From Natronorubrum bangense (GTDB lineage Archaea > Halobacteriota > Halobacteria > Halobacteriales > Natrialbaceae): a DNA stretch of 64,000 nt. The notes beneath the pieces were generated by a model. It searched no databases. It saw nothing but the letters and a program-made list of their open reading frames with translations, and was not told the DNA's origin. Shown here piece after piece: positions 1-64,000 of this stretch (its first letter is position 1; each line of letters begins with the position of its first letter). A program made the position numbers and the translations under genes. The stretch is taken from the NCBI RefSeq assembly GCF_004799645.1, contig NZ_CP031305.1, positions 2,542,001 through 2,606,000 on the forward strand. Reading direction: 5' to 3'.

Positions 1-1827
1 GCTGTGGAACTCGGCGACGTTTCGCTCGAGGACGAGGAGATCGCAGTTCTCGTAGGTGGCGAAGTCGACGATCGCGCGTCGGTGGTCTTCGCTATCGATT
101 TCGCGATACTCGATGCGTGTCGGTAGCTGCTCGAGAGGGGCGTCCGTCTCCGAGGGAGGGAGGTCGACGCCGCCGGACGTTCGAGCGGGTGGGTCGAGTT
201 CATCCGTCGGGAACCACGACGGCGCGTCCTCGGGATCCGACGGAAACCACTCGGGAAGGTCTCGGTCGACGATTTCGGGATGTCGCTCGGCGAAGACCCG
301 GTGTGGGACGTCGACGAACTCGACGACGGAGACGGCAGTGGTTCGGACTCGACCCAGGTCCGTCGCCATTCGGAGCATATCTCGTTTGGCGTCGGTGGAG
401 GTCTCCTCGGTGATCGCGACGAGCGCGTCGTACTCGGCGTCGCTCTCGAACAGTGCTCGAGTTCGCTCGACCGCGGATGCACCGATGTTCCGTCGGACGG
501 CGTCACGAGCGGCACCTTCACGATCGACGTTGTGGCGCGCATAGACGAGGTAGTAGACGATCGAGACGACGGTAATGAAAATCGCACCGGCAAGCGGGAC
601 CAGTCCCACTTGCGTGAGGACTACGAGCCCGCTTCCCATCCCGAATAGCTGTATCCAGGGGTACCACGGGCAGACGAAGGCGGGGTCGTAGTCGTCGACA
701 GCCCCTTCGCGAAAGCCGATTACGGTGAGATTCACCAGAATGAACACGATGATCTGGAACGCGCTGCCGAACTTGGCGACCTGGTCGATCGGCAGGAAGG
801 TGATCATCACGACGATCACGGCGCCGGACAACGAGACAGCAAGCGCTGGTGTGTTGAACCGGGCGCTGATCCGCTCGAACTGGGGCGGGGCGAGTCCGTC
901 TCGAGCCATCGCGAAGGGAAAGCGCGAGGCCGAGAGCAGTCCGGCGTTCGCCGTCGACGCGAGAGCTAAAAGCGCAGCGATGACGACGGCAGTCACGCCG
1001 ATCGTCCCGAGCGTTGCCTCGGCGGCCAGTGCCATGATCGGTCCCTCACCGTCGCTTTCGAGTTGGCCGGCCTCGATCGCACCGGTGACGTCAACGATGC
1101 CAATCGCAACGTACACGACAAGCACGTAGAGCACGGTGGTAATCGCGAGCGAGCCGATCATCGCCCGCGGAATCGTTTTCCCCGGGTCTTTGACCTCTTC
1201 AGCGACGGCAGCGATTTTGATCACGCCTGCATAGGAAATGAATACGAGTGCGGTCGCGGCGAGAAAGCCGCCACTTCCGACGTCGAAGGAGCCGGCAGTT
1301 CGCTCGGGGGCGCCGCCACCGACACCGCTCACGACGAACCAGGCCATCACGAGGAGCATCAGGCCGACGATGACGAACTGCAGACTGCCGGTGCTTTTCG
1401 TACTGACGACGTTGATGGCGGTGAAAAACAGGGCGAGTCCGACCGCAAGCGGGAGGATGTAGTTGCCCAGCTCCGGTGCGACGAACACGAGATACGGCAC
1501 GCCGCCGATGAGCGCAAGCGCTCCCTTGAACGAGAGCATGAACCAGTTGCCGACTCCGGCAATCGTGCCCAGCAGCGGCCCCATTCCGCGTTCGACGTAG
1601 ACGTACGAACCGCCGTCTTCCGGCATGGCCGTCGCCATTTCGGAGGCGCTAAGTGCCGCCGGCAGGACGAGAATCCCCGCGAGGAGAAACGCACCGACAA
1701 CGGCCGGCCCGTCGACAGTGACGTAGGCAACACCGGGAAGAATGAAGATGCCGGAGCCGACCATCGCACCGATCGCAACAGCCATCGTCGCTGGCAGACC
1801 GAGGTCACGGTTGAGTTCGGTCGTCAC
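1..1827 (-). CDS. APC-family amino-acid permease with C-terminal UspA domain (3' end cut off)
   Basis: About 609 codons are visible on the minus strand and the frame runs off the window at position 1. The N-terminus carries the APC superfamily pattern: TM1 with the unwound 'GAMVGSGIF' motif, then about 12 hydrophobic segments over residues 10-430. From about residue 463 the protein becomes soluble and acidic, starting with a UspA-like strand ('YDALVAITEE'). This permease-plus-UspA layout is common in haloarchaeal amino-acid transporters; the UspA part is thought to be a cytoplasmic regulatory domain. The start is taken as the GTG at 1827; an in-frame GTG lies five codons upstream at 1842. The substrate cannot be told from sequence. 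Confidence 0.85.
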   Translation of the reverse strand, partial: MTTELNRDLGLPATMAVAIGAMVGSGIFILPGVAYVTVDGPAVVGAFLLAGILVLPAALSASEMATAMPEDGGSYVYVERGMGPLLGTIAGVGNWFMLSFKGALALIGGVPYLVFVAPELGNYILPLAVGLALFFTAINVVSTKSTGSLQFVIVGLMLLVMAWFVVSGVGGGAPERTAGSFDVGSGGFLAATALVFISYAGVIKIAAVAEEVKDPGKTIPRAMIGSLAITTVLYVLVVYVAIGIVDVTGAIEAGQLESDGEGPIMALAAEATLGTIGVTAVVIAALLALASTANAGLLSASRFPFAMARDGLAPPQFERISARFNTPALAVSLSGAVIVVMITFLPIDQVAKFGSAFQIIVFILVNLTVIGFREGAVDDYDPAFVCPWYPWIQLFGMGSGLVVLTQVGLVPLAGAIFITVVSIVYYLVYARHNVDREGAARDAVRRNIGASAVERTRALFESDAEYDALVAITEETSTDAKRDMLRMATDLGRVRTTAVSVVEFVDVPHRVFAERHPEIVDRDLPEWFPSDPEDAPSWFPTDELDPPARTSGGVDLPPSETDAPLEQLPTRIEYREIDSEDHRRAIVDFATYENCDLLVLERNVAEFHS

Positions 1828-2073
1828 GGATCGATCACCCACTTCGTGTCGCGACTGTGAGTACGATCGTTGATCTGTTCAGGGATATCGTGAAACGGAG
1901 GCACGTGCTGTATGTGCGAACTGAGTGTGTAAGGGACTCACACCTTACTGTGTTAACATATTCACGGTCGGTGATCAGTTGGGGCAACCAGCCGGAGAAA
2001 ACGCGCCTCGAGCGAGTGCAAACGGCCCTGTTTCGGGGAGAGAACAGTCAGCGCGGGATACAATCAGGCGTCG

Positions 2074-2667
2074 TTAGCTGAGAGATTCGGTGAGAACGCT
2101 GAGAAGGAAAACGGCGATTGCACAGCAGAACGCAATGCCGCTGGCCACGACGACTGGGACCGCGACAACCGCCTGCGAGTGATACGGGTCGACACCGGCG
2201 GCGACGAGCGTTTCTACGGTCTCGACACCGGCGTAGCCGACGCTCGCGAGGACGAGCGTGGCGACGACTCCGAGGAAGCCGCTCCCGAAGCCGATCCCGG
2301 AAAAGAGCCCCTCGATTCCGACCAGCGACCACGCCTGCTGCTCGGTGATGCGATCGAGCCGATCGCGGTACGTGGCGGTGGCGGCGAGGCCGACGCTCGC
2401 CACGACCAGACAGCAGACGCTAAACAGCACCAACGCCGTAAGCGCAACGCGCGAAGAGATCGGATCGACCCCGAGATGCTGCTGGCGGACGGCAGGCGGT
2501 AAAAAGAACAGGATTGGAAGCAACGTCGACGACGCGAACAGGAGGTAGCTACAGCGGCGGATTTTCTGCGGGATCGACCACCCACTCAGTAGCCCGCGGC
2601 GGGCGCGGAGAAACTCGTACTCCGATCCCTCCAGAACGAGTTGCGTGTACTTGTCATGATCGTGCAT
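2074..2667 (-). CDS. Four-helix membrane protein, function unknown
   Basis: 197 residues. A polar N-terminus of about 38 residues precedes four hydrophobic segments near residues 40-60, 72-97, 112-145 and 163-192, so this is an integral membrane protein. No catalytic motif or family I can name is visible. It reads toward the permease and is separated from its start by about 245 bp, so it is probably a unit of its own. An ATG with a polar start ('MHDHDKYTQ') looks natural. Product function is not inferred. Confidence 0.7.
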   Translation of the reverse strand: MHDHDKYTQLVLEGSEYEFLRARRGLLSGWSIPQKIRRCSYLLFASSTLLPILFFLPPAVRQQHLGVDPISSRVALTALVLFSVCCLVVASVGLAATATYRDRLDRITEQQAWSLVGIEGLFSGIGFGSGFLGVVATLVLASVGYAGVETVETLVAAGVDPYHSQAVVAVPVVVASGIAFCCAIAVFLLSVLTESLS

Positions 2668-2978
2668 GCGGCCTGAGCGGCCGATGGATAGTGCCGATTA
2701 TAGCCTTTTTGGATCGGCGACAACCGACCTGGCGTCGGTCGAGCGAAAACAGACGAAGAGGAGATGATGCGTGACGAAGGCGGTGTTCGCGAGGAGGACA
2801 GACAGTAGTTGAGAGCAGATCTCACAGCGAGGACGGGCCATGACAGGGACGCACGACTCGAAAAATGGAAGCGACGCGATCGCGGAGCGGGTTCAGGTCC
2901 GGATACGGACCGCTGTACGTCCGTTCGGCCCAACCGTGGCGTCACGGTTGGGCTGACAGATCGGTACAGCAGACCGGC
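2668..2978. other. Intergenic stretch between membrane protein and halorhodopsin 3' end
   Basis: No credible gene. The only structure I see is the hairpin at 2928-2953. The side near 2700 holds an AT-rich 'attatagcc' that could serve as the promoter of the leftward membrane-protein gene. Confidence 0.4.
2928..2953. terminator. Perfect 11-bp hairpin after the halorhodopsin gene
   Basis: Two complementary arms, gcccaaccgtg and cacggttgggc, flank a 4-nt gcgt loop about 25 bp past the halorhodopsin stop codon. It is a likely 3'-end processing or termination structure. There is no clear T-run, so a purely intrinsic terminator is not proven. Confidence 0.5.
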
Positions 2979-3845
2979 TCAGTCGTCAGCGGGCGTTCCG
3001 GCTCCCGATTCCGGCCCTGCACCAATGGTGAACGTCGACGGCTGCTTTGCGATCACCGCTTCGTTCGCGGCGACCCAGCGCAGCAGGAGGAACGCGAAGA
3101 CGTACTTTGCACCGATGTCGAGGAAACTGTAGCCCCACGACGTGATCGCCACGTCGAGGATTGCCAGCCCTTCCGCGCCGAGCGCCCAGAAGATCGGGTA
3201 ACCGAACCAGAGCACCACCGTCAGGATCTTCAGCAGGTTGAAGATCTCGGCGGTGTTCGCAGCCTCGGCATCTTTGGGCCACTCGACCAGCAGGACGTAG
3301 AGCACGACGATGAAGAACGTACAGCTGATGAAGTACCAGAACCACCGAATGGCGTAGGAAGACGTGGTCATCGCGGCCGCAAGGCCGGTCACGCACATCG
3401 CGATGTCAGCGGTGATGATCGTAAAGAGCTTCGTCAGGTTCGTCCCTGCGAGCAATCCGAGTGCAAGCAGGATCATCGGGGTCGAGAGCGTCCACGTGAG
3501 ATACCGTCCCCACATCGTGAGTACCTCCTCACCCGCCAGGGCGTGTCCGCTCGGCATCTCCAGGAAACTTATGGTCAGCCCGGAGGCGAGTCCGGTGTAG
3601 CTGGCAATCGAGACCAGCGGCACCATCAGCGTCGCTACCCAGATGAGCTGGGCTCGTGGGTCTTTGACGTTCCGACCCATATAGACGAACAGGAGGATCG
3701 CGATCCCCGCGAGGGCAATGTTGGCCCAGAACGAAGCGTTCAGGAGCGTATCGTCCTGTACGCTCTCGTAAATCTCCGTCTGGGTCATCTCGAGCGGGAC
3801 AAGCTGTGCGTACGTTGCCATCTCTGCCGCGATCGTTTCAATCAT
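2979..3845 (-). CDS. hop: Halorhodopsin, light-driven inward chloride pump
   Basis: 288 residues, seven transmembrane helices. Helix C reads 'MWGRYLTWTLST', giving Arg114, Thr117, Ser121 and Ala128 at the sites equivalent to bacteriorhodopsin Arg82, Asp85, Thr89 and Asp96; this TSA pattern is the chloride-pump signature, not a proton pump or sensory rhodopsin. The retinal Schiff-base lysine is Lys247 in 'FLDIGAK' of helix G. The whole sequence, including the C-terminal 'GTPADD', closely resembles Natronomonas pharaonis halorhodopsin from memory. I chose ATG 3845: a longer frame to 3911 would pass through the TATA box, and 288 aa fits the 291 aa family member. It faces divergently the retinal-synthesis genes at 4275-6120. 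Confidence 0.96.
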   Translation of the reverse strand: MIETIAAEMATYAQLVPLEMTQTEIYESVQDDTLLNASFWANIALAGIAILLFVYMGRNVKDPRAQLIWVATLMVPLVSIASYTGLASGLTISFLEMPSGHALAGEEVLTMWGRYLTWTLSTPMILLALGLLAGTNLTKLFTIITADIAMCVTGLAAAMTTSSYAIRWFWYFISCTFFIVVLYVLLVEWPKDAEAANTAEIFNLLKILTVVLWFGYPIFWALGAEGLAILDVAITSWGYSFLDIGAKYVFAFLLLRWVAANEAVIAKQPSTFTIGAGPESGAGTPADD

Positions 3846-4274
3846 GCTACAACAATACTGACGACCCGACGGTGGATAATAGTAAATCCATACTAGTAAG
3901 GGACCGCTCAAGCGGTGGCAGCGGCCTCAATCGCTGCCGATAATACCAGAGAACAAGACATTTCACATCTCCTCTCCGTGCGTGTCTCCGGACCAGTGAT
4001 AGCAAATTTCTCGAAAACACCACCAGGATTCGTGACGTCGGGAAAGACACTCCTGAGACACCGTCGAACGGATCCCCAGCGATGCTGTCTCCATACAGGG
4101 AGGGCTAACTAGTATGGTATCCGTTTGTTAGGTCTCCATCACCTACGATAAGTATATGAGTAACCAGTTGGTCGGAGCCGGGGGAGTCGGTGTTAGGCCT
4201 GACGTCACGGCACCGAACGAATATCACTCCGACCGATCTGCAGCCGACACGAACACCGCGTTCGCCCCCACTGT
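3846..4274. other. Divergent control region between hop and the lycopene cyclase
   Basis: 429 bp with no supported gene. It must hold both promoters. The leftward TATA is at 3877-3886; on the rightward side a candidate 'aagtatatg' lies near 4150, about 120 nt before the cyclase start, which would mean a real 5' leader. I found no clean long operator. Such regions upstream of haloarchaeal opsin genes are known to bind Bat-type regulators; none is encoded in this window. Confidence 0.4.
3877..3886 (-). promoter_or_regulatory. TATA box of halorhodopsin
   Basis: On the minus strand the AT-rich run tttactatta sits about 32 nt before the ATG at 3845, the right spacing for an archaeal TATA box with a leader of a few nucleotides. 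This placement supports the shorter start. Confidence 0.5.
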
Positions 4275-5057
4275 ATGAGCGTCGCACTGACCTATCTGGG
4301 CGTCCACGCGGTGTTCGTCCTTCCGCCGATCATCGTCCTCGGTTGGCTCGGCCTGCGCCGAGACGGGTTCTGGTGGAATAGACGGGCTGCCAGCGGGCTC
4401 GCGATCATGCTCGTCCTCGCGGTGACCTACACGACTCCTTGGGACAACCTGTTGATCGCGGAGGGGGTCTGGTGGTACGGAGACGGAGCCGTGGTGGCGA
4501 CCATCTGGCACGCCCCGGTCGGGGAGTACCTCTTTTTTATCTTACAGCCGATTCTGACCGCACTCTGGCTCTTTCACGTCCTCCAGATACCTGATCGCTC
4601 GCTGTGGATCCCCTGGAAACACCGCCTCCTCGGTGCTATCGCGGGACTAGCTGTGGGCGGACTCGGCTGGATCCTTCTCGGGACGACGTCGACGTTCTAT
4701 CTCGGCGCGATCTTGCTCTGGGCCGGTCCGATTCTCGCGATCCAGTGGGCGTTCGGACTCACGGCGCTGTGGGACGTCCGCCGAAGGACGCTGCTCGCCA
4801 TCGCCGTGCCGACGCTGTACCTCTGGATCGTCGATCGGATCGCAATCGGGCTCGGCGTCTGGGTCATTTCCGACACGCATACCACGGGCCTGACGCTTCT
4901 CGGGCTCCCGATCGAGGAGGCGCTGTTCTTCCTCGTGACAAACGTCTTCCTCGTTCAGGGGCTCGTCTTATACGTGTGGACGCTCGATCGACTCGACAGC
5001 GACACGACCATTCAGGACGTCCGGAGCCGTCTCGCAGACCGGAGCGATGCCGGATAA
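4275..5057 (+). CDS. crtY: Lycopene beta-cyclase (CrtYcd-fused, membrane type)
   Basis: 260 residues, about seven membrane helices arranged as two repeated halves, which is the archaeal fusion of the bacterial CrtYc and CrtYd subunits. Key acidic motifs are visible in both halves: 'PWDN' at residues 55-58 with 'GEYLFF' near 83-88, and 'LPIEEALFF' near 213-221. It cyclises lycopene to beta-carotene in the membrane. The last 11 bp overlap the start of the downstream carotene dioxygenase, so the two are surely co-transcribed and probably translationally coupled. Together with the halorhodopsin across the control region this supplies chromophore for the pump. Confidence 0.92.
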   Translation: MSVALTYLGVHAVFVLPPIIVLGWLGLRRDGFWWNRRAASGLAIMLVLAVTYTTPWDNLLIAEGVWWYGDGAVVATIWHAPVGEYLFFILQPILTALWLFHVLQIPDRSLWIPWKHRLLGAIAGLAVGGLGWILLGTTSTFYLGAILLWAGPILAIQWAFGLTALWDVRRRTLLAIAVPTLYLWIVDRIAIGLGVWVISDTHTTGLTLLGLPIEEALFFLVTNVFLVQGLVLYVWTLDRLDSDTTIQDVRSRLADRSDAG

Positions 5058-6120
5058 CACGACGACGCTCGAGCGGGCGACTGGTCCAGTGACGTGGTCC
5101 CGGGCTCGAGACTGGGCCAGCGTGGTAAGCCTCGCAGCCGGCGCGATGACGGTTCTCGCCGGACTCGCGATCGTCGCGGTAGCCGGCTCGCTTCCGCTCT
5201 GGGTCCAGTTCCTGCCCCTTCTCGTGAGCGTGCTTGTGCTCGGGCTCCCCCACGGAGCAGTCGACCACCTCGTGCTTCCGCGAGCCCGTGACGAGCCGGT
5301 TACTCGTCGATCGCTCGCAGCGATCGGCCTGTTGTATCTCACGGTTGGCGGGGCCTACGCCGTCGTCTGGGTGTTCGCTCCGGCGACCGCGTTCGTCCTG
5401 TTTATTCTCCTCACCCTGTTTCACTGGGGACAGGGCGATGTCTACGCGATGATCGAGTTGATCGGCGTCGACTACCTCCAAGGTCGGGGCTCACGTTCGC
5501 TTACCATCCTCGTTCGGGGCGGACTCCCCATGATCGTCCCGCTAATCGCCTTTCCGGAGCAGTACGCGCTCGTCGCGGAAACGCTCGTCGGACTGTTCGA
5601 CCCTGCCGCCGCGACGGCGCTCGAGCCGGCGTTTCAACCGGGAGTCCGCCTCGCCGTCGGCCTCGGGTTCGCGCTCGCGATCGTCGCCGCACTCGGGCGT
5701 GGGCTCGCCCACTCGGGAGTGTCGGCCCCGTGGCTGATCGACGCCGGAGAAACCCTTGGGCTCGTTGCCCTGTTCGCCTTCGTGCCGCCGATTCTCGCGA
5801 TCGGGCTCTACTTCTGTCTGTGGCACAGTCTCCGGCACATCCTTCGAACGATGCTCATCGACGACCGAGCCGTGGCGGCGCTGTCTCGCGGTGCAGTGGG
5901 CAACGCGAGCCGTCGGTTCATCAGGGACGCAGCCCCGCTAACCGGCGGTGCGATCGTCGTTCTCGCCACGATTGCGCTGCTGGTTCCGCAGACGCCCGCC
6001 ACCGTCCCGCAGATCGCGGGGCTGTACCTCGTCACCATCGCAGTCCTGACGGCCCCACACGTCGTCGTTGTCTCGCTGCTCGATCGAGAGCAGCAGTTCT
6101 GGGCCCCCGAAACTGCGTGA
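5047..6120 (+). CDS. blh: Brp/Blh-type beta-carotene 15,15'-dioxygenase
   Basis: 357 residues with about nine hydrophobic segments. Conserved histidines expected to bind iron are present: His69 and His74 in 'LGLPHGAVDH', His126 in 'LFHWGQGD', His261 and His265 in 'LWHSLRH', His339 in 'APHVVVV'. Family members cleave beta-carotene centrally into two retinals. The ATG lies inside the end of the cyclase gene (11-bp overlap), giving the pathway order lycopene to beta-carotene to retinal. It could equally be called brp; the symbol reflects the family and not a distinction visible here. Confidence 0.9.
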   Translation: MPDNTTTLERATGPVTWSRARDWASVVSLAAGAMTVLAGLAIVAVAGSLPLWVQFLPLLVSVLVLGLPHGAVDHLVLPRARDEPVTRRSLAAIGLLYLTVGGAYAVVWVFAPATAFVLFILLTLFHWGQGDVYAMIELIGVDYLQGRGSRSLTILVRGGLPMIVPLIAFPEQYALVAETLVGLFDPAAATALEPAFQPGVRLAVGLGFALAIVAALGRGLAHSGVSAPWLIDAGETLGLVALFAFVPPILAIGLYFCLWHSLRHILRTMLIDDRAVAALSRGAVGNASRRFIRDAAPLTGGAIVVLATIALLVPQTPATVPQIAGLYLVTIAVLTAPHVVVVSLLDREQQFWAPETA

Positions 6121-6177
6121 CTGGTCACGATCGAATCCGCTTCGGGTTTAAATCCGATGGGGAAGCCAGAGTGATCG

Positions 6178-7419
6178 ATGGCCACACCCGGAGTCGAGTT
6201 CGTCACCGATCCCGCCACGACGCTGCAGTTGCTGGCCTGGATTCTCGGCGGTGCGGCGCTTGGTGGCCTGAGCGGCCTGGTTCCCGGCCTCCACGCGAAT
6301 AACTTCGCGCTCTTGCTCGCCGGCTTCGCGCCGTCGATTCCCGGCCCACCGCTGTTCGTCGGCTGTGCGATGCTTGCGGCCGGCGTTGTCCACACCTTTC
6401 TGAACGCCGTCCCCGCGATGGCACTCGGCGTCCCCGACGCCGAGATGGCCGTCACTGCGTTACCGGCCCACCGGATGGTTCTCGAGGGACAGGGCTACGA
6501 AGCGATTCGACTCTCGGCGCTCGGCAGTATCCTCGCTGTCCTCGCAGCCGTTCCGCTGGCGTTACCGATCACGTGGGGTGTGACGGCTGTGTACCCGACG
6601 ATTCGGGATAATCTAGCGCTCCTGCTGGCGATGGTCGTCGTCGCGCTGATCGCCTCCGAACGGACGTGGCGTGGCCGCGTTGGTGCCATCGTTTCGTTCG
6701 CCCTTGCCGCTGTTCTAGGACTGCTCACGCTTGATTTCTCTCCGGACGCGCCGCTCGAGGCCGGCGGGATGCTTGCACCCCTGTTTGCCGGGCTGTTCGG
6801 TGCGCCGGTGTTGATCGATGCGATCCGCGGAAGCGGGATCCCGCCACAGCACGGCGATGCCATTGCGATGTCCCACCCGCTCGTCGGAATAACGGCGATC
6901 GCCGGTGCGCTCGCGGGTGCCGTCGTCGGCTACATTCCCGGGATTTCGGCGGCGATCGCTGCCGTCGCGGTCCTGCTATTCGTGCCCGGGCGCTCCGGCG
7001 ACAGGGGCTATATCGTTGCGACGAGCGGCGTCGATACGGCGAACACCATCTTCGCGCTATTCGCGCTGGTCGCGATCGGCCAGCCCCGAACCGGCGTGAT
7101 GGTCGCCTTCGAGAGCGTCGACGCCCCGCTCGAGGTACCGATCTTGCTCGCGGGTGTCGTCCTCGCGGGGCTGCTCGGGTTCGTGCTCGTGATCGTCGTC
7201 GGGGATGCGTATCTCGAGGCTGTCGGCCGGATCGCCTACTGGAAGATTTCGGTCACTGTCCTCACCCTCCTGTTAGCCCTCTCGTATCTGTTTACCGGTG
7301 TCATCGGGATCGTCATTTTCTGCGTCGCGGCCGCGATCGGGATGGTCCCGATCCGCTTCCGTGCGCGGCGGGTCCACCTGATGGGTGTCTTGATCGGCCC
7401 GTTGCTGGTCGGCTTCTAA
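6178..7419 (+). CDS. TctA-family (DUF112) multi-spanning membrane transporter
   Basis: 413 residues, almost wholly hydrophobic with about 10-12 helices. Two internally similar motifs, 'GLVPGLHANN' near residue 36 and 'GYIPGISAA' near 252, are the duplicated glycine-proline signatures of the TctA family of tripartite tricarboxylate transporters. No small TctB or periplasmic TctC partner is adjacent, which fits archaeal stand-alone members (COG1784-like, function unknown). The ATG is 57 bp after blh, so read-through from the retinal operon is possible. Substrate unknown. Confidence 0.85.
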   Translation: MATPGVEFVTDPATTLQLLAWILGGAALGGLSGLVPGLHANNFALLLAGFAPSIPGPPLFVGCAMLAAGVVHTFLNAVPAMALGVPDAEMAVTALPAHRMVLEGQGYEAIRLSALGSILAVLAAVPLALPITWGVTAVYPTIRDNLALLLAMVVVALIASERTWRGRVGAIVSFALAAVLGLLTLDFSPDAPLEAGGMLAPLFAGLFGAPVLIDAIRGSGIPPQHGDAIAMSHPLVGITAIAGALAGAVVGYIPGISAAIAAVAVLLFVPGRSGDRGYIVATSGVDTANTIFALFALVAIGQPRTGVMVAFESVDAPLEVPILLAGVVLAGLLGFVLVIVVGDAYLEAVGRIAYWKISVTVLTLLLALSYLFTGVIGIVIFCVAAAIGMVPIRFRARRVHLMGVLIGPLLVGF

Positions 7420-7497
7420 CACCGTACAGGGCCTGTTAACGGTGTGTGTTTACACGCCAGCGCTGGCTGCTCGAGAGTTCGGCACGACGGTGTGCGT

Positions 7498-8340
7498 TCA
7501 CGGCTGACTCGAGTCCCGTGTGGCCGATACGAGGGTCTCGACACGCTGACGTGAGACCGGGTTCGTCGTTTCCCCGCCTGCTTTGAGCGCTGTACCGACG
7601 ATGACGCCGTCAGCACCCGCCTCGAGACAATCGCCGACCGTCTCGCTCGTCACGCCGCTGCCGACAAAAACGGGGGTCCGCTCCGGTGTCGATGTTCGGT
7701 CCGCCAGCACGTCCGCGACTCGCTCGACGTCCTCGAGTGCAGTCTCGACACCAGTTCCGGGTCCCGAGACGATCACGCCGTCAGCCATGCCACGTTCGGC
7801 TGTCTCGAGTGCGGCCTGCTCGAGATCCCCCTCGCCGACCGGCGTCGCGTGTTTGACATGAACGTCCGCGAGGATGGCGACGTCGGCCTCGAGCCGATCG
7901 CGAAGCCGGAGCGTCTCGTGGGCCTGTCCCTCGAGGAGGCCCTGATCGGTCGCCGCAGTGCCGACGTGGACGTTCACCCGGATAAAGTCGGCCGCAGTGG
8001 CGGCGGCGATCGACAGCGCCGCGTCGGCGTCGTTTCTGAGCACGTTGATGCCGAGCGGGATGTCCACGGTTCGCTGCAGCGCCGACGCCAGCGCAGTCAT
8101 ATCTGCGACGACGTGGGCCGGAACGTCTTCGGAATAAAACGGTGTGTCGCCGAAGTTCTCGAGCACGATGCCGTCGGCTCCGCCAGCCTCGAGTCGGCGG
8201 GCGTCCTCGAGCGCGCGAGTGCGGACGGCATCGCGGTCGCCGTCGAACCCCGGCGCGCCGGGGAGGGGTGGGAGGTGGACCATCCCGAGAACGGGTCGAT
8301 CGGCGTCGAAGCGATCGCGGAGGGGTGTCGGTGTGGGCAT
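7498..8340 (-). CDS. BtpA family TIM-barrel protein
   Basis: 280 residues. 'VLGMVHLPPLPGAPGF' at the N-terminus and the ending 'GADGVIVGTALKAGG' are typical of the BtpA/SgcQ family, named after a cyanobacterial photosystem I biogenesis factor. Alternating strands and helices with 'PLGINVLRND' and 'FIRVNVHVG' fit a TIM barrel. Archaeal members have no photosystem role; a nucleoside or sugar-phosphate function has been suggested, so I leave the function open. ATG 8340 is preferred over an upstream start at 8376 because homology begins at 'MPTPTPLRDRF'. Confidence 0.85.
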   Translation of the reverse strand: MPTPTPLRDRFDADRPVLGMVHLPPLPGAPGFDGDRDAVRTRALEDARRLEAGGADGIVLENFGDTPFYSEDVPAHVVADMTALASALQRTVDIPLGINVLRNDADAALSIAAATAADFIRVNVHVGTAATDQGLLEGQAHETLRLRDRLEADVAILADVHVKHATPVGEGDLEQAALETAERGMADGVIVSGPGTGVETALEDVERVADVLADRTSTPERTPVFVGSGVTSETVGDCLEAGADGVIVGTALKAGGETTNPVSRQRVETLVSATRDSSQP

Positions 8341-8403
8341 AGCGGTGGTGTGGGCTCGAGGGCCAAAAGCCCGCACGATAAGTGACCAGACGAGATCGGT
8401 TCC

Positions 8404-8553
8404 TCAGCCAGTCGACGGCTCAGACGACAGCTGGCTGTCGTAAAACCGGGTTCGTGCGACCAACAGATACGCAAGGACGACGAGCGGGACGGCGACGAGT
8501 GGCACGTAGCTGAGACCGAAGACAGTCACCCCGAGTGCCTGATTGAGAAGCAA
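8404..8553 (-). pseudogene. Possible remnant or tiny single-helix membrane protein
   Basis: A 49-codon frame with a TTG start and no ATG. It encodes one hydrophobic helix ('YVPLVAVPLVVLAYLLVA') followed by a short polar tail ending 'SSEPSTG'. A stop codon directly precedes the TTG in frame. It looks like the C-terminal end of a lost membrane protein, or a genuine microprotein; sequence alone does not decide. Confidence 0.25.
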
Positions 8554-8853
8554 TAGTCACGAGGGACACGACCATCCAGCAGTCGTTCGCGGGCTCTACG
8601 TCCGTGATCTCGAGTATACGCACCGGGTCCAACTCGCACCCCGGTGTAGTGACGCGTGGTGGATTCAGACGCGAGGAACGCCCGAAGGGTGGGCCAGCTG
8701 TCACCGTTGATAGTCGAGCCTACGACACCCCAATGGGTAGTCAATAGTCCAACACCGGGAGCCAGCATCACGAACAGCTCCGCTCGAGCCTCGAGGCGGC
8801 AAGGCCGGCCCCGTCCACGACCGTTTTGCCGTCGCCATCGAAACACACGCGCG
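8554..8853. other. Non-coding stretch upstream of the OYE oxidoreductase
   Basis: About 300 bp without a supported gene on either strand; an open plus-strand frame here is only an upstream extension of the next gene with atypical composition. I see no hairpin or repeat. Confidence 0.3.
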
Positions 8854-9957
8854 ATGACCGATTTGTTTACGCCACTCGAGTTGCGCGACCTCGATATCCC
8901 CAACCGGATCGCCGTCTCACCGATGTGCCAGTACTCCTGTGAGCCCGACGGGCTCCCGACGGAGTGGCACCGCGTCCACCTCGGGAGCCGCGCCGTCGGC
9001 GGTGCCGGCATCGTCATGACTGAAGCCACCGCCGTCGAACCGCGCGGGCGAATCACGCCTCACGATCTGGGTATCTGGAGCGACGAACACGCCGACGCGC
9101 TCGAGCCGATCACCGCGTTCATCCGCGAGCAGGGTGGCGTGCCGGGGATTCAACTGGCCCACGCGGGTCACAAGGCGAGCAAGTGCCGTCCGTGGGATGG
9201 CAACCTCCCGATTCAGCCCGGCGAGACCGACCCCGACGGCGCGTCGGGCTGGGAGGTGCTCTCGCCGTCGCCCGACGCGTATCCACCGTTCGACGGCGAC
9301 CGACCCGCAATGAAACGAGCCGACGCGGACGACATTCAGGGTGTGATCGACGCCTACCGGGCCGCAGCCGAGCGATCGCTTTCGGCCGGCTTCGAAATCG
9401 CCGAGGTCCACGCGGCCCACGGCTACCTGCTTCATGAGTTCCTCTCACCCGTGACGAACCACCGGGCGGACGAGTACGGCGGGAGCTTCGAGAACCGCAC
9501 GCGCCTGCTCCGTGAGGTCGTCAACGCGGTCCGAGACGTCTGGCCCGAGGACAAGCCCGTCTTCGTCCGTATTTCAGGTACCGACTGGCTCGAGGGACAG
9601 GACGCGTGGGATCTCGACCAGTCCGTTCGACTGGCTGACGATCTTGCCGACCGTGGCGTCGATCTGATCGACGTCAGTTCGGGCGGACTTCACCCTGATC
9701 AAGACGTTCCCGGCGGGCCGAACTTCCAGGTGCCACTCGCCGAAGCGGTCCGCGAGGGTGCAGACGTCGCCGTCGGTGCAGTCGGCGGCGTCACCGAACC
9801 CGAGCAGGCCGACGCACTCGTCCGCAACGGCCGTGCCGATGTCGTCCTCGTCGGCCGGGAGTTCCTCCGCGATCCGTACTTCGGGCTCCGAGCGTCCGAC
9901 GACCTCGAGGACGATCCGATGGCGTGGCCGGAGCAGTACCGACGGGCGGTTCAGTAA
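8854..9957 (+). CDS. Old yellow enzyme family NADH:flavin oxidoreductase (YqjM-like)
   Basis: 367 residues, one (beta/alpha)8 FMN barrel. It shows the YqjM subgroup marks: Cys25 in 'SPMCQYS', the substrate-binding pair His186/His189 in 'EVHAAHGYLLHEFLSP', the following 'NHRADEYGGS.ENR' signature, and the late FMN-phosphate motif 'GRADVVLVGREFLRDPYF'. It likely reduces electrophilic alkenes with NAD(P)H; the natural substrate is unknown. ATG 8854 fits family starts exactly ('LFTPLELRDLDIPNRI'), so the longer frame from 8656 is rejected. Confidence 0.93.
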   Translation: MTDLFTPLELRDLDIPNRIAVSPMCQYSCEPDGLPTEWHRVHLGSRAVGGAGIVMTEATAVEPRGRITPHDLGIWSDEHADALEPITAFIREQGGVPGIQLAHAGHKASKCRPWDGNLPIQPGETDPDGASGWEVLSPSPDAYPPFDGDRPAMKRADADDIQGVIDAYRAAAERSLSAGFEIAEVHAAHGYLLHEFLSPVTNHRADEYGGSFENRTRLLREVVNAVRDVWPEDKPVFVRISGTDWLEGQDAWDLDQSVRLADDLADRGVDLIDVSSGGLHPDQDVPGGPNFQVPLAEAVREGADVAVGAVGGVTEPEQADALVRNGRADVVLVGREFLRDPYFGLRASDDLEDDPMAWPEQYRRAVQ

Positions 9958-9981
9958 CGCACTGACTGCTGGGCGACTCTC

Positions 9982-10545
9982 TCAGTCATCAGTCCACTTG
10001 ATCGAACAGCCTTGCGAGGGCTGCCACTCGAGGTCGACTGACTCGCCCGCGAGCACCGCCTCGATCGCCTCGCGAATGTGGAACCGCGTCGGCTCGTCGT
10101 CGGGATTGAGCGCATCGTCGAGGCGGCCCTGATAGACCAGCTGAAATCCATCCTCGGTGTTTTCGAACAGGAACGGATCCGGCGTACAGACCGCGCCGTA
10201 CGCTCGAGCGACCGCCTGGCTGGCGTCGCGCAGGTAGGCGTCGTACTGGATCGTGCCGTCGTCGACGTACTCACGCATTGCCTCGAGGGAGTCGTCGGGG
10301 TACTCCTCGGCGTCGTTGGGGTTGATGCCGACGACGGCAACGTCGTCGTACTCGTCAGCCAACTCGTTTAACAGATCGAACTTCGCTTTCGCGTACGGGC
10401 AGTGGTTGCACGTAAAGACGACCAGCAGCGCCTCGGCGTCGGCGAACGACTCGAGGGAGTGGGTCTCGCCGTCTGCCCCCTCGAGTTCGAACGCGGGGGC
10501 CGCGTCGCCGGCCGCGAGTTCGGAGTCGGATTCTTTGAGTACCAT
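9982..10545 (-). CDS. Thioredoxin-fold (AhpC/TSA-like redoxin) protein
   Basis: 187 residues. The fold is indicated by 'LLVVFTCNHCPYAKAKFD' with a CxxC pair (CNHC), followed by 'VAVVGINPND' and the cis-Pro region 'CTPDPFLFE'. This matches the stand-alone thioredoxin-like family of bacteria and haloarchaea (YtpP or TlpA-like in annotation). It may act as a thiol reductase or peroxidase. It converges on the OYE gene with a 24-bp gap. ATG 10545 is used because the upstream extension is weak. Confidence 0.85.
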   Translation of the reverse strand: MVLKESDSELAAGDAAPAFELEGADGETHSLESFADAEALLVVFTCNHCPYAKAKFDLLNELADEYDDVAVVGINPNDAEEYPDDSLEAMREYVDDGTIQYDAYLRDASQAVARAYGAVCTPDPFLFENTEDGFQLVYQGRLDDALNPDDEPTRFHIREAIEAVLAGESVDLEWQPSQGCSIKWTDD

Positions 10546-10668
10546 GGTCGTCGGTTCCGGACCTGCGGTCTTAAGCACCTCGCTGGGCTGTGGATTCGAG
10601 CAACAGGCTGTGCCAGCGGACGGTCAACACGACCTACATATTTGTACCCTCCGTGAGATCGATCTCAT

Positions 10669-11334
10669 ATGCAAACGCTCGAGGTCACAGACGACCAGTA
10701 CGCTGCCATCCAGTCGCTTCGCGAAGCGATCTCCGAGGACGTCGTCGGCGAGTACGGCTTCGTCCGCGAACGCGATGCCGTCCAGTTCCTGCTCGACAAT
10801 CTCGACGACGACGCGGCTGTGTCCGTCGAGACGACAGTCGAGTCCTCGGCGACCGACGACGTCGCCGCTTCCGTCGGGGCCGCAATCGAGGGCGAGACGG
10901 ATCCACACGCCCTCGAGGAAGTCTCCTACGTCGAAGACGAGTCCGTCACGGACGACGCCGAAGTCGAAGTCGAAGCCGACCCGGACCCCGAGACCGAGAC
11001 TGGCAGTGATTCGATGGGCGAGTTGAAAGGCGACTCGAGTGATAGCGAAGCCGACGCCGAGGAGCGTGACGACGAGAGCGATGCTAGGAACGAACCCGAC
11101 TCCGGTACCGACGGCGATGAGATCGGTGTCGATGCGTCCGGCGGTGCCAGCGGTGATGCCGACGATGACGATATGTTAGACGAGATGATGAGCCTCCTCG
11201 AGACCCACGACGACAAGTGGGGCGAGGCCACGTCGGCGGACTACCGCTACAGCGTCGAGTTACCCGACGGCACGACGGAACAGGTCCAGACGAAAGACGA
11301 CGTTCGGGCGCTGTTGTTCAAAAACTACCGGTAG
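10669..11334 (+). CDS. Acidic haloarchaeal protein of unknown function
   Basis: 221 residues in three parts: an N-terminal helical domain (about 1-50, 'LEVTDDQYAAIQSLREAI'), a very acidic low-complexity middle (about 60-165, rich in Asp, Glu, Ser), and a compact C-terminal domain (about 168-221, 'DKWGEATSADYRYSVELPDG'). A TATA-like 'tacatatttg' lies about 30 nt upstream of the ATG, suggesting a leaderless message. The N-terminal part resembles small ribbon-helix-helix-like segments, but I cannot assign it. Confidence 0.7.
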   Translation: MQTLEVTDDQYAAIQSLREAISEDVVGEYGFVRERDAVQFLLDNLDDDAAVSVETTVESSATDDVAASVGAAIEGETDPHALEEVSYVEDESVTDDAEVEVEADPDPETETGSDSMGELKGDSSDSEADAEERDDESDARNEPDSGTDGDEIGVDASGGASGDADDDDMLDEMMSLLETHDDKWGEATSADYRYSVELPDGTTEQVQTKDDVRALLFKNYR

Positions 11335-11430
11335 GCTGTCGGTGTGCGATCCGGATCGCACGCGAGTCCAACTGTTCAGTGACGATCGAACAACGGTAGA
11401 ACTTTACTCACGCTTGCATTTCTGGGAGAT

Positions 11431-11916
11431 ATGAGCGAACGCGAGGTACTCGAGTTGCTTCGTGAGAACGCGCGCTATTCGACGGCGGATATCGCGCGAA
11501 TGACCGGCCTCAACGAGTCTGAGGTCGAGACCACGATCGAGGAACTCGAGGCAGCAGGTGTGGTTCGTGGATATCAAGCGGTCGTCGACTGGGATAAACT
11601 GGAAGACGAACGCGTCCGAGCCGAAGTCGAGTTGAACGTCACGCTCGACCGCGAGACGGGCTACGACGACATCGCAGAGCGCCTCGCACGGTTTCCCCAG
11701 GTCAAAGCCTTACGGCTGGTCAGCGGCGACTACGACTTCGATATGGAAGTCGAGGGCGACTCCATCCGCGAGGTTTCTCAGTTTATCAGTGAGAAGGTCG
11801 CACCCGTCCCCGAGATCACCCAGACGGTCACACACTACGTGATGACTTCCTACAAAGAAAACGGGATCGAGCTCGGTGACGGCGAAGACGACGAGCGGCT
11901 GTCGTTCTCACCCTAA
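11431..11916 (+). CDS. Lrp/AsnC family transcriptional regulator
   Basis: 161 residues. Winged HTH at about residues 3-48 ('ILRENARYSTADIARMTGLNESEVETTI'-type spacing), then an AsnC ligand-binding (RAM-like) domain at about 65-145 with 'VKALRLVSGDYDFDMEVEG'. The gene ends 2 bp before the aminotransferase start, so the regulator probably controls that gene and itself. Such pairs in haloarchaea typically respond to an amino acid. Confidence 0.92.
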   Translation: MSEREVLELLRENARYSTADIARMTGLNESEVETTIEELEAAGVVRGYQAVVDWDKLEDERVRAEVELNVTLDRETGYDDIAERLARFPQVKALRLVSGDYDFDMEVEGDSIREVSQFISEKVAPVPEITQTVTHYVMTSYKENGIELGDGEDDERLSFSP

Positions 11917-11918
11917 TC

Positions 11919-13079
11919 ATGACGTTCGAACTGTCCGAACGCGTCCAGACGGTGCCGCCGTCGGGGATCCGACGGTTCTTCGAGATCGCCGAGGAACGCG
12001 ACGACGTCATCTCGCTTGGAGTCGGTGAGCCCGACTTCTCGACGCCGTGGGCGGCCCGCGACGCCGCGATCACCTCTCTGGAGCAGGGCAAGACGTCCTA
12101 TACCGCGAACCGGGGGATGCGCGAACTCCGCGAGTCGATCGCCGACTACGTCGCTGACCGCTTCGAACTCGGCTACGATCCCGACGAGGAGATCATCGTC
12201 ACCGCCGGGGCGAGCGAAGCCGTCGACCTCGCCTTCCGGGCGTTCGTCGATCCTGGCGACACGGTCGCGATCGCCCAGCCATCTTACATCTCCTACGAGC
12301 CCGGCGTCATCTTCGCCGGCGGCGAGGTGTTGTCCGTGCCGACGACGGAAGAAGACGAGTTCCGACTCACCGTCGAGGGCCTCGAGCAAGCGGGCGCGGA
12401 CGAGGCCGACATGCTCGTGCTCTGTTACCCCAACAACCCGACGGGCGCGATCATGACCGAGGCTGACCTCGAGCCGATCGCGGAGTTCGCCCGCGAGCAC
12501 GATCTGATGGTCCTCTCCGACGAGATCTACGCCGAACTCACCTACGACGGAAACGAGCACACCTCGATCGCGACCCTCGAGGGAATGCGCGAGCGAACCA
12601 TCGTCTTCAACGGCTTCTCGAAAGCCCACGCGATGACCGGGCTGCGACTGGGGTATGCACTCGGCCCCGCCGAGGCCATCAACGCGATGAACAAGATCCA
12701 CCAGTACACGATGCTGTCCGCGCCGACGACGGCCCAACACGCCGCCCTCGAGGCGCTCGACTCCTGTGAAAAGGACGTCGAGGACATGGTCAACGAGTAC
12801 GACCGCCGTCGCCAGTTCGTCCTCTCGCGATTCCGCGAGATCGGCATGGACGTCTTCGAGGCGAAAGGGGCGTTCTACTGTTTCCCCGAAGTGCCCGAGG
12901 GCTTCACGGCAGAGGAGTTCGCTGAAGGCGTCCTCCGCGAACAGGGCGTCGCAGTCGTCCCCGGCGACGTCTTCGGCGCGGGTGGCGAGGACCACCTGCG
13001 GATCTCCTATGCGACCGGGCTCGACGATCTCCGGAAGGCCTTAGCCCGGATCGAAGCGTTTGTCGAGGAACACGCATAG
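11919..13079 (+). CDS. PLP-dependent class I/II aminotransferase (AspC/AlaT-like)
   Basis: 386 residues. The PLP-binding lysine is Lys235 in 'NGFSKAHAMTGLRLGY'; supporting residues are the 'CYPNNPTG' loop (about 169-176), Asp201 in 'VLSDEIYAEL' and Arg243. Fold type I, subgroup I-gamma by pattern. It transfers amino groups between an amino acid and 2-oxoglutarate; substrate specificity is not decidable. It sits directly behind an Lrp-type regulator, which suggests amino-acid-responsive expression. Confidence 0.92.
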   Translation: MTFELSERVQTVPPSGIRRFFEIAEERDDVISLGVGEPDFSTPWAARDAAITSLEQGKTSYTANRGMRELRESIADYVADRFELGYDPDEEIIVTAGASEAVDLAFRAFVDPGDTVAIAQPSYISYEPGVIFAGGEVLSVPTTEEDEFRLTVEGLEQAGADEADMLVLCYPNNPTGAIMTEADLEPIAEFAREHDLMVLSDEIYAELTYDGNEHTSIATLEGMRERTIVFNGFSKAHAMTGLRLGYALGPAEAINAMNKIHQYTMLSAPTTAQHAALEALDSCEKDVEDMVNEYDRRRQFVLSRFREIGMDVFEAKGAFYCFPEVPEGFTAEEFAEGVLREQGVAVVPGDVFGAGGEDHLRISYATGLDDLRKALARIEAFVEEHA

Positions 13080-13116
13080 TCCAGCGCCCTCGAGAGAGCG
13101 CGGTTTTTGACTCGAC

Positions 13117-14562
13117 CTACGTGTCCGGATAGTGCTGTTCCCAGGGTCGGGCGCGCTCGAGTGCCCTTGCAGCAGCGAGCACGTCCGACTCGGCGTAGCG
13201 GCGGCCAACGACCTGCAGCCCGACCGGGAGCCCGTCGTCGGTGAGGCCGGCAGGAACCGACGCGGCCGGGTGGCCCGTGAGATTGAACACCCACGTGAGC
13301 ATCGCGTCAGTCGGAATGCCGGCGACCTCGTGGCCGTCGATCTCCGTCGGGTAGCGATCGCGCAGGTGTTTGCCGTACGGTGGGACAGTCAGTGTTGGTG
13401 TCACGAGGATGTCCGCGCCCTCGAGTGCCGCCTCGATCGCGTCGTAGGCTTCGACACGGGGCCCGTTCGCGAGTCGTTCCTCGAGCGGGTCCAGATCGGC
13501 ACCCAGCGAAATCGTCGAACGGACTGTCTCCTCGACGTCGGCCGTCTCGAAGTCGATGCCGTACTGTTCTTCGACCCGGGTCGCGACCGCCGCGAAGTAG
13601 CCGCCGACCTGCGTGTAGTAGGCCCGGCGAAGCACGTCGACGTCGGGGAGCGAGACGTCGACAGTGTCGACCGCCGCGCCGGCAGCCGCGAGGTCATCGA
13701 CGGCCGCCTCAACCGTCTCGCGGACGACGGGAGCAACGGGCTGGAGATTCAGATCCGGACTGTACGCGACCGAGAGGTCGTCTGTCGGTCGCTCGAGCGC
13801 CTCGAGGACGTCGTCGTCACCACGGGGGACGCTCAGTGGATCGCGATGATCCGGCCCGGCCATGATCTCGAAGCCGAGCGCGACGTCCGCGGCACTGCGG
13901 GCGATGGGGCCGCCGACCATGAACGGCGAGTGGCTGTCGAACGACTCGAGCCGTGAGTTCGAGGGGATGCGTCCGAACGAGGGTTTGAGTCCGATGACGT
14001 TACAACACGACGCCGGAACCCGCAGCGAGCCGCCGATATCCGAGCCGGTCGCGAGTCTGGCGAGGCCGGCGGCGACTGCCGCTGCCGACCCGCCGGAAGA
14101 GCCACCCGCCGACCGCTCTCTGTCGAACGGGGTCGCCGTCGCGCCGACGAGCCGGTTGTCGGTTTTGATCGTGTGGGCAAGCGCCGGCGTGTTGGTCGTG
14201 CCGACGATCACCGCACCGGCGGCCTCGAGGCGTTCGACGGTGATCGAATCCTCCGTGGCGACGTTCTCGGACAGGGCAGCGAGTCCGAGCGTGTTTCGGA
14301 CGCCGGCCTTGCGGTCCCGGAGGTCTTTGATCGCGACCGGCACGCCGTGAAGCGGGCCGAGATCCTCGCCGGCGGCGGCCGCACGGTCGGCTTCGCGGGC
14401 CCGTTCCCGGGCCGACTCCTCGAGCACCGTGACGTACGCGTTCAACTCCTCGGTGGCCCCGATTCGCTCGAGCACGTCGTCGACGACGGCTGCCGACGAC
14501 ATCTCGCCGTCCCTGATCGCCGCCGCGAGGTCGCGGAGAGAGGTAGTGATAGTATCAGCCAT
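13117..14562 (-). CDS. Amidase signature family hydrolase
   Basis: 481 residues. The full Ser-cisSer-Lys triad is visible: Lys79 in 'VAIKD', Ser155 in the glycine/serine-rich 'GGSSGGSAAAVAAG', and nucleophile Ser179 in 'GSDIGGSLRVPAS'. It hydrolyses amides; it could be annotated GatA, but no gatB or gatC lies nearby and the cluster looks catabolic, so a generic amidase is safer. ATG 14562 is preferred over a start five codons upstream. It converges with the aminotransferase (37-bp gap). Confidence 0.9.
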   Translation of the reverse strand: MADTITTSLRDLAAAIRDGEMSSAAVVDDVLERIGATEELNAYVTVLEESARERAREADRAAAAGEDLGPLHGVPVAIKDLRDRKAGVRNTLGLAALSENVATEDSITVERLEAAGAVIVGTTNTPALAHTIKTDNRLVGATATPFDRERSAGGSSGGSAAAVAAGLARLATGSDIGGSLRVPASCCNVIGLKPSFGRIPSNSRLESFDSHSPFMVGGPIARSAADVALGFEIMAGPDHRDPLSVPRGDDDVLEALERPTDDLSVAYSPDLNLQPVAPVVRETVEAAVDDLAAAGAAVDTVDVSLPDVDVLRRAYYTQVGGYFAAVATRVEEQYGIDFETADVEETVRSTISLGADLDPLEERLANGPRVEAYDAIEAALEGADILVTPTLTVPPYGKHLRDRYPTEIDGHEVAGIPTDAMLTWVFNLTGHPAASVPAGLTDDGLPVGLQVVGRRYAESDVLAAARALERARPWEQHYPDT

Positions 14563-14631
14563 GATGAGTGTGACCATGGCCGTCGAGATAAATCCACGGA
14601 CAGCGACGTAACTGGCTGCCGACGCAAACGC

Positions 14632-15783
14632 TCAGACGACGTTTCGTTCCACTCGAGCCGACGATGTCTTGAAGCGGTCGCTCGAGAGCGCCGTGGGATC
14701 GACCAGCGACAGTTCGCCGTCGGTGACGAGTTCGGCGACAAGCGTCCCGGTTGCGGGAGCGTGCTGAAAGCCGTGGCCCGAGAAGCCGGCGGCGGTAACG
14801 AAGCCAGGAGCCGTCTCCTCGACGATCGCAGTTTCGTCCGGTGTCACCGCATACAGGCCCGCCCAGCCGCGCTTGATCGCCGATTCGGGGCCGAAGTAGG
14901 TCGTCCAGTCGGCAACGGTCTCGAGAGCCTCGACGGCCCAGGGGAACGCCATCGATCTGTCGTAGCCGTCGGGATCACAGGCGGGATCGGCGTCGCCGAC
15001 GTGGCCGCCGACCAGCGCGTCGCCGTCGCGATCCGGCCGGAAGTACGTGCCGCTCTCGAGGTCGATCGTCAGCGGATCGGTTTCGGGAACAGGCTGACCG
15101 GGCTCGACGACAGCGATCTGACGGCGTTTCGGGGTGATCGGTAGCTCGCAGTCGGCCATCGCCGCAACCTCGCCGGCCCACGGCCCCGCGGCGTTAACCA
15201 CGAACTCGGCCTCGAGCCGGCCGTCAGGCGTCTCGACACCGGTTACCCGACCGGCGTCCGTTCGGATCACGTCCACGACCGGCGTCTGTGTCCGGACGTC
15301 GACACCCTCGTCGGCCGCTGCCTGCGCATAGCCCTGCAACGCGAGGTGTGGGTCGGCAACGCCGTCCGTCGGGGAGTACGTCGCTGCGACGAACTGCTCG
15401 TGGTCGACTCCGGGGCAGTGGTCCCGTATCGAATCGGGCTCGAGCACTTCGCTTGGAACGCCGCGGTTGTTTTGCATGGCGACCGCCTCCTCGAACCGCG
15501 TCGCCGCCGCCTCGCTCCGGGCGAGAAAGAGATAGCCGATTTGTCGGTAGTCGATGTCGATGCCGAAGCGCTCCTCGAACGTGTCCCAGACGCGCATGCT
15601 CTCGAGGGATAGCTCGACGTTGATCGGCGTCGAAAACTGTGCGCGAATGCCGCCCGCGGCCCGTTCTGTGCTCCCCGAGCCGATCGAACGCTGCTCGCAG
15701 ACGACGACGTCGACGCCGCGGGTGGCGAGTTCGTACGCAGTTGCCATCCCGACGACGCCGCCGCCGATCACGACTACTGTCAT
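14632..15783 (-). CDS. FAD-dependent amine oxidoreductase (DAO/sarcosine oxidase-like)
   Basis: 383 residues. The N-terminal Rossmann motif 'VVVIGGGVVGMATAYELA' (residues 2-19) binds FAD, followed by 'CEQRSIGSGSTERAAGG', and the C-terminal 'VTAAGFSGHGFQHAPATG' is the DAO-family substrate and FAD motif. It probably oxidises a secondary or D-amino acid such as sarcosine, glycine or D-proline. ATG 15783 is chosen; the upstream extension is arginine-rich and unlike haloarchaeal protein. It lies between the amidase and a divergent cyclodeaminase-type gene. Confidence 0.9.
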   Translation of the reverse strand: MTVVVIGGGVVGMATAYELATRGVDVVVCEQRSIGSGSTERAAGGIRAQFSTPINVELSLESMRVWDTFEERFGIDIDYRQIGYLFLARSEAAATRFEEAVAMQNNRGVPSEVLEPDSIRDHCPGVDHEQFVAATYSPTDGVADPHLALQGYAQAAADEGVDVRTQTPVVDVIRTDAGRVTGVETPDGRLEAEFVVNAAGPWAGEVAAMADCELPITPKRRQIAVVEPGQPVPETDPLTIDLESGTYFRPDRDGDALVGGHVGDADPACDPDGYDRSMAFPWAVEALETVADWTTYFGPESAIKRGWAGLYAVTPDETAIVEETAPGFVTAAGFSGHGFQHAPATGTLVAELVTDGELSLVDPTALSSDRFKTSSARVERNVV

Positions 15784-15959
15784 GCTATGACGAATCACAC
15801 GTTTGTGGATAAGCGTTCGGTCGAGTCTCGAACGCGGCGGCGAACGGTCCGGATGACGTCGGGACTGGCTCCTCGAGCGCCGATCGATCCGCAACGGGTC
15901 CGGTTCGATCGGTCGAGGATGGTCAGACGACTAAAGTAGCCGACCGAGTATGTGCGCGT

Positions 15960-16949
15960 ATGGTTCGCGTGCTCTCTGATGCAGATGTCGCGTCGGTACT
16001 TGATCTCGAGGCGCTGCTCCCGATCGTCGCCGACGCTTTCGAGAAACAACGAGCGGGCGCGGTCGAGCGCCCTGAACGACCCCACTACCCGATCGGGGCG
16101 GGTCTCGACCCCGACACACCTGACGAGCCGACTGGCACCGGGCTCTGTATGCCCGCCTATATCCACGGCAACGCCTACGTCGCGACGAAGCTCGTCACCG
16201 TCTGCGAGGACAACCCCGAGCGCGGGCTGCCGACGGTCACGGCACAGCTGACACTTGCCGACGCTGAAACCGGCCAGCCAGTCAGCTATCTCGCGGGCAA
16301 CCGGATCACCAGTGCCCGAACGGGCTGTATCGGTGGGCTCGCTGCCCGCGAACTCGCCGTCGACGGGCCGCTCGAGTTGGCAGTGATCGGCGCGGGCACG
16401 CAAGCGCGTTGGCAGACGCGAGCGATCGCCGCCGCCGTCGGCGTCGGCCGACTCGACTCGATCCGCGTTTACTCGCCCAGTGACTCCCGACTCGAGTGTG
16501 CTCGTGACCTCGAATCGGACCTCAGTGTCGACGTGACGCCAGTCTCGAGTCCACGCGAGGCCGTGGCGAACGCCTCGGTCGTCGTCACGACGACGACGAG
16601 CACTGAACCCGTATTCCCGGGCGAGGCCCTCGCTGACGGGGCGCTCGTGGTTGCCGTCGGGGCGTACACGGCCGAGATGCGTGAACTGGACGATACGACG
16701 ATCGAACGCGCGTCTCACATCGTCGCCGACGTTCCGGAAGAGGCCAGCGAGACCGGTGATCTTCGAGGCCACGACGACCTCGAGATCCGCTCGTTCGGCG
16801 ATATGTTGGCTACCGACGACGGCCGTCAGTCGCCGGACGAGATCGTCGTCCTCGCAAGTGTCGGGAGCGCGGTCTTAGACGCTGCAACTGCCGAGTTCGT
16901 CTTCGATCGATCCGAAGACGCCGACCTCGGCACGACGGTACCAGTATGA
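15960..16949 (+). CDS. Ornithine cyclodeaminase / mu-crystallin family protein
   Basis: 329 residues. An N-terminal substrate domain with 'KLVTVCEDNPERGLPTV' and 'GNRITSARTGCIGGLAAREL' precedes the NAD-binding 'LAVIGAGTQARWQ' at about residue 140. Members are ornithine cyclodeaminases, alanine dehydrogenases (archaeal) or ketimine reductases. With the neighbouring aminotransferase, FAD amine oxidase and amidase it points to amino-acid metabolism; the exact reaction stays open. Confidence 0.88.
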   Translation: MVRVLSDADVASVLDLEALLPIVADAFEKQRAGAVERPERPHYPIGAGLDPDTPDEPTGTGLCMPAYIHGNAYVATKLVTVCEDNPERGLPTVTAQLTLADAETGQPVSYLAGNRITSARTGCIGGLAARELAVDGPLELAVIGAGTQARWQTRAIAAAVGVGRLDSIRVYSPSDSRLECARDLESDLSVDVTPVSSPREAVANASVVVTTTTSTEPVFPGEALADGALVVAVGAYTAEMRELDDTTIERASHIVADVPEEASETGDLRGHDDLEIRSFGDMLATDDGRQSPDEIVVLASVGSAVLDAATAEFVFDRSEDADLGTTVPV

Positions 16950-17149
16950 ACGTCATGGGCTCGAACACCATCGCAAACTGATGAGTGGTGTTGCGTACCA
17001 TAGCGGCTCCCGGCCACGACACTGAAATAGCCACTCCGCAAAGTGGGGTCCGAGTAGCTGCCGATGAGTGATCTGACAGTGCGACCCCACAGCAACCATC
17101 TCGGAGGGGGTGTCCAACGGGTGCCGAACGGCGACGGAGGGCGAGACCG

Positions 17150-19024
17150 ATGACGATTCGCTCAATTCCTGTTGCCGATCGTGTCACCGACGCCTTCTTC
17201 GCACTCGATACGGACTTTCGCTTTACTTATCTCAACGAGCGCGCCGAAACCCTGCTGAAACGCCCTCGTAAGGAGCTGATCGGCCGCGTGATGTGGGATG
17301 AGTTCCCACAGACTGTCGAAACTCAGTTCCCCGATGGGTTTCATCGCGCGATGGACGAGCAGATCACCGTCTCGTTCGAGGTGTACCACGCCCAACTCGA
17401 GACGTGGTTCGAGGCCCGCGCGTATCCGTCCGAAACCGGCCTCTCGGTCTACATGCGCGACGTCACCGAGCGAAAATCACAGGAGACGACGATCGCCCAG
17501 CACGCCGCCGTCGTCGAGGCGGTCTACGATGCGATCCTCACGCTTGATCGCAACCGCGAGCTCGTCACCGTCAACAGCGCCATCGAGGAACTTCTTGGCG
17601 CTGATCGTTCGGACCTCATCGGCGAACACGTCGAAACGCTGACCCAGCAAGCAGGGATCTCAGACGACGATGCCGTCGAAATCGGTCGTGCGATCACCGA
17701 CGTCGACGTCGGCAACGCCGACAGACGCCAGCTCGAGGTGGCGTTTACTGCTGCTGATGGGAGCGATCGAGTCGGCGAGTTTCGGTTCGTCCCGATCGAA
17801 GACGACCACGCGACCGTCGCGGCCGTTATCCGGGACGTCACTGACCGCCACGAGTACGAACGCGTCGTCACGTCGCTGCACGAAGTCACTCGGTGGCTTC
17901 TCGAGTCGGACGACCCCGAAGAGATCTGTGCAGTCGCCGTCCACGCCGGCAGCGACCTGCTCGATCTCCCGATCAGCGGCGTCTGGCTGCTCGACGACGA
18001 GCAGGGGTATCTCGATCCCGTTGCCGGAACCGCCGGCGCACACGACGAGTTCGGTGGGCTTCCGCGATTCTACCCCGGCGAGGGACTCGTCTGGGACGTT
18101 TTCGAAGGCGGCTCGGTGGAGCGCTTCGACGACCTCGAGTCGATTGCGGAGCTCTACAACCCTGAGACGACGCTTCGATCGGAGATCATCGCTCCCATCG
18201 GAACCCATGGTGTCCTCATGACTGGGGCGCTCGAGGCCAATCAGTTCGACGAGACCGACGTCGACCTCGTCTCGACGCTCGTCGAGAACACGCGCGCAGC
18301 GCTCGACCGAGCCAATCGTGAGCAGGTTCTTCGGAACCGAACAGCCGAACTCGAGCGTCAGACAGAACGGCTCGAGTCGGTTGCCGAGATCCTCTCAACC
18401 GACTTGAAACAGCAGCTGTCTACCGTCGCAAACGCACTCGAAGACGATGCCGACGAGTGGGAGTTCCCGCTCGCGGAGGATTCGGTCGAAACCACGCTCG
18501 ATCGCGCTGAACGGCTCGTCGACGACGTCCGCGAGTTCGCCCGAAACGCCTCGGCCGTCGGCCCTCGGTGTCGGATCGATCTCGAGGAAGCAATCGAGAG
18601 CGCACTCGAGCAGTCACAACTGGACAGCGCCCACATCGTCGTCGAACGGCCAGCAACGCTTCGGGCCGACGCAGACCGATTTTCCCACCTCCTCGAGACA
18701 GTGTTCGACGATGTGGCGGCTCGCGCCGACGGCGAGGTGACGATTCAGGTGGGGCTTCTTGGCGTCGACGAGACAGCGTGCTCCCGTGGTGTGTTCATAC
18801 GGGACGATGCGACCGAGATTCCGCCGGCGGCTCGTGAGCCACCGGCCGAGTCGACGACCGGAGGCGCAGTCAGTGCGCCAGCCAGTCCTATCGACGGGCT
18901 GGGGCTTACCCTTGCCAGAGCGATCGCCGAGGCCCACGACTGGACGTTGACCGTCGATACCGGCGAGAATGGTGAGACACGGTTCGAGATCCGTGACGTG
19001 ACGACCCTCGAAACGCAGTCCTGA
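17150..19024 (+). CDS. PAS-PAS-GAF sensor protein with degenerate histidine-kinase core
   Basis: 624 residues, soluble. PAS at about 8-108 ending 'YMRDVTERK', a second PAS at about 115-235 ending 'VIRDVTDRHEY', GAF at about 240-385, then a helical dimerisation-like region (395-470) and an ATPase-like region (475-615). In the H-box the expected His is Thr417 ('ILSTDLKQQL'), and the N-box position is Asp521 ('LLETVFDDVAARA') in place of Asn. Part of the glycine box survives ('GLGLTLARAIAE', 583-594). Autophosphorylation is therefore doubtful; it may be a sensor scaffold or pseudokinase. It converges with a response regulator 7 bp away. ATG 17150 gives the full first PAS. Confidence 0.85.
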   Translation: MTIRSIPVADRVTDAFFALDTDFRFTYLNERAETLLKRPRKELIGRVMWDEFPQTVETQFPDGFHRAMDEQITVSFEVYHAQLETWFEARAYPSETGLSVYMRDVTERKSQETTIAQHAAVVEAVYDAILTLDRNRELVTVNSAIEELLGADRSDLIGEHVETLTQQAGISDDDAVEIGRAITDVDVGNADRRQLEVAFTAADGSDRVGEFRFVPIEDDHATVAAVIRDVTDRHEYERVVTSLHEVTRWLLESDDPEEICAVAVHAGSDLLDLPISGVWLLDDEQGYLDPVAGTAGAHDEFGGLPRFYPGEGLVWDVFEGGSVERFDDLESIAELYNPETTLRSEIIAPIGTHGVLMTGALEANQFDETDVDLVSTLVENTRAALDRANREQVLRNRTAELERQTERLESVAEILSTDLKQQLSTVANALEDDADEWEFPLAEDSVETTLDRAERLVDDVREFARNASAVGPRCRIDLEEAIESALEQSQLDSAHIVVERPATLRADADRFSHLLETVFDDVAARADGEVTIQVGLLGVDETACSRGVFIRDDATEIPPAAREPPAESTTGGAVSAPASPIDGLGLTLARAIAEAHDWTLTVDTGENGETRFEIRDVTTLETQS

Positions 19025-19030
19025 ATCGTA

Positions 19031-19612
19031 CTACGGTGTGGGCTCGCACGTGAGGTCCTGATAGAGTCGCCGATAACAGCCCTGGTCGAACAGCTCCGTC
19101 ATCGTCTCCTCGACACGAACACGACACACTGCGAGTTGGTCCTGAAGACGCGCGTACTCGTCGCTCGATTTGCGTTCGGCAGCGGTTTTTTCCGCATCGA
19201 ACAGGGCCTTTGTCGAGGCGAGTGCGAAAAACTGCTGGAGCTGTTCGTCGTAACTCGAGCGCAACACCAGTTGCTCGACAATCCGGAGCAGTTCGTCTTT
19301 CGAGACTGGTTTGACGAGGTAGTCGTCGACCGCCGCCTCGATGATGTCGAACGTCGGTTCGACAGCGGTGATCATCGCAACACGACACTCGAGGTCGCGC
19401 TCTTGAAGCATCGTCAAAAGCGCCTCACCGGATAATCCGGGGATCCGTCGGTCGAAGAGAACGACGTCGATCGTCCCGTCGATTACAGCTCGCGCCGTTT
19501 CACCATCGGACGCCATCTCGACGTCGTACGTCTCCTCGAGCCAGGTCGTATACAGGCTCGCGAGGTCGGGTTCATTTTCGACGATCACGACGGACGTCGT
19601 ATCAACAGTCAT
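19031..19612 (-). CDS. HalX-type response regulator
   Basis: 193 residues. Receiver domain 1-115 with acidic Glu12/Glu14, phospho-acceptor Asp54 in 'DVVLFDRRIPGLSG', Thr82 and Lys101 ('YLVKPV'). The C-terminal 120-190 is a helical HalX domain ('YDEQLQQFFALASTKALFDAEK'-type), a haloarchaeal output module of unknown role with no DNA-binding domain. Convergent with and almost touching the degenerate sensor gene; the pair may act together although it is not co-directional. ATG 19612 is used; the longer frame adds an arginine-rich stretch unlike the family. Confidence 0.88.
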   Translation of the reverse strand: MTVDTTSVVIVENEPDLASLYTTWLEETYDVEMASDGETARAVIDGTIDVVLFDRRIPGLSGEALLTMLQERDLECRVAMITAVEPTFDIIEAAVDDYLVKPVSKDELLRIVEQLVLRSSYDEQLQQFFALASTKALFDAEKTAAERKSSDEYARLQDQLAVCRVRVEETMTELFDQGCYRRLYQDLTCEPTP

Positions 19613-19706
19613 TCTACAGTCATCCCCAAAGAGTAGTTCGTTTCCTGAATGTGACTGATAGTATATCAAAATACCGGGCATCGGAAATTGCCGATCCGAG
19701 CAGCGC

Positions 19707-21926
19707 TTACTCGAGGCCGTTTTCGATGGTCGAGCGGTGTTCGTCGACCGTCGCGGCGTCCGTCGTGATCGTCTCCGATCCAACGTCGATCGTCAACTCG
19801 CCGTCGTCGGTTGCCGTCCCGAGTTCGACGACCGGGGCGACGCCGTCGAACGCGTCTGTGACCGTTTCGGGCGACTCGGTCTGAATCAGGACTCGACCCG
19901 GCTGTTCGTGGAAGAGGACAGCCGATTCGTCTCCAGCGTCGGGGACGGGAAGCGAGACCTCGAGACCGGCTTTCTCGGTGACCATCTCGGCAAGCGAGAC
20001 GGCGAGCCCACCGTGGCTAACGTCGTGAACCGCAAGCGTCGACTCGTCGTTCGCCACGTCGGCGAGTGTCTCGACGACGGCTGCGGGGTCGGCCGGCAGT
20101 TCGGGGAACCCGTCACTGCCGTCGAACTGGGCGAGATACTCCGAGCCACCGAGCCGAAGGTCGCCGGCCTCGAGGCCGACGTCGCCGACGAGCAACAGCG
20201 TGCCTTCCGATTCGACCGACAGCGGCGGGGCGTCGTAGCCGTCTTTCGTCCCGACCATCGCCAGCGTCGGCGTCGGCGGGATCGGGCCGGCGACGGAGTC
20301 GTTGTACAGCGAGACGTTCCCGCCGACGACCGGAGCCGAGAGCGTCGAACACATGTCCGCGAGCCCGTCGACGGCGCCCTTGAAGCCACCGTACACATCG
20401 GGTTTCTCTGGGTTGCCGCCGTTGAGACAGTCGACTGCGGCAAGCGGTGTTGCGCCTTTGGCTGCGATGTTCGTCGCGTTCTCGAGGGCAATCGCTTTGG
20501 CACCTTCGTAGGGCGCGACGGCAGTCCAGTTCGGTGCCGCACCGGAGGAAATAGCCAGCCCTTGCCCGATCTCGCGGCTATCGCCGCTCGATTTATCCGC
20601 GGAGTGTGGCTCCGCGCTCGCTTCTCGGACGGCGATAATCGCCGCGTCGTCGCCCGGCCCAACGCTCGTGCGGACACCGACTTCGTGGTCGTACTGTCGG
20701 TAGACCCATCGTTTCGAGGCCGTGTTCGGACTCGAGACGACAGCGTCGAACGCCTCCTCGAGGTCGACTGCGGGCAGGTCGGTCTCGGGCTGGTCGACGG
20801 GTTCGCTCTCGAGGTCGTTCATTGGCGCGCCTTCGCCAAGGAAGTAGGCGTCGACGTCGACGACCGTCTCGCCCTCGAACGTGCAGGTGTAGTTCTCTTC
20901 GGTGACCTCACCGATAACCGAACAGCCGAGGTCGAAGCGTTCGGCGATCTCGCGGACACGATCGACGTTGTCGGGGTTGACCTCGTAACACATCCGCTCT
21001 TGAGATTCGGCCAGCAGGATCTCTAAGGCGTTCATGTTCGGCTCACGCTGGTGGACGCGCTCGAGTTCGATGTGTGCGCCGAGGCCGCCTTTGGCGACCA
21101 GTTCGCTCGAGGCACCGCCGAGGCCGGCGGCACCGAGGTCGCGTGCGGATTCGATTAGCTGCTCTTCGACGAGCTGTTCGTTGGCCTCGATCAGCAGCTT
21201 CTCGGCGTAGGGGTCGCCGACCTGGACAGCCGGTCGATCCTCGGTTTCGGCGTCCTCCGCTAAGTCCTCGCTGGCGAAACTCGCACCGCCAAGGCCGTCA
21301 CGACCGGTGCCGTTGCCGACGAGCACCAGCTTGTTGCCGGGCTCTTGAGCGACGGCGGTGACGAGGCGTTCCTCGTCAGTGAGGCCGACACAGGCGACGT
21401 TTACGAGCGGATTGCCCTCGTAGTCGGGGTGGAAATCGACGCTGCCCGCGACCGTGGGGACGCCGATACAGTTGCCGTAGTGGCTGATCCCTTCGACAAC
21501 GCCTTCAAAGAGGTACTTCGAGTGTTCGTCGTCGAACTCGCCGAAGTACAGCGAGTCCGCGAGCGCGATCGGATAGGCACCCATCGAGAGGGTGTCCCGG
21601 ACGATCCCGCCGACACCCGTCGCGGCCCCATCGAACGGATCGACGTAGGAAGGGTGGTTGTGGCTCTCGATCCCCATCGTGATGTAGGTGCTCGAGCCGT
21701 CCTCGTCCTCGTCCTCGTTTCCGGGCAAGGCAACGACCGCCGCGTCGTCACCCGGCCCGATGACGACCTGGTCGCCCTCGCTGTCGAACGCGGAGAGCAG
21801 CGGTCTCGAGGAGCGGTACGCGCAGTGTTCACTCCAGAGGTTCTCGAACAGCGCCGCCTCTGCCGGCGTCGGCTCTCGCCCCAGCTCAGAAACGACGAGC
21901 TTGTGGTCCGAATCGGCAAGACTCAT
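19707..21926 (-). CDS. purL: Phosphoribosylformylglycinamidine synthase, large subunit PurL
   Basis: 739 residues, matching the small archaeal/Bacillus type that works with separate PurQ and PurS. Visible marks: '[11 protein letters not shown]' near residue 30, '[21 protein letters not shown]' region near 90-110 (ATP and FGAR binding), '[15 protein letters not shown]', and '[14 protein letters not shown]' near the C-terminus. It converts FGAR to FGAM in purine synthesis. purQ and purS are not in this window. Odd: a short Ser/Asp-rich insertion around residues 436-448 is encoded by a palindromic repeat (see the repeat at 20598-20616). Confidence 0.96.
20598..20630. repeat. Palindromic dispersed repeat inside purL
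   Basis: An inverted repeat (cgcggag, 5-nt loop, ctccgcg) at 20598-20616 inside the purL reading frame. The stretch 20606-20630 matches 33590-33614 with two differences in 25 bases. In PurL it codes for a low-complexity loop. Confidence 0.55.
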
Positions 21927-21967
21927 TCATGTCGGTGATGGAAGTCGGGTAGTAAAGGGGTTTCTAT

Positions 21968-21983
21968 ATACACGTTCGTGTAT
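21968..21983. promoter_or_regulatory. Inverted repeat over the purL TATA box
   Basis: Arms atacacg and cgtgtat with a 2-nt spacer. On the minus strand it runs directly into the tatatag TATA element about 40 nt before the purL ATG, a position suited to an operator. Which protein binds it is unknown. Confidence 0.45.
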
Positions 21984-22235
21984 CGTTTCTGCAACTGTGA
22001 GTGGTGTGCAGTAGCAAGCCATTGCTCACACGTCGCTCGTGAGTAAGTCGGTCAACTGTCTCGAGGCCGACGACTGCCAGTACGAACCGCTGTGGACCAC
22101 CTGGAAAACAATTGGCGACGAAACCAGTGGTGTCAACTCGCGTTCGCTCGGCGCAGACGGTCTGTGGTCACTGTCTCCCGGCACACCCGCGACCCGCCAT
22201 GCGGGTGCACCAGAACTGACCGACAGTACTCCGTC
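21984..22235. other. Gap upstream of the purL promoter
   Basis: Together with the promoter segment this is a 309-bp non-coding stretch between purL and the 3' end of the HxlR-type gene. No credible gene; a plus-strand frame of about 98 codons has no homology signs. Confidence 0.3.
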
Positions 22236-22583
22236 TCAGTGCTCGAGTTCGGCGTCCTCGAGCCACGAGCCAGCCCAGCACTCGATTTCGTCAAAAACCG
22301 GCTCTAAGGACTCTCCTTTCGCGGTCAGGCTGTAGTAGGTGGCGATCGGGGCGTCTTCCTCGATGCGACGTTCGACGAACCCCATCTCCCCGAGATCGTC
22401 GAGCACGCGCGAAAGCGTGCGTGCGTTCGCCCCAGTCGAGCGCTTGAGTTCGTTAAATCGCTGCTCGCCAGCCAGCAGTTCGTGGAGGACGGCAAGTCGC
22501 CACTGTGAACCGATCTGCTCGAGCGATTCGATGACGGGACAGGCGGCGTTCTCGTCGCGGGGTTCAGTTTGTGGAGAGGACAT
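22236..22583 (-). CDS. HxlR-family winged-helix transcriptional regulator
   Basis: 115 residues. Typical HxlR pattern: Cys15 in 'ACPVIESLEQIGSQWRLAVLHELL', then 'RFNELKRSTGANARTLSRVLDDLGEMGFVERR' covering the recognition helix and wing, and 'YYSLTAKGESL'. The conserved N-terminal Cys often senses redox or electrophiles in this family. It stands alone between purL and a SRPBCC-like gene. Confidence 0.92.
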   Translation of the reverse strand: MSSPQTEPRDENAACPVIESLEQIGSQWRLAVLHELLAGEQRFNELKRSTGANARTLSRVLDDLGEMGFVERRIEEDAPIATYYSLTAKGESLEPVFDEIECWAGSWLEDAELEH

Positions 22584-22678
22584 TGAGACGTTCTATCGTG
22601 ACTACGTCGTGGCCGTCTTTAGTGGTTCGGGTCCGAACCAGCTAACACGGCGTTAGCAGGACACACGGGAAGGCGCGT

Positions 22679-23092
22679 TCAGTCGGCGTCGAGGACTGAC
22701 TCGAGTCTCTCGAGTGCCCGAAGCGAGATCGGCGCGGAGCCGACAGCGTGCACCGGGAGTTCGAAGATGACTCGACATCGATCCGCAGTGAGTGCTTCGA
22801 CCCGGTGGGTCGCGGCAGGAACACCAGCGACACACCAACTCCATCGACGATCCGAATCCGAGTAGTCGGTGATCCGAAATGGGACCCACACGCCGGACAC
22901 CAGCACGTGGCCAGTCGTCCCGAGTTGTATCCGACGCTCAGTCGCCTCGACACCGGTTACGAGCGGTGCCCAGTCTGGCCATCGAGCGGTGTCGACGAGG
23001 AGATCCCAGGCGTCAGCTGCGGGGACAGAAAGCACGTGTGATGCCTCGAGACGGCGACCGTCCCGCGTGTGTGCGGTCTGGAGGCGAGTCAT
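22679..23092 (-). CDS. SRPBCC/polyketide-cyclase-like lipid-binding fold protein
   Basis: 137 residues. 'LEASHVLSVPAADAWDLLVDTARWPDWAPLVTGVE' is the classic START/SRPBCC opening, with a long C-terminal helix ('SLRALERLESVLDAD'). These bind hydrophobic ligands or act in aromatic metabolism; the ligand cannot be inferred. ATG 23092 starts where the fold starts; the longer frame to 23395 runs antisense through the neighbouring reductase. Confidence 0.8.
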   Translation of the reverse strand: MTRLQTAHTRDGRRLEASHVLSVPAADAWDLLVDTARWPDWAPLVTGVEATERRIQLGTTGHVLVSGVWVPFRITDYSDSDRRWSWCVAGVPAATHRVEALTADRCRVIFELPVHAVGSAPISLRALERLESVLDAD

Positions 23093-23222
23093 GTGTACCG
23101 ACTGGTACGTCGGCCGTGGACATGGAGGTTTGCACCGCCACGGATACTGTCTCGTCTGGCGGCCCGCTCGTCGACGCGTCCACGACGCATACTGTTTTTT
23201 GACCGGCGCGCATCCGTCCGGT

Positions 23223-24197
23223 ATGGAGTATACGACACTCGGTTCGACCGGGATGGAAGTCAGCCGGCTCTGTCTTGGCTGTATGAGCTTTGGCTCGAGT
23301 GACTGGCGCGGGTGGGTGTTAGAAGACGAGGAGAGCAAAGCCATCATCGAGCGGGCGATCGATCTCGGAATCAACTTCTTCGATACGGCGAACATGTACT
23401 CGAAAGGCGAGTCCGAGCGGATTCTCGGCGAGGCACTCGAGGGCTACCGCGAGCAGTCGGTCGTCGCGACGAAAGGCTACTTCCAGATGCGCGAGGACGA
23501 CCCAAACTCGGGCGGACTCTCCCGAAAGGCGATCGAACAGGAACTCGACGCCAGCCGCGATCGGTTAGGGATGGATACCATCGATCTCTACCAGATCCAT
23601 CGCTGGGACGACGACACGCCGATCGAGACAACGCTTCGGGCGCTCGACGACGCTGTTCGGCGGGGCCACGTTCGCTACATCGGTGCCTCGTCGATGTGGG
23701 CCCACCAGTTCGCCGACTCGCTTTATACGAGCGACCGGCTGGGACTCGAGCGATTCGTCACGATGCAAAACCACTACAACCTCGTCTACCGGGAGGAAGA
23801 ACGCGAGATGTTACCGTTCTGTGAAAACGAAGACATCGGCGTCATGCCGTGGTCGCCACTGGCGCGTGGCTATCTCACCCGGCCGCACGCGAAGATCGAC
23901 GCGACAAAACGCGGCGAGACGGAAGAACACATGTACGACCACCCCTACCGCGATGGCGGCGGCCAAGAGATCAACGAACGTGTCGCCGAAATCGCCGCTG
24001 ATAAGGGCGTAACGATGGCCCAGATCTCGCTTTCGTGGCTGTTGCACAAAGAGTGGGTCGACGCACCCATCATCGGCACGACGAGCATCGAACATCTCGA
24101 GCAGGCCGTCGACGCCCTCGAACTCTCGCTGTCGTCGTCGGAGATTGCCTACCTCGAGGAGCCCTACGAGCCGGTGGCGGTTTCTGGCCACGACTGA
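23223..24197 (+). CDS. Aldo/keto reductase
   Basis: 324 residues, TIM barrel. The catalytic tetrad is visible: Asp54 and Tyr59 in 'NFFDTANMYSKGESE', Lys84 in 'VVATKG', His126 in 'LYQIHRWD'. The NADPH site 'PIIGTTSIEHLEQ' is near the C-terminus. It reduces aldehydes or ketones; substrate open. It is divergent from the SRPBCC gene. ATG 23223 with a clean family N-terminus ('MEYTTLGSTGMEVSRLCLG'). Confidence 0.93.
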   Translation: MEYTTLGSTGMEVSRLCLGCMSFGSSDWRGWVLEDEESKAIIERAIDLGINFFDTANMYSKGESERILGEALEGYREQSVVATKGYFQMREDDPNSGGLSRKAIEQELDASRDRLGMDTIDLYQIHRWDDDTPIETTLRALDDAVRRGHVRYIGASSMWAHQFADSLYTSDRLGLERFVTMQNHYNLVYREEEREMLPFCENEDIGVMPWSPLARGYLTRPHAKIDATKRGETEEHMYDHPYRDGGGQEINERVAEIAADKGVTMAQISLSWLLHKEWVDAPIIGTTSIEHLEQAVDALELSLSSSEIAYLEEPYEPVAVSGHD

Positions 24198-24518
24198 GAC
24201 GGACTACTGTCGGCAGTGACCACCGATCACCGACTTTGCCGCTGGTGATCGGGACAGCACACCGTATGACTGACCCGCTTCTCGAGGACAGGATCTCCAT
24301 TGAAAACGGAAATCCGAAACGCGTGCTCGAGTGACGACACTGCTTCGGGTTTTCCGATGTGATATTTGTCATCGGTAAACTGATTCTGGTTACACGGACC
24401 CAGCATATTGGGAAAGAGTAATTAGAGTTCGTTACAACAGGTCGACCAGCGACGACCGGATCCGCCGTCCACGCAACCGAGACGTCAGGCGTCCGGTCAG
24501 CGAAGCCACCCCAGCATA
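24198..24518. other. Region upstream of the TFB gene
   Basis: 321 bp. A 22-codon ATG frame starts at 24267 but has no support. The AT-rich parts around 24358-24425 ('gatatttgtcatcgg', 'agtaattagag') probably hold the TFB promoter. Confidence 0.3.
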
Positions 24519-25517
24519 ATGCCACACACGAAATTCGATTCGACATCGTCGACCGCAGAGGGAACGAAAGCGCAGTCCGCGAGCGAGGGAACTGATCAGT
24601 CTACCGAGACAACCACGACCTGCCCCGAGTGCGACGGCCGACTGATCGTCCGGGACGATCAGACACACTGTGAGGACTGTGGTCTCGTCGTCGACGAGGA
24701 CCGCATCGACCACGGCCCGGAGTGGCGTGCGTTCAACGCCACTGAGAAGAACGAAAAGTCCCGGGTTGGTGCACCGACGACGAACATGCTGCACGATCGC
24801 GGTCTGTCGACGACGATCGACTGGCAGAACAAAGACGGCTACGGGAGCACCCTCTCCGCCCGAAAGCGACAGCAGTTTCAGCGGCTCCGAACCTGGGACG
24901 AACGGTTCCGCACGCGTGATGCCACCGAACGGAACCTGAAACACGCCCTCGGTGAGATCGACCGGATGGGCTCGGCACTCGGGATCCCGGACGCCACCTT
25001 AGAAACCGCGAGCGTCATCTATCGCCGCGCACTCGAGGAAAACCTGTTACCCGGCCGATCGATCGAAGGGATGGCGACAGCCGCGCTGAACGCTGCCGTT
25101 CGACAGACGGGCGTCCCGCGGTCGATCGACGAACTCGCAACCGTCAGCCGGATCGACTACCTCGAGGCAGCCCGCGCGTACCGATATCTCGTCAGAGAAC
25201 TCGAACTCCCAATGGCACCGCCGGACCCGCTCGAGTATCTCCCGCGGTACGCGTCGGCGCTCGAGATCACAGCCGAGACGGAACGGCGCGCCCATGATCT
25301 CCTCGAAGGCGGAATGGAGGCAGGGCTCCACAGTGGGAAACATCCCGTTGGTCTCGCCGCTGCTGCGATCTATGCGGGGAGCCGACTGACAGGGGAAACG
25401 CTCACACAAGACGACGTCTCGGATGCGATCGACGTCAGCAAGGTGACGATCCGGAACCGCTACCAGGAACTGCTCGAACACGAGATCACGACGTCCGACT
25501 CCACTGCTGCGGACTGA
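24519..25517 (+). CDS. tfb: Transcription initiation factor TFB
   Basis: 332 residues. N-terminal zinc ribbon with Cys35, Cys38, Cys51 and Cys54 ('CPECDG'...'CEDCG'), B-finger/linker region with 'GPEWRAFNATEKNEKSRVG' and 'STTIDWQNKDGYGS', then two cyclin-like repeats (about 128-220 and 235-325) ending in an HTH ('LTQDDVSDAIDVSKVTIRNRYQEL') that reads the BRE. It recruits RNA polymerase to TATA/TBP. Haloarchaea carry several TFBs; the divergent Ser/Thr-rich N-terminus marks this as one paralogue, exact number unknown. Confidence 0.96.
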   Translation: MPHTKFDSTSSTAEGTKAQSASEGTDQSTETTTTCPECDGRLIVRDDQTHCEDCGLVVDEDRIDHGPEWRAFNATEKNEKSRVGAPTTNMLHDRGLSTTIDWQNKDGYGSTLSARKRQQFQRLRTWDERFRTRDATERNLKHALGEIDRMGSALGIPDATLETASVIYRRALEENLLPGRSIEGMATAALNAAVRQTGVPRSIDELATVSRIDYLEAARAYRYLVRELELPMAPPDPLEYLPRYASALEITAETERRAHDLLEGGMEAGLHSGKHPVGLAAAAIYAGSRLTGETLTQDDVSDAIDVSKVTIRNRYQELLEHEITTSDSTAAD

Positions 25518-25724
25518 TGCGACAGCAGCCACAAACGTGTCGCTCGCAGATCACGGGCCGTCGGTCCACAACCACCGACTGGGCCCACAAGAGCTGAGGC
25601 GGTTTGCCACCCCGAACAGCACACCGTAACGAACGAGTCGGCGTGAGCGAGACGGCCCTCGAGACGCGCCCACGCGTAGTTCGCAGTGTTTTGGAAAACG
25701 CGGCCGCACGCGCGCTCGTGCTGA

Positions 25725-26264
25725 TCAGGAAAACCGAGAGGCGATATCCGCTTCGGTGATGATACCGACCGTTTCGCCGGCTTCAGTGATCATCACGGCC
25801 TTGTAGTGCTCGAGCAGATTACTGATCTCGTCCAGGGTCGCATCTTTCGAGACCGTCGGAAAGCTTTCGCTCATGTGTTCTTCGATGGACTCGTCTCGCA
25901 CTTCGGAGTCGAGATGGACGAGGTCGCTCTGGCTGATCGAGCCGACGGGGATCCCATCCTGAATCACGGCCAGCTGCGAGTAGGCTTCCTCTTCCATCTT
26001 TCGGGCGGCTTCCTTGACGGGGTCGTCGGGCGAGACGTTGACGACGGCTTCGTTCATCAGGTCGTCAGCGCGGACGACGTCGCTCTCGGCTTTCTCGAGT
26101 GCGTTGACGATTCGACGAAGCGTCGAGAGTCGCGGGTCAACGTCTCCGCCTTCGATCCGGGCGATCAACGGCTGTGAGACGTCGGCCTTGTCCGCAAGTT
26201 CACTCTGGGTGAGCCCGAGTTCGGTTCGGCGCTGGCGGAGATCCGCGGACGTCGGGAGTTCCAT
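25725..26264 (-). CDS. HTH-CBS domain transcriptional regulator
   Basis: 179 residues. A lambda-repressor-like HTH at 5-55 ('LGLTQSELADKADVSQPLIARIEGG') followed by a tandem CBS pair at about 62-118 and 125-179 ('VGIITEADIASRFS'). Archaeal HTH-CBS proteins are thought to sense adenine nucleotides or similar ligands. The start ATG 26264 is set by the HTH. It lies just upstream of the convergent end of a UPF0212 gene on the same strand, about 98 bp apart. Confidence 0.9.
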   Translation of the reverse strand: MELPTSADLRQRRTELGLTQSELADKADVSQPLIARIEGGDVDPRLSTLRRIVNALEKAESDVVRADDLMNEAVVNVSPDDPVKEAARKMEEEAYSQLAVIQDGIPVGSISQSDLVHLDSEVRDESIEEHMSESFPTVSKDATLDEISNLLEHYKAVMITEAGETVGIITEADIASRFS

Positions 26265-26361
26265 ACGGTTGGATAACTGCGGGTTATAGAAAATCCTTTG
26301 GGTCAGACCCAAATTCGCTGCCGTCCGCGACACGCGGGCGTGCGTGCCTGCGATGGAACAC

Positions 26362-26715
26362 TCAGTCTTCGTCGGGAACTTCGATAACCTCGACGACCGA
26401 CAGCGGAACGTCCCGCAGTGCGCCGCCGACTTCGCTCTTTGCGATCCGAGAGGCGTGCTCCTCACCATCGGCGTTGAAGACCTCCATCTCGAGGCCAAGT
26501 CCGACGAGTGCGGTGTCGGCCGCAATAAACGCCGAGTCGAATGGCTCGCCACAGGCCGGACAGCCTGTCGCACCGACCTCGACTTCGACGTAGTCCATAT
26601 CTTCGCTGTTGAGTCGTTTCCCGGCTTCGCTGACGGCGACGCCGATCGCGTCGTCGATCTGCTCGACGTCACGAACCAGCCATGCCGCTTCCATCGCGAC
26701 GATGTAATTGGTCAT
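26362..26715 (-). CDS. UPF0212 (DUF555) family protein
   Basis: 117 residues. Opening 'NYIVAMEAAWLVRDVEQIDDAIGVAVSEAGKRL' and a CPAC pair with 'GEPFDSAFIAADTALVGL' match the archaeal UPF0212 family from memory. The single CxxC suggests metal or redox function, unproven. Start ATG 26715 corresponds to the family start. It shares orientation with the HTH-CBS gene downstream and may be co-transcribed with it. Confidence 0.85.
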   Translation of the reverse strand: MTNYIVAMEAAWLVRDVEQIDDAIGVAVSEAGKRLNSEDMDYVEVEVGATGCPACGEPFDSAFIAADTALVGLGLEMEVFNADGEEHASRIAKSEVGGALRDVPLSVVEVIEVPDED

Positions 26716-26911
26716 ATGTCGTCGTCGGCCCGGGGGACCACCTGTCTTGCGATTCGTCTCGAGCAGCGATTCCACTCCACGCTGGCGATGCCGTTACTGT
26801 CGTGTGTCGAGTCCATCGACAGCCGACGCTGAAAGCCGGCACCGACGTGAACGAGCACAGTGTGCCATTCGAGTTCGACGCGCTCGCGGTGCGCACGTGA
26901 GCCGGATAATG

Positions 26912-26926
26912 CTCATACGTTATGAG
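26912..26926. promoter_or_regulatory. 15-bp palindrome, possible operator
   Basis: Arms ctcata and tatgag around cgt. It is about 200 bp from either neighbouring start codon, so any regulatory role is uncertain. Confidence 0.2.
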
Positions 26927-27073
26927 AATTGTGCGAGTCGATTGTCACCTGCTTAGTCGGATCTCAACTCGAGTCCGCCTCGAGTTTCCGAAACTGAAAG
27001 TAGATCTTAATCGCATGACTGCGTCGACCCGATTCAACGACACTGATCGGTATGCTCTGCACGAGTCAGTAAT

Positions 27074-27082
27074 GTTTATATA
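27074..27082 (+). promoter_or_regulatory. TATA box of the 59-aa gene
   Basis: tttatatac lies about 33-39 nt before the ATG at 27113, giving a leader of a few nucleotides. Confidence 0.5.
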
Positions 27083-27112
27083 CACCCCTCGATTGGGCCA
27101 CAGTGAACGTCG

Positions 27113-27292
27113 ATGATATCCCGCGTGTACCACGCGACCCTGTTCGCACTGTACCAGCTGTGCATTGTGATCGGTATCGCCGCAATGCCACTCGCAATCG
27201 CCGCCCGCCAAGCTGGAGTCACCCTGCCGATCCACCGCATCCTCGCAACCATCGAGGAAGCCTACGAAGCAAACAGCGCACAGATGGAGTAG
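27113..27292 (+). CDS. Small one-helix membrane protein, 59 aa
   Basis: An ATG-to-TAG frame of 59 codons. The first half is a hydrophobic helix ('ATLFALYQLCIVIGIAAMPLA' split by a few polar residues), the second half is amphipathic and charged ('RILATIEEAYEANSAQME'). It has its own TATA box, good haloarchaeal codon use and sits just upstream of psmB on the same strand. I believe small proteins like this occur in other haloarchaea, but cannot name a family. Function unknown. Confidence 0.6.
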   Translation: MISRVYHATLFALYQLCIVIGIAAMPLAIAARQAGVTLPIHRILATIEEAYEANSAQME

Positions 27293-27414
27293 TCACGCCG
27301 GGTCACAGGTCGGAACGACGCCGCGATTTTTCTCGTCGACTGACGCCGAGAGCGAGCGGGCTGTCGGTCTGGCCGCGGAAGAAAACCGGAAACCCCCGTG
27401 GTGACCGCCGGTGT

Positions 27415-27420
27415 TTTATA
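27415..27420 (+). promoter_or_regulatory. TATA box of psmB
   Basis: tttata ends 26 nt before the ATG at 27446, so transcription likely starts at the start codon (leaderless mRNA). This fixes the start choice. Confidence 0.55.
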
Positions 27421-27445
27421 CCGTGCCGGTCGTAACGTTCGGTCA

Positions 27446-28177
27446 ATGCGAGCACCTCAACATAACTCGGATTTTTCCCGCACCGTCGACCAGTTGGCCG
27501 ACGACCCGAACCCCTACGAGCCCGAAATCGGTTCGATGCCGAAAAACGATCTCTCGCGTGCTGATCTGGACAATGTCAACAAGACTGGCACGACGACGAT
27601 CGGCATTTCGACCGCCGACGGCGTCGTCATCGCGACGGACATGCGCGCCAGCCTCGGCGGCCGCTTCGTCTCGAACAAGAACGTCCAGAAGGTCGAACAG
27701 ATCCACCCGACCGCTGCGCTGACCCTGGTCGGCAGCGTCGGTGGCGCCCAGTCGTTCATCTCGAGTCTCCGTGCCGAGGTCAACCTCTATGAGTCCCGTC
27801 GCGGCGAAGACATGAACATCGACGCGCTCGCAACGCTCGCCGGGAACTTCGCCCGCGGTGGTCCGTTCTTCGCCATCAACCCGATTCTGGGCGGCGTCGA
27901 TCACGAGGGCTCTCACGTCTACAGCATCGATCCCGCTGGCGGCGTCATGAAAGACGATTACACCGTCACCGGCTCGGGGATGCAACTCGCCTACGGTCAC
28001 TTAGAGCAGGCCTACGAAGACGACATGTCCAACGAAGAGGCAAAGACGGTCGCCGCTCGCGGCATCAAATCCGCCGTCGAGCGTGACACCGGCTCCGGGA
28101 ACGGTGTCTTCCTCTGTGAGATCACCGACGACGGCGTCGACATCCACGGCCACCACGACTTCGACGAAGTGCTGTAA
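27446..28177 (+). CDS. psmB: Proteasome beta subunit, with propeptide
   Basis: 243 residues. A 48-residue propeptide ends at 'NKTG', leaving the catalytic Thr49 at the start of 'TTTIGISTADGVVIATDMRAS'; the catalytic Lys is expected about 33 residues later in 'FVSNKNVQK'. The protein forms the inner rings of the 20S proteasome with PsmA, which is not in this window. ATG 27446 is chosen over 27398 because it matches the haloarchaeal opening 'MRAP' and the TATA spacing. Confidence 0.96.
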   Translation: MRAPQHNSDFSRTVDQLADDPNPYEPEIGSMPKNDLSRADLDNVNKTGTTTIGISTADGVVIATDMRASLGGRFVSNKNVQKVEQIHPTAALTLVGSVGGAQSFISSLRAEVNLYESRRGEDMNIDALATLAGNFARGGPFFAINPILGGVDHEGSHVYSIDPAGGVMKDDYTVTGSGMQLAYGHLEQAYEDDMSNEEAKTVAARGIKSAVERDTGSGNGVFLCEITDDGVDIHGHHDFDEVL

Positions 28178-28334
28178 CTCGGCTCCAACCGACCGATTTT
28201 TGCGTTCATGTACTGGCCCAGCGTTTGCTTCCCGTCACGAGAGTCCCTCTTCTCGGCGTCAGGAGAGCGAAAACAGGTGACTAGTAAAGCGGCCCAAAAA
28301 CAGCCGTCAGTCGCGACCACGTGACTCGTTACGC

Positions 28335-29465
28335 TCAGTCCAACTGTGTTGCCTGCTCGAGTTGTGCCTCGGAAACGTTGGCCTGCTCGAGTTGGACTGC
28401 CTGTCCCGTCTCGCCCGAGCGGTAGATGGCATCGATCACACGCTGGACTGTCAGTGCCTCCTCGACGGTGTTCGTCTCGGGAGTGTCTCCCGTGGCGACA
28501 GCCTCGAGGAACTGCTCGTCCTGTTCGCTGTAGCCGGTCAGCGACGAGTCACCGGTGAGCGTCACGTCAGCGTAGTGGTCACAGCCAGCCGTCCCCGTCT
28601 CTAAGATCTCGAGGTTGGTATCGCCGATGTCGAACTGGGCGCCACCCTCGGTGCCGCGGATCCGAAAGTCCATGCTCTCTTCGCGGTTGGTCGCCCACGC
28701 GGCCTCGAGTGAGATCGTCTGGCCATCGGCGGTGCGGATGAAGGCGCTGACGGAGTCGTCGACCTCGTAGGTCTCGGCTTCCGCGTCCCAGTTGTCGCCG
28801 AATCCGTCAGGGTCGGCGTACCCCTCGTCGCGTCCGAACGTCGTTCTGGTGGTGCCGGAAACCTCCGTGATCTCTGGGAAATCGAGCGCGTAGAGGGCGA
28901 GGTCGAGTGCGTGGACACCGATGTCGAGCAATGCGCCGCCGCCAGCGAGTTCGGGGTCGGTAAACCACGAGCCGGGGCCGGGGACTCCACGTCGTCGAAC
29001 GTAGTTTGCTTCGACGTGGGTGAGCGTGCCGAACCGTCCGCGGGCGTGGTGTTCGTCGAACATCGCCATCGACGCGGCGTGGCGATTGTGAAAGCCGACC
29101 ATACAGATGCCGTCCGCGCTGGCTGCCGTCTGCACGATTCGTTCGGCACTCTCGAGGGAGTGAGCGAGGGGTTTCTCGACGAGGACGTCACAGCCAGCCT
29201 CGAGTGCATCGACGGTGATCGGTTCGTGAAACCGGTTTGGCGTCGTGACGATGACGGCATCGACATCGTCGTCGGCGACGAGTCCCTCGTGTGTTTCATA
29301 GGTCGTCGCACCGAACTCGTCGGCAAAGCGCTGGCGTTGCTCTTCGACGAGGTCGGCACCGGCGACGACGGTCGCGCCGAGATCCGTGATGCTGCGTGCA
29401 TGGAGATGCCCCATCCCTCCAAGGCCGACGATCCCGACACCGATTCCGGTCCGACTCGCGCTCAT
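28335..29465 (-). CDS. Gfo/Idh/MocA family NAD(P)-dependent oxidoreductase
   Basis: 376 residues. Rossmann motif 'VGIVGLGGMGHLHARS' (residues 10-25), the catalytic 'EKPLAHS' near 96, and 'GGALLDIGVHALDLALYAL' near 175-193, all signature elements. It acts on a sugar or inositol-type substrate. It is divergent from a ThuA-type gene at 29733, a pairing often seen in sugar-catabolic loci, which supports a role in sugar oxidation. Confidence 0.9.
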   Translation of the reverse strand: MSASRTGIGVGIVGLGGMGHLHARSITDLGATVVAGADLVEEQRQRFADEFGATTYETHEGLVADDDVDAVIVTTPNRFHEPITVDALEAGCDVLVEKPLAHSLESAERIVQTAASADGICMVGFHNRHAASMAMFDEHHARGRFGTLTHVEANYVRRRGVPGPGSWFTDPELAGGGALLDIGVHALDLALYALDFPEITEVSGTTRTTFGRDEGYADPDGFGDNWDAEAETYEVDDSVSAFIRTADGQTISLEAAWATNREESMDFRIRGTEGGAQFDIGDTNLEILETGTAGCDHYADVTLTGDSSLTGYSEQDEQFLEAVATGDTPETNTVEEALTVQRVIDAIYRSGETGQAVQLEQANVSEAQLEQATQLD

Positions 29466-29732
29466 CGAGAAATCACCGATTGTTGATTGACCACCGCGAA
29501 TGTGTCGTAAGAAACTATCGTTTGCGTGCGATCCCAGTCCATATGGAGAGGCAGTCGGCGATCGAAATAAGAGTTATGACTGATTAATCTGCACTATTGG
29601 CCAGGAGTTTGCATCATGACGGATTGTAATGAATGTATTTGGCCCATTAGTTGTTATAATTGTATATTTTAAACTGACTCTCACGGTTGATTACCAGCCG
29701 GGCTAAGCGGCTGGCCGTCGACAATAGGGGTA
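29466..29732. promoter_or_regulatory. AT-rich divergent promoter region
   Basis: 267 bp between the divergent oxidoreductase and ThuA genes. The segment 29630-29680 is strikingly AT-rich (contains 'ttataattgtatatttt'), a likely promoter and control region. No gene seen. Confidence 0.4.
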
Positions 29733-30440
29733 ATGGCGACAGTCACGATTTGGAATGAGTTCCGTCATGAACGCGAAGACGAGGATGTCGCGGCAGTCTA
29801 CCCGGATGGCATTCACAAAACGATCGCAGATGGACTTTCCAACGACAAGGAGATCGATCACCACGTTCGTACGGCGACGCTCGAGGAACCCGACCACGGC
29901 CTCACCGAGGACGTCCTCGAGGAGACGGACGTCTTGCTGTGGTGGGGCCACGAGGCCCACGACGAGGTCGATGATGCCGTCGTCGACCGCGTGCAAGAAC
30001 GGGTGCTCGAGGGGATGGGGTTGATCGTCTTGCACTCTGGCCACTACTCGAAGCCGTTTAAACGGCTCATGGGAACCACCTGTAGCTTACAGTACCGCGA
30101 GGACGGCGCGACCGAACGGCTCTGGGTCGTCGATCCCGGTCATCCGATCGCCGACGGACTGGATGAGTCGTTCGAGTTGCCCCAAACCGAGATGTACGGC
30201 GAGCCGTTCGACGTTCCCGAACCCGACCGTCTGGTGTTCGTCAGCTGGTTCGAAGGCGGGGAGGTGTTTCGCAGCGGCTGTTGTTACAGACGCGGCAGCG
30301 GCCGACTCTTTTATTTTCGGCCTGGTCACGAGACGTATCCGATTTATGAGGACGACAACGTCCGGCGAGTGCTTTCTAACGCCGTCGACTGGGCGAGTCC
30401 GACCGACGGCTCGCCGCGAACGTTCGGCGAACAAGAGTGA
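29733..30440 (+). CDS. ThuA-domain protein (class I glutamine amidotransferase-like fold)
   Basis: 235 residues. '[28 protein letters not shown]' and '[19 protein letters not shown]' are typical of ThuA (trehalose utilisation A) proteins, as is '[16 protein letters not shown]' near the C-terminus. ThuA proteins accompany Gfo/Idh/MocA enzymes in oxidation of disaccharides to 3-keto sugars. Divergent to such an oxidoreductase here, so a shared sugar pathway is plausible. Confidence 0.88.
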
Positions 30441-30457
30441 CGACGGCGCGATGTCGA

Positions 30458-31744
30458 TTACCCACTTCGCTGCGTGTCGACCAGTTCGACGACCATCTCG
30501 AGGTCGACTCCAGTCGCTGCCTCGAGTCGCTCGCGCACCTCGTCGACGAACCCGGACGGCTCCCGTTCGCCCGGTGGCCGCTCGACGAGGACGGTGACCG
30601 ACGGCTGCCCGCCGGTGTAGACGTCTACGAGTTCGTAGGCGACGTCGCTCTCTCGGAACTGCAGATCGCCGAACGCAGGGTCGTCGCTCATCGCCTCGAG
30701 TTCGGTCTTGACGTCGTGTTCGACGGCGGCAGTCTGGTAGGTGCCGTACGTGACACCGCCGAGAACGACCGACAGCAGCCCGATCGCGACGAGGAGCACG
30801 ACGATCCGCGAGCGCAGCTGTCCGTAGGCACGCTGGATACGATCAGATCGGTCCGGACGGTAGCCCGAGACCCACAACAGGATCAGTGCGGTGAGGTTGA
30901 TCGACAGGAGGTTCACGAGAGCGAGCGTGCCCGCGGTGACGACCACCATCGGATGCCCCCAGGCGATACCGAGTCCAGCGGTGGCCGCAGGCGGGACGAG
31001 TGCAACGGCGATCGCGACGCCGACGAGCACTGACCCGACGTTGCGGGTGAGACTGACGACCCCGGCCACGCCGGAGCCGAGTGCGAGAAAGAGCGCGAGC
31101 ACGTTCGGCGTGATCCGTTCGGTGATCTGCGGAACGGTTGTGATATCGAACCCGGGCGGGAGCAACACCGTCCCCCTGAGCGTCCAGCCGATCGCCGCTG
31201 CGGTGGCAACCGAGACGACGAGCCCGGCGACCTGCAAGCCGACACCGCGCGTCGCGAGCCCGTTGTCGTCGACGACGACGCCGACGCTTGCAGCCAGTGC
31301 CGGCCCCATCAACGGAGCCACGACCATCGCCCCGATGATCGTCGCTGCGGAATCGAGTAACAACCCGGCCGTCGCGATGGCCGTACTCACCACGAGCAAA
31401 ATGAAGTACGTCGATGCGGCAGGCGCGAGATCCGCTGCCCGTGCCTGTAGTTCCTCTCGAGAGATCCTGGTCCCGGCGAACTGACCAGTCAACTCGTCCG
31501 TGCGGTTCGAGACGACCGTCTCCGTAGCCGTGACGACCGTGTACGAATCCTCATCGAGGCCGGCGGTTCGAAGTGACGAGAGAAACGGCTCGACAGCGGC
31601 TGGCGGCACGGGAACCGAGACGAGCGCCTCGAACTCCCCGCGACTCGTTTCCTCGGTGACGGCGTAATCGAGGCCCATCGCCGTCGCCGTTTCGAGGACG
31701 AGATCGAGTTCGTCCTGTGGGACGAACACCTGTACGAGACGCAT
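30458..31744 (-). CDS. DUF389 family membrane protein
   Basis: 428 residues. A ferredoxin-like N-terminal domain ('MRLVQVFVPQDELDLVLETA', about 1-100), then about six helices with the family hallmark 'GAMVVAPLMGPALAASVGVV' near 150 and 'VAIAVALVPPAATAGLG' near 255, and a soluble C-terminal domain (about 335-428). Known annotation is TIGR00341; function unknown. It converges with ThuA (17-bp gap). ATG 31744 matches the family start. Confidence 0.9.
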   Translation of the reverse strand: MRLVQVFVPQDELDLVLETATAMGLDYAVTEETSRGEFEALVSVPVPPAAVEPFLSSLRTAGLDEDSYTVVTATETVVSNRTDELTGQFAGTRISREELQARAADLAPAASTYFILLVVSTAIATAGLLLDSAATIIGAMVVAPLMGPALAASVGVVVDDNGLATRGVGLQVAGLVVSVATAAAIGWTLRGTVLLPPGFDITTVPQITERITPNVLALFLALGSGVAGVVSLTRNVGSVLVGVAIAVALVPPAATAGLGIAWGHPMVVVTAGTLALVNLLSINLTALILLWVSGYRPDRSDRIQRAYGQLRSRIVVLLVAIGLLSVVLGGVTYGTYQTAAVEHDVKTELEAMSDDPAFGDLQFRESDVAYELVDVYTGGQPSVTVLVERPPGEREPSGFVDEVRERLEAATGVDLEMVVELVDTQRSG

Positions 31745-31795
31745 ACGCCTGCTACGACGGATGCGGACATAGGCTGTCGCCACCATTGACATCCT

Positions 31796-32327
31796 CCTCC
31801 GCGTAAACGCGGAGGAATCCCAAGCGGTGGGAGTTTCAGGTTCGCAACCATGACTCCGCCACTTTGCGGGAGTCCGCATCTAACCCAGCCGTCGTGACGG
31901 TGGCTGCCTGGCCATGCCAAGTGGCCGTTACTCCTATCCTCGGCGTCGTCGACGTTCGTGGTTGTTTTTGCCCGGCGAACGCTGAGTCAGCGTCAACAGA
32001 CTCGGAGGTATCGTGGGCTTGTTGAAACAGGAGGCACGCGACCGCACTCTTCTGGAATGCGGTGTTCACCGCCTGCCTTTCGGATACTGCCTCGTTACAT
32101 GGGCGGACAGGCCGTCGTCCGAGAGACTGTATCTCTCGTGATCACGAAAATCTCCGATTTTCGAACGACCTCCGAAGGTCGTTCGGAATCCGCTTCGTTC
32201 CGACCTAACCTTACCGATGTATAGCGATTCATGTAACTTGAACGTTGGGATTGAAAACTCGGCTATGTTCTTGACGGTGGAACGTGGCACTAAGTGATGG
32301 CGCGTATCCACGGCCTGAAGGCCGTGG
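31796..32327. mobile_element. Decayed IS200/IS605-type remnant without transposase
   Basis: The 740-bp gap between two leftward genes holds three perfect hairpins: cctccgcg/cgcggagg (31796-31815), cgaacgacct/aggtcgttcg (32162-32185) and ccacggcc/ggccgtgg (32308-32327), the last extended by outer arms ggcgc and gcgcc. Such end hairpins are typical of IS200/IS605 elements. An open minus-strand frame of about 77 codons (31836-32069) may be a relic, but I cannot match it to TnpA or TnpB. No intact transposase is present. Exact ends are unknown. Confidence 0.45.
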
Positions 32328-32484
32328 TATTGCGCCTGTTCAGCGTATAAAAGAGTGTCAGGACTCCGTGTCAGTGCTTTCGGCCACAGGGTTGTGCCGA
32401 GGGTCGGCCGCATCGTTCGTCGGGCCGTCACCAGCAGCGAGAAGTGAGCGCGTCTCCGCCGGAGCACGCACAGACGCGACGCTA

Positions 32485-33336
32485 TCAGAACTCGTGGTGG
32501 CCTTCGTCCGTGATGACACCCTCGAGCAGCGAGGTCGGTGTCGCGTCGTAGGCTGGGTTTTCGACGGCGAAGCCGTCGGCTGGTTCGGGCATGACCTCAC
32601 TCCCTGTCCGGTATTCGTTTTCGAAGACGAATCCTTCGGTGACGATTTTCGACGCCGATCCGAGGACGGTCACCGGGACGTCGAGTTGACTCGCCGTCGC
32701 CGCGATCGGGAACGTGCCGACACGGTTGTACAGCGTCTCGTCGACGATACAGTCCATGCCGACGACGACACGATCACACTCCTCGAGATAGACGCCGTGT
32801 GCGCTGTCGGTGATGAGCGTGGTGTCGACGGCGTCGATTTCGGCTAACGCTCGCGCCGTCTTGCGACCGATGTAGCGCGGGCGAGCCTCCGTAACGTAGA
32901 CCTCGAAGGACTTGCCATCTTCGACCGCTTGCTCGATCGCCTCGAGCACCGTCGAGGAGTAGTCGTGTGTCAACAGCGTCGCGCCGTCCTCGAGATGCTC
33001 GACGGCGTTTTCGGCCGCGAGTCGCTTTCCGGATTCGACCCGTGAGATGACCGTGTCAATCGTCTCCTGTGTGCGCTCTTTCGCTGCGTCGACGCTCTCT
33101 ACGTCTGCATCGCTCACGTCGCTGACGACCTCTCGCACTGCGTTCTGCAGTGACGCATGCGAGGGGTTCGCTCGCCGCAACACTGTCCCGTTGCGCTCGA
33201 GCGCTCGAACGTACTCTTCGACGGTAGCAAACTCCCGATCGAGCAAATCCTCGAGCGCCCGTGTCGCGTTTACGGCCACTACTGAGGAGCTGTGCGTCTG
33301 CATTTCTTGGATCTCCTCGACCGTCTCGTCGATCAT
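32485..33336 (-). CDS. eIF2B-alpha/ribose-1,5-bisphosphate isomerase family protein
   Basis: 283 residues. The N-terminal helical region with 'VAVNATRALEDLL' and 'ANPSHASLQNAVREVV' and the C-terminal Rossmann part with 'VVVGMDCIVDETLYNRVGTFPIA' follow the R15P isomerase / eIF2B-alpha superfamily. In archaea the best-characterised member isomerises ribose-1,5-bisphosphate to RuBP in the AMP pathway. No AMP phosphorylase or RuBisCO lies nearby, so role is unproven. Start ATG 33336 matches the family; the frame is open further upstream to 33489. Confidence 0.82.
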   Translation of the reverse strand: MIDETVEEIQEMQTHSSSVVAVNATRALEDLLDREFATVEEYVRALERNGTVLRRANPSHASLQNAVREVVSDVSDADVESVDAAKERTQETIDTVISRVESGKRLAAENAVEHLEDGATLLTHDYSSTVLEAIEQAVEDGKSFEVYVTEARPRYIGRKTARALAEIDAVDTTLITDSAHGVYLEECDRVVVGMDCIVDETLYNRVGTFPIAATASQLDVPVTVLGSASKIVTEGFVFENEYRTGSEVMPEPADGFAVENPAYDATPTSLLEGVITDEGHHEF

Positions 33337-33957
33337 ACCTGCATGGATTCCCGTGACCGCAAAAGGTGTTCCGGGTATCGTCAGCGACCGCTGTTGACGA
33401 TCGCTTGCAAACGACTCATACGAAATGCTGTACCGGTGTCCCGGCACGACCGCAGAACGGGTCGGGGTCGCGCCGAAACTGACGGACAACGGTTCGTCTC
33501 ACACAAACGGGCGTTTTCATGCGGACGAGCCACGACATCGGAGGGCCCGCCCGGAACCACACCCGGTTTCGCGTCTCCCGACAAGGGCCGTGGCTCCGCG
33601 CTCGCCTCTCGAACGCTGGTCAGCATCCAGCACCGGTCTACTGTCGCCAGTACGGAGTAGGATCAGTGATCAGTTCGAATAGCATCACGTTGCACAGATC
33701 AACGATATTCATGTGTTACAATCACAACCCCTGTACGGTCAGTATACTATCCGCTCAAACGGATACCGTGGCAGACTCACGGCCTCTTGGCAACTAGTTT
33801 GACACATCGTCGTCGAACCCCTCGAGCAGACGGACCCGTTCACGCGTTGCTCCCGTTCGGTCAGATTACTTCGATTGACTGTCACAGGAGCGATCGACGG
33901 GCTGTGCTATTCCACATATAACAAATCGTCAGTGTGGATTCAAACTGTGACGTACCG
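33337..33957. other. Long intergenic stretch with a copy of the purL palindromic repeat
   Basis: 621 bp without a credible gene. It contains 33590-33614, a near copy of the repeat found inside purL. Near 33910 the run 'ccacatataacaa' is the likely TATA box of the following lipoprotein gene. Part of the left end may be leader of the leftward isomerase gene. Confidence 0.35.
33590..33614. repeat. Dispersed repeat, second copy
   Basis: 25 bases matching 20606-20630 (in purL) with two differences, here in non-coding DNA. Confidence 0.5.
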
Positions 33958-35229
33958 ATGGACCGACGAAGCTATCTTGCGTCAGGATTGTTGGTTGCCC
34001 TCGCTGGCTGCACAGAACTCGGCAGCACAGACGAAGCAGATGCCGAAGACGACCCAGGCGAGGCCGACGACGACAACGATCACGAACCGAACGGTGACGA
34101 CACCGACAGTGAAACCCCCGGACTGACCGGCACGTTCGACGATTTCGAAGACCTCGACGAGTGGGAAGCGTTCCAGGGCATCGGCTCGATCGAAGCCGAT
34201 ACCGACCGCTCTTACAGTGGCTCACAGTCGGCACACCTCGAGCCCGATGAGGAAGGACAGGTCCGTGTTCGCCGAAGCCTCGACGAGCCGATCGACGTCT
34301 CGGACGTCGTTCCTGGAATCGCTATGACTGCCGAAGATCGGAGTATCGTGCGAATCCAGCTTCAGGACGAAGACGGCGACTACATCGAGTACAGCCAGCA
34401 GGTGCTCGGCGATATGCCACTGGCTCGGAAGAACTTCGGTGTTACTCGCATTCGGGGCGATCCCGACCTGAGCGAGGTCATCGTGTTGCAGGTCATCTGC
34501 TGGTTCGGTGATGACAGCGACGGAGAGCTGTGGATCGATGACTTCCATTTCGTCCCCAACACCGACTCGGGGAAAGTCATGCTCCAGTTCCACGGCGGGT
34601 ACGAAACACACTACACGGAGGCGCTGCCGCTCCTCGAGGAGTACGATCTCACGGGGACGACGTTCGTCCCGACAGACCGAATCCGTGCCGACGTCGCCGT
34701 CGAGGGAGACCGACTCACTCGTGATCAGGTCGGCGAACTCGCCGACGCTGGCTGGACGATTGGCAGCCAGTCGGCCAGTGGATCCCAGCTCAGCGACACC
34801 GAATCGTACGGCGACGACCTCGAGTCGAACATCACCGATCCGATCGACTGGCTCGAAGACGAGGGGTACGACGACGGCGCTCGATTCTTTGCGTTCCCCG
34901 GCTCGACGTACACCGAACAACCGTACGAGCTCGTTCAGGAGAACTACGACCTCGCGTTCGCCGGAAATGCCCCTGCGCAGGGGTATGCGGGGAATCCGCA
35001 TCTCTGTTCACTGGCCACCAGCCCCGACCCTGGCGAGGCAACGGAACTGCTTGACTGGACTGCCGAGTGGGGTGGAATCACGAGCATCGCGTTCTATCAG
35101 ATCGACGACGAGAGTGTGCTCACTGCACTCGAAGAGACTGTGTCCTACCTGAGCGAACTCGAGGAAGCGGGTGAGATTGAGGTGATCACGCCCGCGGAGA
35201 TGGCCGACAACTACGTCTACTCCGAGTAA
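33958..35229 (+). CDS. Tat-exported lipoprotein with polysaccharide-deacetylase-like domain
   Basis: 423 residues. The N-terminus 'MDRRSYLASGLLVALAGC' has a twin-arginine motif and a lipobox ending at Cys18, so it is likely exported by Tat and lipid-anchored. An acidic spacer (20-55) precedes a beta-rich domain (about 57-205, carbohydrate-binding-like, 'GSQSAHLEPDEEG'), then a deacetylase-like NodB fold ('KVMLQFHGGYETHYTEALPLLEEYDLTGTTFV', 'FFAFPGSTY'). The first catalytic motif has Gly-Gly where TFDDG-type Asp residues are usual, so catalysis is doubtful. Surface glycan role is inferred. Confidence 0.75.
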   Translation: MDRRSYLASGLLVALAGCTELGSTDEADAEDDPGEADDDNDHEPNGDDTDSETPGLTGTFDDFEDLDEWEAFQGIGSIEADTDRSYSGSQSAHLEPDEEGQVRVRRSLDEPIDVSDVVPGIAMTAEDRSIVRIQLQDEDGDYIEYSQQVLGDMPLARKNFGVTRIRGDPDLSEVIVLQVICWFGDDSDGELWIDDFHFVPNTDSGKVMLQFHGGYETHYTEALPLLEEYDLTGTTFVPTDRIRADVAVEGDRLTRDQVGELADAGWTIGSQSASGSQLSDTESYGDDLESNITDPIDWLEDEGYDDGARFFAFPGSTYTEQPYELVQENYDLAFAGNAPAQGYAGNPHLCSLATSPDPGEATELLDWTAEWGGITSIAFYQIDDESVLTALEETVSYLSELEEAGEIEVITPAEMADNYVYSE

Positions 35230-35293
35230 CGCGCCGAGAGCCTCGCACCACCCCGGCGAACAGTATACGGTCTCGAGGAACCTAGGGCCGGTG

Positions 35294-35614
35294 ATGACCG
35301 TTTCTGTCCGATACACCTGCCCCCACTGTGACGCTGTCGTGACTCTCGAGCGACCGCCAGATCTCGCCGATCGATCGGTCACGAAGCTCTCCCAGCCGGG
35401 TTGGGAGTATGCGACACCCGACGACGACGAGCGCGAGTCAGCCGATGGTATCGCCTTCGTCTGTGGCGACGACGACGTCACCGACCGCGAGGGCACCCCA
35501 ATCGAGGGCTGTGGCCGCCCCTTTTACCTCAACTTCGTCCGCTTCGAGCAGGGCGTCGAACTCGAGCCGGACCCGGCGACCTACGGCGGCCCGCGCTTCG
35601 ACTTTAACGGGTAA
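35294..35614 (+). CDS. Small zinc-finger-like protein, 106 aa
   Basis: 106 residues with a CPHC pair at 9-12, Cys in 'AFVCGDDD' and in 'EGCGRPFYLNF', a plausible zinc site. Acidic, no other motif. An in-frame GTG lies one codon upstream; ATG 35294 is preferred. It sits 62 bp ahead of the Mrp gene on the same strand. Function unknown. Confidence 0.65.
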   Translation: MTVSVRYTCPHCDAVVTLERPPDLADRSVTKLSQPGWEYATPDDDERESADGIAFVCGDDDVTDREGTPIEGCGRPFYLNFVRFEQGVELEPDPATYGGPRFDFNG

Positions 35615-35676
35615 CGGTTTCGGCCCTCGTCTCATGCGAACACAACCCTTTTCGACAGCGGGGCCTACCTCCGGGC

Positions 35677-36753
35677 ATGGACGAAACCGCCGTTCGCGAC
35701 CGCCTCCGGACGGTCGACGATCCGGAACTCGGCGACGATATCGTGTCGCTCGGACTGGTCAACGACATCACCGTCGACGGCGAGCAGGTCGACATCGATC
35801 TTGCACTCGGTGCGCCGTACTCGCCGACAGAGAGTTCGATCGCCAGTGAGATCCGTGAACTGCTCGTCGAGGACGGCCTCGAGCCCGACCTCTCGGCCAG
35901 TATTCCAGACCGAGACGACTTCGACAGCGAGGAGCAGGTCCTCCCGAACGTCAAGAACGTCATCGCCGTCTCCTCCGGGAAGGGAGGGGTGGGCAAATCG
36001 ACCGTTGCGGTCAACCTCGCTGCCGGTCTCTCACAGCTGGGGGCCCGCGTCGGCCTGTTCGACGCTGACGTCTACGGGCCGAACGTGCCGCGAATGGTCG
36101 ATGCCGACGAACCGCCGATGGCGACCGAAGACGAAACGCTCGTGCCACCCGAAAAGTACGGCGTGAAGCTGATGAGCATGGCCTTCCTGACCGGAAAAGA
36201 CGACCCCGTCATCTGGCGTGGGCCGATGGTCCATAAGGTCATCACGCAGCTCACCGAGGACGTCGAGTGGGGCCATCTCGACTATCTCATCGTCGACCTC
36301 CCGCCGGGCACGGGCGACACCCAGCTGACGATGCTCCAGACGATGCCCGTCACGGGCGCTGTGATCGTCACGACGCCCCAAGACGTCGCCCTGGACGACG
36401 CGCGAAAGGGTCTCGAGATGTTCGCCGAACACGACACCATCGTTCTCGGTATCGCGGAGAACATGTCGACGTTTGCCTGTCCCGACTGTGGCGGCGAGCA
36501 CGATATTTTCGATGCCGGTGGCGGCGAGCGGTTCGCCGATGAACACGAGATGCCGTTTCTCGGCTCGATTCCGCTCGACCCCGTCGTCCGCGAGGGTGGC
36601 GATGGCGGCGAGCCGACTGTCTTACGAGACGACAACGATACTGCCGACGCCTTCCGGACGATCACCCAAAACGTCGCGAACAACACCGGGATCGTCCACC
36701 GACGCAACGTCTCTCAGACGAGACGCAACGAAGCCGTCTCGAGCGATCGATGA
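35677..36753 (+). CDS. Mrp/NBP35-type P-loop ATPase, iron-sulfur cluster carrier
   Basis: 358 residues. N-terminal MIP18/DUF59 domain (1-85), deviant Walker A 'SGKGGVGKST' at 100-109, 'LFDADVYGPNVPRM', Walker B-like 'DYLIVDLPPGTGD', and a CPDC pair near 267 that can bridge an Fe-S cluster in a dimer. Members load Fe-S clusters onto apoproteins. The N-terminal domain lacks the usual Cys of its 'TTPACP'-type motif. Its last 4 bp overlap the next gene (ATGA). Confidence 0.94.
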   Translation: MDETAVRDRLRTVDDPELGDDIVSLGLVNDITVDGEQVDIDLALGAPYSPTESSIASEIRELLVEDGLEPDLSASIPDRDDFDSEEQVLPNVKNVIAVSSGKGGVGKSTVAVNLAAGLSQLGARVGLFDADVYGPNVPRMVDADEPPMATEDETLVPPEKYGVKLMSMAFLTGKDDPVIWRGPMVHKVITQLTEDVEWGHLDYLIVDLPPGTGDTQLTMLQTMPVTGAVIVTTPQDVALDDARKGLEMFAEHDTIVLGIAENMSTFACPDCGGEHDIFDAGGGERFADEHEMPFLGSIPLDPVVREGGDGGEPTVLRDDNDTADAFRTITQNVANNTGIVHRRNVSQTRRNEAVSSDR

Positions 36754-37019
36754 CCACGGACGGCAACAGCGACGCTGCTGACGGGGCAAAAGAATCAGAC
36801 TCCAGCCCACCGTTGGAAGCCGATTCCGAACGGGTCGGGCAGTTGCGTGCCGTCGCCGACGACATCCGTGGCGACACCAGTGAGAGCAAACAGCTCGCAA
36901 ACATCCTCTATCGAACCAGCGATCTCTACGACCCCGACGAGGAGATCACGCCCGAAGAGATCGTCCGAAATGTCAAATTCATCCTCGAGGTCACCGAACG
37001 CGGCGGCCTCGATCGCTGA
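36750..37019 (+). CDS. Haloarchaeal hypothetical protein co-transcribed with mrp
   Basis: 89 residues. Acidic N-terminus, then a helical segment 'QLANILYRTSDLYDPDEEITPEEIVRNVKFILEVTERGGL'-like over residues 45-89. It overlaps mrp by 4 bp, a strong sign of translational coupling. No motif or named family; a role beside the Fe-S carrier is only inferred from the coupling. Confidence 0.7.
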   Translation: MTTDGNSDAADGAKESDSSPPLEADSERVGQLRAVADDIRGDTSESKQLANILYRTSDLYDPDEEITPEEIVRNVKFILEVTERGGLDR

Positions 37020-37182
37020 TTCCGCCAGTTGGCCGTCAGTTTCCCCAGGTGGACGACGCTCATGGGCGTCTCAGTCCCCGCCACACGAACGGGGCGGCTG
37101 CCTCAGCCGCGTCATTTTTGCGAGCGCGCTGCTACACTCGAATGTGGACGCAAATCAGCGAACTCGAGCAAACCCCTACGGC

Positions 37183-37800
37183 ATGGACGAGTCGTGTCGG
37201 AACTGTCCGGCACTCTGTGAGACACGGACGCAAGTCGTCCACGGCTACGGCGACGTCGGTGCGGACTTCCTGTTCGTCGGCGAGCGACCGACTGAAAGCG
37301 CAGACGACGTCGGCGTTCCGTTTGCAGCTCTCCCTGGCAGCGAGGCGACAGCCGACGACACGGGAACAACTCTTCGACGACTCCTCGAGCGACTCGGCCT
37401 CTGTGATTCGACCTCGCCGATCGACCAGCCCATCCTCGAGAACGCCTATCTGACACACCTCACCCGCTGTCGCGACTCCGACCGAACGCCGACTGACGGG
37501 GAAGTCGGCAACTGCGAGCCGTTCCTCAACGCCGAAATTCGGTCGATCAATCCACACATTCTCATCCCTGTCGGGGAACGAGCGTTGCAGGGACTCGGTG
37601 ACGAGTATACGACGACACCCACCGACGAACTCGCGTTGCCGGACGACCACGGGCGGCGAATCCGTGGCCGCGGCTTCGAGCTCGTGCCGATGATCGAGCC
37701 ACATGAGCAGTCTGCCGAGCAAACGCAGGCGTGGCTCGAGGCGTTCGTCGAACTGATGGCGTCGGATTATCGCCAGACGAAAGGACAGCGGAGTCGATAG
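37183..37800 (+). CDS. Uracil-DNA glycosylase superfamily protein
   Basis: 205 residues. N-terminal cysteines 'CRNCPALC' and 'DFLFVGERPTESADDVGVPF' match the Fe-S UDG (family 4/5) opening with its G-E/R-P motif; 'ENAYLTHLTRCRDSDRTPTDGEVGNCEPFL' carries the central region with two further Cys that can bind a 4Fe-4S cluster, and 'PHILIPVGERALQGL' follows. The C-terminal H-P-S motif is altered ('VPMIEPHEQ'), so activity needs checking. It may excise deaminated bases. ATG 37183. Confidence 0.8.
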   Translation: MDESCRNCPALCETRTQVVHGYGDVGADFLFVGERPTESADDVGVPFAALPGSEATADDTGTTLRRLLERLGLCDSTSPIDQPILENAYLTHLTRCRDSDRTPTDGEVGNCEPFLNAEIRSINPHILIPVGERALQGLGDEYTTTPTDELALPDDHGRRIRGRGFELVPMIEPHEQSAEQTQAWLEAFVELMASDYRQTKGQRSR

Positions 37801-37844
37801 GAACGGACGAACCGTGACGAACGGTCGCAAAAAGCGGTGGCCGG

Positions 37845-38084
37845 TTACCAGTACGGCCCCTCGCGCCACTGTTTTGATCGGGCACCGAGAGCGATCAACG
37901 CGCCGACGACAACGACGGTGACCGCCAACACGGCGACCGTTGGTGCAAGATACGCGCTGGTTGACTCGAGTACGACACCGTCGACGAAGCCCCAGCCGCC
38001 AAGCACTGCTAGCCCGGCGACGACCAGCGCTCCGAGGAGCCCGACCGAGCCGGGTACTGTTCGTGATACTGCGTGGTCCTCCAT
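37845..38084 (-). CDS. Small two-helix membrane protein, 79 aa
   Basis: 79 residues with hydrophobic segments at about 10-33 and 42-66, ending in a basic tail 'RSKQWREGPYW'. On the minus strand an AT-rich 'gaattatact' lies about 27 nt before the ATG, so the message is nearly leaderless. Convergent with the UDG-like gene. No family recognised. Confidence 0.6.
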   Translation of the reverse strand: MEDHAVSRTVPGSVGLLGALVVAGLAVLGGWGFVDGVVLESTSAYLAPTVAVLAVTVVVVGALIALGARSKQWREGPYW

Positions 38085-38207
38085 AATCGACTGCAGACAC
38101 CGCAGTAGTATAATTCGTCCGGCGAGGCGGCTGGTCGAACATTCCGGTGGCGCTATCGCGCCGCCAGAAGCGCCGCGTTCAAGAGTCACGCAGCCCGAAC
38201 ACAGCAC

Positions 38208-38981
38208 ATGATCGTCGTCGTTCCGGTCGACCCACCTCGAGACGGACTCGCGTTGTCGTCGCTCACCGAGCAAACGCCTCTCACCGCTGCCGAAGCGGTC
38301 ACGCTCTACGAGGCCGCCGTCATCGACGTCTGTCGAGCCGTCGATGCCAGCGGCGGCGAGTTGCTCGTCAACTACCGTGACGAGACAACCCTCCCCGACG
38401 AGTTCGCCGGCGGCGACCCCGAAGCCGAGGTTCGTGCGCTCGTTACCGACGCGCTTGGTGATCTCGAGACGGAGTCCAACGACGGCCCACACAGCGACGA
38501 GCGTGTTCGATTCGAGAAACAGGTCGGCTCGAGTCGCAGCGCTCGAATCGGCAACACCGTCACCCACTTACTCGAACGCGAAGACGCGAGTAGCGTCGGT
38601 ATCCTCGAGCCGACGGCTGCGCTGGTCGGTCGAACCCAGATCGACGGCGCGGCGATGTCGATCCGCCGCCACGACGTCGTCCTCGGCCCATCTTCGGGCG
38701 GGCAGCCGTACCTTGCAGCGTTTAGCGAGCCGATTGACTTCACTGACGCCTACGCTGGTTCCGAACTGGCGACGCTGGCCACCCGCGCAGACGAAGCTGG
38801 ACTCGGAGTCGGTTTTGCCCCGATGCTCCCAACCATCGCAACGCCGGCTGGCCTGCGATCAACGCTTGGGCTCCTCGAGGCACGCCGAATCGCCGGCACA
38901 CCGGGCGCTGAGGCAACGGCAGCTGTCGTTGACGACCTCGGGCTGACGATTGGGGAGGATGGTTCGCTCGAGCGATCGTAA
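38208..38981 (+). CDS. Possible DUF2064-type nucleotidyl/glycosyl-transferase-like protein
   Basis: 257 residues. 'MIVVVPVDPPRDGLALSSLTEQTPLTAAEAVTLYEAA' followed by 'VGILEPTAALVGRTQIDGAAMSIRRHDVVLGPSSGGQPYL' recalls the GT-A-like DUF2064 family, which lacks known activity. The Asp-x-Asp metal site is not evident. Haloarchaeal origin is clear by composition. It precedes tRNA-Ser by 40 bp. Confidence 0.55.
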   Translation: MIVVVPVDPPRDGLALSSLTEQTPLTAAEAVTLYEAAVIDVCRAVDASGGELLVNYRDETTLPDEFAGGDPEAEVRALVTDALGDLETESNDGPHSDERVRFEKQVGSSRSARIGNTVTHLLEREDASSVGILEPTAALVGRTQIDGAAMSIRRHDVVLGPSSGGQPYLAAFSEPIDFTDAYAGSELATLATRADEAGLGVGFAPMLPTIATPAGLRSTLGLLEARRIAGTPGAEATAAVVDDLGLTIGEDGSLERS

Positions 38982-39021
38982 CCGACAACCCTTTTTGACC
39001 GGACGGAAAAGGAAGCAGTGA

Positions 39022-39105
39022 GGTGGGGTGGCAGAGCGGCCCAACGCGGTTGCCTTGAGAGCAACTGGCTGACAAGCCTCATGGGTTCAAATCCCATCCC
39101 CACCG
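39022..39105 (+). tRNA. tRNA-Ser (anticodon UGA)
   Basis: 84 nt. Acceptor stem GGTGGGG/CCCCACC, anticodon stem gttgc/gcaac with loop cttgaga (anticodon UGA, reads UCA), a long variable arm with stem ggct/agcc, T-arm atggg/cccat, discriminator G. The long variable arm fits Ser. No CCA encoded. The D-stem has one A-C mismatch. Its 3' end is repeated downstream (see repeats). Confidence 0.92.
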
Positions 39106-39342
39106 TTGCTGTCGCGAACAAATTCGTGAGCGACAGCGACGTCAGTGGGATTTGAATGAGGGAAGTCGCAGCCCGGGAAGCGAACGAAGTGAGCGACCCG
39201 GAACGTCTTCACGTGGTTCAAATCCCATCCCCACCGTTTTTCGCGAACAAATTCGTGAGCGACAGCAACGTCAGCGGAATTTGGGGGAGATCAGTCGCGC
39301 GCAGCGAGGGTGTCTGGGCGTGGTTCACATCCCATCCCCCAG
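39084..39342 (+). repeat. Tandem copies of the tRNA-Ser 3' end with flank, att-site scars
   Basis: The last 22 nt of the tRNA (39084-39105) recur identically at 39215-39236 and in degraded form at 39322-39342. The first two copies are each followed after a few bases by the same 26-nt hairpin-forming segment (39112-39137 and 39241-39266, identical). The tRNA body is not duplicated. This is the pattern left by repeated integration and loss of elements that use a tRNA 3' end as attB. Confidence 0.6.
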
Positions 39343-39358
39343 TTAGACAAGACTCGAG

Positions 39359-39480
39359 CAGTTTGACATCCACCCACCTGAAGTCGTGGGCGTTCTCTGT
39401 GTAACACAACAGATCTCTTCGCATCGCTATCGGCTCGAGACAGCACAAAAAAGACGACTCGAGAAGGAAGCCGTCGGACC
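39359..39480. other. Possible IS200/IS605 end relic next to the tRNA scars
   Basis: The run 39362-39397 ('tttgacatccacccacc' then 'gtcgtgggcgttctc') resembles the right-end hairpin of haloarchaeal tnpB elements with a 5-bp stem. No transposase is attached. With 39106-39358 it makes up a 379-bp stretch without genes. Confidence 0.3.
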
Positions 39481-39484
39481 GTGG

Positions 39485-40528
39485 TTACTGGTAGGAGAGT
39501 TCGAGGGTGCGAGCGCGCTCGAGTAAGTCCGCGTCGTAGTACTCTTCAGTCTGCTCGGGTCGGGTGTCGTCGATCGCTCGGACCTGCAAGATCGTGTTGC
39601 GGAAGACCTTGAACGTGGCTTCGTCGACCATCTGGCCGTCGAGGGTCACTGCGCCAGTCCCCTCAGCTTTGGCTTCGTTGAAGCGCTCGATCTTGCTCAC
39701 GTCACGCTCGAGTTCCTCGGGCGTGGGCATGTGAACGGTGTTGGCCTGAATCGTCTGTTTCGGATACAGCGACCACGAGCCGTCGAGGCCGAGGTGGGCT
39801 TCGTGTTCGACCTGGTCGGCGTAGGCGTCGGCGTTGTAGTAGGTCAGACCAGCGCGCTCTTTGAACAGGTCGTCGAACGGGCCGCCGATCGAGAGGAGGC
39901 CGCCAGCGCTGGCTTCGTTCGAGAGCGCCTCGAGCAGGCCGTCCCAGCGTGGCCGACCGTCGCCGAGGTCTCGAGCGCCGAGTTCGGCGGCGTAGTCGAC
40001 GGGACCGAAGACGAGCGCGGTGAGCCGGGACTCCTCGCCGAACTTGGCAATCTCGCGCAGATCCGAGCGAGCGCGGCCGGTTTCGATGATGATCGAGAGC
40101 TTGATCGAGCCGTCGGCGTAGCCGTGTTCGGCCTCGGCTTCCGCGACGACTTCAGCGGCTCGTTTGACGTCCTCGACGCGGCCGACCTTGGGGACGACGA
40201 CGCCGTCGAGCTCGTCGCCAATCTCGCCGACGAGCTGATCGATCTGTTCGCGACCGCGGTCACGGAAGGAGGCGTCCTCGTAGCTCCACTCGACGCGGGG
40301 CCAGATCTCGCCGGGGAAGTCGTACTCGGGAACGAGCTCGATCGTGTTCTCGAGCCCTTCGTCTTTCATATTCGGCGCGGTGCCGTCTTCCATGTCGGGG
40401 ACGAGCCAGTCGGGAGCCTGGAACCCCTCAGCTTCGAGGCCCGAGCGGAGGTATTTCGCCGAGTCGTCTTTTGGAACGGCGGCCGGTGCAGTCTGGAACG
40501 TTCGGCAGAGTCGGATGTCGTCAGTCAT
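39485..40528 (-). CDS. HpcH/HpaI aldolase family, beta-methylmalyl-CoA lyase (methylaspartate cycle)
   Basis: 347 residues. Citrate-lyase-beta-like TIM barrel: 'APDWLVPDMEDGTAPNMKDEGLENTI' near residue 38, 'VVVPKVGRVEDVKRAAEVVAEAE' near 110-133, 'SIIIETGRARSDLREI' with the Mg-binding Glu near 150, 'VFGPVDYAAELGA' near 175. In the methylaspartate cycle it cleaves beta-methylmalyl-CoA into glyoxylate and propionyl-CoA. It is last of five minus-strand genes; the 48-bp gap to the hydratase suggests one operon. Malyl-CoA may be a second substrate in the family. Confidence 0.88.
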   Translation of the reverse strand: MTDDIRLCRTFQTAPAAVPKDDSAKYLRSGLEAEGFQAPDWLVPDMEDGTAPNMKDEGLENTIELVPEYDFPGEIWPRVEWSYEDASFRDRGREQIDQLVGEIGDELDGVVVPKVGRVEDVKRAAEVVAEAEAEHGYADGSIKLSIIIETGRARSDLREIAKFGEESRLTALVFGPVDYAAELGARDLGDGRPRWDGLLEALSNEASAGGLLSIGGPFDDLFKERAGLTYYNADAYADQVEHEAHLGLDGSWSLYPKQTIQANTVHMPTPEELERDVSKIERFNEAKAEGTGAVTLDGQMVDEATFKVFRNTILQVRAIDDTRPEQTEEYYDADLLERARTLELSYQ

Positions 40529-40576
40529 GTCTGTGAGTTCGTAGTTGTCTGCGTGCGATTATGATGTTCGATCGTG

Positions 40577-41638
40577 TTAGTTAGAACGCTTTTGGATTTC
40601 CGCCGTGCGTGTCCCCGAGTAGACAGGCTCGTCGTCCTGATTGAACGCGATGTGTTCGAAGGTGACAGTGCCTGCCTGCTCGCTCGAGGCGTCGTCTTCG
40701 GCCGAGAGCACACGCGTAAAGGCGTAGACGGTGTCGCCGACGGCGACGAACGTGTGGAACGATTCGTCGTCGAAGCCGACCTCGCGCCAGGTCTGCTCGT
40801 CCGAGCGAGCGTGACCCAGCGCCGTCGAGCGGGTGACATCGCCATAGGTGACGATGTCGCCGGATGGCGAGTCGCTCATCACGTCGACGTTGTGGTGTTG
40901 TTTTGCCGTGTTGAGCGTCGACAGTGGAAGCTGGGCGACGGTGACGTCGTCCTGTGTGCGGCCGCGTTCGTGGCGGTAGGCGACGGCTGCGTTTTCGCCG
41001 TCGGCTTCCTCGAGTGCGGCCTGGAAGTCCTCGAAGTAGCCTCCATCTGGCGTGATGAACTCCTCGGGGAGGTCGGGGCCGTCGTCGGCTTCGGCAGCTG
41101 CCGCGCCACTTCCGTCGGTCGCAACGGGCTCGCGACGTGGGATCATGTTCGTCCGTTCGTACGAGCACAGCACCTCGCCGGTCTCGGCGTCTTTGCCGCG
41201 AGTGCGCCAACTAACGATGCCGTACTCGGGACGGGAACTCGAGGTCGCCGTGTTGACGACTTCGCTTTCGACGTGGAGTTCGGTACCCGCATACACCGGC
41301 GCTTCAGGGAAGCGGACGTCCGTTCGGCCGAGGAAGTAGCCGCCTTTCTCACTCAGGTCCTCGACGGTGATGCCCAGCGTCGCCGCCGTCAGGTAGTCCG
41401 GATGGATCGGTGGCTCGTCGTAGCCACGGGCCTCGGCCGCATCGGTTCGCCAGTAGGCTGGGTCGTGGTTGAGCGTCTGGCCCATCCACTGTTCGTTGCC
41501 AAACCGGGTGAGCGTGAGTCCGGGGTCGTGCTCGATGACGTCGCCGTCCGCGAAGTCCTCGAAGCAGTTGCCCTTCTCTTTGGTTTCGACCTGTTCGAGT
41601 GCCTGTGCAAACGTGTCGGGATCGGTCCAATCAGTCAT
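40577..41638 (-). CDS. mch: Mesaconyl-CoA hydratase (double MaoC-like)
   Basis: 353 residues with two hot-dog halves (about 20-170 and 215-345). The first carries 'DPAYWRTDAAEARGYDEPPIHPDYLTAATLG', the second 'NVDVMSDSPSGDIVTYGDVTRSTALGHARSDEQTW'. It hydrates mesaconyl-CoA to beta-methylmalyl-CoA. Its start overlaps the end of the methylaspartate ammonia-lyase gene by 8 bp. The assignment rests on context plus family layout; the hot-dog fold alone would be less specific. Confidence 0.88.
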   Translation of the reverse strand: MTDWTDPDTFAQALEQVETKEKGNCFEDFADGDVIEHDPGLTLTRFGNEQWMGQTLNHDPAYWRTDAAEARGYDEPPIHPDYLTAATLGITVEDLSEKGGYFLGRTDVRFPEAPVYAGTELHVESEVVNTATSSSRPEYGIVSWRTRGKDAETGEVLCSYERTNMIPRREPVATDGSGAAAAEADDGPDLPEEFITPDGGYFEDFQAALEEADGENAAVAYRHERGRTQDDVTVAQLPLSTLNTAKQHHNVDVMSDSPSGDIVTYGDVTRSTALGHARSDEQTWREVGFDDESFHTFVAVGDTVYAFTRVLSAEDDASSEQAGTVTFEHIAFNQDDEPVYSGTRTAEIQKRSN

Positions 41639-42905
41639 CTGCAGTAATCTCGTCAGTCTCGGTCTGTTGGTCTCGCTCGCGGCGTGCGATCGTGCGTCGC
41701 ATCTCGTTTTCGACGATCATGTAGCCCTCGTCGAAGCCCATACCGGGCTTTGCGAGTGTCTGTGCGGCGTCCGTCGCGAGGGCGACGTGGGCACAGGCAC
41801 GCGCAGAGGTTTCCGTTTCGTTGCAGGTCCCGCCGAGATAGGCACGGGTGTCGGTCCCCTCACAGTAGCGAACTGCCTGTCCGCTCCGGTGAATGCCACC
41901 AAGGTCGGGAGTTTTGATCTGCACGAGGTCGGCTGCGCCGGCGTCGACGAACGCTTGGACGTCCTCGAAGGTGTTACACCACTCGTCGGCGACGATGTCG
42001 ACATCGACACCGGCCGCCTCGAGTCCCTCGCGAAGTTCGACCATCGCTGCGATCTGATCTTCTCGGTTGCCAACGTCCATCGGCCCCTCGATCTGAAGCG
42101 GGTACGGCGCGGCGGCCTCCTCTAAGGCGGCGAAGTAGTCGACCACTTCGTCGCGGTCATAGGGACCGTCGAAGATCTCTCCGATCATGCCGTAGACGTC
42201 GATGTGGAATCGGGGATCGTAGTCGTCGGGGCCGAGCTCCTGAGATCGCTCGACGAGCCACTCGACGTACTCGAGTAAGGTCTCGCCGTTTTCGCCGATC
42301 TTCTCGACGCTGTTGATGAGCGCGTGGGGCAGGACGGGAACGCCCTTGACGAACATCTTCTCAGTGTTGTTGTAGCGGTCGTCACCGGACTGGCCGAAGA
42401 CGGGCACCGGTTCGGTTGCCGGCTCCGTACCGAGTGCATCGGCCATCACGTCTGTCTGCGTGGTCTGTTCGGCTTCGGCGGCTGCGGCGAGCAGCGCCTG
42501 GGAAACACCGTATCGGATCGCCGTGTGCAGACGGTCGCCCTCGACTTCCATCTCCTCGAGCGTCTCAGCGTTGTCGAGGAAGTCGGTCGCATCGCGGCCG
42601 ACGAGTTCGTCGGCAACAGGGCCCTCGATAACGGGAGCGTACTCCTCGGCTTTGAACAGCGGATCACGCCCGCCGGCACCGGAGTACTGGACGGCGGTAC
42701 AGTCACCGCGGACGACGGTGCCGTCCTCGAGTTCGATGTCGACGATGATCGACTCGCCGGCTTGTCGGATTTCGTCGAAGCCCTCGGTGACGGGCTCGCC
42801 CACGTAGGTGAAGCCGTCGTGTTCGGCACCTTGCTTGATCGCGCGCTGGTCGTCGAAGAAGAACCCGGAGTAGCCGGGCGTTGCGTATATGCCTGTAATA
42901 TTCAT
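41631..42905 (-). CDS. mal: Methylaspartate ammonia-lyase
   Basis: 424 residues, enolase superfamily. The N-terminal capping domain ends near 150; the barrel carries 'IEGPMDVGNREDQIAAM' (Mg ligands) and the catalytic lysine in 'DLVQIKTPDLGGIHRSGQAVRYCEG' near 326. It deaminates threo-3-methylaspartate to mesaconate and ammonia. Start overlaps the mutase E gene by 4 bp (ATGA-type). Middle enzyme of the cluster. Confidence 0.93.
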   Translation of the reverse strand: MNITGIYATPGYSGFFFDDQRAIKQGAEHDGFTYVGEPVTEGFDEIRQAGESIIVDIELEDGTVVRGDCTAVQYSGAGGRDPLFKAEEYAPVIEGPVADELVGRDATDFLDNAETLEEMEVEGDRLHTAIRYGVSQALLAAAAEAEQTTQTDVMADALGTEPATEPVPVFGQSGDDRYNNTEKMFVKGVPVLPHALINSVEKIGENGETLLEYVEWLVERSQELGPDDYDPRFHIDVYGMIGEIFDGPYDRDEVVDYFAALEEAAAPYPLQIEGPMDVGNREDQIAAMVELREGLEAAGVDVDIVADEWCNTFEDVQAFVDAGAADLVQIKTPDLGGIHRSGQAVRYCEGTDTRAYLGGTCNETETSARACAHVALATDAAQTLAKPGMGFDEGYMIVENEMRRTIARRERDQQTETDEITADD

Positions 42906-44341
42906 AGTTTCACGTCGCCCTGTGGGCGACCGATGAGTTTGCCGTCGCTGATCGCGTCGACGTCGTCTGCAACCATCCGGAACGACTGTTTGCGGCCCTC
43001 GGTGTCAGCACGTTGGGCGAGTCGCGCCTTGTGAATCTCTTTGATATCGTCGTCCATCGCGAGGTCGGCCCACTCGAAGATGCGGACGCGACCGTCGTCG
43101 TCTCGGGCCGGTAACACAGCCCCTTTCGCACTGTCGCTGGGTGCGAAGGGAACGTCGAGGGCACCGGAGTCGAACGCCTTGAGCGTCCCCTGAACGACGT
43201 CGCCGTCGCCGTGTTCGAAGACGGTGTCCATCAGACACCGGGTCTCGCGCTCGATGAGGTCCTGTTCCTCTGCGATGCCATCGATGTCGATCTTCTGTTC
43301 GATGGCCATATCGATGACCTGGCGTGTGGTGCGCAGGCCGGCGGAGTTCGCCTCCATCGTCGGAACCCCTTGGAACTCCTGTGGGGATTTCGTGATGACC
43401 TTATCTGGCTTGGCGATCGCGGCGGTCATCCCGCCGAAGCTGATGACTCCGTTGGCGCGGGCTTCGTCCGGCGGGAACCCGCCCATCCACTCGTGGAAGA
43501 CAGTGGTGACGACGACTTCGTCGGGCAGATACTCGTTGCCCAGCTTTTTCAGCGCGTTCAGGGCGGCGACGTCTTGGACGACGTTACCGACCTGTCCGTA
43601 GCCGAGCGTGATCGAGCGCACGCCCTGTGTCGCTGCGAGCTTGCCTTCGATCAGCATGACCGCGATTGCGATCGATGGTGGGACAAGCGTCCCTGTGAGC
43701 GGACCGAACGGCTCGCGGTTGATCCGCACGCCGCGTTCGGTGTAGGCCCCGGCTAGCCGGTCGACGAACTGCCAGCGCTCGATCGTTTCCTCGAGCCCAT
43801 GGCGTTTCGTGTACGGAATGTTGTAGGAAATCGGGCCGCCTTCGAAGCTCTGGAAGCCACCTGCGAAGGTGATCGCCGCCAGCAGCCGGGCGTCCGGGGT
43901 GCCGTGGCGAACTTCGATCGGCGCGTCGACCGCGTCGATCAGCTTCCGACAGCCATCGACGCCATGGTTGACGGCCGGGAAGCCGTTCAACGTGTCGTCG
44001 CCCGTCTCGCGGGCTTTCTCTAAGCCCTGCTGGGCTTTCTCGTACTCGTTGTCTCGCGTGTACGAGTCGATCGTCGTCGGGAGGAGGTCTGCCTGTCCCT
44101 CTTCGTGAAGATATCTCAGGAGCTCGATCTGGTCGTCAAGCCGGGGAACGCCGGCTCGAGGCTGCAAGAGCGGCTTGTCAGCCGACTCGAGGACATCCGC
44201 GAATCGCTTGTGGTCGGGCAGCGACTCGTGGTATGCGATGGCGTCCTCGAAGTCGACGTCGTCGCCGGTGTGCCAGTTAGACCGGATCTCCTCGTCAATA
44301 CGCCGTAGCTCGTCGGAGGGAATACGTTCGTCTCGTATCAT
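42902..44341 (-). CDS. glmE: Methylaspartate (glutamate) mutase epsilon subunit
   Basis: 479 residues. Family marks: 'PLLQPRAGVPRLDDQIELLRYLHEEGQADLLPTTIDSYTRDNEYEKA' region near 45-100, 'GFPAVNHGVDGCRKLIDAVDAPIEVRHGTPDARLLAAITFAGGF' near 120-160, 'GGFPPDEARANGVISFGG' near 285. It holds the glutamate substrate in a TIM barrel and works with the B12-binding sigma subunit directly upstream (no gap). The reaction is glutamate to 3-methylaspartate. Often named mamB in haloarchaea. Confidence 0.94.
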   Translation of the reverse strand: MIRDERIPSDELRRIDEEIRSNWHTGDDVDFEDAIAYHESLPDHKRFADVLESADKPLLQPRAGVPRLDDQIELLRYLHEEGQADLLPTTIDSYTRDNEYEKAQQGLEKARETGDDTLNGFPAVNHGVDGCRKLIDAVDAPIEVRHGTPDARLLAAITFAGGFQSFEGGPISYNIPYTKRHGLEETIERWQFVDRLAGAYTERGVRINREPFGPLTGTLVPPSIAIAVMLIEGKLAATQGVRSITLGYGQVGNVVQDVAALNALKKLGNEYLPDEVVVTTVFHEWMGGFPPDEARANGVISFGGMTAAIAKPDKVITKSPQEFQGVPTMEANSAGLRTTRQVIDMAIEQKIDIDGIAEEQDLIERETRCLMDTVFEHGDGDVVQGTLKAFDSGALDVPFAPSDSAKGAVLPARDDDGRVRIFEWADLAMDDDIKEIHKARLAQRADTEGRKQSFRMVADDVDAISDGKLIGRPQGDVKL

Positions 44342-44782
44342 CTAGGAACTGATAGTGGCGCGTTCCGACTCAGTCGGTGTAATCTGCAGGTCCTGGCGAA
44401 GCGCTTCGATCGCGTCTTCGGAATCTGTCTCGGAGTCGAAAACACGGTCGAATCCAAGCTCCCGGAACGTCTTTCGGGTTTGCTCGAAATCGTCCTGACC
44501 GACGGCGAGGTTGCCACCGATGTAGGTGACTGCGTCGACGCCTGCTTCCTCCAAGACGTGATGGAATCCCTGACAGTCCTGCTCGGCGTGGCCGTAGAGC
44601 GAGGAGACCAAGACGGCGTCAGCGTCGTGGTCTACAGCTGCCTCGGCGAACTCCTGCTGGGAGGTCTGGACACCGAGGTTAACAACGTCAAAGCCTGCTG
44701 CACTGAAGGCCTGCTCTAGGATTGTGATTCCAACGACGTGGGCATCGGAACCAATCACGCCGAGGACGACCGTTTGGGACAT
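44342..44782 (-). CDS. glmS: Methylaspartate (glutamate) mutase sigma subunit, B12-binding
   Basis: 146 residues. The cobalamin motif DxHxxG is present as Asp12-Ala-His14-Val-Val-Gly17 in 'GSDAHVVGITIL', followed by 'AVLVSSLYGHAEQDCQGFHH' and 'VTYIGGNLAVG', the usual Ser-x-Leu and GG elements. First gene of the operon; ATG 44782 lies about 26 nt after a TATA box, so the mRNA is nearly leaderless. The symbol is that of the glutamate mutase subunit, not of the hexosamine synthase. Confidence 0.94.
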   Translation of the reverse strand: MSQTVVLGVIGSDAHVVGITILEQAFSAAGFDVVNLGVQTSQQEFAEAAVDHDADAVLVSSLYGHAEQDCQGFHHVLEEAGVDAVTYIGGNLAVGQDDFEQTRKTFRELGFDRVFDSETDSEDAIEALRQDLQITPTESERATISS

Positions 44783-44807
44783 CGTATGCAGAACCATGAG
44801 GAACACC

Positions 44808-44815
44808 ACTATAAA
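44808..44815 (-). promoter_or_regulatory. TATA box of the methylaspartate operon
   Basis: Minus-strand tttatagt about 26-33 nt before the glmS ATG. Confidence 0.5.
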
Positions 44816-44828
44816 CCTAATGATCTTC

Positions 44829-44894
44829 CATGATCATACTCCTTAAACATCCTAACAGCGTCCCTATGTTACGATCTAACAAAGTTCATGATCA
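44829..44894. promoter_or_regulatory. Two catgatca boxes between glmS and the CoA-transferase
   Basis: catgatca occurs at 44829-44836 and 44887-44894, one near each of the two divergent promoters. Both overlap short palindromes (atgatcat; tgatca). They may be operator sites that switch both directions together. Confidence 0.4.
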
Positions 44895-44934
44895 ATAGTA
44901 AGGATTTAGGTGCTGGTATCGCAAGGACTCGTAC

Positions 44935-46107
44935 ATGGGAGCGCTTTCGAATCTCCGTGTGCTCGATCTGACCCAGGTGCTTGCTGGGCCGTACTGTACG
45001 ATGTTACTCGCGGACATGGGTGCAGACGTGGTCAAGATCGAACGACCGGGCGGCGACCTTATCCGCTCGAATCCGCCGTTCGTCGACGACCCCGAAGCGG
45101 AAGCCTACGGTGGGTACTTCCAGAGTGTCAACCGCGGAAAAAAGAGCATCGAGCTCAACTTCGGTGACGACGAGGACCGCGAGGATTTCCTCTCGCTCGT
45201 CGAAGAGGCCGACATTGTCGTCGAAAACTATCGTGCGGGGACGATGGAGAAGTACGATCTCGGCTACGAAACGCTCACCGAGTACAATCCAGAGCTCATC
45301 TACTCCTCGATCCGTGGCTTCGGTGACCCACGCACGGGCGAAACACACCGCCAGGGACAGCCCTCGTTCGACCTCATTGCGCAAGCACTCGGCGGCGTCA
45401 TGGAGATTACTGGACAGGAAGACGGCCCACCGACGAAAACCGGACCCGGCGTCGGTGACCTCTTTACTGCGGCGCTAAACTGCGTCGGCATTCTCGCGGC
45501 GGTCAACCACCGCGAACAGACTGGCGAAGGCCAGTACGTCGACACCGGCATGTACGACTCGATGCTGAGTTTCACCGAACGCGCGATTTACCAGCAGTCC
45601 TACGCTGGTACCCCTCCGACTCGACAGGGCAACTCCCACCCCACCCTGTTCCCCTACGATGCCTTCGAGACGGACGACGGCTACACTGTCATCGCCGCCT
45701 TCGGCACCAACCACTGGGAGGAAGTGTGTGCGGCGATGGGACGCGAAGACCTTGCCGAGGAGTACCCAACCGCGGCTGACCGCCTCGAGAATCGCGACGC
45801 GCTGCGCGAAGAAATGGCCGCATGGACGGCCGAATTGACCAACGACGAACTCATCGACACACTCGAGGGCCGAGTTCCCGTTGCGCCGGTCCAGACGACC
45901 GAGGAGATCTTCGAGGATCCGCACGTTCACGCGCGTGACATGCTCGTTCCGGTCGAACAACCCGGTGCTGACCGTGACGTCGAGATTGCCGGCAATCCGA
46001 TCAAGATGTCCAAGACGACGCCCAAACCACGCGGCCGCGCGCCGCTGCTCGACGAACACCGCGAGGAAGTGCTCGGCGACGAAGCCGAAACGACAGCCGA
46101 CGACTGA
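44935..46107 (+). CDS. mct: Class III CoA-transferase, succinyl-CoA:mesaconate CoA-transferase
   Basis: 390 residues. Family III signs: 'NLRVLDLTQVLAGPYCTMLLADMGADVVKIERP' at the N-terminus, catalytic Asp175 in 'GPGVGDLFTAAL', and the interlocked-dimer middle and C-terminal regions. In the methylaspartate cycle it makes mesaconyl-CoA from mesaconate. It is divergent from the other five cycle genes across a 152-bp control region. A generic CaiB/BaiF label is the fallback if context is ignored. Confidence 0.87.
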   Translation: MGALSNLRVLDLTQVLAGPYCTMLLADMGADVVKIERPGGDLIRSNPPFVDDPEAEAYGGYFQSVNRGKKSIELNFGDDEDREDFLSLVEEADIVVENYRAGTMEKYDLGYETLTEYNPELIYSSIRGFGDPRTGETHRQGQPSFDLIAQALGGVMEITGQEDGPPTKTGPGVGDLFTAALNCVGILAAVNHREQTGEGQYVDTGMYDSMLSFTERAIYQQSYAGTPPTRQGNSHPTLFPYDAFETDDGYTVIAAFGTNHWEEVCAAMGREDLAEEYPTAADRLENRDALREEMAAWTAELTNDELIDTLEGRVPVAPVQTTEEIFEDPHVHARDMLVPVEQPGADRDVEIAGNPIKMSKTTPKPRGRAPLLDEHREEVLGDEAETTADD

Positions 46108-46473
46108 GAGACGGTCCAGCTGGGCGGATCAGTAGACCGCCGAACACGTTTTCTGGTGGGCAATTGCCACGGCGCTTGAGCAGTCCAGTCTGACCAGTGA
46201 CCTCTGTAGGTGACAGTTCGAGGCGGACTCGAGGAACTCGTGATCGACGAACGTGCTGACGAACGGATGGACAGACTGAGGAGGAAATCGCTCTCGACGG
46301 GTGAACTGCTGAGAATCGTACCCGATCACACGACCACGAAAACCCACTTGCAGCGGCCCGCTCTGTCAGCCAGAACCAGGAGGCGAAAACAGCACGTTCG
46401 TAATCTCGACAACCGCACTCCACGTCGCTGGTAGCCAGTCGGATTCGACTAACGACATCCAGAGCGGACTCGT
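46108..46473. other. Non-coding stretch after the CoA-transferase
   Basis: 366 bp. Short frames exist on both strands, but none has family marks or a promoter. I see no repeat or hairpin of note. Confidence 0.3.
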
Positions 46474-46650
46474 CTACGAGGACTCGAGTATATCGGGTGG
46501 GGCATGACAGCCACAGGGCGACGCAATGGCTTCATCCGGCCCGATCACGGTCACCATCGACAGCAGCGAGCCACAGACCGAACAGCGAGGCCGCGACGAG
46601 TCGGCCGACTCATCGTCGTCGCTGGCCTCGAGATCGGTGGTCACCTCCAT
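46474..46650 (-). CDS. Small zinc-finger protein, 58 aa
   Basis: 58 residues, acidic N-terminus then 'CSVCGSLLSMVTVIGPDEAIASPCGCH': CxxC plus a CGCH group, spaced like a compact zinc site. ATG 46650 is the first Met close to the domain. Function unknown; such tiny zinc proteins are numerous in haloarchaea. Confidence 0.55.
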   Translation of the reverse strand: MEVTTDLEASDDDESADSSRPRCSVCGSLLSMVTVIGPDEAIASPCGCHAPPDILESS

Positions 46651-46835
46651 CGATCCCACTGTTTGAGGCGGCTCATCGGTAGACGTTTGGGGCAAACAGA
46701 CCGTCGCGCGGGATGGGAGACTCCCGCTGAGGAGGATCCAATCATGATATGTCTCGTACACAGTCAGCGATGGCCGTCGACTCGAGACGGCCGATAATCG
46801 CTTCGTTGGGCGTTGAACTACCCACACCGGGTGGA

Positions 46836-46855
46836 ACACACGTGCGGACGTGTGT
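46836..46855. terminator. Hairpin with gcgg loop
   Basis: Eight-bp perfect stem. No gene ends right before it, so a terminator role is weakly supported. Confidence 0.25.
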
Positions 46856-46958
46856 GCCTTTGGGCGCAGGGTTTCGTTCGCTATATTCGTTTACAGCGAC
46901 ATATATCTGACGGTGATTATTATAAGCAACTGAATGACACCCTCGAGCTAGCTCTCAG

Positions 46959-47093
46959 ATGACCGACACGGACATGATGCTCGAGATTCCAGACGAAAGC
47001 CACTCCTCGTCGGAACCGCATCCGAACATCGTTCCCGCTGTTGTCCACCAGCCCGATGTTATCGCATTATTAACCATTATATCAATATCGTAA
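46959..47093 (+). CDS. Possible 44-aa microprotein
   Basis: ATG to TAA, 44 codons, beginning 'MTDTDMMLEIPDESHSS'. A TATA-like 'ttattataag' lies about 33-43 nt upstream. Acidic start, hydrophobic end ('ALLTIISIS'). It reads toward the HTH protein at 47111. No homology known to me. Confidence 0.3.
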   Translation: MTDTDMMLEIPDESHSSSEPHPNIVPAVVHQPDVIALLTIISIS

Positions 47094-47110
47094 TGCTTTA
47101 GCCAGATCAG

Positions 47111-47500
47111 ATGGAAGGCGTTCGTATGACTCGACAACGAGTTACGGAAGAGCCACAGCCAGTGAGGAAATGGAACGACGTGTTCACAGCCATCTCGGCT
47201 GAGCCACGCCGTCAACTCGTCGCCTCACTGCTGGATCAACCGACAGCTCAGTCCGTTTCGTTGCCGGACGGCGCGACGCCAGCGACGTCGTTCGGTGATC
47301 GAGACACACTTCGACAAGAGCTCCACCATCGTCATCTGCCACTGCTAGCAGACATGGGATTTATCGAGTGGGACACCGACCCGCTGGTTGCCTCTCGAGG
47401 CCCACGATTCGAGGACGTCGCCGTCGTGTGCAAGTCCTTACACGCCAACGCAAGCGAGATCCCTGAGTCGTTGCTCGAGGGAAGCCACTGGCTTGAGTGA
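47111..47500 (+). CDS. Haloarchaeal winged-helix-like protein (DUF7344-type)
   Basis: 129 residues. 'WNDVFTAISAEPRRQLVASLLDQP' followed by 'LRQELHHRHLPLLADMGFIEWD' is the pattern of the short ArsR-like HTH proteins found in large numbers in haloarchaea. DNA binding is likely, target unknown. A second in-frame ATG lies at 47126 ('MTRQRV') and may be the true start. Confidence 0.6.
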   Translation: MEGVRMTRQRVTEEPQPVRKWNDVFTAISAEPRRQLVASLLDQPTAQSVSLPDGATPATSFGDRDTLRQELHHRHLPLLADMGFIEWDTDPLVASRGPRFEDVAVVCKSLHANASEIPESLLEGSHWLE

Positions 47501-47636
47501 GAGTCACAGCAAACGAAACAGCGCACGTTCTGGTGGCCTTGGAACGATGTTGGACGTGCTACTGACAGCACGTGTCCCCCGTAAAATGAACCCGCACTCG
47601 AGTCACAGCCTGCGGCGATTCACCGGGCCGAAAATC

Positions 47637-47789
47637 CTACTCCGCCTCAGTCTCGTCCGAAAGCTGGCCGGCAGCACACGCTTGTAGCACCTGCCGCACG
47701 TGAAAGTCCTTTTCCGCAGGGTCAGTTTCCGCTAGCGCTTGCTCGAGATGTGCCGTGCATTCGGGACTGAGTTGCCTGTTTGAGGTCAT
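47637..47789 (-). CDS. 50-aa conserved-type small protein
   Basis: ATG to TAG, 50 codons. Sequence opens 'MTSNRQLSPECTAHLEQAL' and includes 'DFHVRQVLQACAAGQLSDE', a helical hairpin-like small protein with two cysteines. Codon use is haloarchaeal; the opposite strand holds no gene. I think close relatives exist in other haloarchaea, but cannot name a family. Confidence 0.5.
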   Translation of the reverse strand: MTSNRQLSPECTAHLEQALAETDPAEKDFHVRQVLQACAAGQLSDETEAE

Positions 47790-48077
47790 CTCGTCCGGTC
47801 ATATCGCATCGAATGTAAAAAAGATAGTCCCGTCAAGTACCGGATCGACCCCCGGCATCTCGAAGCGATATAGTAGCCACTGCACGTCACTGCACATCTG
47901 ATCGCACGATGGCTGTGCGATCAGCGTGTACATAGTTGCAGTTGTTACTATCGCTGACCGACTGCGACCACCCACCCACACGGCTGCGGTCAGAAACCGA
48001 CCCAGTCAGGCGACCGCGCCGTACCGAGGCGACGATGGAGAGTAACCCTTTTGCGGGACCCCTACACACGTTCCCAT
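47790..48077. other. Short intergenic stretch
   Basis: 288 bp, no gene seen. The AT-rich portion near 47930-47945 could hold a promoter. Confidence 0.25.
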
Positions 48078-48398
48078 ATGGACTGGCCACACGATCCCGA
48101 CGGAGAGCAAGGGAGCGAAGGAATGCGAAAGTTCGACATGCGGATCATCGCTGACAAAGTCGACGAGGAGGAGGACTTCCCGCTCAACCGTGACGAGTTC
48201 GTTGCCGAGCACGGCGACGACCCGATCCGGATCAACCACGAGACGGTCGTGCCGATGAGCGACATCTTCGAATACATCGATGACGAGGAGTTCGAGACGA
48301 TCCTCGACATGCACAAAGCAGTCGGCGCCGCAATGCGGGCCGGTGACTTCTGGGACTACCACCCACAGGGTGCAGACCCGGAGAAGAAACACGCCTAA
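48078..48398 (+). CDS. DUF5785-type haloarchaeal protein, 106 aa
   Basis: 106 residues, acidic. 'MDWPHDPDGEQGSEGMRKF' and 'INHETVVPMSDIFEYIDDEEFETILDMHKAVGAAMRAGDFWDYHP' match a haloarchaeal family I remember as DUF5785, function unknown. ATG 48078 is chosen over 48051 because the family starts at 'MDWPHDP'. Confidence 0.7.
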   Translation: MDWPHDPDGEQGSEGMRKFDMRIIADKVDEEEDFPLNRDEFVAEHGDDPIRINHETVVPMSDIFEYIDDEEFETILDMHKAVGAAMRAGDFWDYHPQGADPEKKHA

Positions 48399-48496
48399 CT
48401 GTCGGCTCGAGCCGATCGACTGTCGCGTTTTCGACTCCCATCACGAATCTGGATTACGTATCACTTATACGACGCCGTTCGAAAGAATCGATCACC

Positions 48497-49258
48497 GTGA
48501 CTAATACGCAGGTGACGCTCTTTCAGATCGACAACTACGGGCCGTGGACGGTGACACCAGAGCCACGCAGGGAGGCAGACCTCCAGACGCTGCAATCCCG
48601 GCTCTATGCCGACATCTCCCAGTTCGTCGGCAACCGTGACGGCTACGTCTTTTTCACCCGTTTCGATAACATGGTCGCCGTCACGAACGGCTGCTCGTTC
48701 GAAGATCACGAACTCCTTCAGGAGTCCGTCGGCAACCGCTACCCCGTGACACTCAGCCTCGGTGTCGCGACCGGTACGAACCCGGTTCAGGCACTTGCAG
48801 ACGCAACAACACGTATTCAGGACGCCGGTAGCGCACAGGACAAAGACCGACGAGAGTGTCTCGAGGGACGGGTCATCGATGACGTCCACCGAACCGACGA
48901 AGACGTCCAGATCGCGCATTTCGACGTCGTCAACGCGACTGGCCAGTACACTGATGAGCTCAACGCCTTCGATACGTTCATCGAGATCGAGCAGGGGTAT
49001 GCGGAGCTCATGCGCCACATGCGCTACGCCCACAACAGCCTCTCCTTTTTCGTTGGCGGCGACAACATCATCGTCGTCTGCCCGGATCTCGAAGAAGCCG
49101 ACTACGAGGAGGCGATTACCCATGTCGAAGAAGCAGTCGATGTCGAGTTGCAGGTCGGCGTCGGGCGTGGAAAGAGCGCACACGATGCTGGCTTCGCAGC
49201 GAAACACGCGCTCGAAACGTGCCGTGCCGACGGCACCCGCGTCGAACTCGAGTGGTAG
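48497..49258 (+). CDS. gch3: GTP cyclohydrolase III (IIa)
   Basis: 253 residues with GTG start. 'QVTLFQIDNYGPWTVTPEPRREADLQTLQSRLYADISQFVGNRDGYVFFTRFDNMVAVTNG' and the second half 'FVGGDNIIVVCPDL' with 'VGVGRGKSAHDAGFAAKHALETCR' reproduce the archaeal GCH III family with its duplicated GGDEF/cyclase-like fold. It opens GTP to FAPy in riboflavin and F420 deazaflavin synthesis. Metal ligand region 'TRFDNM' present. Also called arfA. Confidence 0.94.
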   Translation: MTNTQVTLFQIDNYGPWTVTPEPRREADLQTLQSRLYADISQFVGNRDGYVFFTRFDNMVAVTNGCSFEDHELLQESVGNRYPVTLSLGVATGTNPVQALADATTRIQDAGSAQDKDRRECLEGRVIDDVHRTDEDVQIAHFDVVNATGQYTDELNAFDTFIEIEQGYAELMRHMRYAHNSLSFFVGGDNIIVVCPDLEEADYEEAITHVEEAVDVELQVGVGRGKSAHDAGFAAKHALETCRADGTRVELEW

Positions 49259-49351
49259 GCTGCTCGAGACGGTGAGTCACGGATCTTCGTGGCGAATTTG
49301 CTTAAGTGTAGTGGAGGTAGCTTTTAGCCCATCTATGGGTATTGTTCACAT

Positions 49352-49966
49352 ATGGAATCGGAACTGTCCGTCAGGGATATCCTGGCGACTGAATACGTCG
49401 GTGTGAGCGAGTCAGACTCCGTCCGCGGCGCAGTTGCGCTCATGCGCGAGGAACGCGCGAGTTGCGTGCTCGTCGTCCGCGGGAGCGAACCAGTTGGTAT
49501 TATGACCGAATGGGATGTCCTCGGTGTCGTCGGCGACGGCCACGAGCCCGATGAGACGACCGTCGGTGACGTGATGACCTCGCCAGTCATCACGTTCGGT
49601 CCGGATCGGTCGCTCACCGATGTTGCCAGCACGATGGCTCGTGAAGACATCCGCAACGTCGTGGTTGAAGACGACAGCGGCGTGGTGGGGCTAGTGACTC
49701 AACGAGACGTCATCGCCGCTGCGGGATCGTTCCAGGCGACGATGACGCCGCCACGGTCAGGCAATCCGACACTCGAGGAGGAACGGCCGATCGACGAGCG
49801 TTCCCCCCAGTCGACCACTCTTGCCGGCTCCGACCACGAGTCACCGGTGCGTTCCAACGGCGACGAGTACTCGACGCAGGGTGTCTGTGAGGCCTGTGGC
49901 TCGCTTGCGGACTCGCTGTGGGATGCGAACGGACAGTTAGTCTGTACGGACTGTCGAGCGGTTTGA
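49352..49966 (+). CDS. Tandem CBS-domain protein with C-terminal zinc ribbon
   Basis: 204 residues. CBS pair at about 5-58 and 68-125 ('VGIMTEWDVLGVV', 'VGLVTQRDVIAAAG'), a Ser/Pro-rich linker, then a C-terminal CEAC/CTDC ribbon (about 178-202). This CBS-plus-ribbon layout is common in archaea and may regulate a partner through nucleotide binding; partner unknown. It precedes pgk, 145 bp apart. Confidence 0.88.
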   Translation: MESELSVRDILATEYVGVSESDSVRGAVALMREERASCVLVVRGSEPVGIMTEWDVLGVVGDGHEPDETTVGDVMTSPVITFGPDRSLTDVASTMAREDIRNVVVEDDSGVVGLVTQRDVIAAAGSFQATMTPPRSGNPTLEEERPIDERSPQSTTLAGSDHESPVRSNGDEYSTQGVCEACGSLADSLWDANGQLVCTDCRAV

Positions 49967-50110
49967 ACGCCCCTGTCGACCCGCTCGCGCCAACGGTGGC
50001 GCTGTCCTTCCGCTGGCTGCGCCGACAGACACCTGTGCTATGCTAACAGTCATCGACATCGATCTCTCCGATAGAAAGACCTTTCGGGGGCCGCGGTGGA
50101 CTGGTCGATA

Positions 50111-51337
50111 ATGACCGATACCCTCGACGACCTCGACGTCGAAGGGACCACCGTCGGCGTCCGCATCGACGTCAATAGCCCTATTGGTGACGACGGCATG
50201 CTCGCCGACGATGCCCGACTACGCGCCCACGTTGACACCCTTTCGGAACTGATCGAGCGAGGCGGCCGAGTTGCCGTCCTCGCCCACCAGGGTCGTCCCG
50301 GTGGTGATGAGTTCGTCTCCCTCGAGTCACACGCCGACCGACTCTCTGAACTGCTCTCACATCCCGTCGACTACGTGGATGCCACGTTCAGCAACGCTGC
50401 TCGCGAGGCCGTCAGCGCGCTCGAAAATGGCGACTGCATCGTCCTCGAAAACACGCGTTTTTACAGCGAGGAGTATATGGAGTTCGAACCAGAACGGGCC
50501 GCTCGAACCCATCTCGTACAGGGACTGGCCCCGGTACTTGACGCCTACGTCAACGACGCCTTCGCCGCGGCACACCGATCACAGCCGTCGCTCGTCGGCT
50601 TTCCAACCGTTTTGCCCGGCTACGCCGGCCGCGTGATGGAGTCCGAACTCGATACCCTCGGCTCGATCGAAGAGACACCTGAACCACGCATCTACGTTCT
50701 CGGTGGCGCGAAAGTTCCCGATTCGATCGACGTCGCCTGGAGCGTCTTGGAGAAGGGGCTGGCCGATCACGTCCTCACTGCCGGCGTTGTCGGCAACGTC
50801 TTTCTCATCGCCGACGGGGTCGACCTCGGCGACGCGAGCTCTGACTTCATCTACGATCAGGGCTACTGGGACGAGATCGATCGCGCCGCTGACTTGCTCG
50901 ATGCCTACGGCGAACAGGTTGCACTCCCGCGTGACGTTGCCGTCGAACGCGACGGGCAGCGACACGAAATCGGCGTCAACGCCTTGCCACCACAGGACGG
51001 CGAGGCCGCGATGGACATCGGCAGTTCGACGCTTGCTTACTACGAGCGACTGCTCGAGGATGCGGGCACGGTGATCCTCAACGGGCCGGCCGGCGTCTTC
51101 GAGGACGAGGCTTTCGAGACGGGAACACGGGAGCTCTACAACGCGGCGACAGCTGTCGAGATGAGTATCGTCGGCGGCGGTGATACGGCCTCGGCGCTGC
51201 GCCAACTCGGCGTCGACGGCTTTTCGCACGTCAGCACCGGCGGCGGTGCCGCGTTGCGGATGCTCACTGCGGAACCGCTCCCTGCCGTGACGGCACTCGA
51301 AAATGGACCCACACAGCAACAGCCAGCCGACGATTGA
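50111..51337 (+). CDS. pgk: Phosphoglycerate kinase
   Basis: 408 residues. Motifs in order: 'VRIDVNSPI' (residue 18 region), 'AVLAHQGRPGG', 'ENTRFYSEE', 'YVNDAFAAAHRSQPS' (active-site entry), 'YVLGGAKVPDSI', 'ILNGPAGVFEDEAFETGTREL', 'VGGGDTASALRQLG' and 'HVSTGGGAALRML'. It interconverts 1,3-bisphosphoglycerate and 3-phosphoglycerate. ATG 50111 fits the family; the earlier in-frame ATG at 50096 is weaker. Its last 35 bp overlap the acetyltransferase gene in another frame. Confidence 0.96.
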   Translation: MTDTLDDLDVEGTTVGVRIDVNSPIGDDGMLADDARLRAHVDTLSELIERGGRVAVLAHQGRPGGDEFVSLESHADRLSELLSHPVDYVDATFSNAAREAVSALENGDCIVLENTRFYSEEYMEFEPERAARTHLVQGLAPVLDAYVNDAFAAAHRSQPSLVGFPTVLPGYAGRVMESELDTLGSIEETPEPRIYVLGGAKVPDSIDVAWSVLEKGLADHVLTAGVVGNVFLIADGVDLGDASSDFIYDQGYWDEIDRAADLLDAYGEQVALPRDVAVERDGQRHEIGVNALPPQDGEAAMDIGSSTLAYYERLLEDAGTVILNGPAGVFEDEAFETGTRELYNAATAVEMSIVGGGDTASALRQLGVDGFSHVSTGGGAALRMLTAEPLPAVTALENGPTQQQPADD

Positions 51338-51827
51338 ACACGCGTCTCAAGACGACATCGAAGCAGTCACGACGCTCTGGGTTCGGCTTGCCCGTGACCA
51401 GCGCACCTACGACTCGTCCGTCCGAGCTGCTGCCAACCGGGAGACGATGCGCGAGACGCTCACGGCCCACCAGATCAACGACGGCCTGCTTGTTGCTCGC
51501 CTCGGTGGCAATGTTGTCGGCTTTGCGTCGTTTGCCGTTGAACACGGCTCGCTCGAGCTCGATGCCACCCGTGGCCACCTGTCGAATCTCTACGTCGACC
51601 CCGCCTTTCGCAACCACGGGATCGGCACCGCGTTGCTCGAGGCCGTCGAGAACGCGCTTGCCGACCAGGGTGTAGACATCCTTCTCCTCGAGGTGATGGC
51701 CGATAATGAGGCTGCACGGCGATTTTACGCCCGAAAAGGGTACGACGATTTCCGAGTCACAATGCAGCGCTCACTCGAGGGCGAGGACTCATCGGAAAAC
51801 GATACACATTCAAAGGAGGACCGCTAA
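51303..51827 (+). CDS. GNAT-family N-acetyltransferase
   Basis: 174 residues. Acetyl-CoA site 'LYVDPAFRNHGIGTALLEAVENAL' near 98-120 and the C-terminal 'EVMADNEAARRFYARKGYDDF' near 138-160 are typical. The start lies inside pgk; the family fold ('IEHASQDDIEAVTTLW') begins about residue 11, so no later Met can give a complete domain, and the 35-bp overlap is likely real. Acceptor substrate unknown. Ends 11 bp before tRNA-Thr. Confidence 0.85.
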   Translation: MDPHSNSQPTIEHASQDDIEAVTTLWVRLARDQRTYDSSVRAAANRETMRETLTAHQINDGLLVARLGGNVVGFASFAVEHGSLELDATRGHLSNLYVDPAFRNHGIGTALLEAVENALADQGVDILLLEVMADNEAARRFYARKGYDDFRVTMQRSLEGEDSSENDTHSKEDR

Positions 51828-51838
51828 TCGAAAACTGC

Positions 51839-51912
51839 GCCAGGGGAGCATGGGTGGTTCATGCACTCGACTTGTAATCGAGACTCCCGGGGTTCAAATC
51901 CCCGCCCTGGCT
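51839..51912 (+). tRNA. tRNA-Thr (anticodon UGU)
   Basis: 74 nt cloverleaf: acceptor gccaggg/ccctggc, D-stem gcat/atgc, anticodon stem ctcga/tcgag with loop cttgtaa (UGU, reads ACA), T-arm cgggg/ccccg, discriminator T. No CCA encoded, no intron. All stems pair fully. Confidence 0.95.
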
Positions 51913-52286
51913 TTTCAATTCGCGAGCGACGCAACCGACATTCCGGCGATTCTCTCTGATCGTTCGACGCGCAAGCAGCCGTAACCGAGTGAAAACCGGA
52001 GACGTTTCGACTGTACCGCGTGGCTGTCCACGACCACCAGGAGTGTCATCGCTGGCGAGCGGTTTGGTCAGGGTTGAGACGCGCCGTTGTGCTGCGTGAC
52101 CGGCGTGGTCGCAGGACGGTTCATGATTGTGTCGGCGCTGGCCGGTCGTCGCCGTCTAAAAGACGAGGGGCGATGTCTCAGAGTGAGAACTCCATTCGTG
52201 GCAACGACTGGTGTTCTGCCCCCGTCCTCAGCACGAACGTGATAGACCCTGATAATTCCACATCCAAAGCATGTTGGGTCGGCCGT
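51913..52286. other. Non-coding stretch after tRNA-Thr
   Basis: 374 bp. A plus-strand frame of about 143 codons runs through it but has no family marks and continues antisense into the next gene. I see no direct repeat of the tRNA 3' end, so no integration scar here. Confidence 0.3.
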
Positions 52287-53399
52287 TTAGAAGGATTCGG
52301 TCTCGAGGCCAGCGCCATCGGGGTCGATGCCGGGCTCCACGAACTCCCACAGCGGTTCGGCGGTGAACGTTCCATCAGCCGTGATTACCCAGGGAATGAG
52401 CTGACAGGAGTGACAGCGACCGCTGTCGACGGAGAGCGTTGCTGTATCTGACGCGCCCGAGACGTCACTCACGCCAAGGATCCGATCCGCCTGGGTGAGC
52501 CACCAGACGACACGCTCGAGGTTTCCATCTGGGTCACTGACGTCGATCTCGAGAGTCATTCCCCCGGGACTGATCTCGAGAGGGCCAGGGGCTGGTCGCG
52601 CGGTGTCGATGGTTGGGTCTTCGAGCCCTGTCGGCGTGACGGTGATCGTCCAACTGGCTCGGTACTGCTCGCCGTCGACGTCGACACCAGCGACCACCTC
52701 GTAGGTCTCGTCACGCTTGTCGTGTCCGTCACTCTCGAACGTCTCCTGCCAGTAGTGGGCTGCCTGTTCGACGTAATAAACTCCCTGCCATGGATCTGCC
52801 AGCGTGTCGCCAACGTTCTCGCCGTCGATCCACCAGGTGGTCGTCTGAACGGCATCGGGGTCGACAGCACCGACTTCGAAGTGGACTGTCGTCTCCGGCT
52901 GGACGGCTGGTTCGGGGTCGGGAAACTGCAGTTCAGGGTCCAGTTCGTCGGTCGCACGAATTCCAACGGTGCGTTCGTCTGTCTCGCCGTTGGCGTCGGC
53001 CCGAACCGTCACCTCGTCGTCTTCCGGGACGGGTTCGGTCCGGTAGCTCGAGGGAAACGGTCGCTCGGTCTCGCCGGGGCCGACGGTGAGTGTCACGTTC
53101 CCTGCCGGCTCGCCATCGACGGTGTACTCGATGGTTGGACGGATCGACTGATCGGTCGGGTTCTCGACCTCGACGGTCCACTCGAGTACTGCACCTCCCG
53201 TAACGGTCTCCGGAATTTCGACGATACGGACGGCGACTGGGGTGTCCTCGTGGTCAGCTGTCGTGTCACTGTCGGTGGTCATATCACTGTCGGCTGCAGT
53301 GGTGTCGGCTGGTTCACTGGCAACTGTTTGCTTCCCGATGTGTGCTGCTGGGACGATACTCCCAGCCGCAACCGTTTTCAAGATCGTTCGTCTGTTCAC
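52287..53399 (-). CDS. Tat-exported surface protein, beta-sandwich type
   Basis: 370 residues. 'MNRRTILKTVAAGSIVPAA' is a twin-arginine signal without a lipobox. A Thr/Asp-rich spacer precedes about three CARDB-like or immunoglobulin-like beta domains ('VLEWTVEVENPTDQSIRPTIEY', 'TVHFEVGAVDPDAVQTTTWWIDG', 'MTLEIDVSDPDGNLERVVWWL'). A CHSC pair near the end could bind metal. Role in adhesion or surface structure is inferred from layout only. Confidence 0.75.
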   Translation of the reverse strand: MNRRTILKTVAAGSIVPAAHIGKQTVASEPADTTAADSDMTTDSDTTADHEDTPVAVRIVEIPETVTGGAVLEWTVEVENPTDQSIRPTIEYTVDGEPAGNVTLTVGPGETERPFPSSYRTEPVPEDDEVTVRADANGETDERTVGIRATDELDPELQFPDPEPAVQPETTVHFEVGAVDPDAVQTTTWWIDGENVGDTLADPWQGVYYVEQAAHYWQETFESDGHDKRDETYEVVAGVDVDGEQYRASWTITVTPTGLEDPTIDTARPAPGPLEISPGGMTLEIDVSDPDGNLERVVWWLTQADRILGVSDVSGASDTATLSVDSGRCHSCQLIPWVITADGTFTAEPLWEFVEPGIDPDGAGLETESF

Positions 53400-53645
53400 A
53401 GGTCTGCCCTCATATCGGTTCCCAACCCGAAATCACAGCATAAGTGCGTGCCACCGTTGTACAGTCAAATCGGACATTTGAATCATGTGATCACTCCTGT
53501 ATCTTCGATGGTGGGGCCTACTGGACTGTTGTCCGTGCATAACACTGGGGACGACGGGCAGCTGTTCGACGGCGCAGTCGGTGGCTGATTCAGACGAAAC
53601 AGCCGAGAAAACGGAGCGGAGAGCGGTTTTTGATCAGCCTACACG

Positions 53646-54263
53646 TCATCTCTCGACTCGGGCCTCTCCCGAGAGCGCGTCGACGTGGACCTGCACCGTC
53701 TCCGAATCGGTCTCCAGAGAGACGGTCCAGACGGCACTGATTCGATGTGGCTTCTCGAGCAGCGTGATGTCGTCCGCCTCGAGTTCCTCGACATCGGCTG
53801 TCAGGGTCGCTCGAGCGATCCGTTCGGCATCATCGGCGTCGTCGATCTGGATCTCGTCGGTCAGGCGCACGGTCACGACGGGGACGTCGGCCATTCGGAC
53901 GACGCGTTCGGTGACGCTGCCGACCAGGAGTCGATCGAGCCCCGTCCGGCCCTGTGTCCCCATGATGATCATGTCGATATCGTGGTCGTCGGCGTACTCG
54001 AGGATCTCCTCGTGTGGGACGCCCTGCTCGACCGCCGTTACGGCCTCGGCACCGCCCCGGGACGCTTCGGCCTCGATTCGATCGACAGCGCGATGGGCAG
54101 CGGGTGTCGCTGCATCGCTCTGGAGCGTTCCGAGCGGCCCCTCCGGCACGATCGAAAGTGCGTGAATCGTCGCATCGAAGCGATCTGCGATCGTCAGGCC
54201 ATGGGTGATCGACTGACGAGTGCCATCGCTCCCGTCCGTCGGAATGAGAACGTCCTGATACAT
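53646..54263 (-). CDS. Universal stress protein A domain with extra C-terminal PepSY-like domain
   Basis: 205 residues. UspA at 1-135 with the ATP-binding pattern G-x2-G-x9-G-S ('GTQGRTGLDRLLVGS', 102-116). A second domain at about 143-205 ('ARATLTADVEELEADDITLLEK' then 'AVWTVSLETDSETVQVHVDALSGEARVER') resembles a PepSY repeat in its 'vtl...VDALSGEv' ending. Most UspA proteins stop near 140 residues. ATG 54263. Joint function unknown. Confidence 0.8.
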   Translation of the reverse strand: MYQDVLIPTDGSDGTRQSITHGLTIADRFDATIHALSIVPEGPLGTLQSDAATPAAHRAVDRIEAEASRGGAEAVTAVEQGVPHEEILEYADDHDIDMIIMGTQGRTGLDRLLVGSVTERVVRMADVPVVTVRLTDEIQIDDADDAERIARATLTADVEELEADDITLLEKPHRISAVWTVSLETDSETVQVHVDALSGEARVER

Positions 54264-54357
54264 TACAACGACGTTTGGTACACAGACATAAATACACCGC
54301 CGGCTGTTGCTGTTGGTCGCTCGAGCGGAGAGCACGAGGGCGGACGGCACCCCCGAC

Positions 54358-54813
54358 TTACTCGGGACGAGCAGGTCGAGCGCCAGTCGACAGCAGCGTC
54401 GATATCCGCGCGTTCTCTTTGATTCGCAAGCCGCCGTCGGCGACCGTTAGTGGGATCAACGGCAGATGTGTGGTGACCAGTACCGAGGGGTGTGAGCCGC
54501 CACGAGCCAGCAGTTCGTTCCGCGGCTGAAGCTGCAGCGGTTCCTCGAGGCCGGTCAGAAACTCGTTGTGCTGGATGACGTACTGGCCGCCCTCGAGGTC
54601 CCACCAGCCGAACTCGTCGTCGGGCTGTCGGAGGTCGGTCGCCACTGGCTCGAGGTCGGCATCCTCGAGTTCGTCGCCCCCGAAGTCCAGCTGGCCGGGA
54701 GCAGCGACCTCGTAAACTGCGCTGACGGTCAGATCGATACCGTGTTCGTGGACCTGTTCCGGTTCGTAAACGAGGTTATCGACGACCTCGGCGAGGGGGT
54801 TTTCGACAGACAT
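54358..54813 (-). CDS. dCTP deaminase / dUTPase-like protein
   Basis: 151 residues. A dUTPase-like beta fold is suggested by 'WWDLEGGQYVIQHNEFL' and 'QLQPRNELLARGG', shared with haloarchaeal COG0717 members. Catalytic residues cannot be confirmed by eye, so enzyme activity is uncertain. ATG 54813. It is divergent from the MOSC gene. Confidence 0.65.
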   Translation of the reverse strand: MSVENPLAEVVDNLVYEPEQVHEHGIDLTVSAVYEVAAPGQLDFGGDELEDADLEPVATDLRQPDDEFGWWDLEGGQYVIQHNEFLTGLEEPLQLQPRNELLARGGSHPSVLVTTHLPLIPLTVADGGLRIKENARISTLLSTGARPARPE

Positions 54814-54949
54814 TTCGGTTGTCCTGACGGTTCCGAACGGGAAAAACGTGTCCTCGAGTAGCGGCGTGAAGCCTCGATTCGAGCCGTGGCCACGATCGGA
54901 TTCGACTGAACAGATACACATATGCATCGGCGAACCGACGGCACGAACG

Positions 54950-55783
54950 ATGCCACAGCTCGAGTCCATCCGTGTCTATCCGATCAAATCCCTCGACGGG
55001 GTGTCGATCACCGAGGCCGAGATCGTCACGAACGGCGGGCTGTCGTGGGATCGGCGGTATGCGATCGTCGAACAGTCACCGGATGCGATGGCAGCGACCG
55101 AGCCGAACGACCGGTATGTCAACGGCAAGCGAGAGCGTCGACTCCATACACTCGAGGCGACCTACGACTTCGAACGGGAGACGGTCACGGTCGGTGAGCA
55201 CGGTCACGACGAGCGACAGACGTTCCACCTCGAACTCGACCGAGACTGTTTCACGGCATGGCTGTCAGACTACGTCGGCTACCCGGTCGAACTCGTTCGC
55301 AACGACGAGGGCGGGTTCCCGGACGATACGGATGCCTCGGGGCCGACGGTGATCAGTACGGGCACACTCGAGGCAGTCGCCTCGTGGTACGATGGGATCG
55401 ACGCTGGCGAGATGTGTCGTCGGCTGCGGCCGAATCTCATCCTCGATGCGCCCGCGTTCTGGGAGGACCGACTCTACGACGCTCCCGGACGGGTCGTCCC
55501 GTTCGATATCGGGTCGACCACGCTCCAGGGGGTCAACCCGTGTCAGCGGTGTGTCGTCCCGACGCGGGATCCCGAGACAGGCGAACCGACCGAGGACTTT
55601 CAGGAAACGTTCGTCGAACGTCGGGAGGCGACCCTGCCCGAGTGGGCCAGCGAGGCGTGGTTCGATCACTACTTCCGGCTGATGGTCAACACACGCGTTC
55701 CCGACGACTCCCTTGGGGCGATACTCGCACTCGATGAGTCGGTCACTGTCGGGGACTCGGTGACGGCACACTCGGCGGAGTGA
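54950..55783 (+). CDS. MOSC-domain protein (molybdenum cofactor sulfurase C-terminal type)
   Basis: 277 residues. N-terminal MOSC_N barrel ('LESIRVYPIKSLDGVSITEAEIVTNGGLSWDRRYAIVE') and a MOSC domain with the conserved 'NPCQRCVVPTRDPETG' and Cys residues near 200-205. Such proteins bind or transfer sulfur on the molybdenum cofactor, or act as amidoxime-reductase components. ATG 54950 gives the family start. Confidence 0.9.
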   Translation: MPQLESIRVYPIKSLDGVSITEAEIVTNGGLSWDRRYAIVEQSPDAMAATEPNDRYVNGKRERRLHTLEATYDFERETVTVGEHGHDERQTFHLELDRDCFTAWLSDYVGYPVELVRNDEGGFPDDTDASGPTVISTGTLEAVASWYDGIDAGEMCRRLRPNLILDAPAFWEDRLYDAPGRVVPFDIGSTTLQGVNPCQRCVVPTRDPETGEPTEDFQETFVERREATLPEWASEAWFDHYFRLMVNTRVPDDSLGAILALDESVTVGDSVTAHSAE

Positions 55784-55885
55784 CCGAGAACTCGGTTCCG
55801 CTGTCGGACGAGCTGCACTCCCGGCGTCTCGGTGCACCTGCGACCGCCCTGCAGGCACACCGGCACTGACTGACAGCAGTCCGTA

Positions 55886-56236
55886 TCAGTCTGCCTCGAG
55901 CAGCCACCGATAGCGCGGATGAAGCCACGACCAGTCCTGCTCGACGATCCAGTCGCGAAGCTGTCTTCGGTTAGTGATTCCCGGGACAGTGTCGGCCAGT
56001 TCGGATGGCGACCCCCCTGTAACCGGCTTGTATGCGATCGATCGTGTGGCTGTACAGTAAAACGAGGCCCGCGTACAGTCGTTTTGGAGCCCGATCAGAT
56101 AGCGATTGATCTGATCCTCCCCGAGGAGATACGCACTCACTCGACCGGCGTCAAGGCCGTCGCCCTCCTGACGGACAGCCAGAATCGCCGACTCGAGATC
56201 TGTCTCGAGCTGGCGCTCGTACCCGTATCCCGGCAC
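55886..56236 (-). CDS. Haloarchaeal hypothetical protein, 116 aa
   Basis: 116 residues ending 'LHPRYRWLLEAD'. Mixed helical, with 'LAVRQEGDGLDAGRVSAYLLGEDQINRYLIGLQNDC'. No recognisable motif. It is divergent from the large actin-like gene (122-bp gap), which may be coincidence. Function unknown. Confidence 0.6.
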   Translation of the reverse strand: MPGYGYERQLETDLESAILAVRQEGDGLDAGRVSAYLLGEDQINRYLIGLQNDCTRASFYCTATRSIAYKPVTGGSPSELADTVPGITNRRQLRDWIVEQDWSWLHPRYRWLLEAD

Positions 56237-56358
56237 CGGTGTACGTCACGCGGGTGGGCCGGAACTGATACCCAGCCGACGGGAGCAGCTCACGGCTGGT
56301 TTTCAGTTCTGGTATTCGAGGCCAAAACGCAAAGAGGACTGTCCGATTTGCCGTTGCC

Positions 56359-59166
56359 ATGGAATACGGTCTCGATATCGGTCCAGAGGCGATCCGAGCG
56401 GCTGTCGAGGCGTCAAACGGGGTGGCGATCGAATCGGTTCGTCCGATCGTCGTTCCAGCCGACGAGGAGAAAGCCGAGTCAGCAGGGACGGAAACGGGTG
56501 ATGAACTGTTCGTCGAGCAGGACGAGACGCGGTATGCGGTCGGGCCGACTGCAAAAACCCTCGCCGATGCCGAGGGTGAGACGCCTGCAACACTGTTCGC
56601 AAACGGTGTCCTGTCGGAAGCTGGGTACGCCGGACCGGCACTCGAGACGCTCGTTGACGATGTCCTCGAAATCGACGATGCAGTCGATGGGCGGCTCTGT
56701 TATACGACTCCGGGACCGCTGGTCGACGCGGACGATCCGACCGACACGCATCGCGATACTGTCGCGTCGATCCTCGCCAATCGCGGACTCGATGTCACAC
56801 CGATCAGCAGCGGGTTTGCCGTCGTCTACGACCAGTTCACTGACGACAACTACACTGGACTCGGCATCCGTCTCGGCCCCCAGACCACGAGCGTCACACT
56901 CGCATACTACGGCGTGCCTGCACTGGCGTTCTCGCTTGCAAAAGGGAGTGCGTGGGTCGTCGAACAGGCAGCCACCGAGACAGGGCACGAGCCAGCACAG
57001 GTCGAAGCCACGCTCGAGCAGTTTGCCCTCGATCCCGACGCGGCAGCAGGCGAGATCGAGGCTGCGCTTGCCGCGGCCTTCGACGCGTTGATCAGTGACC
57101 TCGCAGCAGCGCTCGAGACAGAAGCCAGCGAGAACGATGTCCAGCAAGGGTTGGCCGTCCCGGTCGCACTCGCTGGGTCGGGCGTAGTCGATGGACTCGA
57201 ATATCTCCTTGGCGGTCGGTTCGATGCGGCACCGCTGCCGTTTTCGATCCGGGGCGTGCGACTCGCCAACGATCCAGCCACAAGCGCTGCCAGAGGCGCA
57301 CTCGCGGCCGCCAAAGACGGTGTCGACGCCCACGAGGCTGTGACGTGGTCGCCAGCCGACGTGAACGACACCGGTGGCGACGTCTCCACGGCGATACCCG
57401 CACCGACCGGCGAGACGACGCTGTCGTTCGACGATCCACTCGACGACGGCACCGACACAGAGCGCGCTCGAGCGGATGCCGCGATCGATCAGCTGTTCGC
57501 CCGTCTGGCCGACCGAGACGATGAGATCCAGTCGGTTCGAGCCGACCTCGAGACAGTGTTCGACGATCTCGAGTCCATCGAAGCGGAGACGGCCAGCGCC
57601 GAGACGGTCGACGCCCTCGAGGACGACCTCGAGTCGGTCACGGACGGGCTGTCGGACCTCGAAGCCGAACGTGAGCGTTACACGAGCGACCTCGAGACTC
57701 TGGAGGGCGAACTCGAGGGCGTATCAACCGCGTACGACGCTCTCGAAGACGACGTCGATTCTCTCGAGTCGGCGCTAACAGACGATTTCGACACGCTCGA
57801 GGCGACGATCGAAACCCTCGAGACAACAACCGCGGACGAACGGGCAGCGCTCGACGATCGAATCGGCGACCTCACGGCCGATCTCGAGGCAGTTGCTGAG
57901 CGCACTGACACGCTCGGGGACCAGTTCGAACGGCTGCAGGCGTCGGTGGAGACACTCGAAGAAACAACTGCGTCAGCGACTGCCCTCGAAGCGGTCTCGG
58001 AAACGGTTTCGGAACTCGAGGCCGAACTCGACACTGTCGACCGGCACGGAATTCGAATCGACGGCCTCGCGGGCCGACTCGAGGAGCAGGCACTCCGGAT
58101 TGGCGATGTCTCGGATCGATTCACAGCCCACGCAGAGCGAGCTGACGAGGAACGTGCACAACTCGAAGGCGATCTCGAGTCGATCGACTCAACACTCGAA
58201 GACGAACTCGAGGCCGTCGATAGCGGCCTCGAGACCATCGATGAACGGGTCACCGAACTCGGTGTCGACCTCGAGGCGACGACCATGGCTCTCGAGGACG
58301 CCGAAGAGCGACTCACATCGACGGCTGGCCACGTCACGGCGCTGGACGACGAGCTGGCTGCCGTCCACGACTCGTTTCGCGACCGCACTGCCGACCTCGA
58401 GACCCGTCTCGAGACCACACAGGAGACGGTCGGTGGCCTCGAGACGACGGCAGCTGACAGCGATCGGGTGACTGCCATCGAAGCCGAACTCGCGACCCTC
58501 GAGACGGAACTAGACGATCTCACGCAGACGGTGTCGGCCGTCTCGGAGACCGTGGCTGGACTCGAGGAACGAACAGCACCCGCAGAGACGGTCGACGCCC
58601 TCGCTGCTGATCTTGACGCGATCTCAGACGACCTCGACAACCGCCTCGAGAGCGTCGATGATCGCATCGAGGCTATCACAGGGAAGCATGACGGCCTCGG
58701 CGACCGAGCCGAGCGGCTCGACGACCGGACGAGCGATCACGCGAACCGACTCGAGGCGCAACGCGAGACCATCGACGACCAAGAGAGGCGACTTGAGACG
58801 GTGCTGACCGAGGTCGACGATCTCAGGAAACTGCTCGAGGATGGCGCTGACGAGCCGGTCGAGACCCAGCTGTCGACGCTCGAAACACGTGTCGACGCCA
58901 TCGAATCAGGGCTGGAGACCAACCGGGATGACGAACTCGAGGCAATCCAAACAGCCCTTGAGACACTCCAGGATCGAATGCAGCGTCGAGAACAGACTGC
59001 GACAGACGAGACGCAGGCTGTCGTCACTCCGCTCGTTGCTGGCGGAGGCGGTGCCGGCGTCGTCGCTGGCAGTTCGCTCGTTCTCACCGGTGCTGGGGCT
59101 GTCGGTGCGGGTGCAGTCCTGCTCGGACTCGTCCTCATCGGTACTGCGGTCGCACTCGAGCGCTGA
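56359..59166 (+). CDS. Actin-like ATPase domain fused to long coiled coil and C-terminal membrane anchor
   Basis: 935 residues. Residues 1-330 have the ASKHA pattern: phosphate-1 'YGLDIGP' at 3-9, phosphate-2 'GLGIRLGPQTTSVTLAYYG' near 166-185, adenosine motif 'ALAGSGVVDGLEYLLGG' near 270-286. Residues 365-885 are an almost unbroken acidic coiled coil (Glu/Asp/Leu heptads, e.g. 'LDDRIGDLTADLEAVAERTD'). Residues 895-933 are a Gly/Ala/Val-rich hydrophobic hairpin ending 'GTAVALER'. Some related short actin homologues occur in haloarchaea (salactin, volactin by name); I cannot assign this to either. An anchored cytoskeletal or cell-shape role is inferred. Confidence 0.85.
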   Translation: MEYGLDIGPEAIRAAVEASNGVAIESVRPIVVPADEEKAESAGTETGDELFVEQDETRYAVGPTAKTLADAEGETPATLFANGVLSEAGYAGPALETLVDDVLEIDDAVDGRLCYTTPGPLVDADDPTDTHRDTVASILANRGLDVTPISSGFAVVYDQFTDDNYTGLGIRLGPQTTSVTLAYYGVPALAFSLAKGSAWVVEQAATETGHEPAQVEATLEQFALDPDAAAGEIEAALAAAFDALISDLAAALETEASENDVQQGLAVPVALAGSGVVDGLEYLLGGRFDAAPLPFSIRGVRLANDPATSAARGALAAAKDGVDAHEAVTWSPADVNDTGGDVSTAIPAPTGETTLSFDDPLDDGTDTERARADAAIDQLFARLADRDDEIQSVRADLETVFDDLESIEAETASAETVDALEDDLESVTDGLSDLEAERERYTSDLETLEGELEGVSTAYDALEDDVDSLESALTDDFDTLEATIETLETTTADERAALDDRIGDLTADLEAVAERTDTLGDQFERLQASVETLEETTASATALEAVSETVSELEAELDTVDRHGIRIDGLAGRLEEQALRIGDVSDRFTAHAERADEERAQLEGDLESIDSTLEDELEAVDSGLETIDERVTELGVDLEATTMALEDAEERLTSTAGHVTALDDELAAVHDSFRDRTADLETRLETTQETVGGLETTAADSDRVTAIEAELATLETELDDLTQTVSAVSETVAGLEERTAPAETVDALAADLDAISDDLDNRLESVDDRIEAITGKHDGLGDRAERLDDRTSDHANRLEAQRETIDDQERRLETVLTEVDDLRKLLEDGADEPVETQLSTLETRVDAIESGLETNRDDELEAIQTALETLQDRMQRREQTATDETQAVVTPLVAGGGGAGVVAGSSLVLTGAGAVGAGAVLLGLVLIGTAVALER

Positions 59167-59241
59167 CCGACGCTGTGGCTGCCCTCACCCTCGCTCCCGA
59201 GAACGCTGTCGGCACTCCGGCTCGGCGCGTCGCCGACTCGA

Positions 59242-59373
59242 CTACTCCCGGATCAGTTCGACGTTTCGCATCTCGCCTCCACATCGCCGACAGGTGCTGA
59301 GGAGTGCATCCATGACCGTCTCTCGATGGCCACAGCCGACACACTCGTACTCGAGTGGTTCAGTAACAGACAT
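59242..59373 (-). CDS. Rubrerythrin-like zinc-ribbon protein, 43 aa (DUF7129-type)
   Basis: 43 residues with CVGC and CRRC pairs ('YECVGCGHRE', 'STCRRCGGEMRNVEL'), a rubredoxin-like zinc knuckle. ATG 59373. It has a paralogue in pieces at 61531-63044 that the tnpB insertion split, so this small family is clearly maintained here. Function unknown. Confidence 0.75.
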   Translation of the reverse strand: MSVTEPLEYECVGCGHRETVMDALLSTCRRCGGEMRNVELIRE

Positions 59374-59458
59374 GAGGGTATCTATGTAATGGGGTGTGTT
59401 AACTCTTTTCGTGGTAAACTGGGAAACAGCGGGTTCTCGACGCCAGCTTACGCACACA

Positions 59459-60685
59459 CTACTCGAGCAGCCAGAGCAGCGTTGCGAGTCCCGTGGCTGT
59501 GATGAGCGACGCTGCGAGCAGCCAGAACGCGGGCTGGAAGCCGGCCGTTTCCGATAGCGTGCCGACGATCGCGGGTGCGACGGCGCCGGCAGCCATCAAC
59601 ATCGTGCGGACCACTCCGAGGCCACCGCCGGCGACGTCGTCGGGGATCGTAGACATCAGGTACGCACCCCGTACAGGTCGAAAGCCGTGCGAACCCACCC
59701 CGACGGCAACGAGTGCAGCGCCGAGGACAACCGGACCGGCGATTCCAGTCAGCGAGATGAACGCAACCAGTGCAACGGACGCGAGACCGAGCATCGCGAC
59801 AATGATCGGGAGCCGGCCGATTCGATCGCTGAGGTCGCCGGTGGCGAGCTGGACCAGGCTCGCAAGAAAGAGCGCGCTGTAGAGCAGTCCTGCGGCTGCG
59901 TTCGTCAGCCCGGCCTCCTGTGTCAGATACAGCGGTGCAAACGCCACGAACCCGTTGTAGGTAAACGAAAACAGGATCGTCAGGAGTGCAAACACAGAAA
60001 ATCGCCAGTCTCGAAAGAGCGTTGCATACTGGCCGACGCCGGCAGCTGAAGCTGCGGTCGGCGCAGCGTCACCTTCGGACTCAGTTGGCATCCGTCGTGG
60101 GACCCGAACCCGGAACAGCACAGCAAGGCCGACTCCCGCGAGTCCGGCGAGCAGGAAGATGAGCCGCCAGCTCTCGCCGAACGCAAACGAAAGTCCCGCA
60201 ACGGCGACGACTGCAGCGGGTGCAAATACGCCGCCGAAGGCACCGAACGTGTCGAGGACCCCAAGCGCTCGGCCCGTCCGAGACGGGTAGGCTCGAGACA
60301 GCAACCGGACGGCGACGGTCTTGTGAGCGCCAGTTCCAGCACCCATGACGAGCATCGCCCCGACGAGGACGAGAAACGGGGAGTCGACGACCAGCGCGAG
60401 CGACGCGACCGCTGCGACGAGTGCACCAGTGGTAATGACGACAACCGATCCGAGTCGGTCTGCGAGCACGCCGGAGGGAAACTGCATGGCAGCGTAGACG
60501 AGCATGAAGCCGGTGAACGCCATCCCCAGAACCGCGTTTGACACGCCATAGCTCGCCTGAAACGGGTCAAACAGCGGCGGAAAAGCGTACCGAAGGAACT
60601 TCCCGAGAAACCAGATCGCTGCTGTCACCACGAGGACGTCGTAGTGGGCGAGCCGGCCGGCCACCCCTCGACTCGTGTCGTTCAC
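59459..60685 (-). CDS. Major facilitator superfamily transporter
   Basis: About 408 residues, 12 helices. The MFS loop motif after helix 2 is present ('GVLADRLGSVVVI'), as is its second-half counterpart ('GDLSDRIGRLPII'). Substrate unknown; sugar-phosphate or drug exporters look alike. Start: GTG 60685 ('VNDTSRGVAGR') is taken; the frame is open to a GTG at 60850, but the palindromic TATA at 60863-60877 would start transcription near or after that codon. Confidence 0.82.
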   Translation of the reverse strand: MNDTSRGVAGRLAHYDVLVVTAAIWFLGKFLRYAFPPLFDPFQASYGVSNAVLGMAFTGFMLVYAAMQFPSGVLADRLGSVVVITTGALVAAVASLALVVDSPFLVLVGAMLVMGAGTGAHKTVAVRLLSRAYPSRTGRALGVLDTFGAFGGVFAPAAVVAVAGLSFAFGESWRLIFLLAGLAGVGLAVLFRVRVPRRMPTESEGDAAPTAASAAGVGQYATLFRDWRFSVFALLTILFSFTYNGFVAFAPLYLTQEAGLTNAAAGLLYSALFLASLVQLATGDLSDRIGRLPIIVAMLGLASVALVAFISLTGIAGPVVLGAALVAVGVGSHGFRPVRGAYLMSTIPDDVAGGGLGVVRTMLMAAGAVAPAIVGTLSETAGFQPAFWLLAASLITATGLATLLWLLE

Positions 60686-60862
60686 GTTCAACAGTAGATC
60701 GGTGGGGGAACGAGTACGCTCCGATTCAGCGACTCGAGTCTCGCCTTCGGTCGACAGCGTGGACTCGAATCCGTAGCTGCCCTGCCGCCTGTGACACTGC
60801 CCCGAGCGGCCGACAGCCGCGCTCTCGGGAGCGAGATCGAGAGAGAGCACGCCGAATAATAG

Positions 60863-60877
60863 TGGTATTAAATACCA
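60863..60877. promoter_or_regulatory. 15-bp perfect palindrome over a TATA box
   Basis: tggtatt-a-aatacca, within an AT-rich divergent promoter between the MFS gene and the 60-aa zinc-finger gene. Its centre is a TATA-like tattaaa. A repressor binding here would block TBP. Candidate operator for both directions. Confidence 0.55.
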
Positions 60878-60940
60878 TATACAGGTACTAGTTCTTAACC
60901 GAGTACACTTATATGGATTCTTCTGCCAAGAACGGATAGC

Positions 60941-61123
60941 ATGGCAGTGAACACCACCGCAGACTGGAACGACCCGATCAGCTGTCCGTTCTGTGGCGAC
61001 GAACTCGAGTCACCTGGTGCCGGATTCGTCGATCATATCGATGCCAACGCAGACTGTGAGGACGGGTTCGAGCAGTGGCGATCGAACATCGCGAGCGATC
61101 TCGCTGGCGAGTGGTCCGGGTAG
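60941..61123 (+). CDS. Small zinc-finger protein, 60 aa (DUF7501-type)
   Basis: 60 residues. 'DPISCPFCGDELESPGAGFVDHIDANADCEDGFEQWRSNI' gives a CPFC pair plus His and Cys (C2H-C type). I recall a haloarchaeal family DUF7501 of this kind. Divergent from the MFS transporter across the palindrome, so it could regulate it, but that is inference. Confidence 0.75.
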   Translation: MAVNTTADWNDPISCPFCGDELESPGAGFVDHIDANADCEDGFEQWRSNIASDLAGEWSG

Positions 61124-61530
61124 AGGCGTTGCATCCAGCCCGGCGGCGACAACTGCTGCGTGCTGACCGCTTTTTTGTTCACCGTCCTCGAGACGGATAC
61201 GCCACCAGCGCTCAGCCGTACCGCTTCACACGTGGACGGCGTGTTGGAACCGAAATCGACCAGCGACTCCAGCCATCGGGCAACGGGTGACACTACCAGA
61301 CAACCGTCAGTACCGGCCCGATCGCGCCTCACGGCTCGTCGCCGACGGCGACGATCGTTCACGTACGATCGGTTCGTGAATATAGTATGTCGGTTCGGCT
61401 GGCGCCCCATGTCGCCCCATACTGAACATCTGTCCAATACATTAGGATACATCTGCTTCTCTATCGAGATAAGTGCGCTAGAAGAATACCAACGCAACCG
61501 TTTTTGTGGCATGAGTTAACAACCCACTAT
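61124..61530. other. Non-coding stretch between the small zinc genes
   Basis: 407 bp. No supported gene. Near 61490 an AT-rich run may be the promoter of the broken zinc-ribbon gene at 61531. Confidence 0.3.
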
Positions 61531-61612
61531 GACTCAGATCGACCCGTACACGCCGTCCCGACCGTACTACGAATGCACCGTCTGTGGGTTTCGAGACGTG
61601 GGCGATTCAAAC
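61531..61612 (+). pseudogene. 5' half of a zinc-ribbon gene split by the tnpB element
   Basis: Codons 1-27/28, 'MTQIDPYTPSRPYYECTVCGFRDVGDSN', then an immediate TAG supplied by the element (61613). Same family as the 43-aa protein at 59242. The missing half resumes at 62984. Confidence 0.8.
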
Positions 61613-61676
61613 TAGGTAGCGAGGCGGATTCCCCGCCCCACCGTGGGCGGGGTTGAAGCCGACACCCAACCCTGCC

Positions 61677-61686
61677 TTTTATAAAT
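61677..61686 (+). promoter_or_regulatory. TATA box of tnpB
   Basis: ttttataaat about 22-31 nt before the GTG at 61708, indicating a leaderless mRNA and supporting this start. Confidence 0.5.
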
Positions 61687-61707
61687 CAATAGCACTTTAT
61701 TGAACAT

Positions 61708-62901
61708 GTGGCGTCGGACGAGTACCACCGTCGAACACTCATCACTCGCCTCACCCTCCGTAATGACGAGGATGAGCAACTGCTCCTTGACACAATCGAA
61801 GAGTGGCTCGACGGCTGCAACATCGCAAGTACCCTCGCGTGGAACACTTGCCACACCAAGTCCGACGTGCGACAACTCGCCAAACAACAAATCAAGCAGG
61901 AAACCAAGTTAGGCGACCAGCACGCCACGCTCGCCTGCCACGAAGTCGCAGGCGCAATCAAATCCTGCATCGAATGCCGCAAAAACGGAAAGAAAGCCTC
62001 ACAACCACAGTTCACAAGCCGGTCGATGACATTCGACCGCCGCACACTCACCGTCTTCCCCGACCAAGAAACGGTCACACTCACCACGCTCGGAAACCAC
62101 AGTCGCGTCCACGCTGACTTGTCTCTTCCCGAAGCCGAAGATGGATACCAGCGTGTGTATCTTGATAGTGATGAGTGGGAGTACACAGAATCCACACTCC
62201 ACTATCGAGACGGTGATTGGTACATTCATCTTGGCTATCGAACACCAAAAGAAGACGACGATTCCGAGTCACCGACCGAGAACGGAACGGTTCTCGGTGT
62301 TGATCTCGGCGTCAACCAAATCGCTGTGACGAGTACAGCTCGCTTCTTCGACGCAGATGAACTCAACCACTACCGCCGCGAGTTCGAGAAAACACGTGGC
62401 AGTCTCCAGCAGACCGGGACGCAATCCGCACACCGAACCATCGAATCCCTATCCGGCAGGGAAGAACGATACGTGAAACACGTTTTGCACAACGTGGCGA
62501 ACGGTATCATAGAAGAAGCACTCGAACACGACTGCGACGGTATCGTGTTCGAGGAGTTGGACGGGATTCGAGAGGACTTGCCAGAAGCGGCGTGGCATTC
62601 GGAGTGGGCGTTCCGCAAGCTGAAGGACTTCGTGGAGTACAAGGCGGAGTTTGAGGGCTTGTTCGTGGATACGACGAATCCTCGAAATACGTCGAAGCGG
62701 TGTAACGAGTGTGGGTTCACGCACGACGATAACCGGCACGCTGGGCAGTTCGAGTGCCAGTCGTGTGGGAGGACGAATCACGCGGATTACAATGCGGCGA
62801 AGAACGTTGCGGAGTTGTATCTCCGGCGGGGCCATCAGTCGTCCGGTCGGAGGAGCGTCAGTCAATACGCTCTGAAGTCAGGAGCGAGGACGCCGAGTTA
62901 G
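61708..62901 (+). CDS. tnpB: TnpB, RNA-guided nuclease of the IS200/IS605 group
   Basis: 397 residues, GTG start. All RuvC parts are intact: Asp in 'GVDLGVNQIAV' (about 195-205), Glu in 'VFEELDGIRED', Asp in 'HADYNAAKNVAELYL'. The zinc ribbon 'CNECGFTHDDNRHAGQFECQSC' lies between. TnpB proteins cut DNA guided by an RNA from the element's right end, and so help the element persist. The reading frame is complete, so the element may be active given TnpA in trans. Confidence 0.93.
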   Translation: MASDEYHRRTLITRLTLRNDEDEQLLLDTIEEWLDGCNIASTLAWNTCHTKSDVRQLAKQQIKQETKLGDQHATLACHEVAGAIKSCIECRKNGKKASQPQFTSRSMTFDRRTLTVFPDQETVTLTTLGNHSRVHADLSLPEAEDGYQRVYLDSDEWEYTESTLHYRDGDWYIHLGYRTPKEDDDSESPTENGTVLGVDLGVNQIAVTSTARFFDADELNHYRREFEKTRGSLQQTGTQSAHRTIESLSGREERYVKHVLHNVANGIIEEALEHDCDGIVFEELDGIREDLPEAAWHSEWAFRKLKDFVEYKAEFEGLFVDTTNPRNTSKRCNECGFTHDDNRHAGQFECQSCGRTNHADYNAAKNVAELYLRRGHQSSGRRSVSQYALKSGARTPS

Positions 62902-62983
62902 CCAGATACACTGGCTCCCCCACTCTTGGGGTAGAGGCCGAGTTCACTGACAAGCCCCGCGCCACCGTGCGCGGGGCAGTTGA
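62830..62983 (+). ncRNA. Predicted reRNA (omega RNA) scaffold at the element's right end
   Basis: In this family the guide RNA scaffold overlaps the end of tnpB and the right-end hairpin, and the guide begins at the first host base, 62984. The hairpin at about 62955-62976 is seen; boundaries and transcription are inferred, not shown by sequence. Confidence 0.4.
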
Positions 62984-63044
62984 CTCGCGTTCTGTCCGGA
63001 CTGTGGTGGCCGCACGCAGAATATCGCAGTCCCTCGAGAGTAGT
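62984..63044 (+). pseudogene. 3' half of the split zinc-ribbon gene
   Basis: Reads L-A-F then 'CPDCGGRTQNIAVPRE' and TAG (63042-63044). Joined to 61531-61612 it gives a 47-codon protein with CTVC and CPDC pairs, in frame and with the family's usual spacing. Confidence 0.78.
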
Positions 63045-63140
63045 CGCCTGTCAACAGAAGTTCTCCCACCGCCGGCTCCCATCAGTACCGGAGCGACCGC
63101 GTCCGTCGGATGGGTGCAAAACCCGTTTCAGTCGAGTGAC

Positions 63141-63608
63141 TCAGTCGAAATCCGGCAGATCCTCCGGCGGTTCGTACTCGGCCTCCCAGTCGATATACTC
63201 GTCTTTGAGTATTTCCGAGACGATCTGTCCGAACTCGGTTAGTTCGGCGTTGATCGAGGAGACAGTTCCCCACGTGTCGAGGTCGGGATGGTACTCCCGC
63301 GCCTGCCAGTCTTCGGGGATGCCGGGGGCGTGATAGCCGACGCGGTCAGCGAAGTCGTCCCAAAAGAAGTCAAACCCCGCGAAAAGATCGAGGTCGCGGG
63401 CAATCTCGTACGCCCGTTCCTCGAGATCAGTATCCACAAGCCACTCTTCGAATGCCTCCTCCCAGGCCCCTTCCTCGAGAAACTCCTGCAGTTCCTCGCG
63501 GCGGTAGTCGATGTCGGCTCCGTCTGCACTGATCGTTGCGTCCTCGTACTCGTTCGGATCGACGTACTCCAGTTCCGGTGGCTCGGGGGGTTCGACCTCG
63601 AGTGTCAT
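63141..63608 (-). CDS. Acidic haloarchaeal hypothetical protein, 155 aa
   Basis: 155 residues. Opens 'MTLEVEPPEPPELEYVDPNEYED' and has aromatic-rich helices ('ARDLDLFAGFDFFWDDFADRVGYHAPG'), ending 'EPPEDLPDFD'. Very low pI. No motif. ATG 63608 is preferred since the longer frame adds an arginine-rich stretch. Function unknown. Confidence 0.65.
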   Translation of the reverse strand: MTLEVEPPEPPELEYVDPNEYEDATISADGADIDYRREELQEFLEEGAWEEAFEEWLVDTDLEERAYEIARDLDLFAGFDFFWDDFADRVGYHAPGIPEDWQAREYHPDLDTWGTVSSINAELTEFGQIVSEILKDEYIDWEAEYEPPEDLPDFD

Positions 63609-63752
63609 AGACAGGGGTACGGACGGTTTGCGGATAAGAATTCCCTCCCCGGAACGACGCGTTTTCGAGCGACCGGTCAGCAGCCAACGTCCCGCTCCTG
63701 GCGAATGTAGCCGATCCCCACAGTTATTCCGACACAGTCCCAACACGTCACT

Positions 63753-64000
63753 ATGGGCAGCGAGCGCGGCGGAACGAACTATAGCCTCACGGAGATCTTC
63801 GCCATCAAGTTCGTCCTTGCCGATATTCTGATCATTGCCGTGTTGCTGTTTGCCGGCCCGCTGTATGCCCTCGCGATCACGGCGCTGCTCGTGGTGAGTG
63901 TCTTTCTCGTCTGGTATCTCACCCAGCGCGTTGGTCCTGTCGGCACCGACACGACCGACTCGAGTCGATCGGACCGCGAACGCGACCCCGTCACGAAACT
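63753..64000 (+). CDS. Membrane protein, N-terminal part (cut by window end)
   Basis: 82 codons visible: polar start 'MGSERGGTNYSLTEIF', two hydrophobic helices (about 18-38 and 41-58), then a polar tail '...RERDPVTK'. In haloarchaea this layout often continues into a SHOCT domain; that part is outside the window, so it is only a guess. Confidence 0.6.
   Translation, partial: MGSERGGTNYSLTEIFAIKFVLADILIIAVLLFAGPLYALAITALLVVSVFLVWYLTQRVGPVGTDTTDSSRSDRERDPVTK

Follow-up and report, generated by a model that had tools for sequence, protein, structure and literature searches.

Actin homologues of haloarchaea and their nearest counterparts

Among described proteins, the one closest to the subject of this analysis is volactin of Haloferax volcanii (VolA, HVO_2015, PF25216), which has the same kind of fold and whose family profile is matched over its full length by the N-terminal head of the protein studied here. 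Ordinary volactins are single-domain proteins, with open frames of mostly 326-403 amino acids (aa) and fixed NEG/DEG, GAG and GG motifs. One report describes volactin filaments that contact the membrane by their tips and calls volactin-binding factors unknown (PMC10869688), and another presents volactin as the only identified actin homologue of H. volcanii (PMC7617734). Salactin of Halobacterium salinarum is likewise a haloarchaeal actin homologue, in a different Pfam family (PF25229); its filaments are reported to extend from the cell poles (PMC10746226). Despite the “only identified actin homologue” wording in PMC7617734, the Salactin profile PF25229 exceeds its cut-off in H. volcanii.

The solved folds closest to the head are those of MamK and MreB. 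To our knowledge, both have intact ATP motifs and neither carries a coil or a C-terminal membrane tail. In layout only, the 935-aa protein resembles FtsA, in that an actin fold is combined with a C-terminal membrane element. FtsA, an actin-fold protein with a subdomain 1C and a short amphipathic helix, is the membrane anchor of FtsZ, and RodZ, whose cytoplasmic head is a helix-turn-helix, is the membrane partner of MreB. Both are work-alikes for the filament-to-membrane link that we propose below; as far as we know, neither one is paralogous to its filament.

An actin-like head joined to a coil and a hydrophobic tail

The window, that is, the whole stretch of 64,000 nucleotides of Natronorubrum bangense that was analysed (contig NZ_CP031305.1), holds an open reading frame at 56359-59166 (+ strand) for a 935-aa long-form volactin paralogue, meaning one that is coil-fused and membrane-tailed. 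Its start codon is supported by the homologue alignments, which begin at the same ATG, and the first-pass annotation of this DNA had called the frame correctly, start included.

56359..59166, + strand: whole gene, 935 aa, long-form volactin paralogue (open reading frame, Pfam match, homologues)
56359..57324, + strand: head, residues 1-322, actin fold (PF25216 Volactin over residues 1-318; AlphaFold2; Foldseek)

Residues 1-318 of the head match positions 1-321 of the Pfam Volactin profile PF25216 with an E-value of 1.7e-117 and 393 bits, the curated cut-off being 35. An AlphaFold2 model of residues 1-347 (pLDDT 89.3, pTM 0.88) has an actin fold, and Foldseek finds its best PDB matches in MamK (E 1.4e-12) and MreB (E 1.7e-11), with only 14-18% identity in these fold alignments. 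The actin-like N-terminal fold first read from the letters is thus borne out by both the profile match and the predicted structure, which falls with the actin/MreB fold. Searched alone against the PDB with phmmer, the head returned nothing significant; in an hhalign comparison with E. coli MreB the motifs lined up at weak scores, and the head profile matched FtsA weakly (E 0.0088, over 83 C-terminal positions). Since the head belongs to PF25216, a new actin family is ruled out. An artefact of merged frames is ruled out as well, because complete long forms are open throughout in all surveyed genomes and dN/dS is well below 1. The same contig carries a canonical volactin of about 343 aa (in a 360-aa open frame) that is 34% identical over the head. 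The best reading of the sequence is that the 935-aa protein is a volactin paralogue that has diverged and is degenerate at the nucleotide site.

The nucleotide site and subdomain IB

To describe this degeneration, we compared 58 long forms with 23 canonical volactins and give site residues in canonical volactin numbering; subdomain boundaries are our own assignment, inferred from MreB and from the strands of the model.

56368..56397, + strand: phosphate-1 region, residues 4-13, GLDIGPEAIR; Asp kept, canonical Thr9 replaced by Pro (alignment)
56461..56583, + strand: residues 35-75, assigned to subdomain IB, the least conserved part of the head (alignment, conservation)
56806..56814, + strand: residues 150-152, SSG where canonical volactins have NEG, Glu152 replaced by Ser (alignment)
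56869..56889, + strand: phosphate-2 region, residues 171-177, RLGPQTT in place of canonical SFGAGMT (alignment)
57172..57186, + strand: adenosine region, residues 272-276, AGSGV in place of canonical TGGT/AGGS (alignment)

The first-pass annotation had seen all three ASKHA motifs. An alignment of the three regions is indeed possible, but judged by sequence their key residues have degenerated: E152 and G276, each present in 23/23 canonical volactins, occur in 0/58 long forms, and G176, again 23/23 in the canonical set, is kept in 6/58 and lost in 52. The substitutions in the 935-aa protein are T9 to P, E152 to S, S172 to R, G176 to Q and G276 to S, with the result that the canonical-invariant positions E152, G174, G176 and G276 read S, G, Q and S. 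In the alignment with E. coli MreB, which scores weakly but in which the motifs align, E152 falls in the “EEP” loop, and the other invariant positions belong to the second phosphate loop and the adenosine loop. The head is least conserved in subdomain IB, where conservation among long forms is 0.43, compared with 0.76-0.80 in IIA and IA-3. This subdomain is shortened to 14, 14 and 1 residues in the homologues L041, L048 and L053, and partly in L119, so that most of IB is gone in three sequences from two lineages (L041/L048 and L053). Given that volactin-invariant site residues are lost across the long family and that some members lack most of IB, the label “ATPase” is doubtful, and ATP hydrolysis by the long form appears unlikely. 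Nucleotide binding is still possible, since the first phosphate-binding Asp, D6 (kept in 56/58 long forms), and T178 are conserved.

The coiled coil and the membrane tail

57325..57456, + strand: linker of low confidence, residues 323-366, in which W330 and F357-D358 are conserved (AlphaFold2, homologue conservation)
57457..59001, + strand: acidic coiled coil over residues 367-881, with a heptad period of 3.50 and a net charge of about -113 (periodicity, AlphaFold2)
57478..57525, + strand: conserved coil start, residues 374-389 (homologue alignment)
59017..59157, + strand: hydrophobic Gly/Ala-rich membrane tail, residues 887-933 (hydropathy, conservation, homologue tails)

Hydrophobic residues within 366-880 recur with a period of 3.50 at a power of 3.7, against a maximum of 1.7 in 500 shuffles, and this stretch carries a net charge of -113 and only 2 prolines in 515 residues. 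The near continuous acidic coil that had been placed at about residues 365-885 therefore holds at 367-881. In the full-length AlphaFold2 model these residues form helix with five short breaks, at a pLDDT of about 50-79; overall confidence is low (pLDDT 65), so that the model supports helix but no particular arrangement. Matches of the coil to SMC, Rad50, FlaC and others were judged to be generic coiled-coil similarity, because they are confined to the coil, are short and mostly fail to reach the curated cut-offs.

The Gly/Ala-rich hydrophobic C-terminus was also recovered as previously described, with a Kyte-Doolittle mean of 2.38 in the 19-residue window at 915; residues 887-910 are hydrophobic too, though less strongly. 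Hydropathy and a conserved turn suggest that the tail probably consists of two hydrophobic segments around a short turn, as a hairpin; the AlphaFold2 model has helix for the second segment only. Across homologues, the parts most conserved outside the head are the coil start, with near-invariant A375, I376, L379, F380, R382, R386, D387 and E389, and the glycine pattern of the tail, with invariant G895, G897, A899, G900, V902, G904, G911 and G916.

Distribution and genomic context of the long forms

The three-part layout of head, coil and membrane tail, sought among homologues, recurs in 58 of them (575-1313 aa). A hydrophobic tail is present in all 55 whose stop codon falls on the contig, and heptad periodicity was found in each of the 27 tested. 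The joining of an actin fold to a long coil and a membrane tail is therefore real and conserved, and neither of the two findings that the first-pass annotation named as fatal to the idea, a head without the actin fold or homologues without the coil, was made. Within the host family (Natrialbaceae), covered by a survey of 61 related genomes, 26 of 37 genomes have a long form, in one case split at contig ends. All 26 also carry canonical volactin, and about 10 host-family genomes have canonical volactin and no long form. A survey of the order (195 genomes) found long forms in 25, namely 19 of the host family and six from three other families, one of these six matches being partial; canonical volactin is present in all 25, a co-occurrence for which shared ancestry is a confounder. 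Among the named carriers are Natronorubrum, Natrinema, Haloterrigena, Natrialba, Halovivax, Halopiger, Natronococcus, Haloarchaeobius and Halorubellus. Outside the order, the matches in a survey of the phylum (148 genomes) are all short, with open frames of 326-371 aa where the match is full length. A plasmid search gave four matches at 33% identity that resemble ordinary volactin, and a phage search one weak match. Separately, a 190-kb contig classed as viral (IMG/VR IMGVR_UViG_3300042261_002269) encodes a 346-aa homologue of the ordinary Volactin type at L156:2875-3912 (E 4.2e-66), which keeps the NEG motif, has GSG in place of GAG and lacks a coil or tail.

A profile search for PF25229 Salactin gave no match anywhere in the Natronorubrum bangense genome, with H. 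volcanii matching as the control, and Salactin is absent from all 37 host-family genomes, with or without a long form. Volactin is thus the sole ordinary actin filament found in these genomes, and the idea that the long form substitutes for salactin is unsupported within the host family.

Long forms differ from ordinary volactins by the added coil and membrane tail, by the lost motif residues and also by the absence of an adjacent DUF7139 gene. A DUF7139-like gene lies close upstream in 31/33 haloarchaeal canonical loci, compared with 0/32 long-form loci, a count in which several canonical loci are short stretches with the neighbour only partly visible. In Natronorubrum bangense itself, the DUF7139 membrane protein (L002:494-1396) is encoded directly upstream of canonical volactin and is a candidate general volactin partner. 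At another locus (L066:6165-6624, genome G049), a DUF7139-like N-terminal part is in frame with about the last 105 volactin residues, as in a deletion product, and genome G187 has three canonical volactin copies on contigs C3, C4 and C5, of which two score alike and one is split into two frames. The long-form gene shows no linkage to the gene for volactin. Its position is marked by conserved flanks, MOSC upstream and an MFS transporter downstream, and no conserved operon partner was found among the neighbours of the long-form loci. Just upstream, a small divergent ORF at 55886-56236 (- strand, 116 aa), which has no Pfam match, is present in five long-form loci only. Further along the window, at 61708-62898 (+ strand), lies a 397-aa TnpB-like ORF with PF07282 and PF01385.

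A possible link between volactin filaments and the membrane

What could such a protein do? Our preferred reading, held tentatively and somewhat short of an even chance, is that this degenerate volactin paralogue links volactin filaments to the membrane, docking on them and bridging the distance with its rod. The tail would sit in the cytoplasmic membrane; the coil could dimerise to give a rod with a length of at most about 75 nm (515 residues amount arithmetically to about 76 nm if they form one continuous helix); and the head would bind to volactin filaments, most probably at one end or close to it, and without an ATP cycle of its own. The contact side would be the conserved IIA/IA end, while IB, which normally occupies the opposite face, would be free to change or be lost. 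In this way, the long form may anchor or seed filament ends at the membrane. We favour docking and anchoring on the basis of PF25216 membership, the canonical copy on the same contig, the constant co-occurrence, the conserved layout and the site losses; further support comes from the conservation of IIA and IA-3 as opposed to the loss of IB, from the dN/dS of head and coil, and from the lack of salactin in the host family. Against it stands H. volcanii, which anchors volactin tips with no long form reported, so that tip anchoring there needs something else, perhaps the DUF7139 membrane protein. This, together with the host-family genomes that lack a long form, the missing linkage to the volactin gene and the confounding of the co-occurrence, keeps our confidence in docking below even.

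Rather unlikely, in our estimate, is a scaffold in which coil and tail space, stiffen or organise the membrane and the head is a dimerising or partner-binding knob unrelated to volactin filaments. The coil is the largest part and the one that varies most in length (about 155-875 aa), the gene has no linkage to volactin, and the head evolves fast: across 231 genome pairs, canonical volactin averages 95% identity and the long-form head 56%, which makes the distances of the head about 11 times as large, all of which would suit a scaffold. However, constraint is stronger on the head than on the coil, with dN/dS in 15 close pairs of 0.14-0.32 and 0.26-0.42, respectively, values that indicate purifying selection and a gene maintained in head and coil alike; the head keeps many invariant residues, and long forms are never found without canonical volactin. 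In an unrooted tree, 57 long and 23 short rows are split by one branch with support of 100/99, and the 935-aa protein does not group with ordinary volactins. Because the tree is unrooted and may be affected by the fast evolution of long forms, we leave the duplication undated.

A membrane-tethered filament that polymerises by itself, in line with the earlier suggestion of a membrane-tethered filament or spacer, is a further alternative. If the heads polymerised with ATP, the coils would space the filament from the membrane; the actin fold of the head is closest to the polymerising MamK and MreB, the first phosphate-binding Asp is mostly retained, and membrane-anchored actin homologues can polymerise, as FtsA shows. 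Set against this are the lost E152, G176 and G276 equivalents, the near-complete loss of IB in several members and the bulky coil on each subunit. We regard self-assembly as improbable, and as less likely than docking and anchoring, given the nucleotide-site and IB losses. Least probable of all is a membrane-bound brake, in which the degenerate head caps or co-assembles into volactin filaments, shortens them at the membrane and limits growth sites: it draws on the same family evidence as the anchor and on the idea that an IB-less subunit could present only one binding face, yet nothing here separates it from an anchor and no regulatory linkage was found at long-form loci.

Returning to the anchor, its evolutionary form would be a duplicated filament protein in which the ATP cycle was lost and to which a rod and a membrane tail were added, and whose present role is to hold volactin tips at the membrane or to seed them there, a history that is possible but doubtful. 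The locus had initially been put forward as an undescribed system. What stands is a new architecture within a known cytoskeletal family; the head belongs to the named family Volactin, so that the system is not a wholly separate one. The volactin and salactin literature searched, of which coverage was incomplete, contains no mention of a coil-fused volactin form in the parts available. The long form is a natural example of an actin-type head stripped of several nucleotide-site residues, and, if it binds volactin, it would be a concrete candidate molecule for tying archaeal actin to the membrane.
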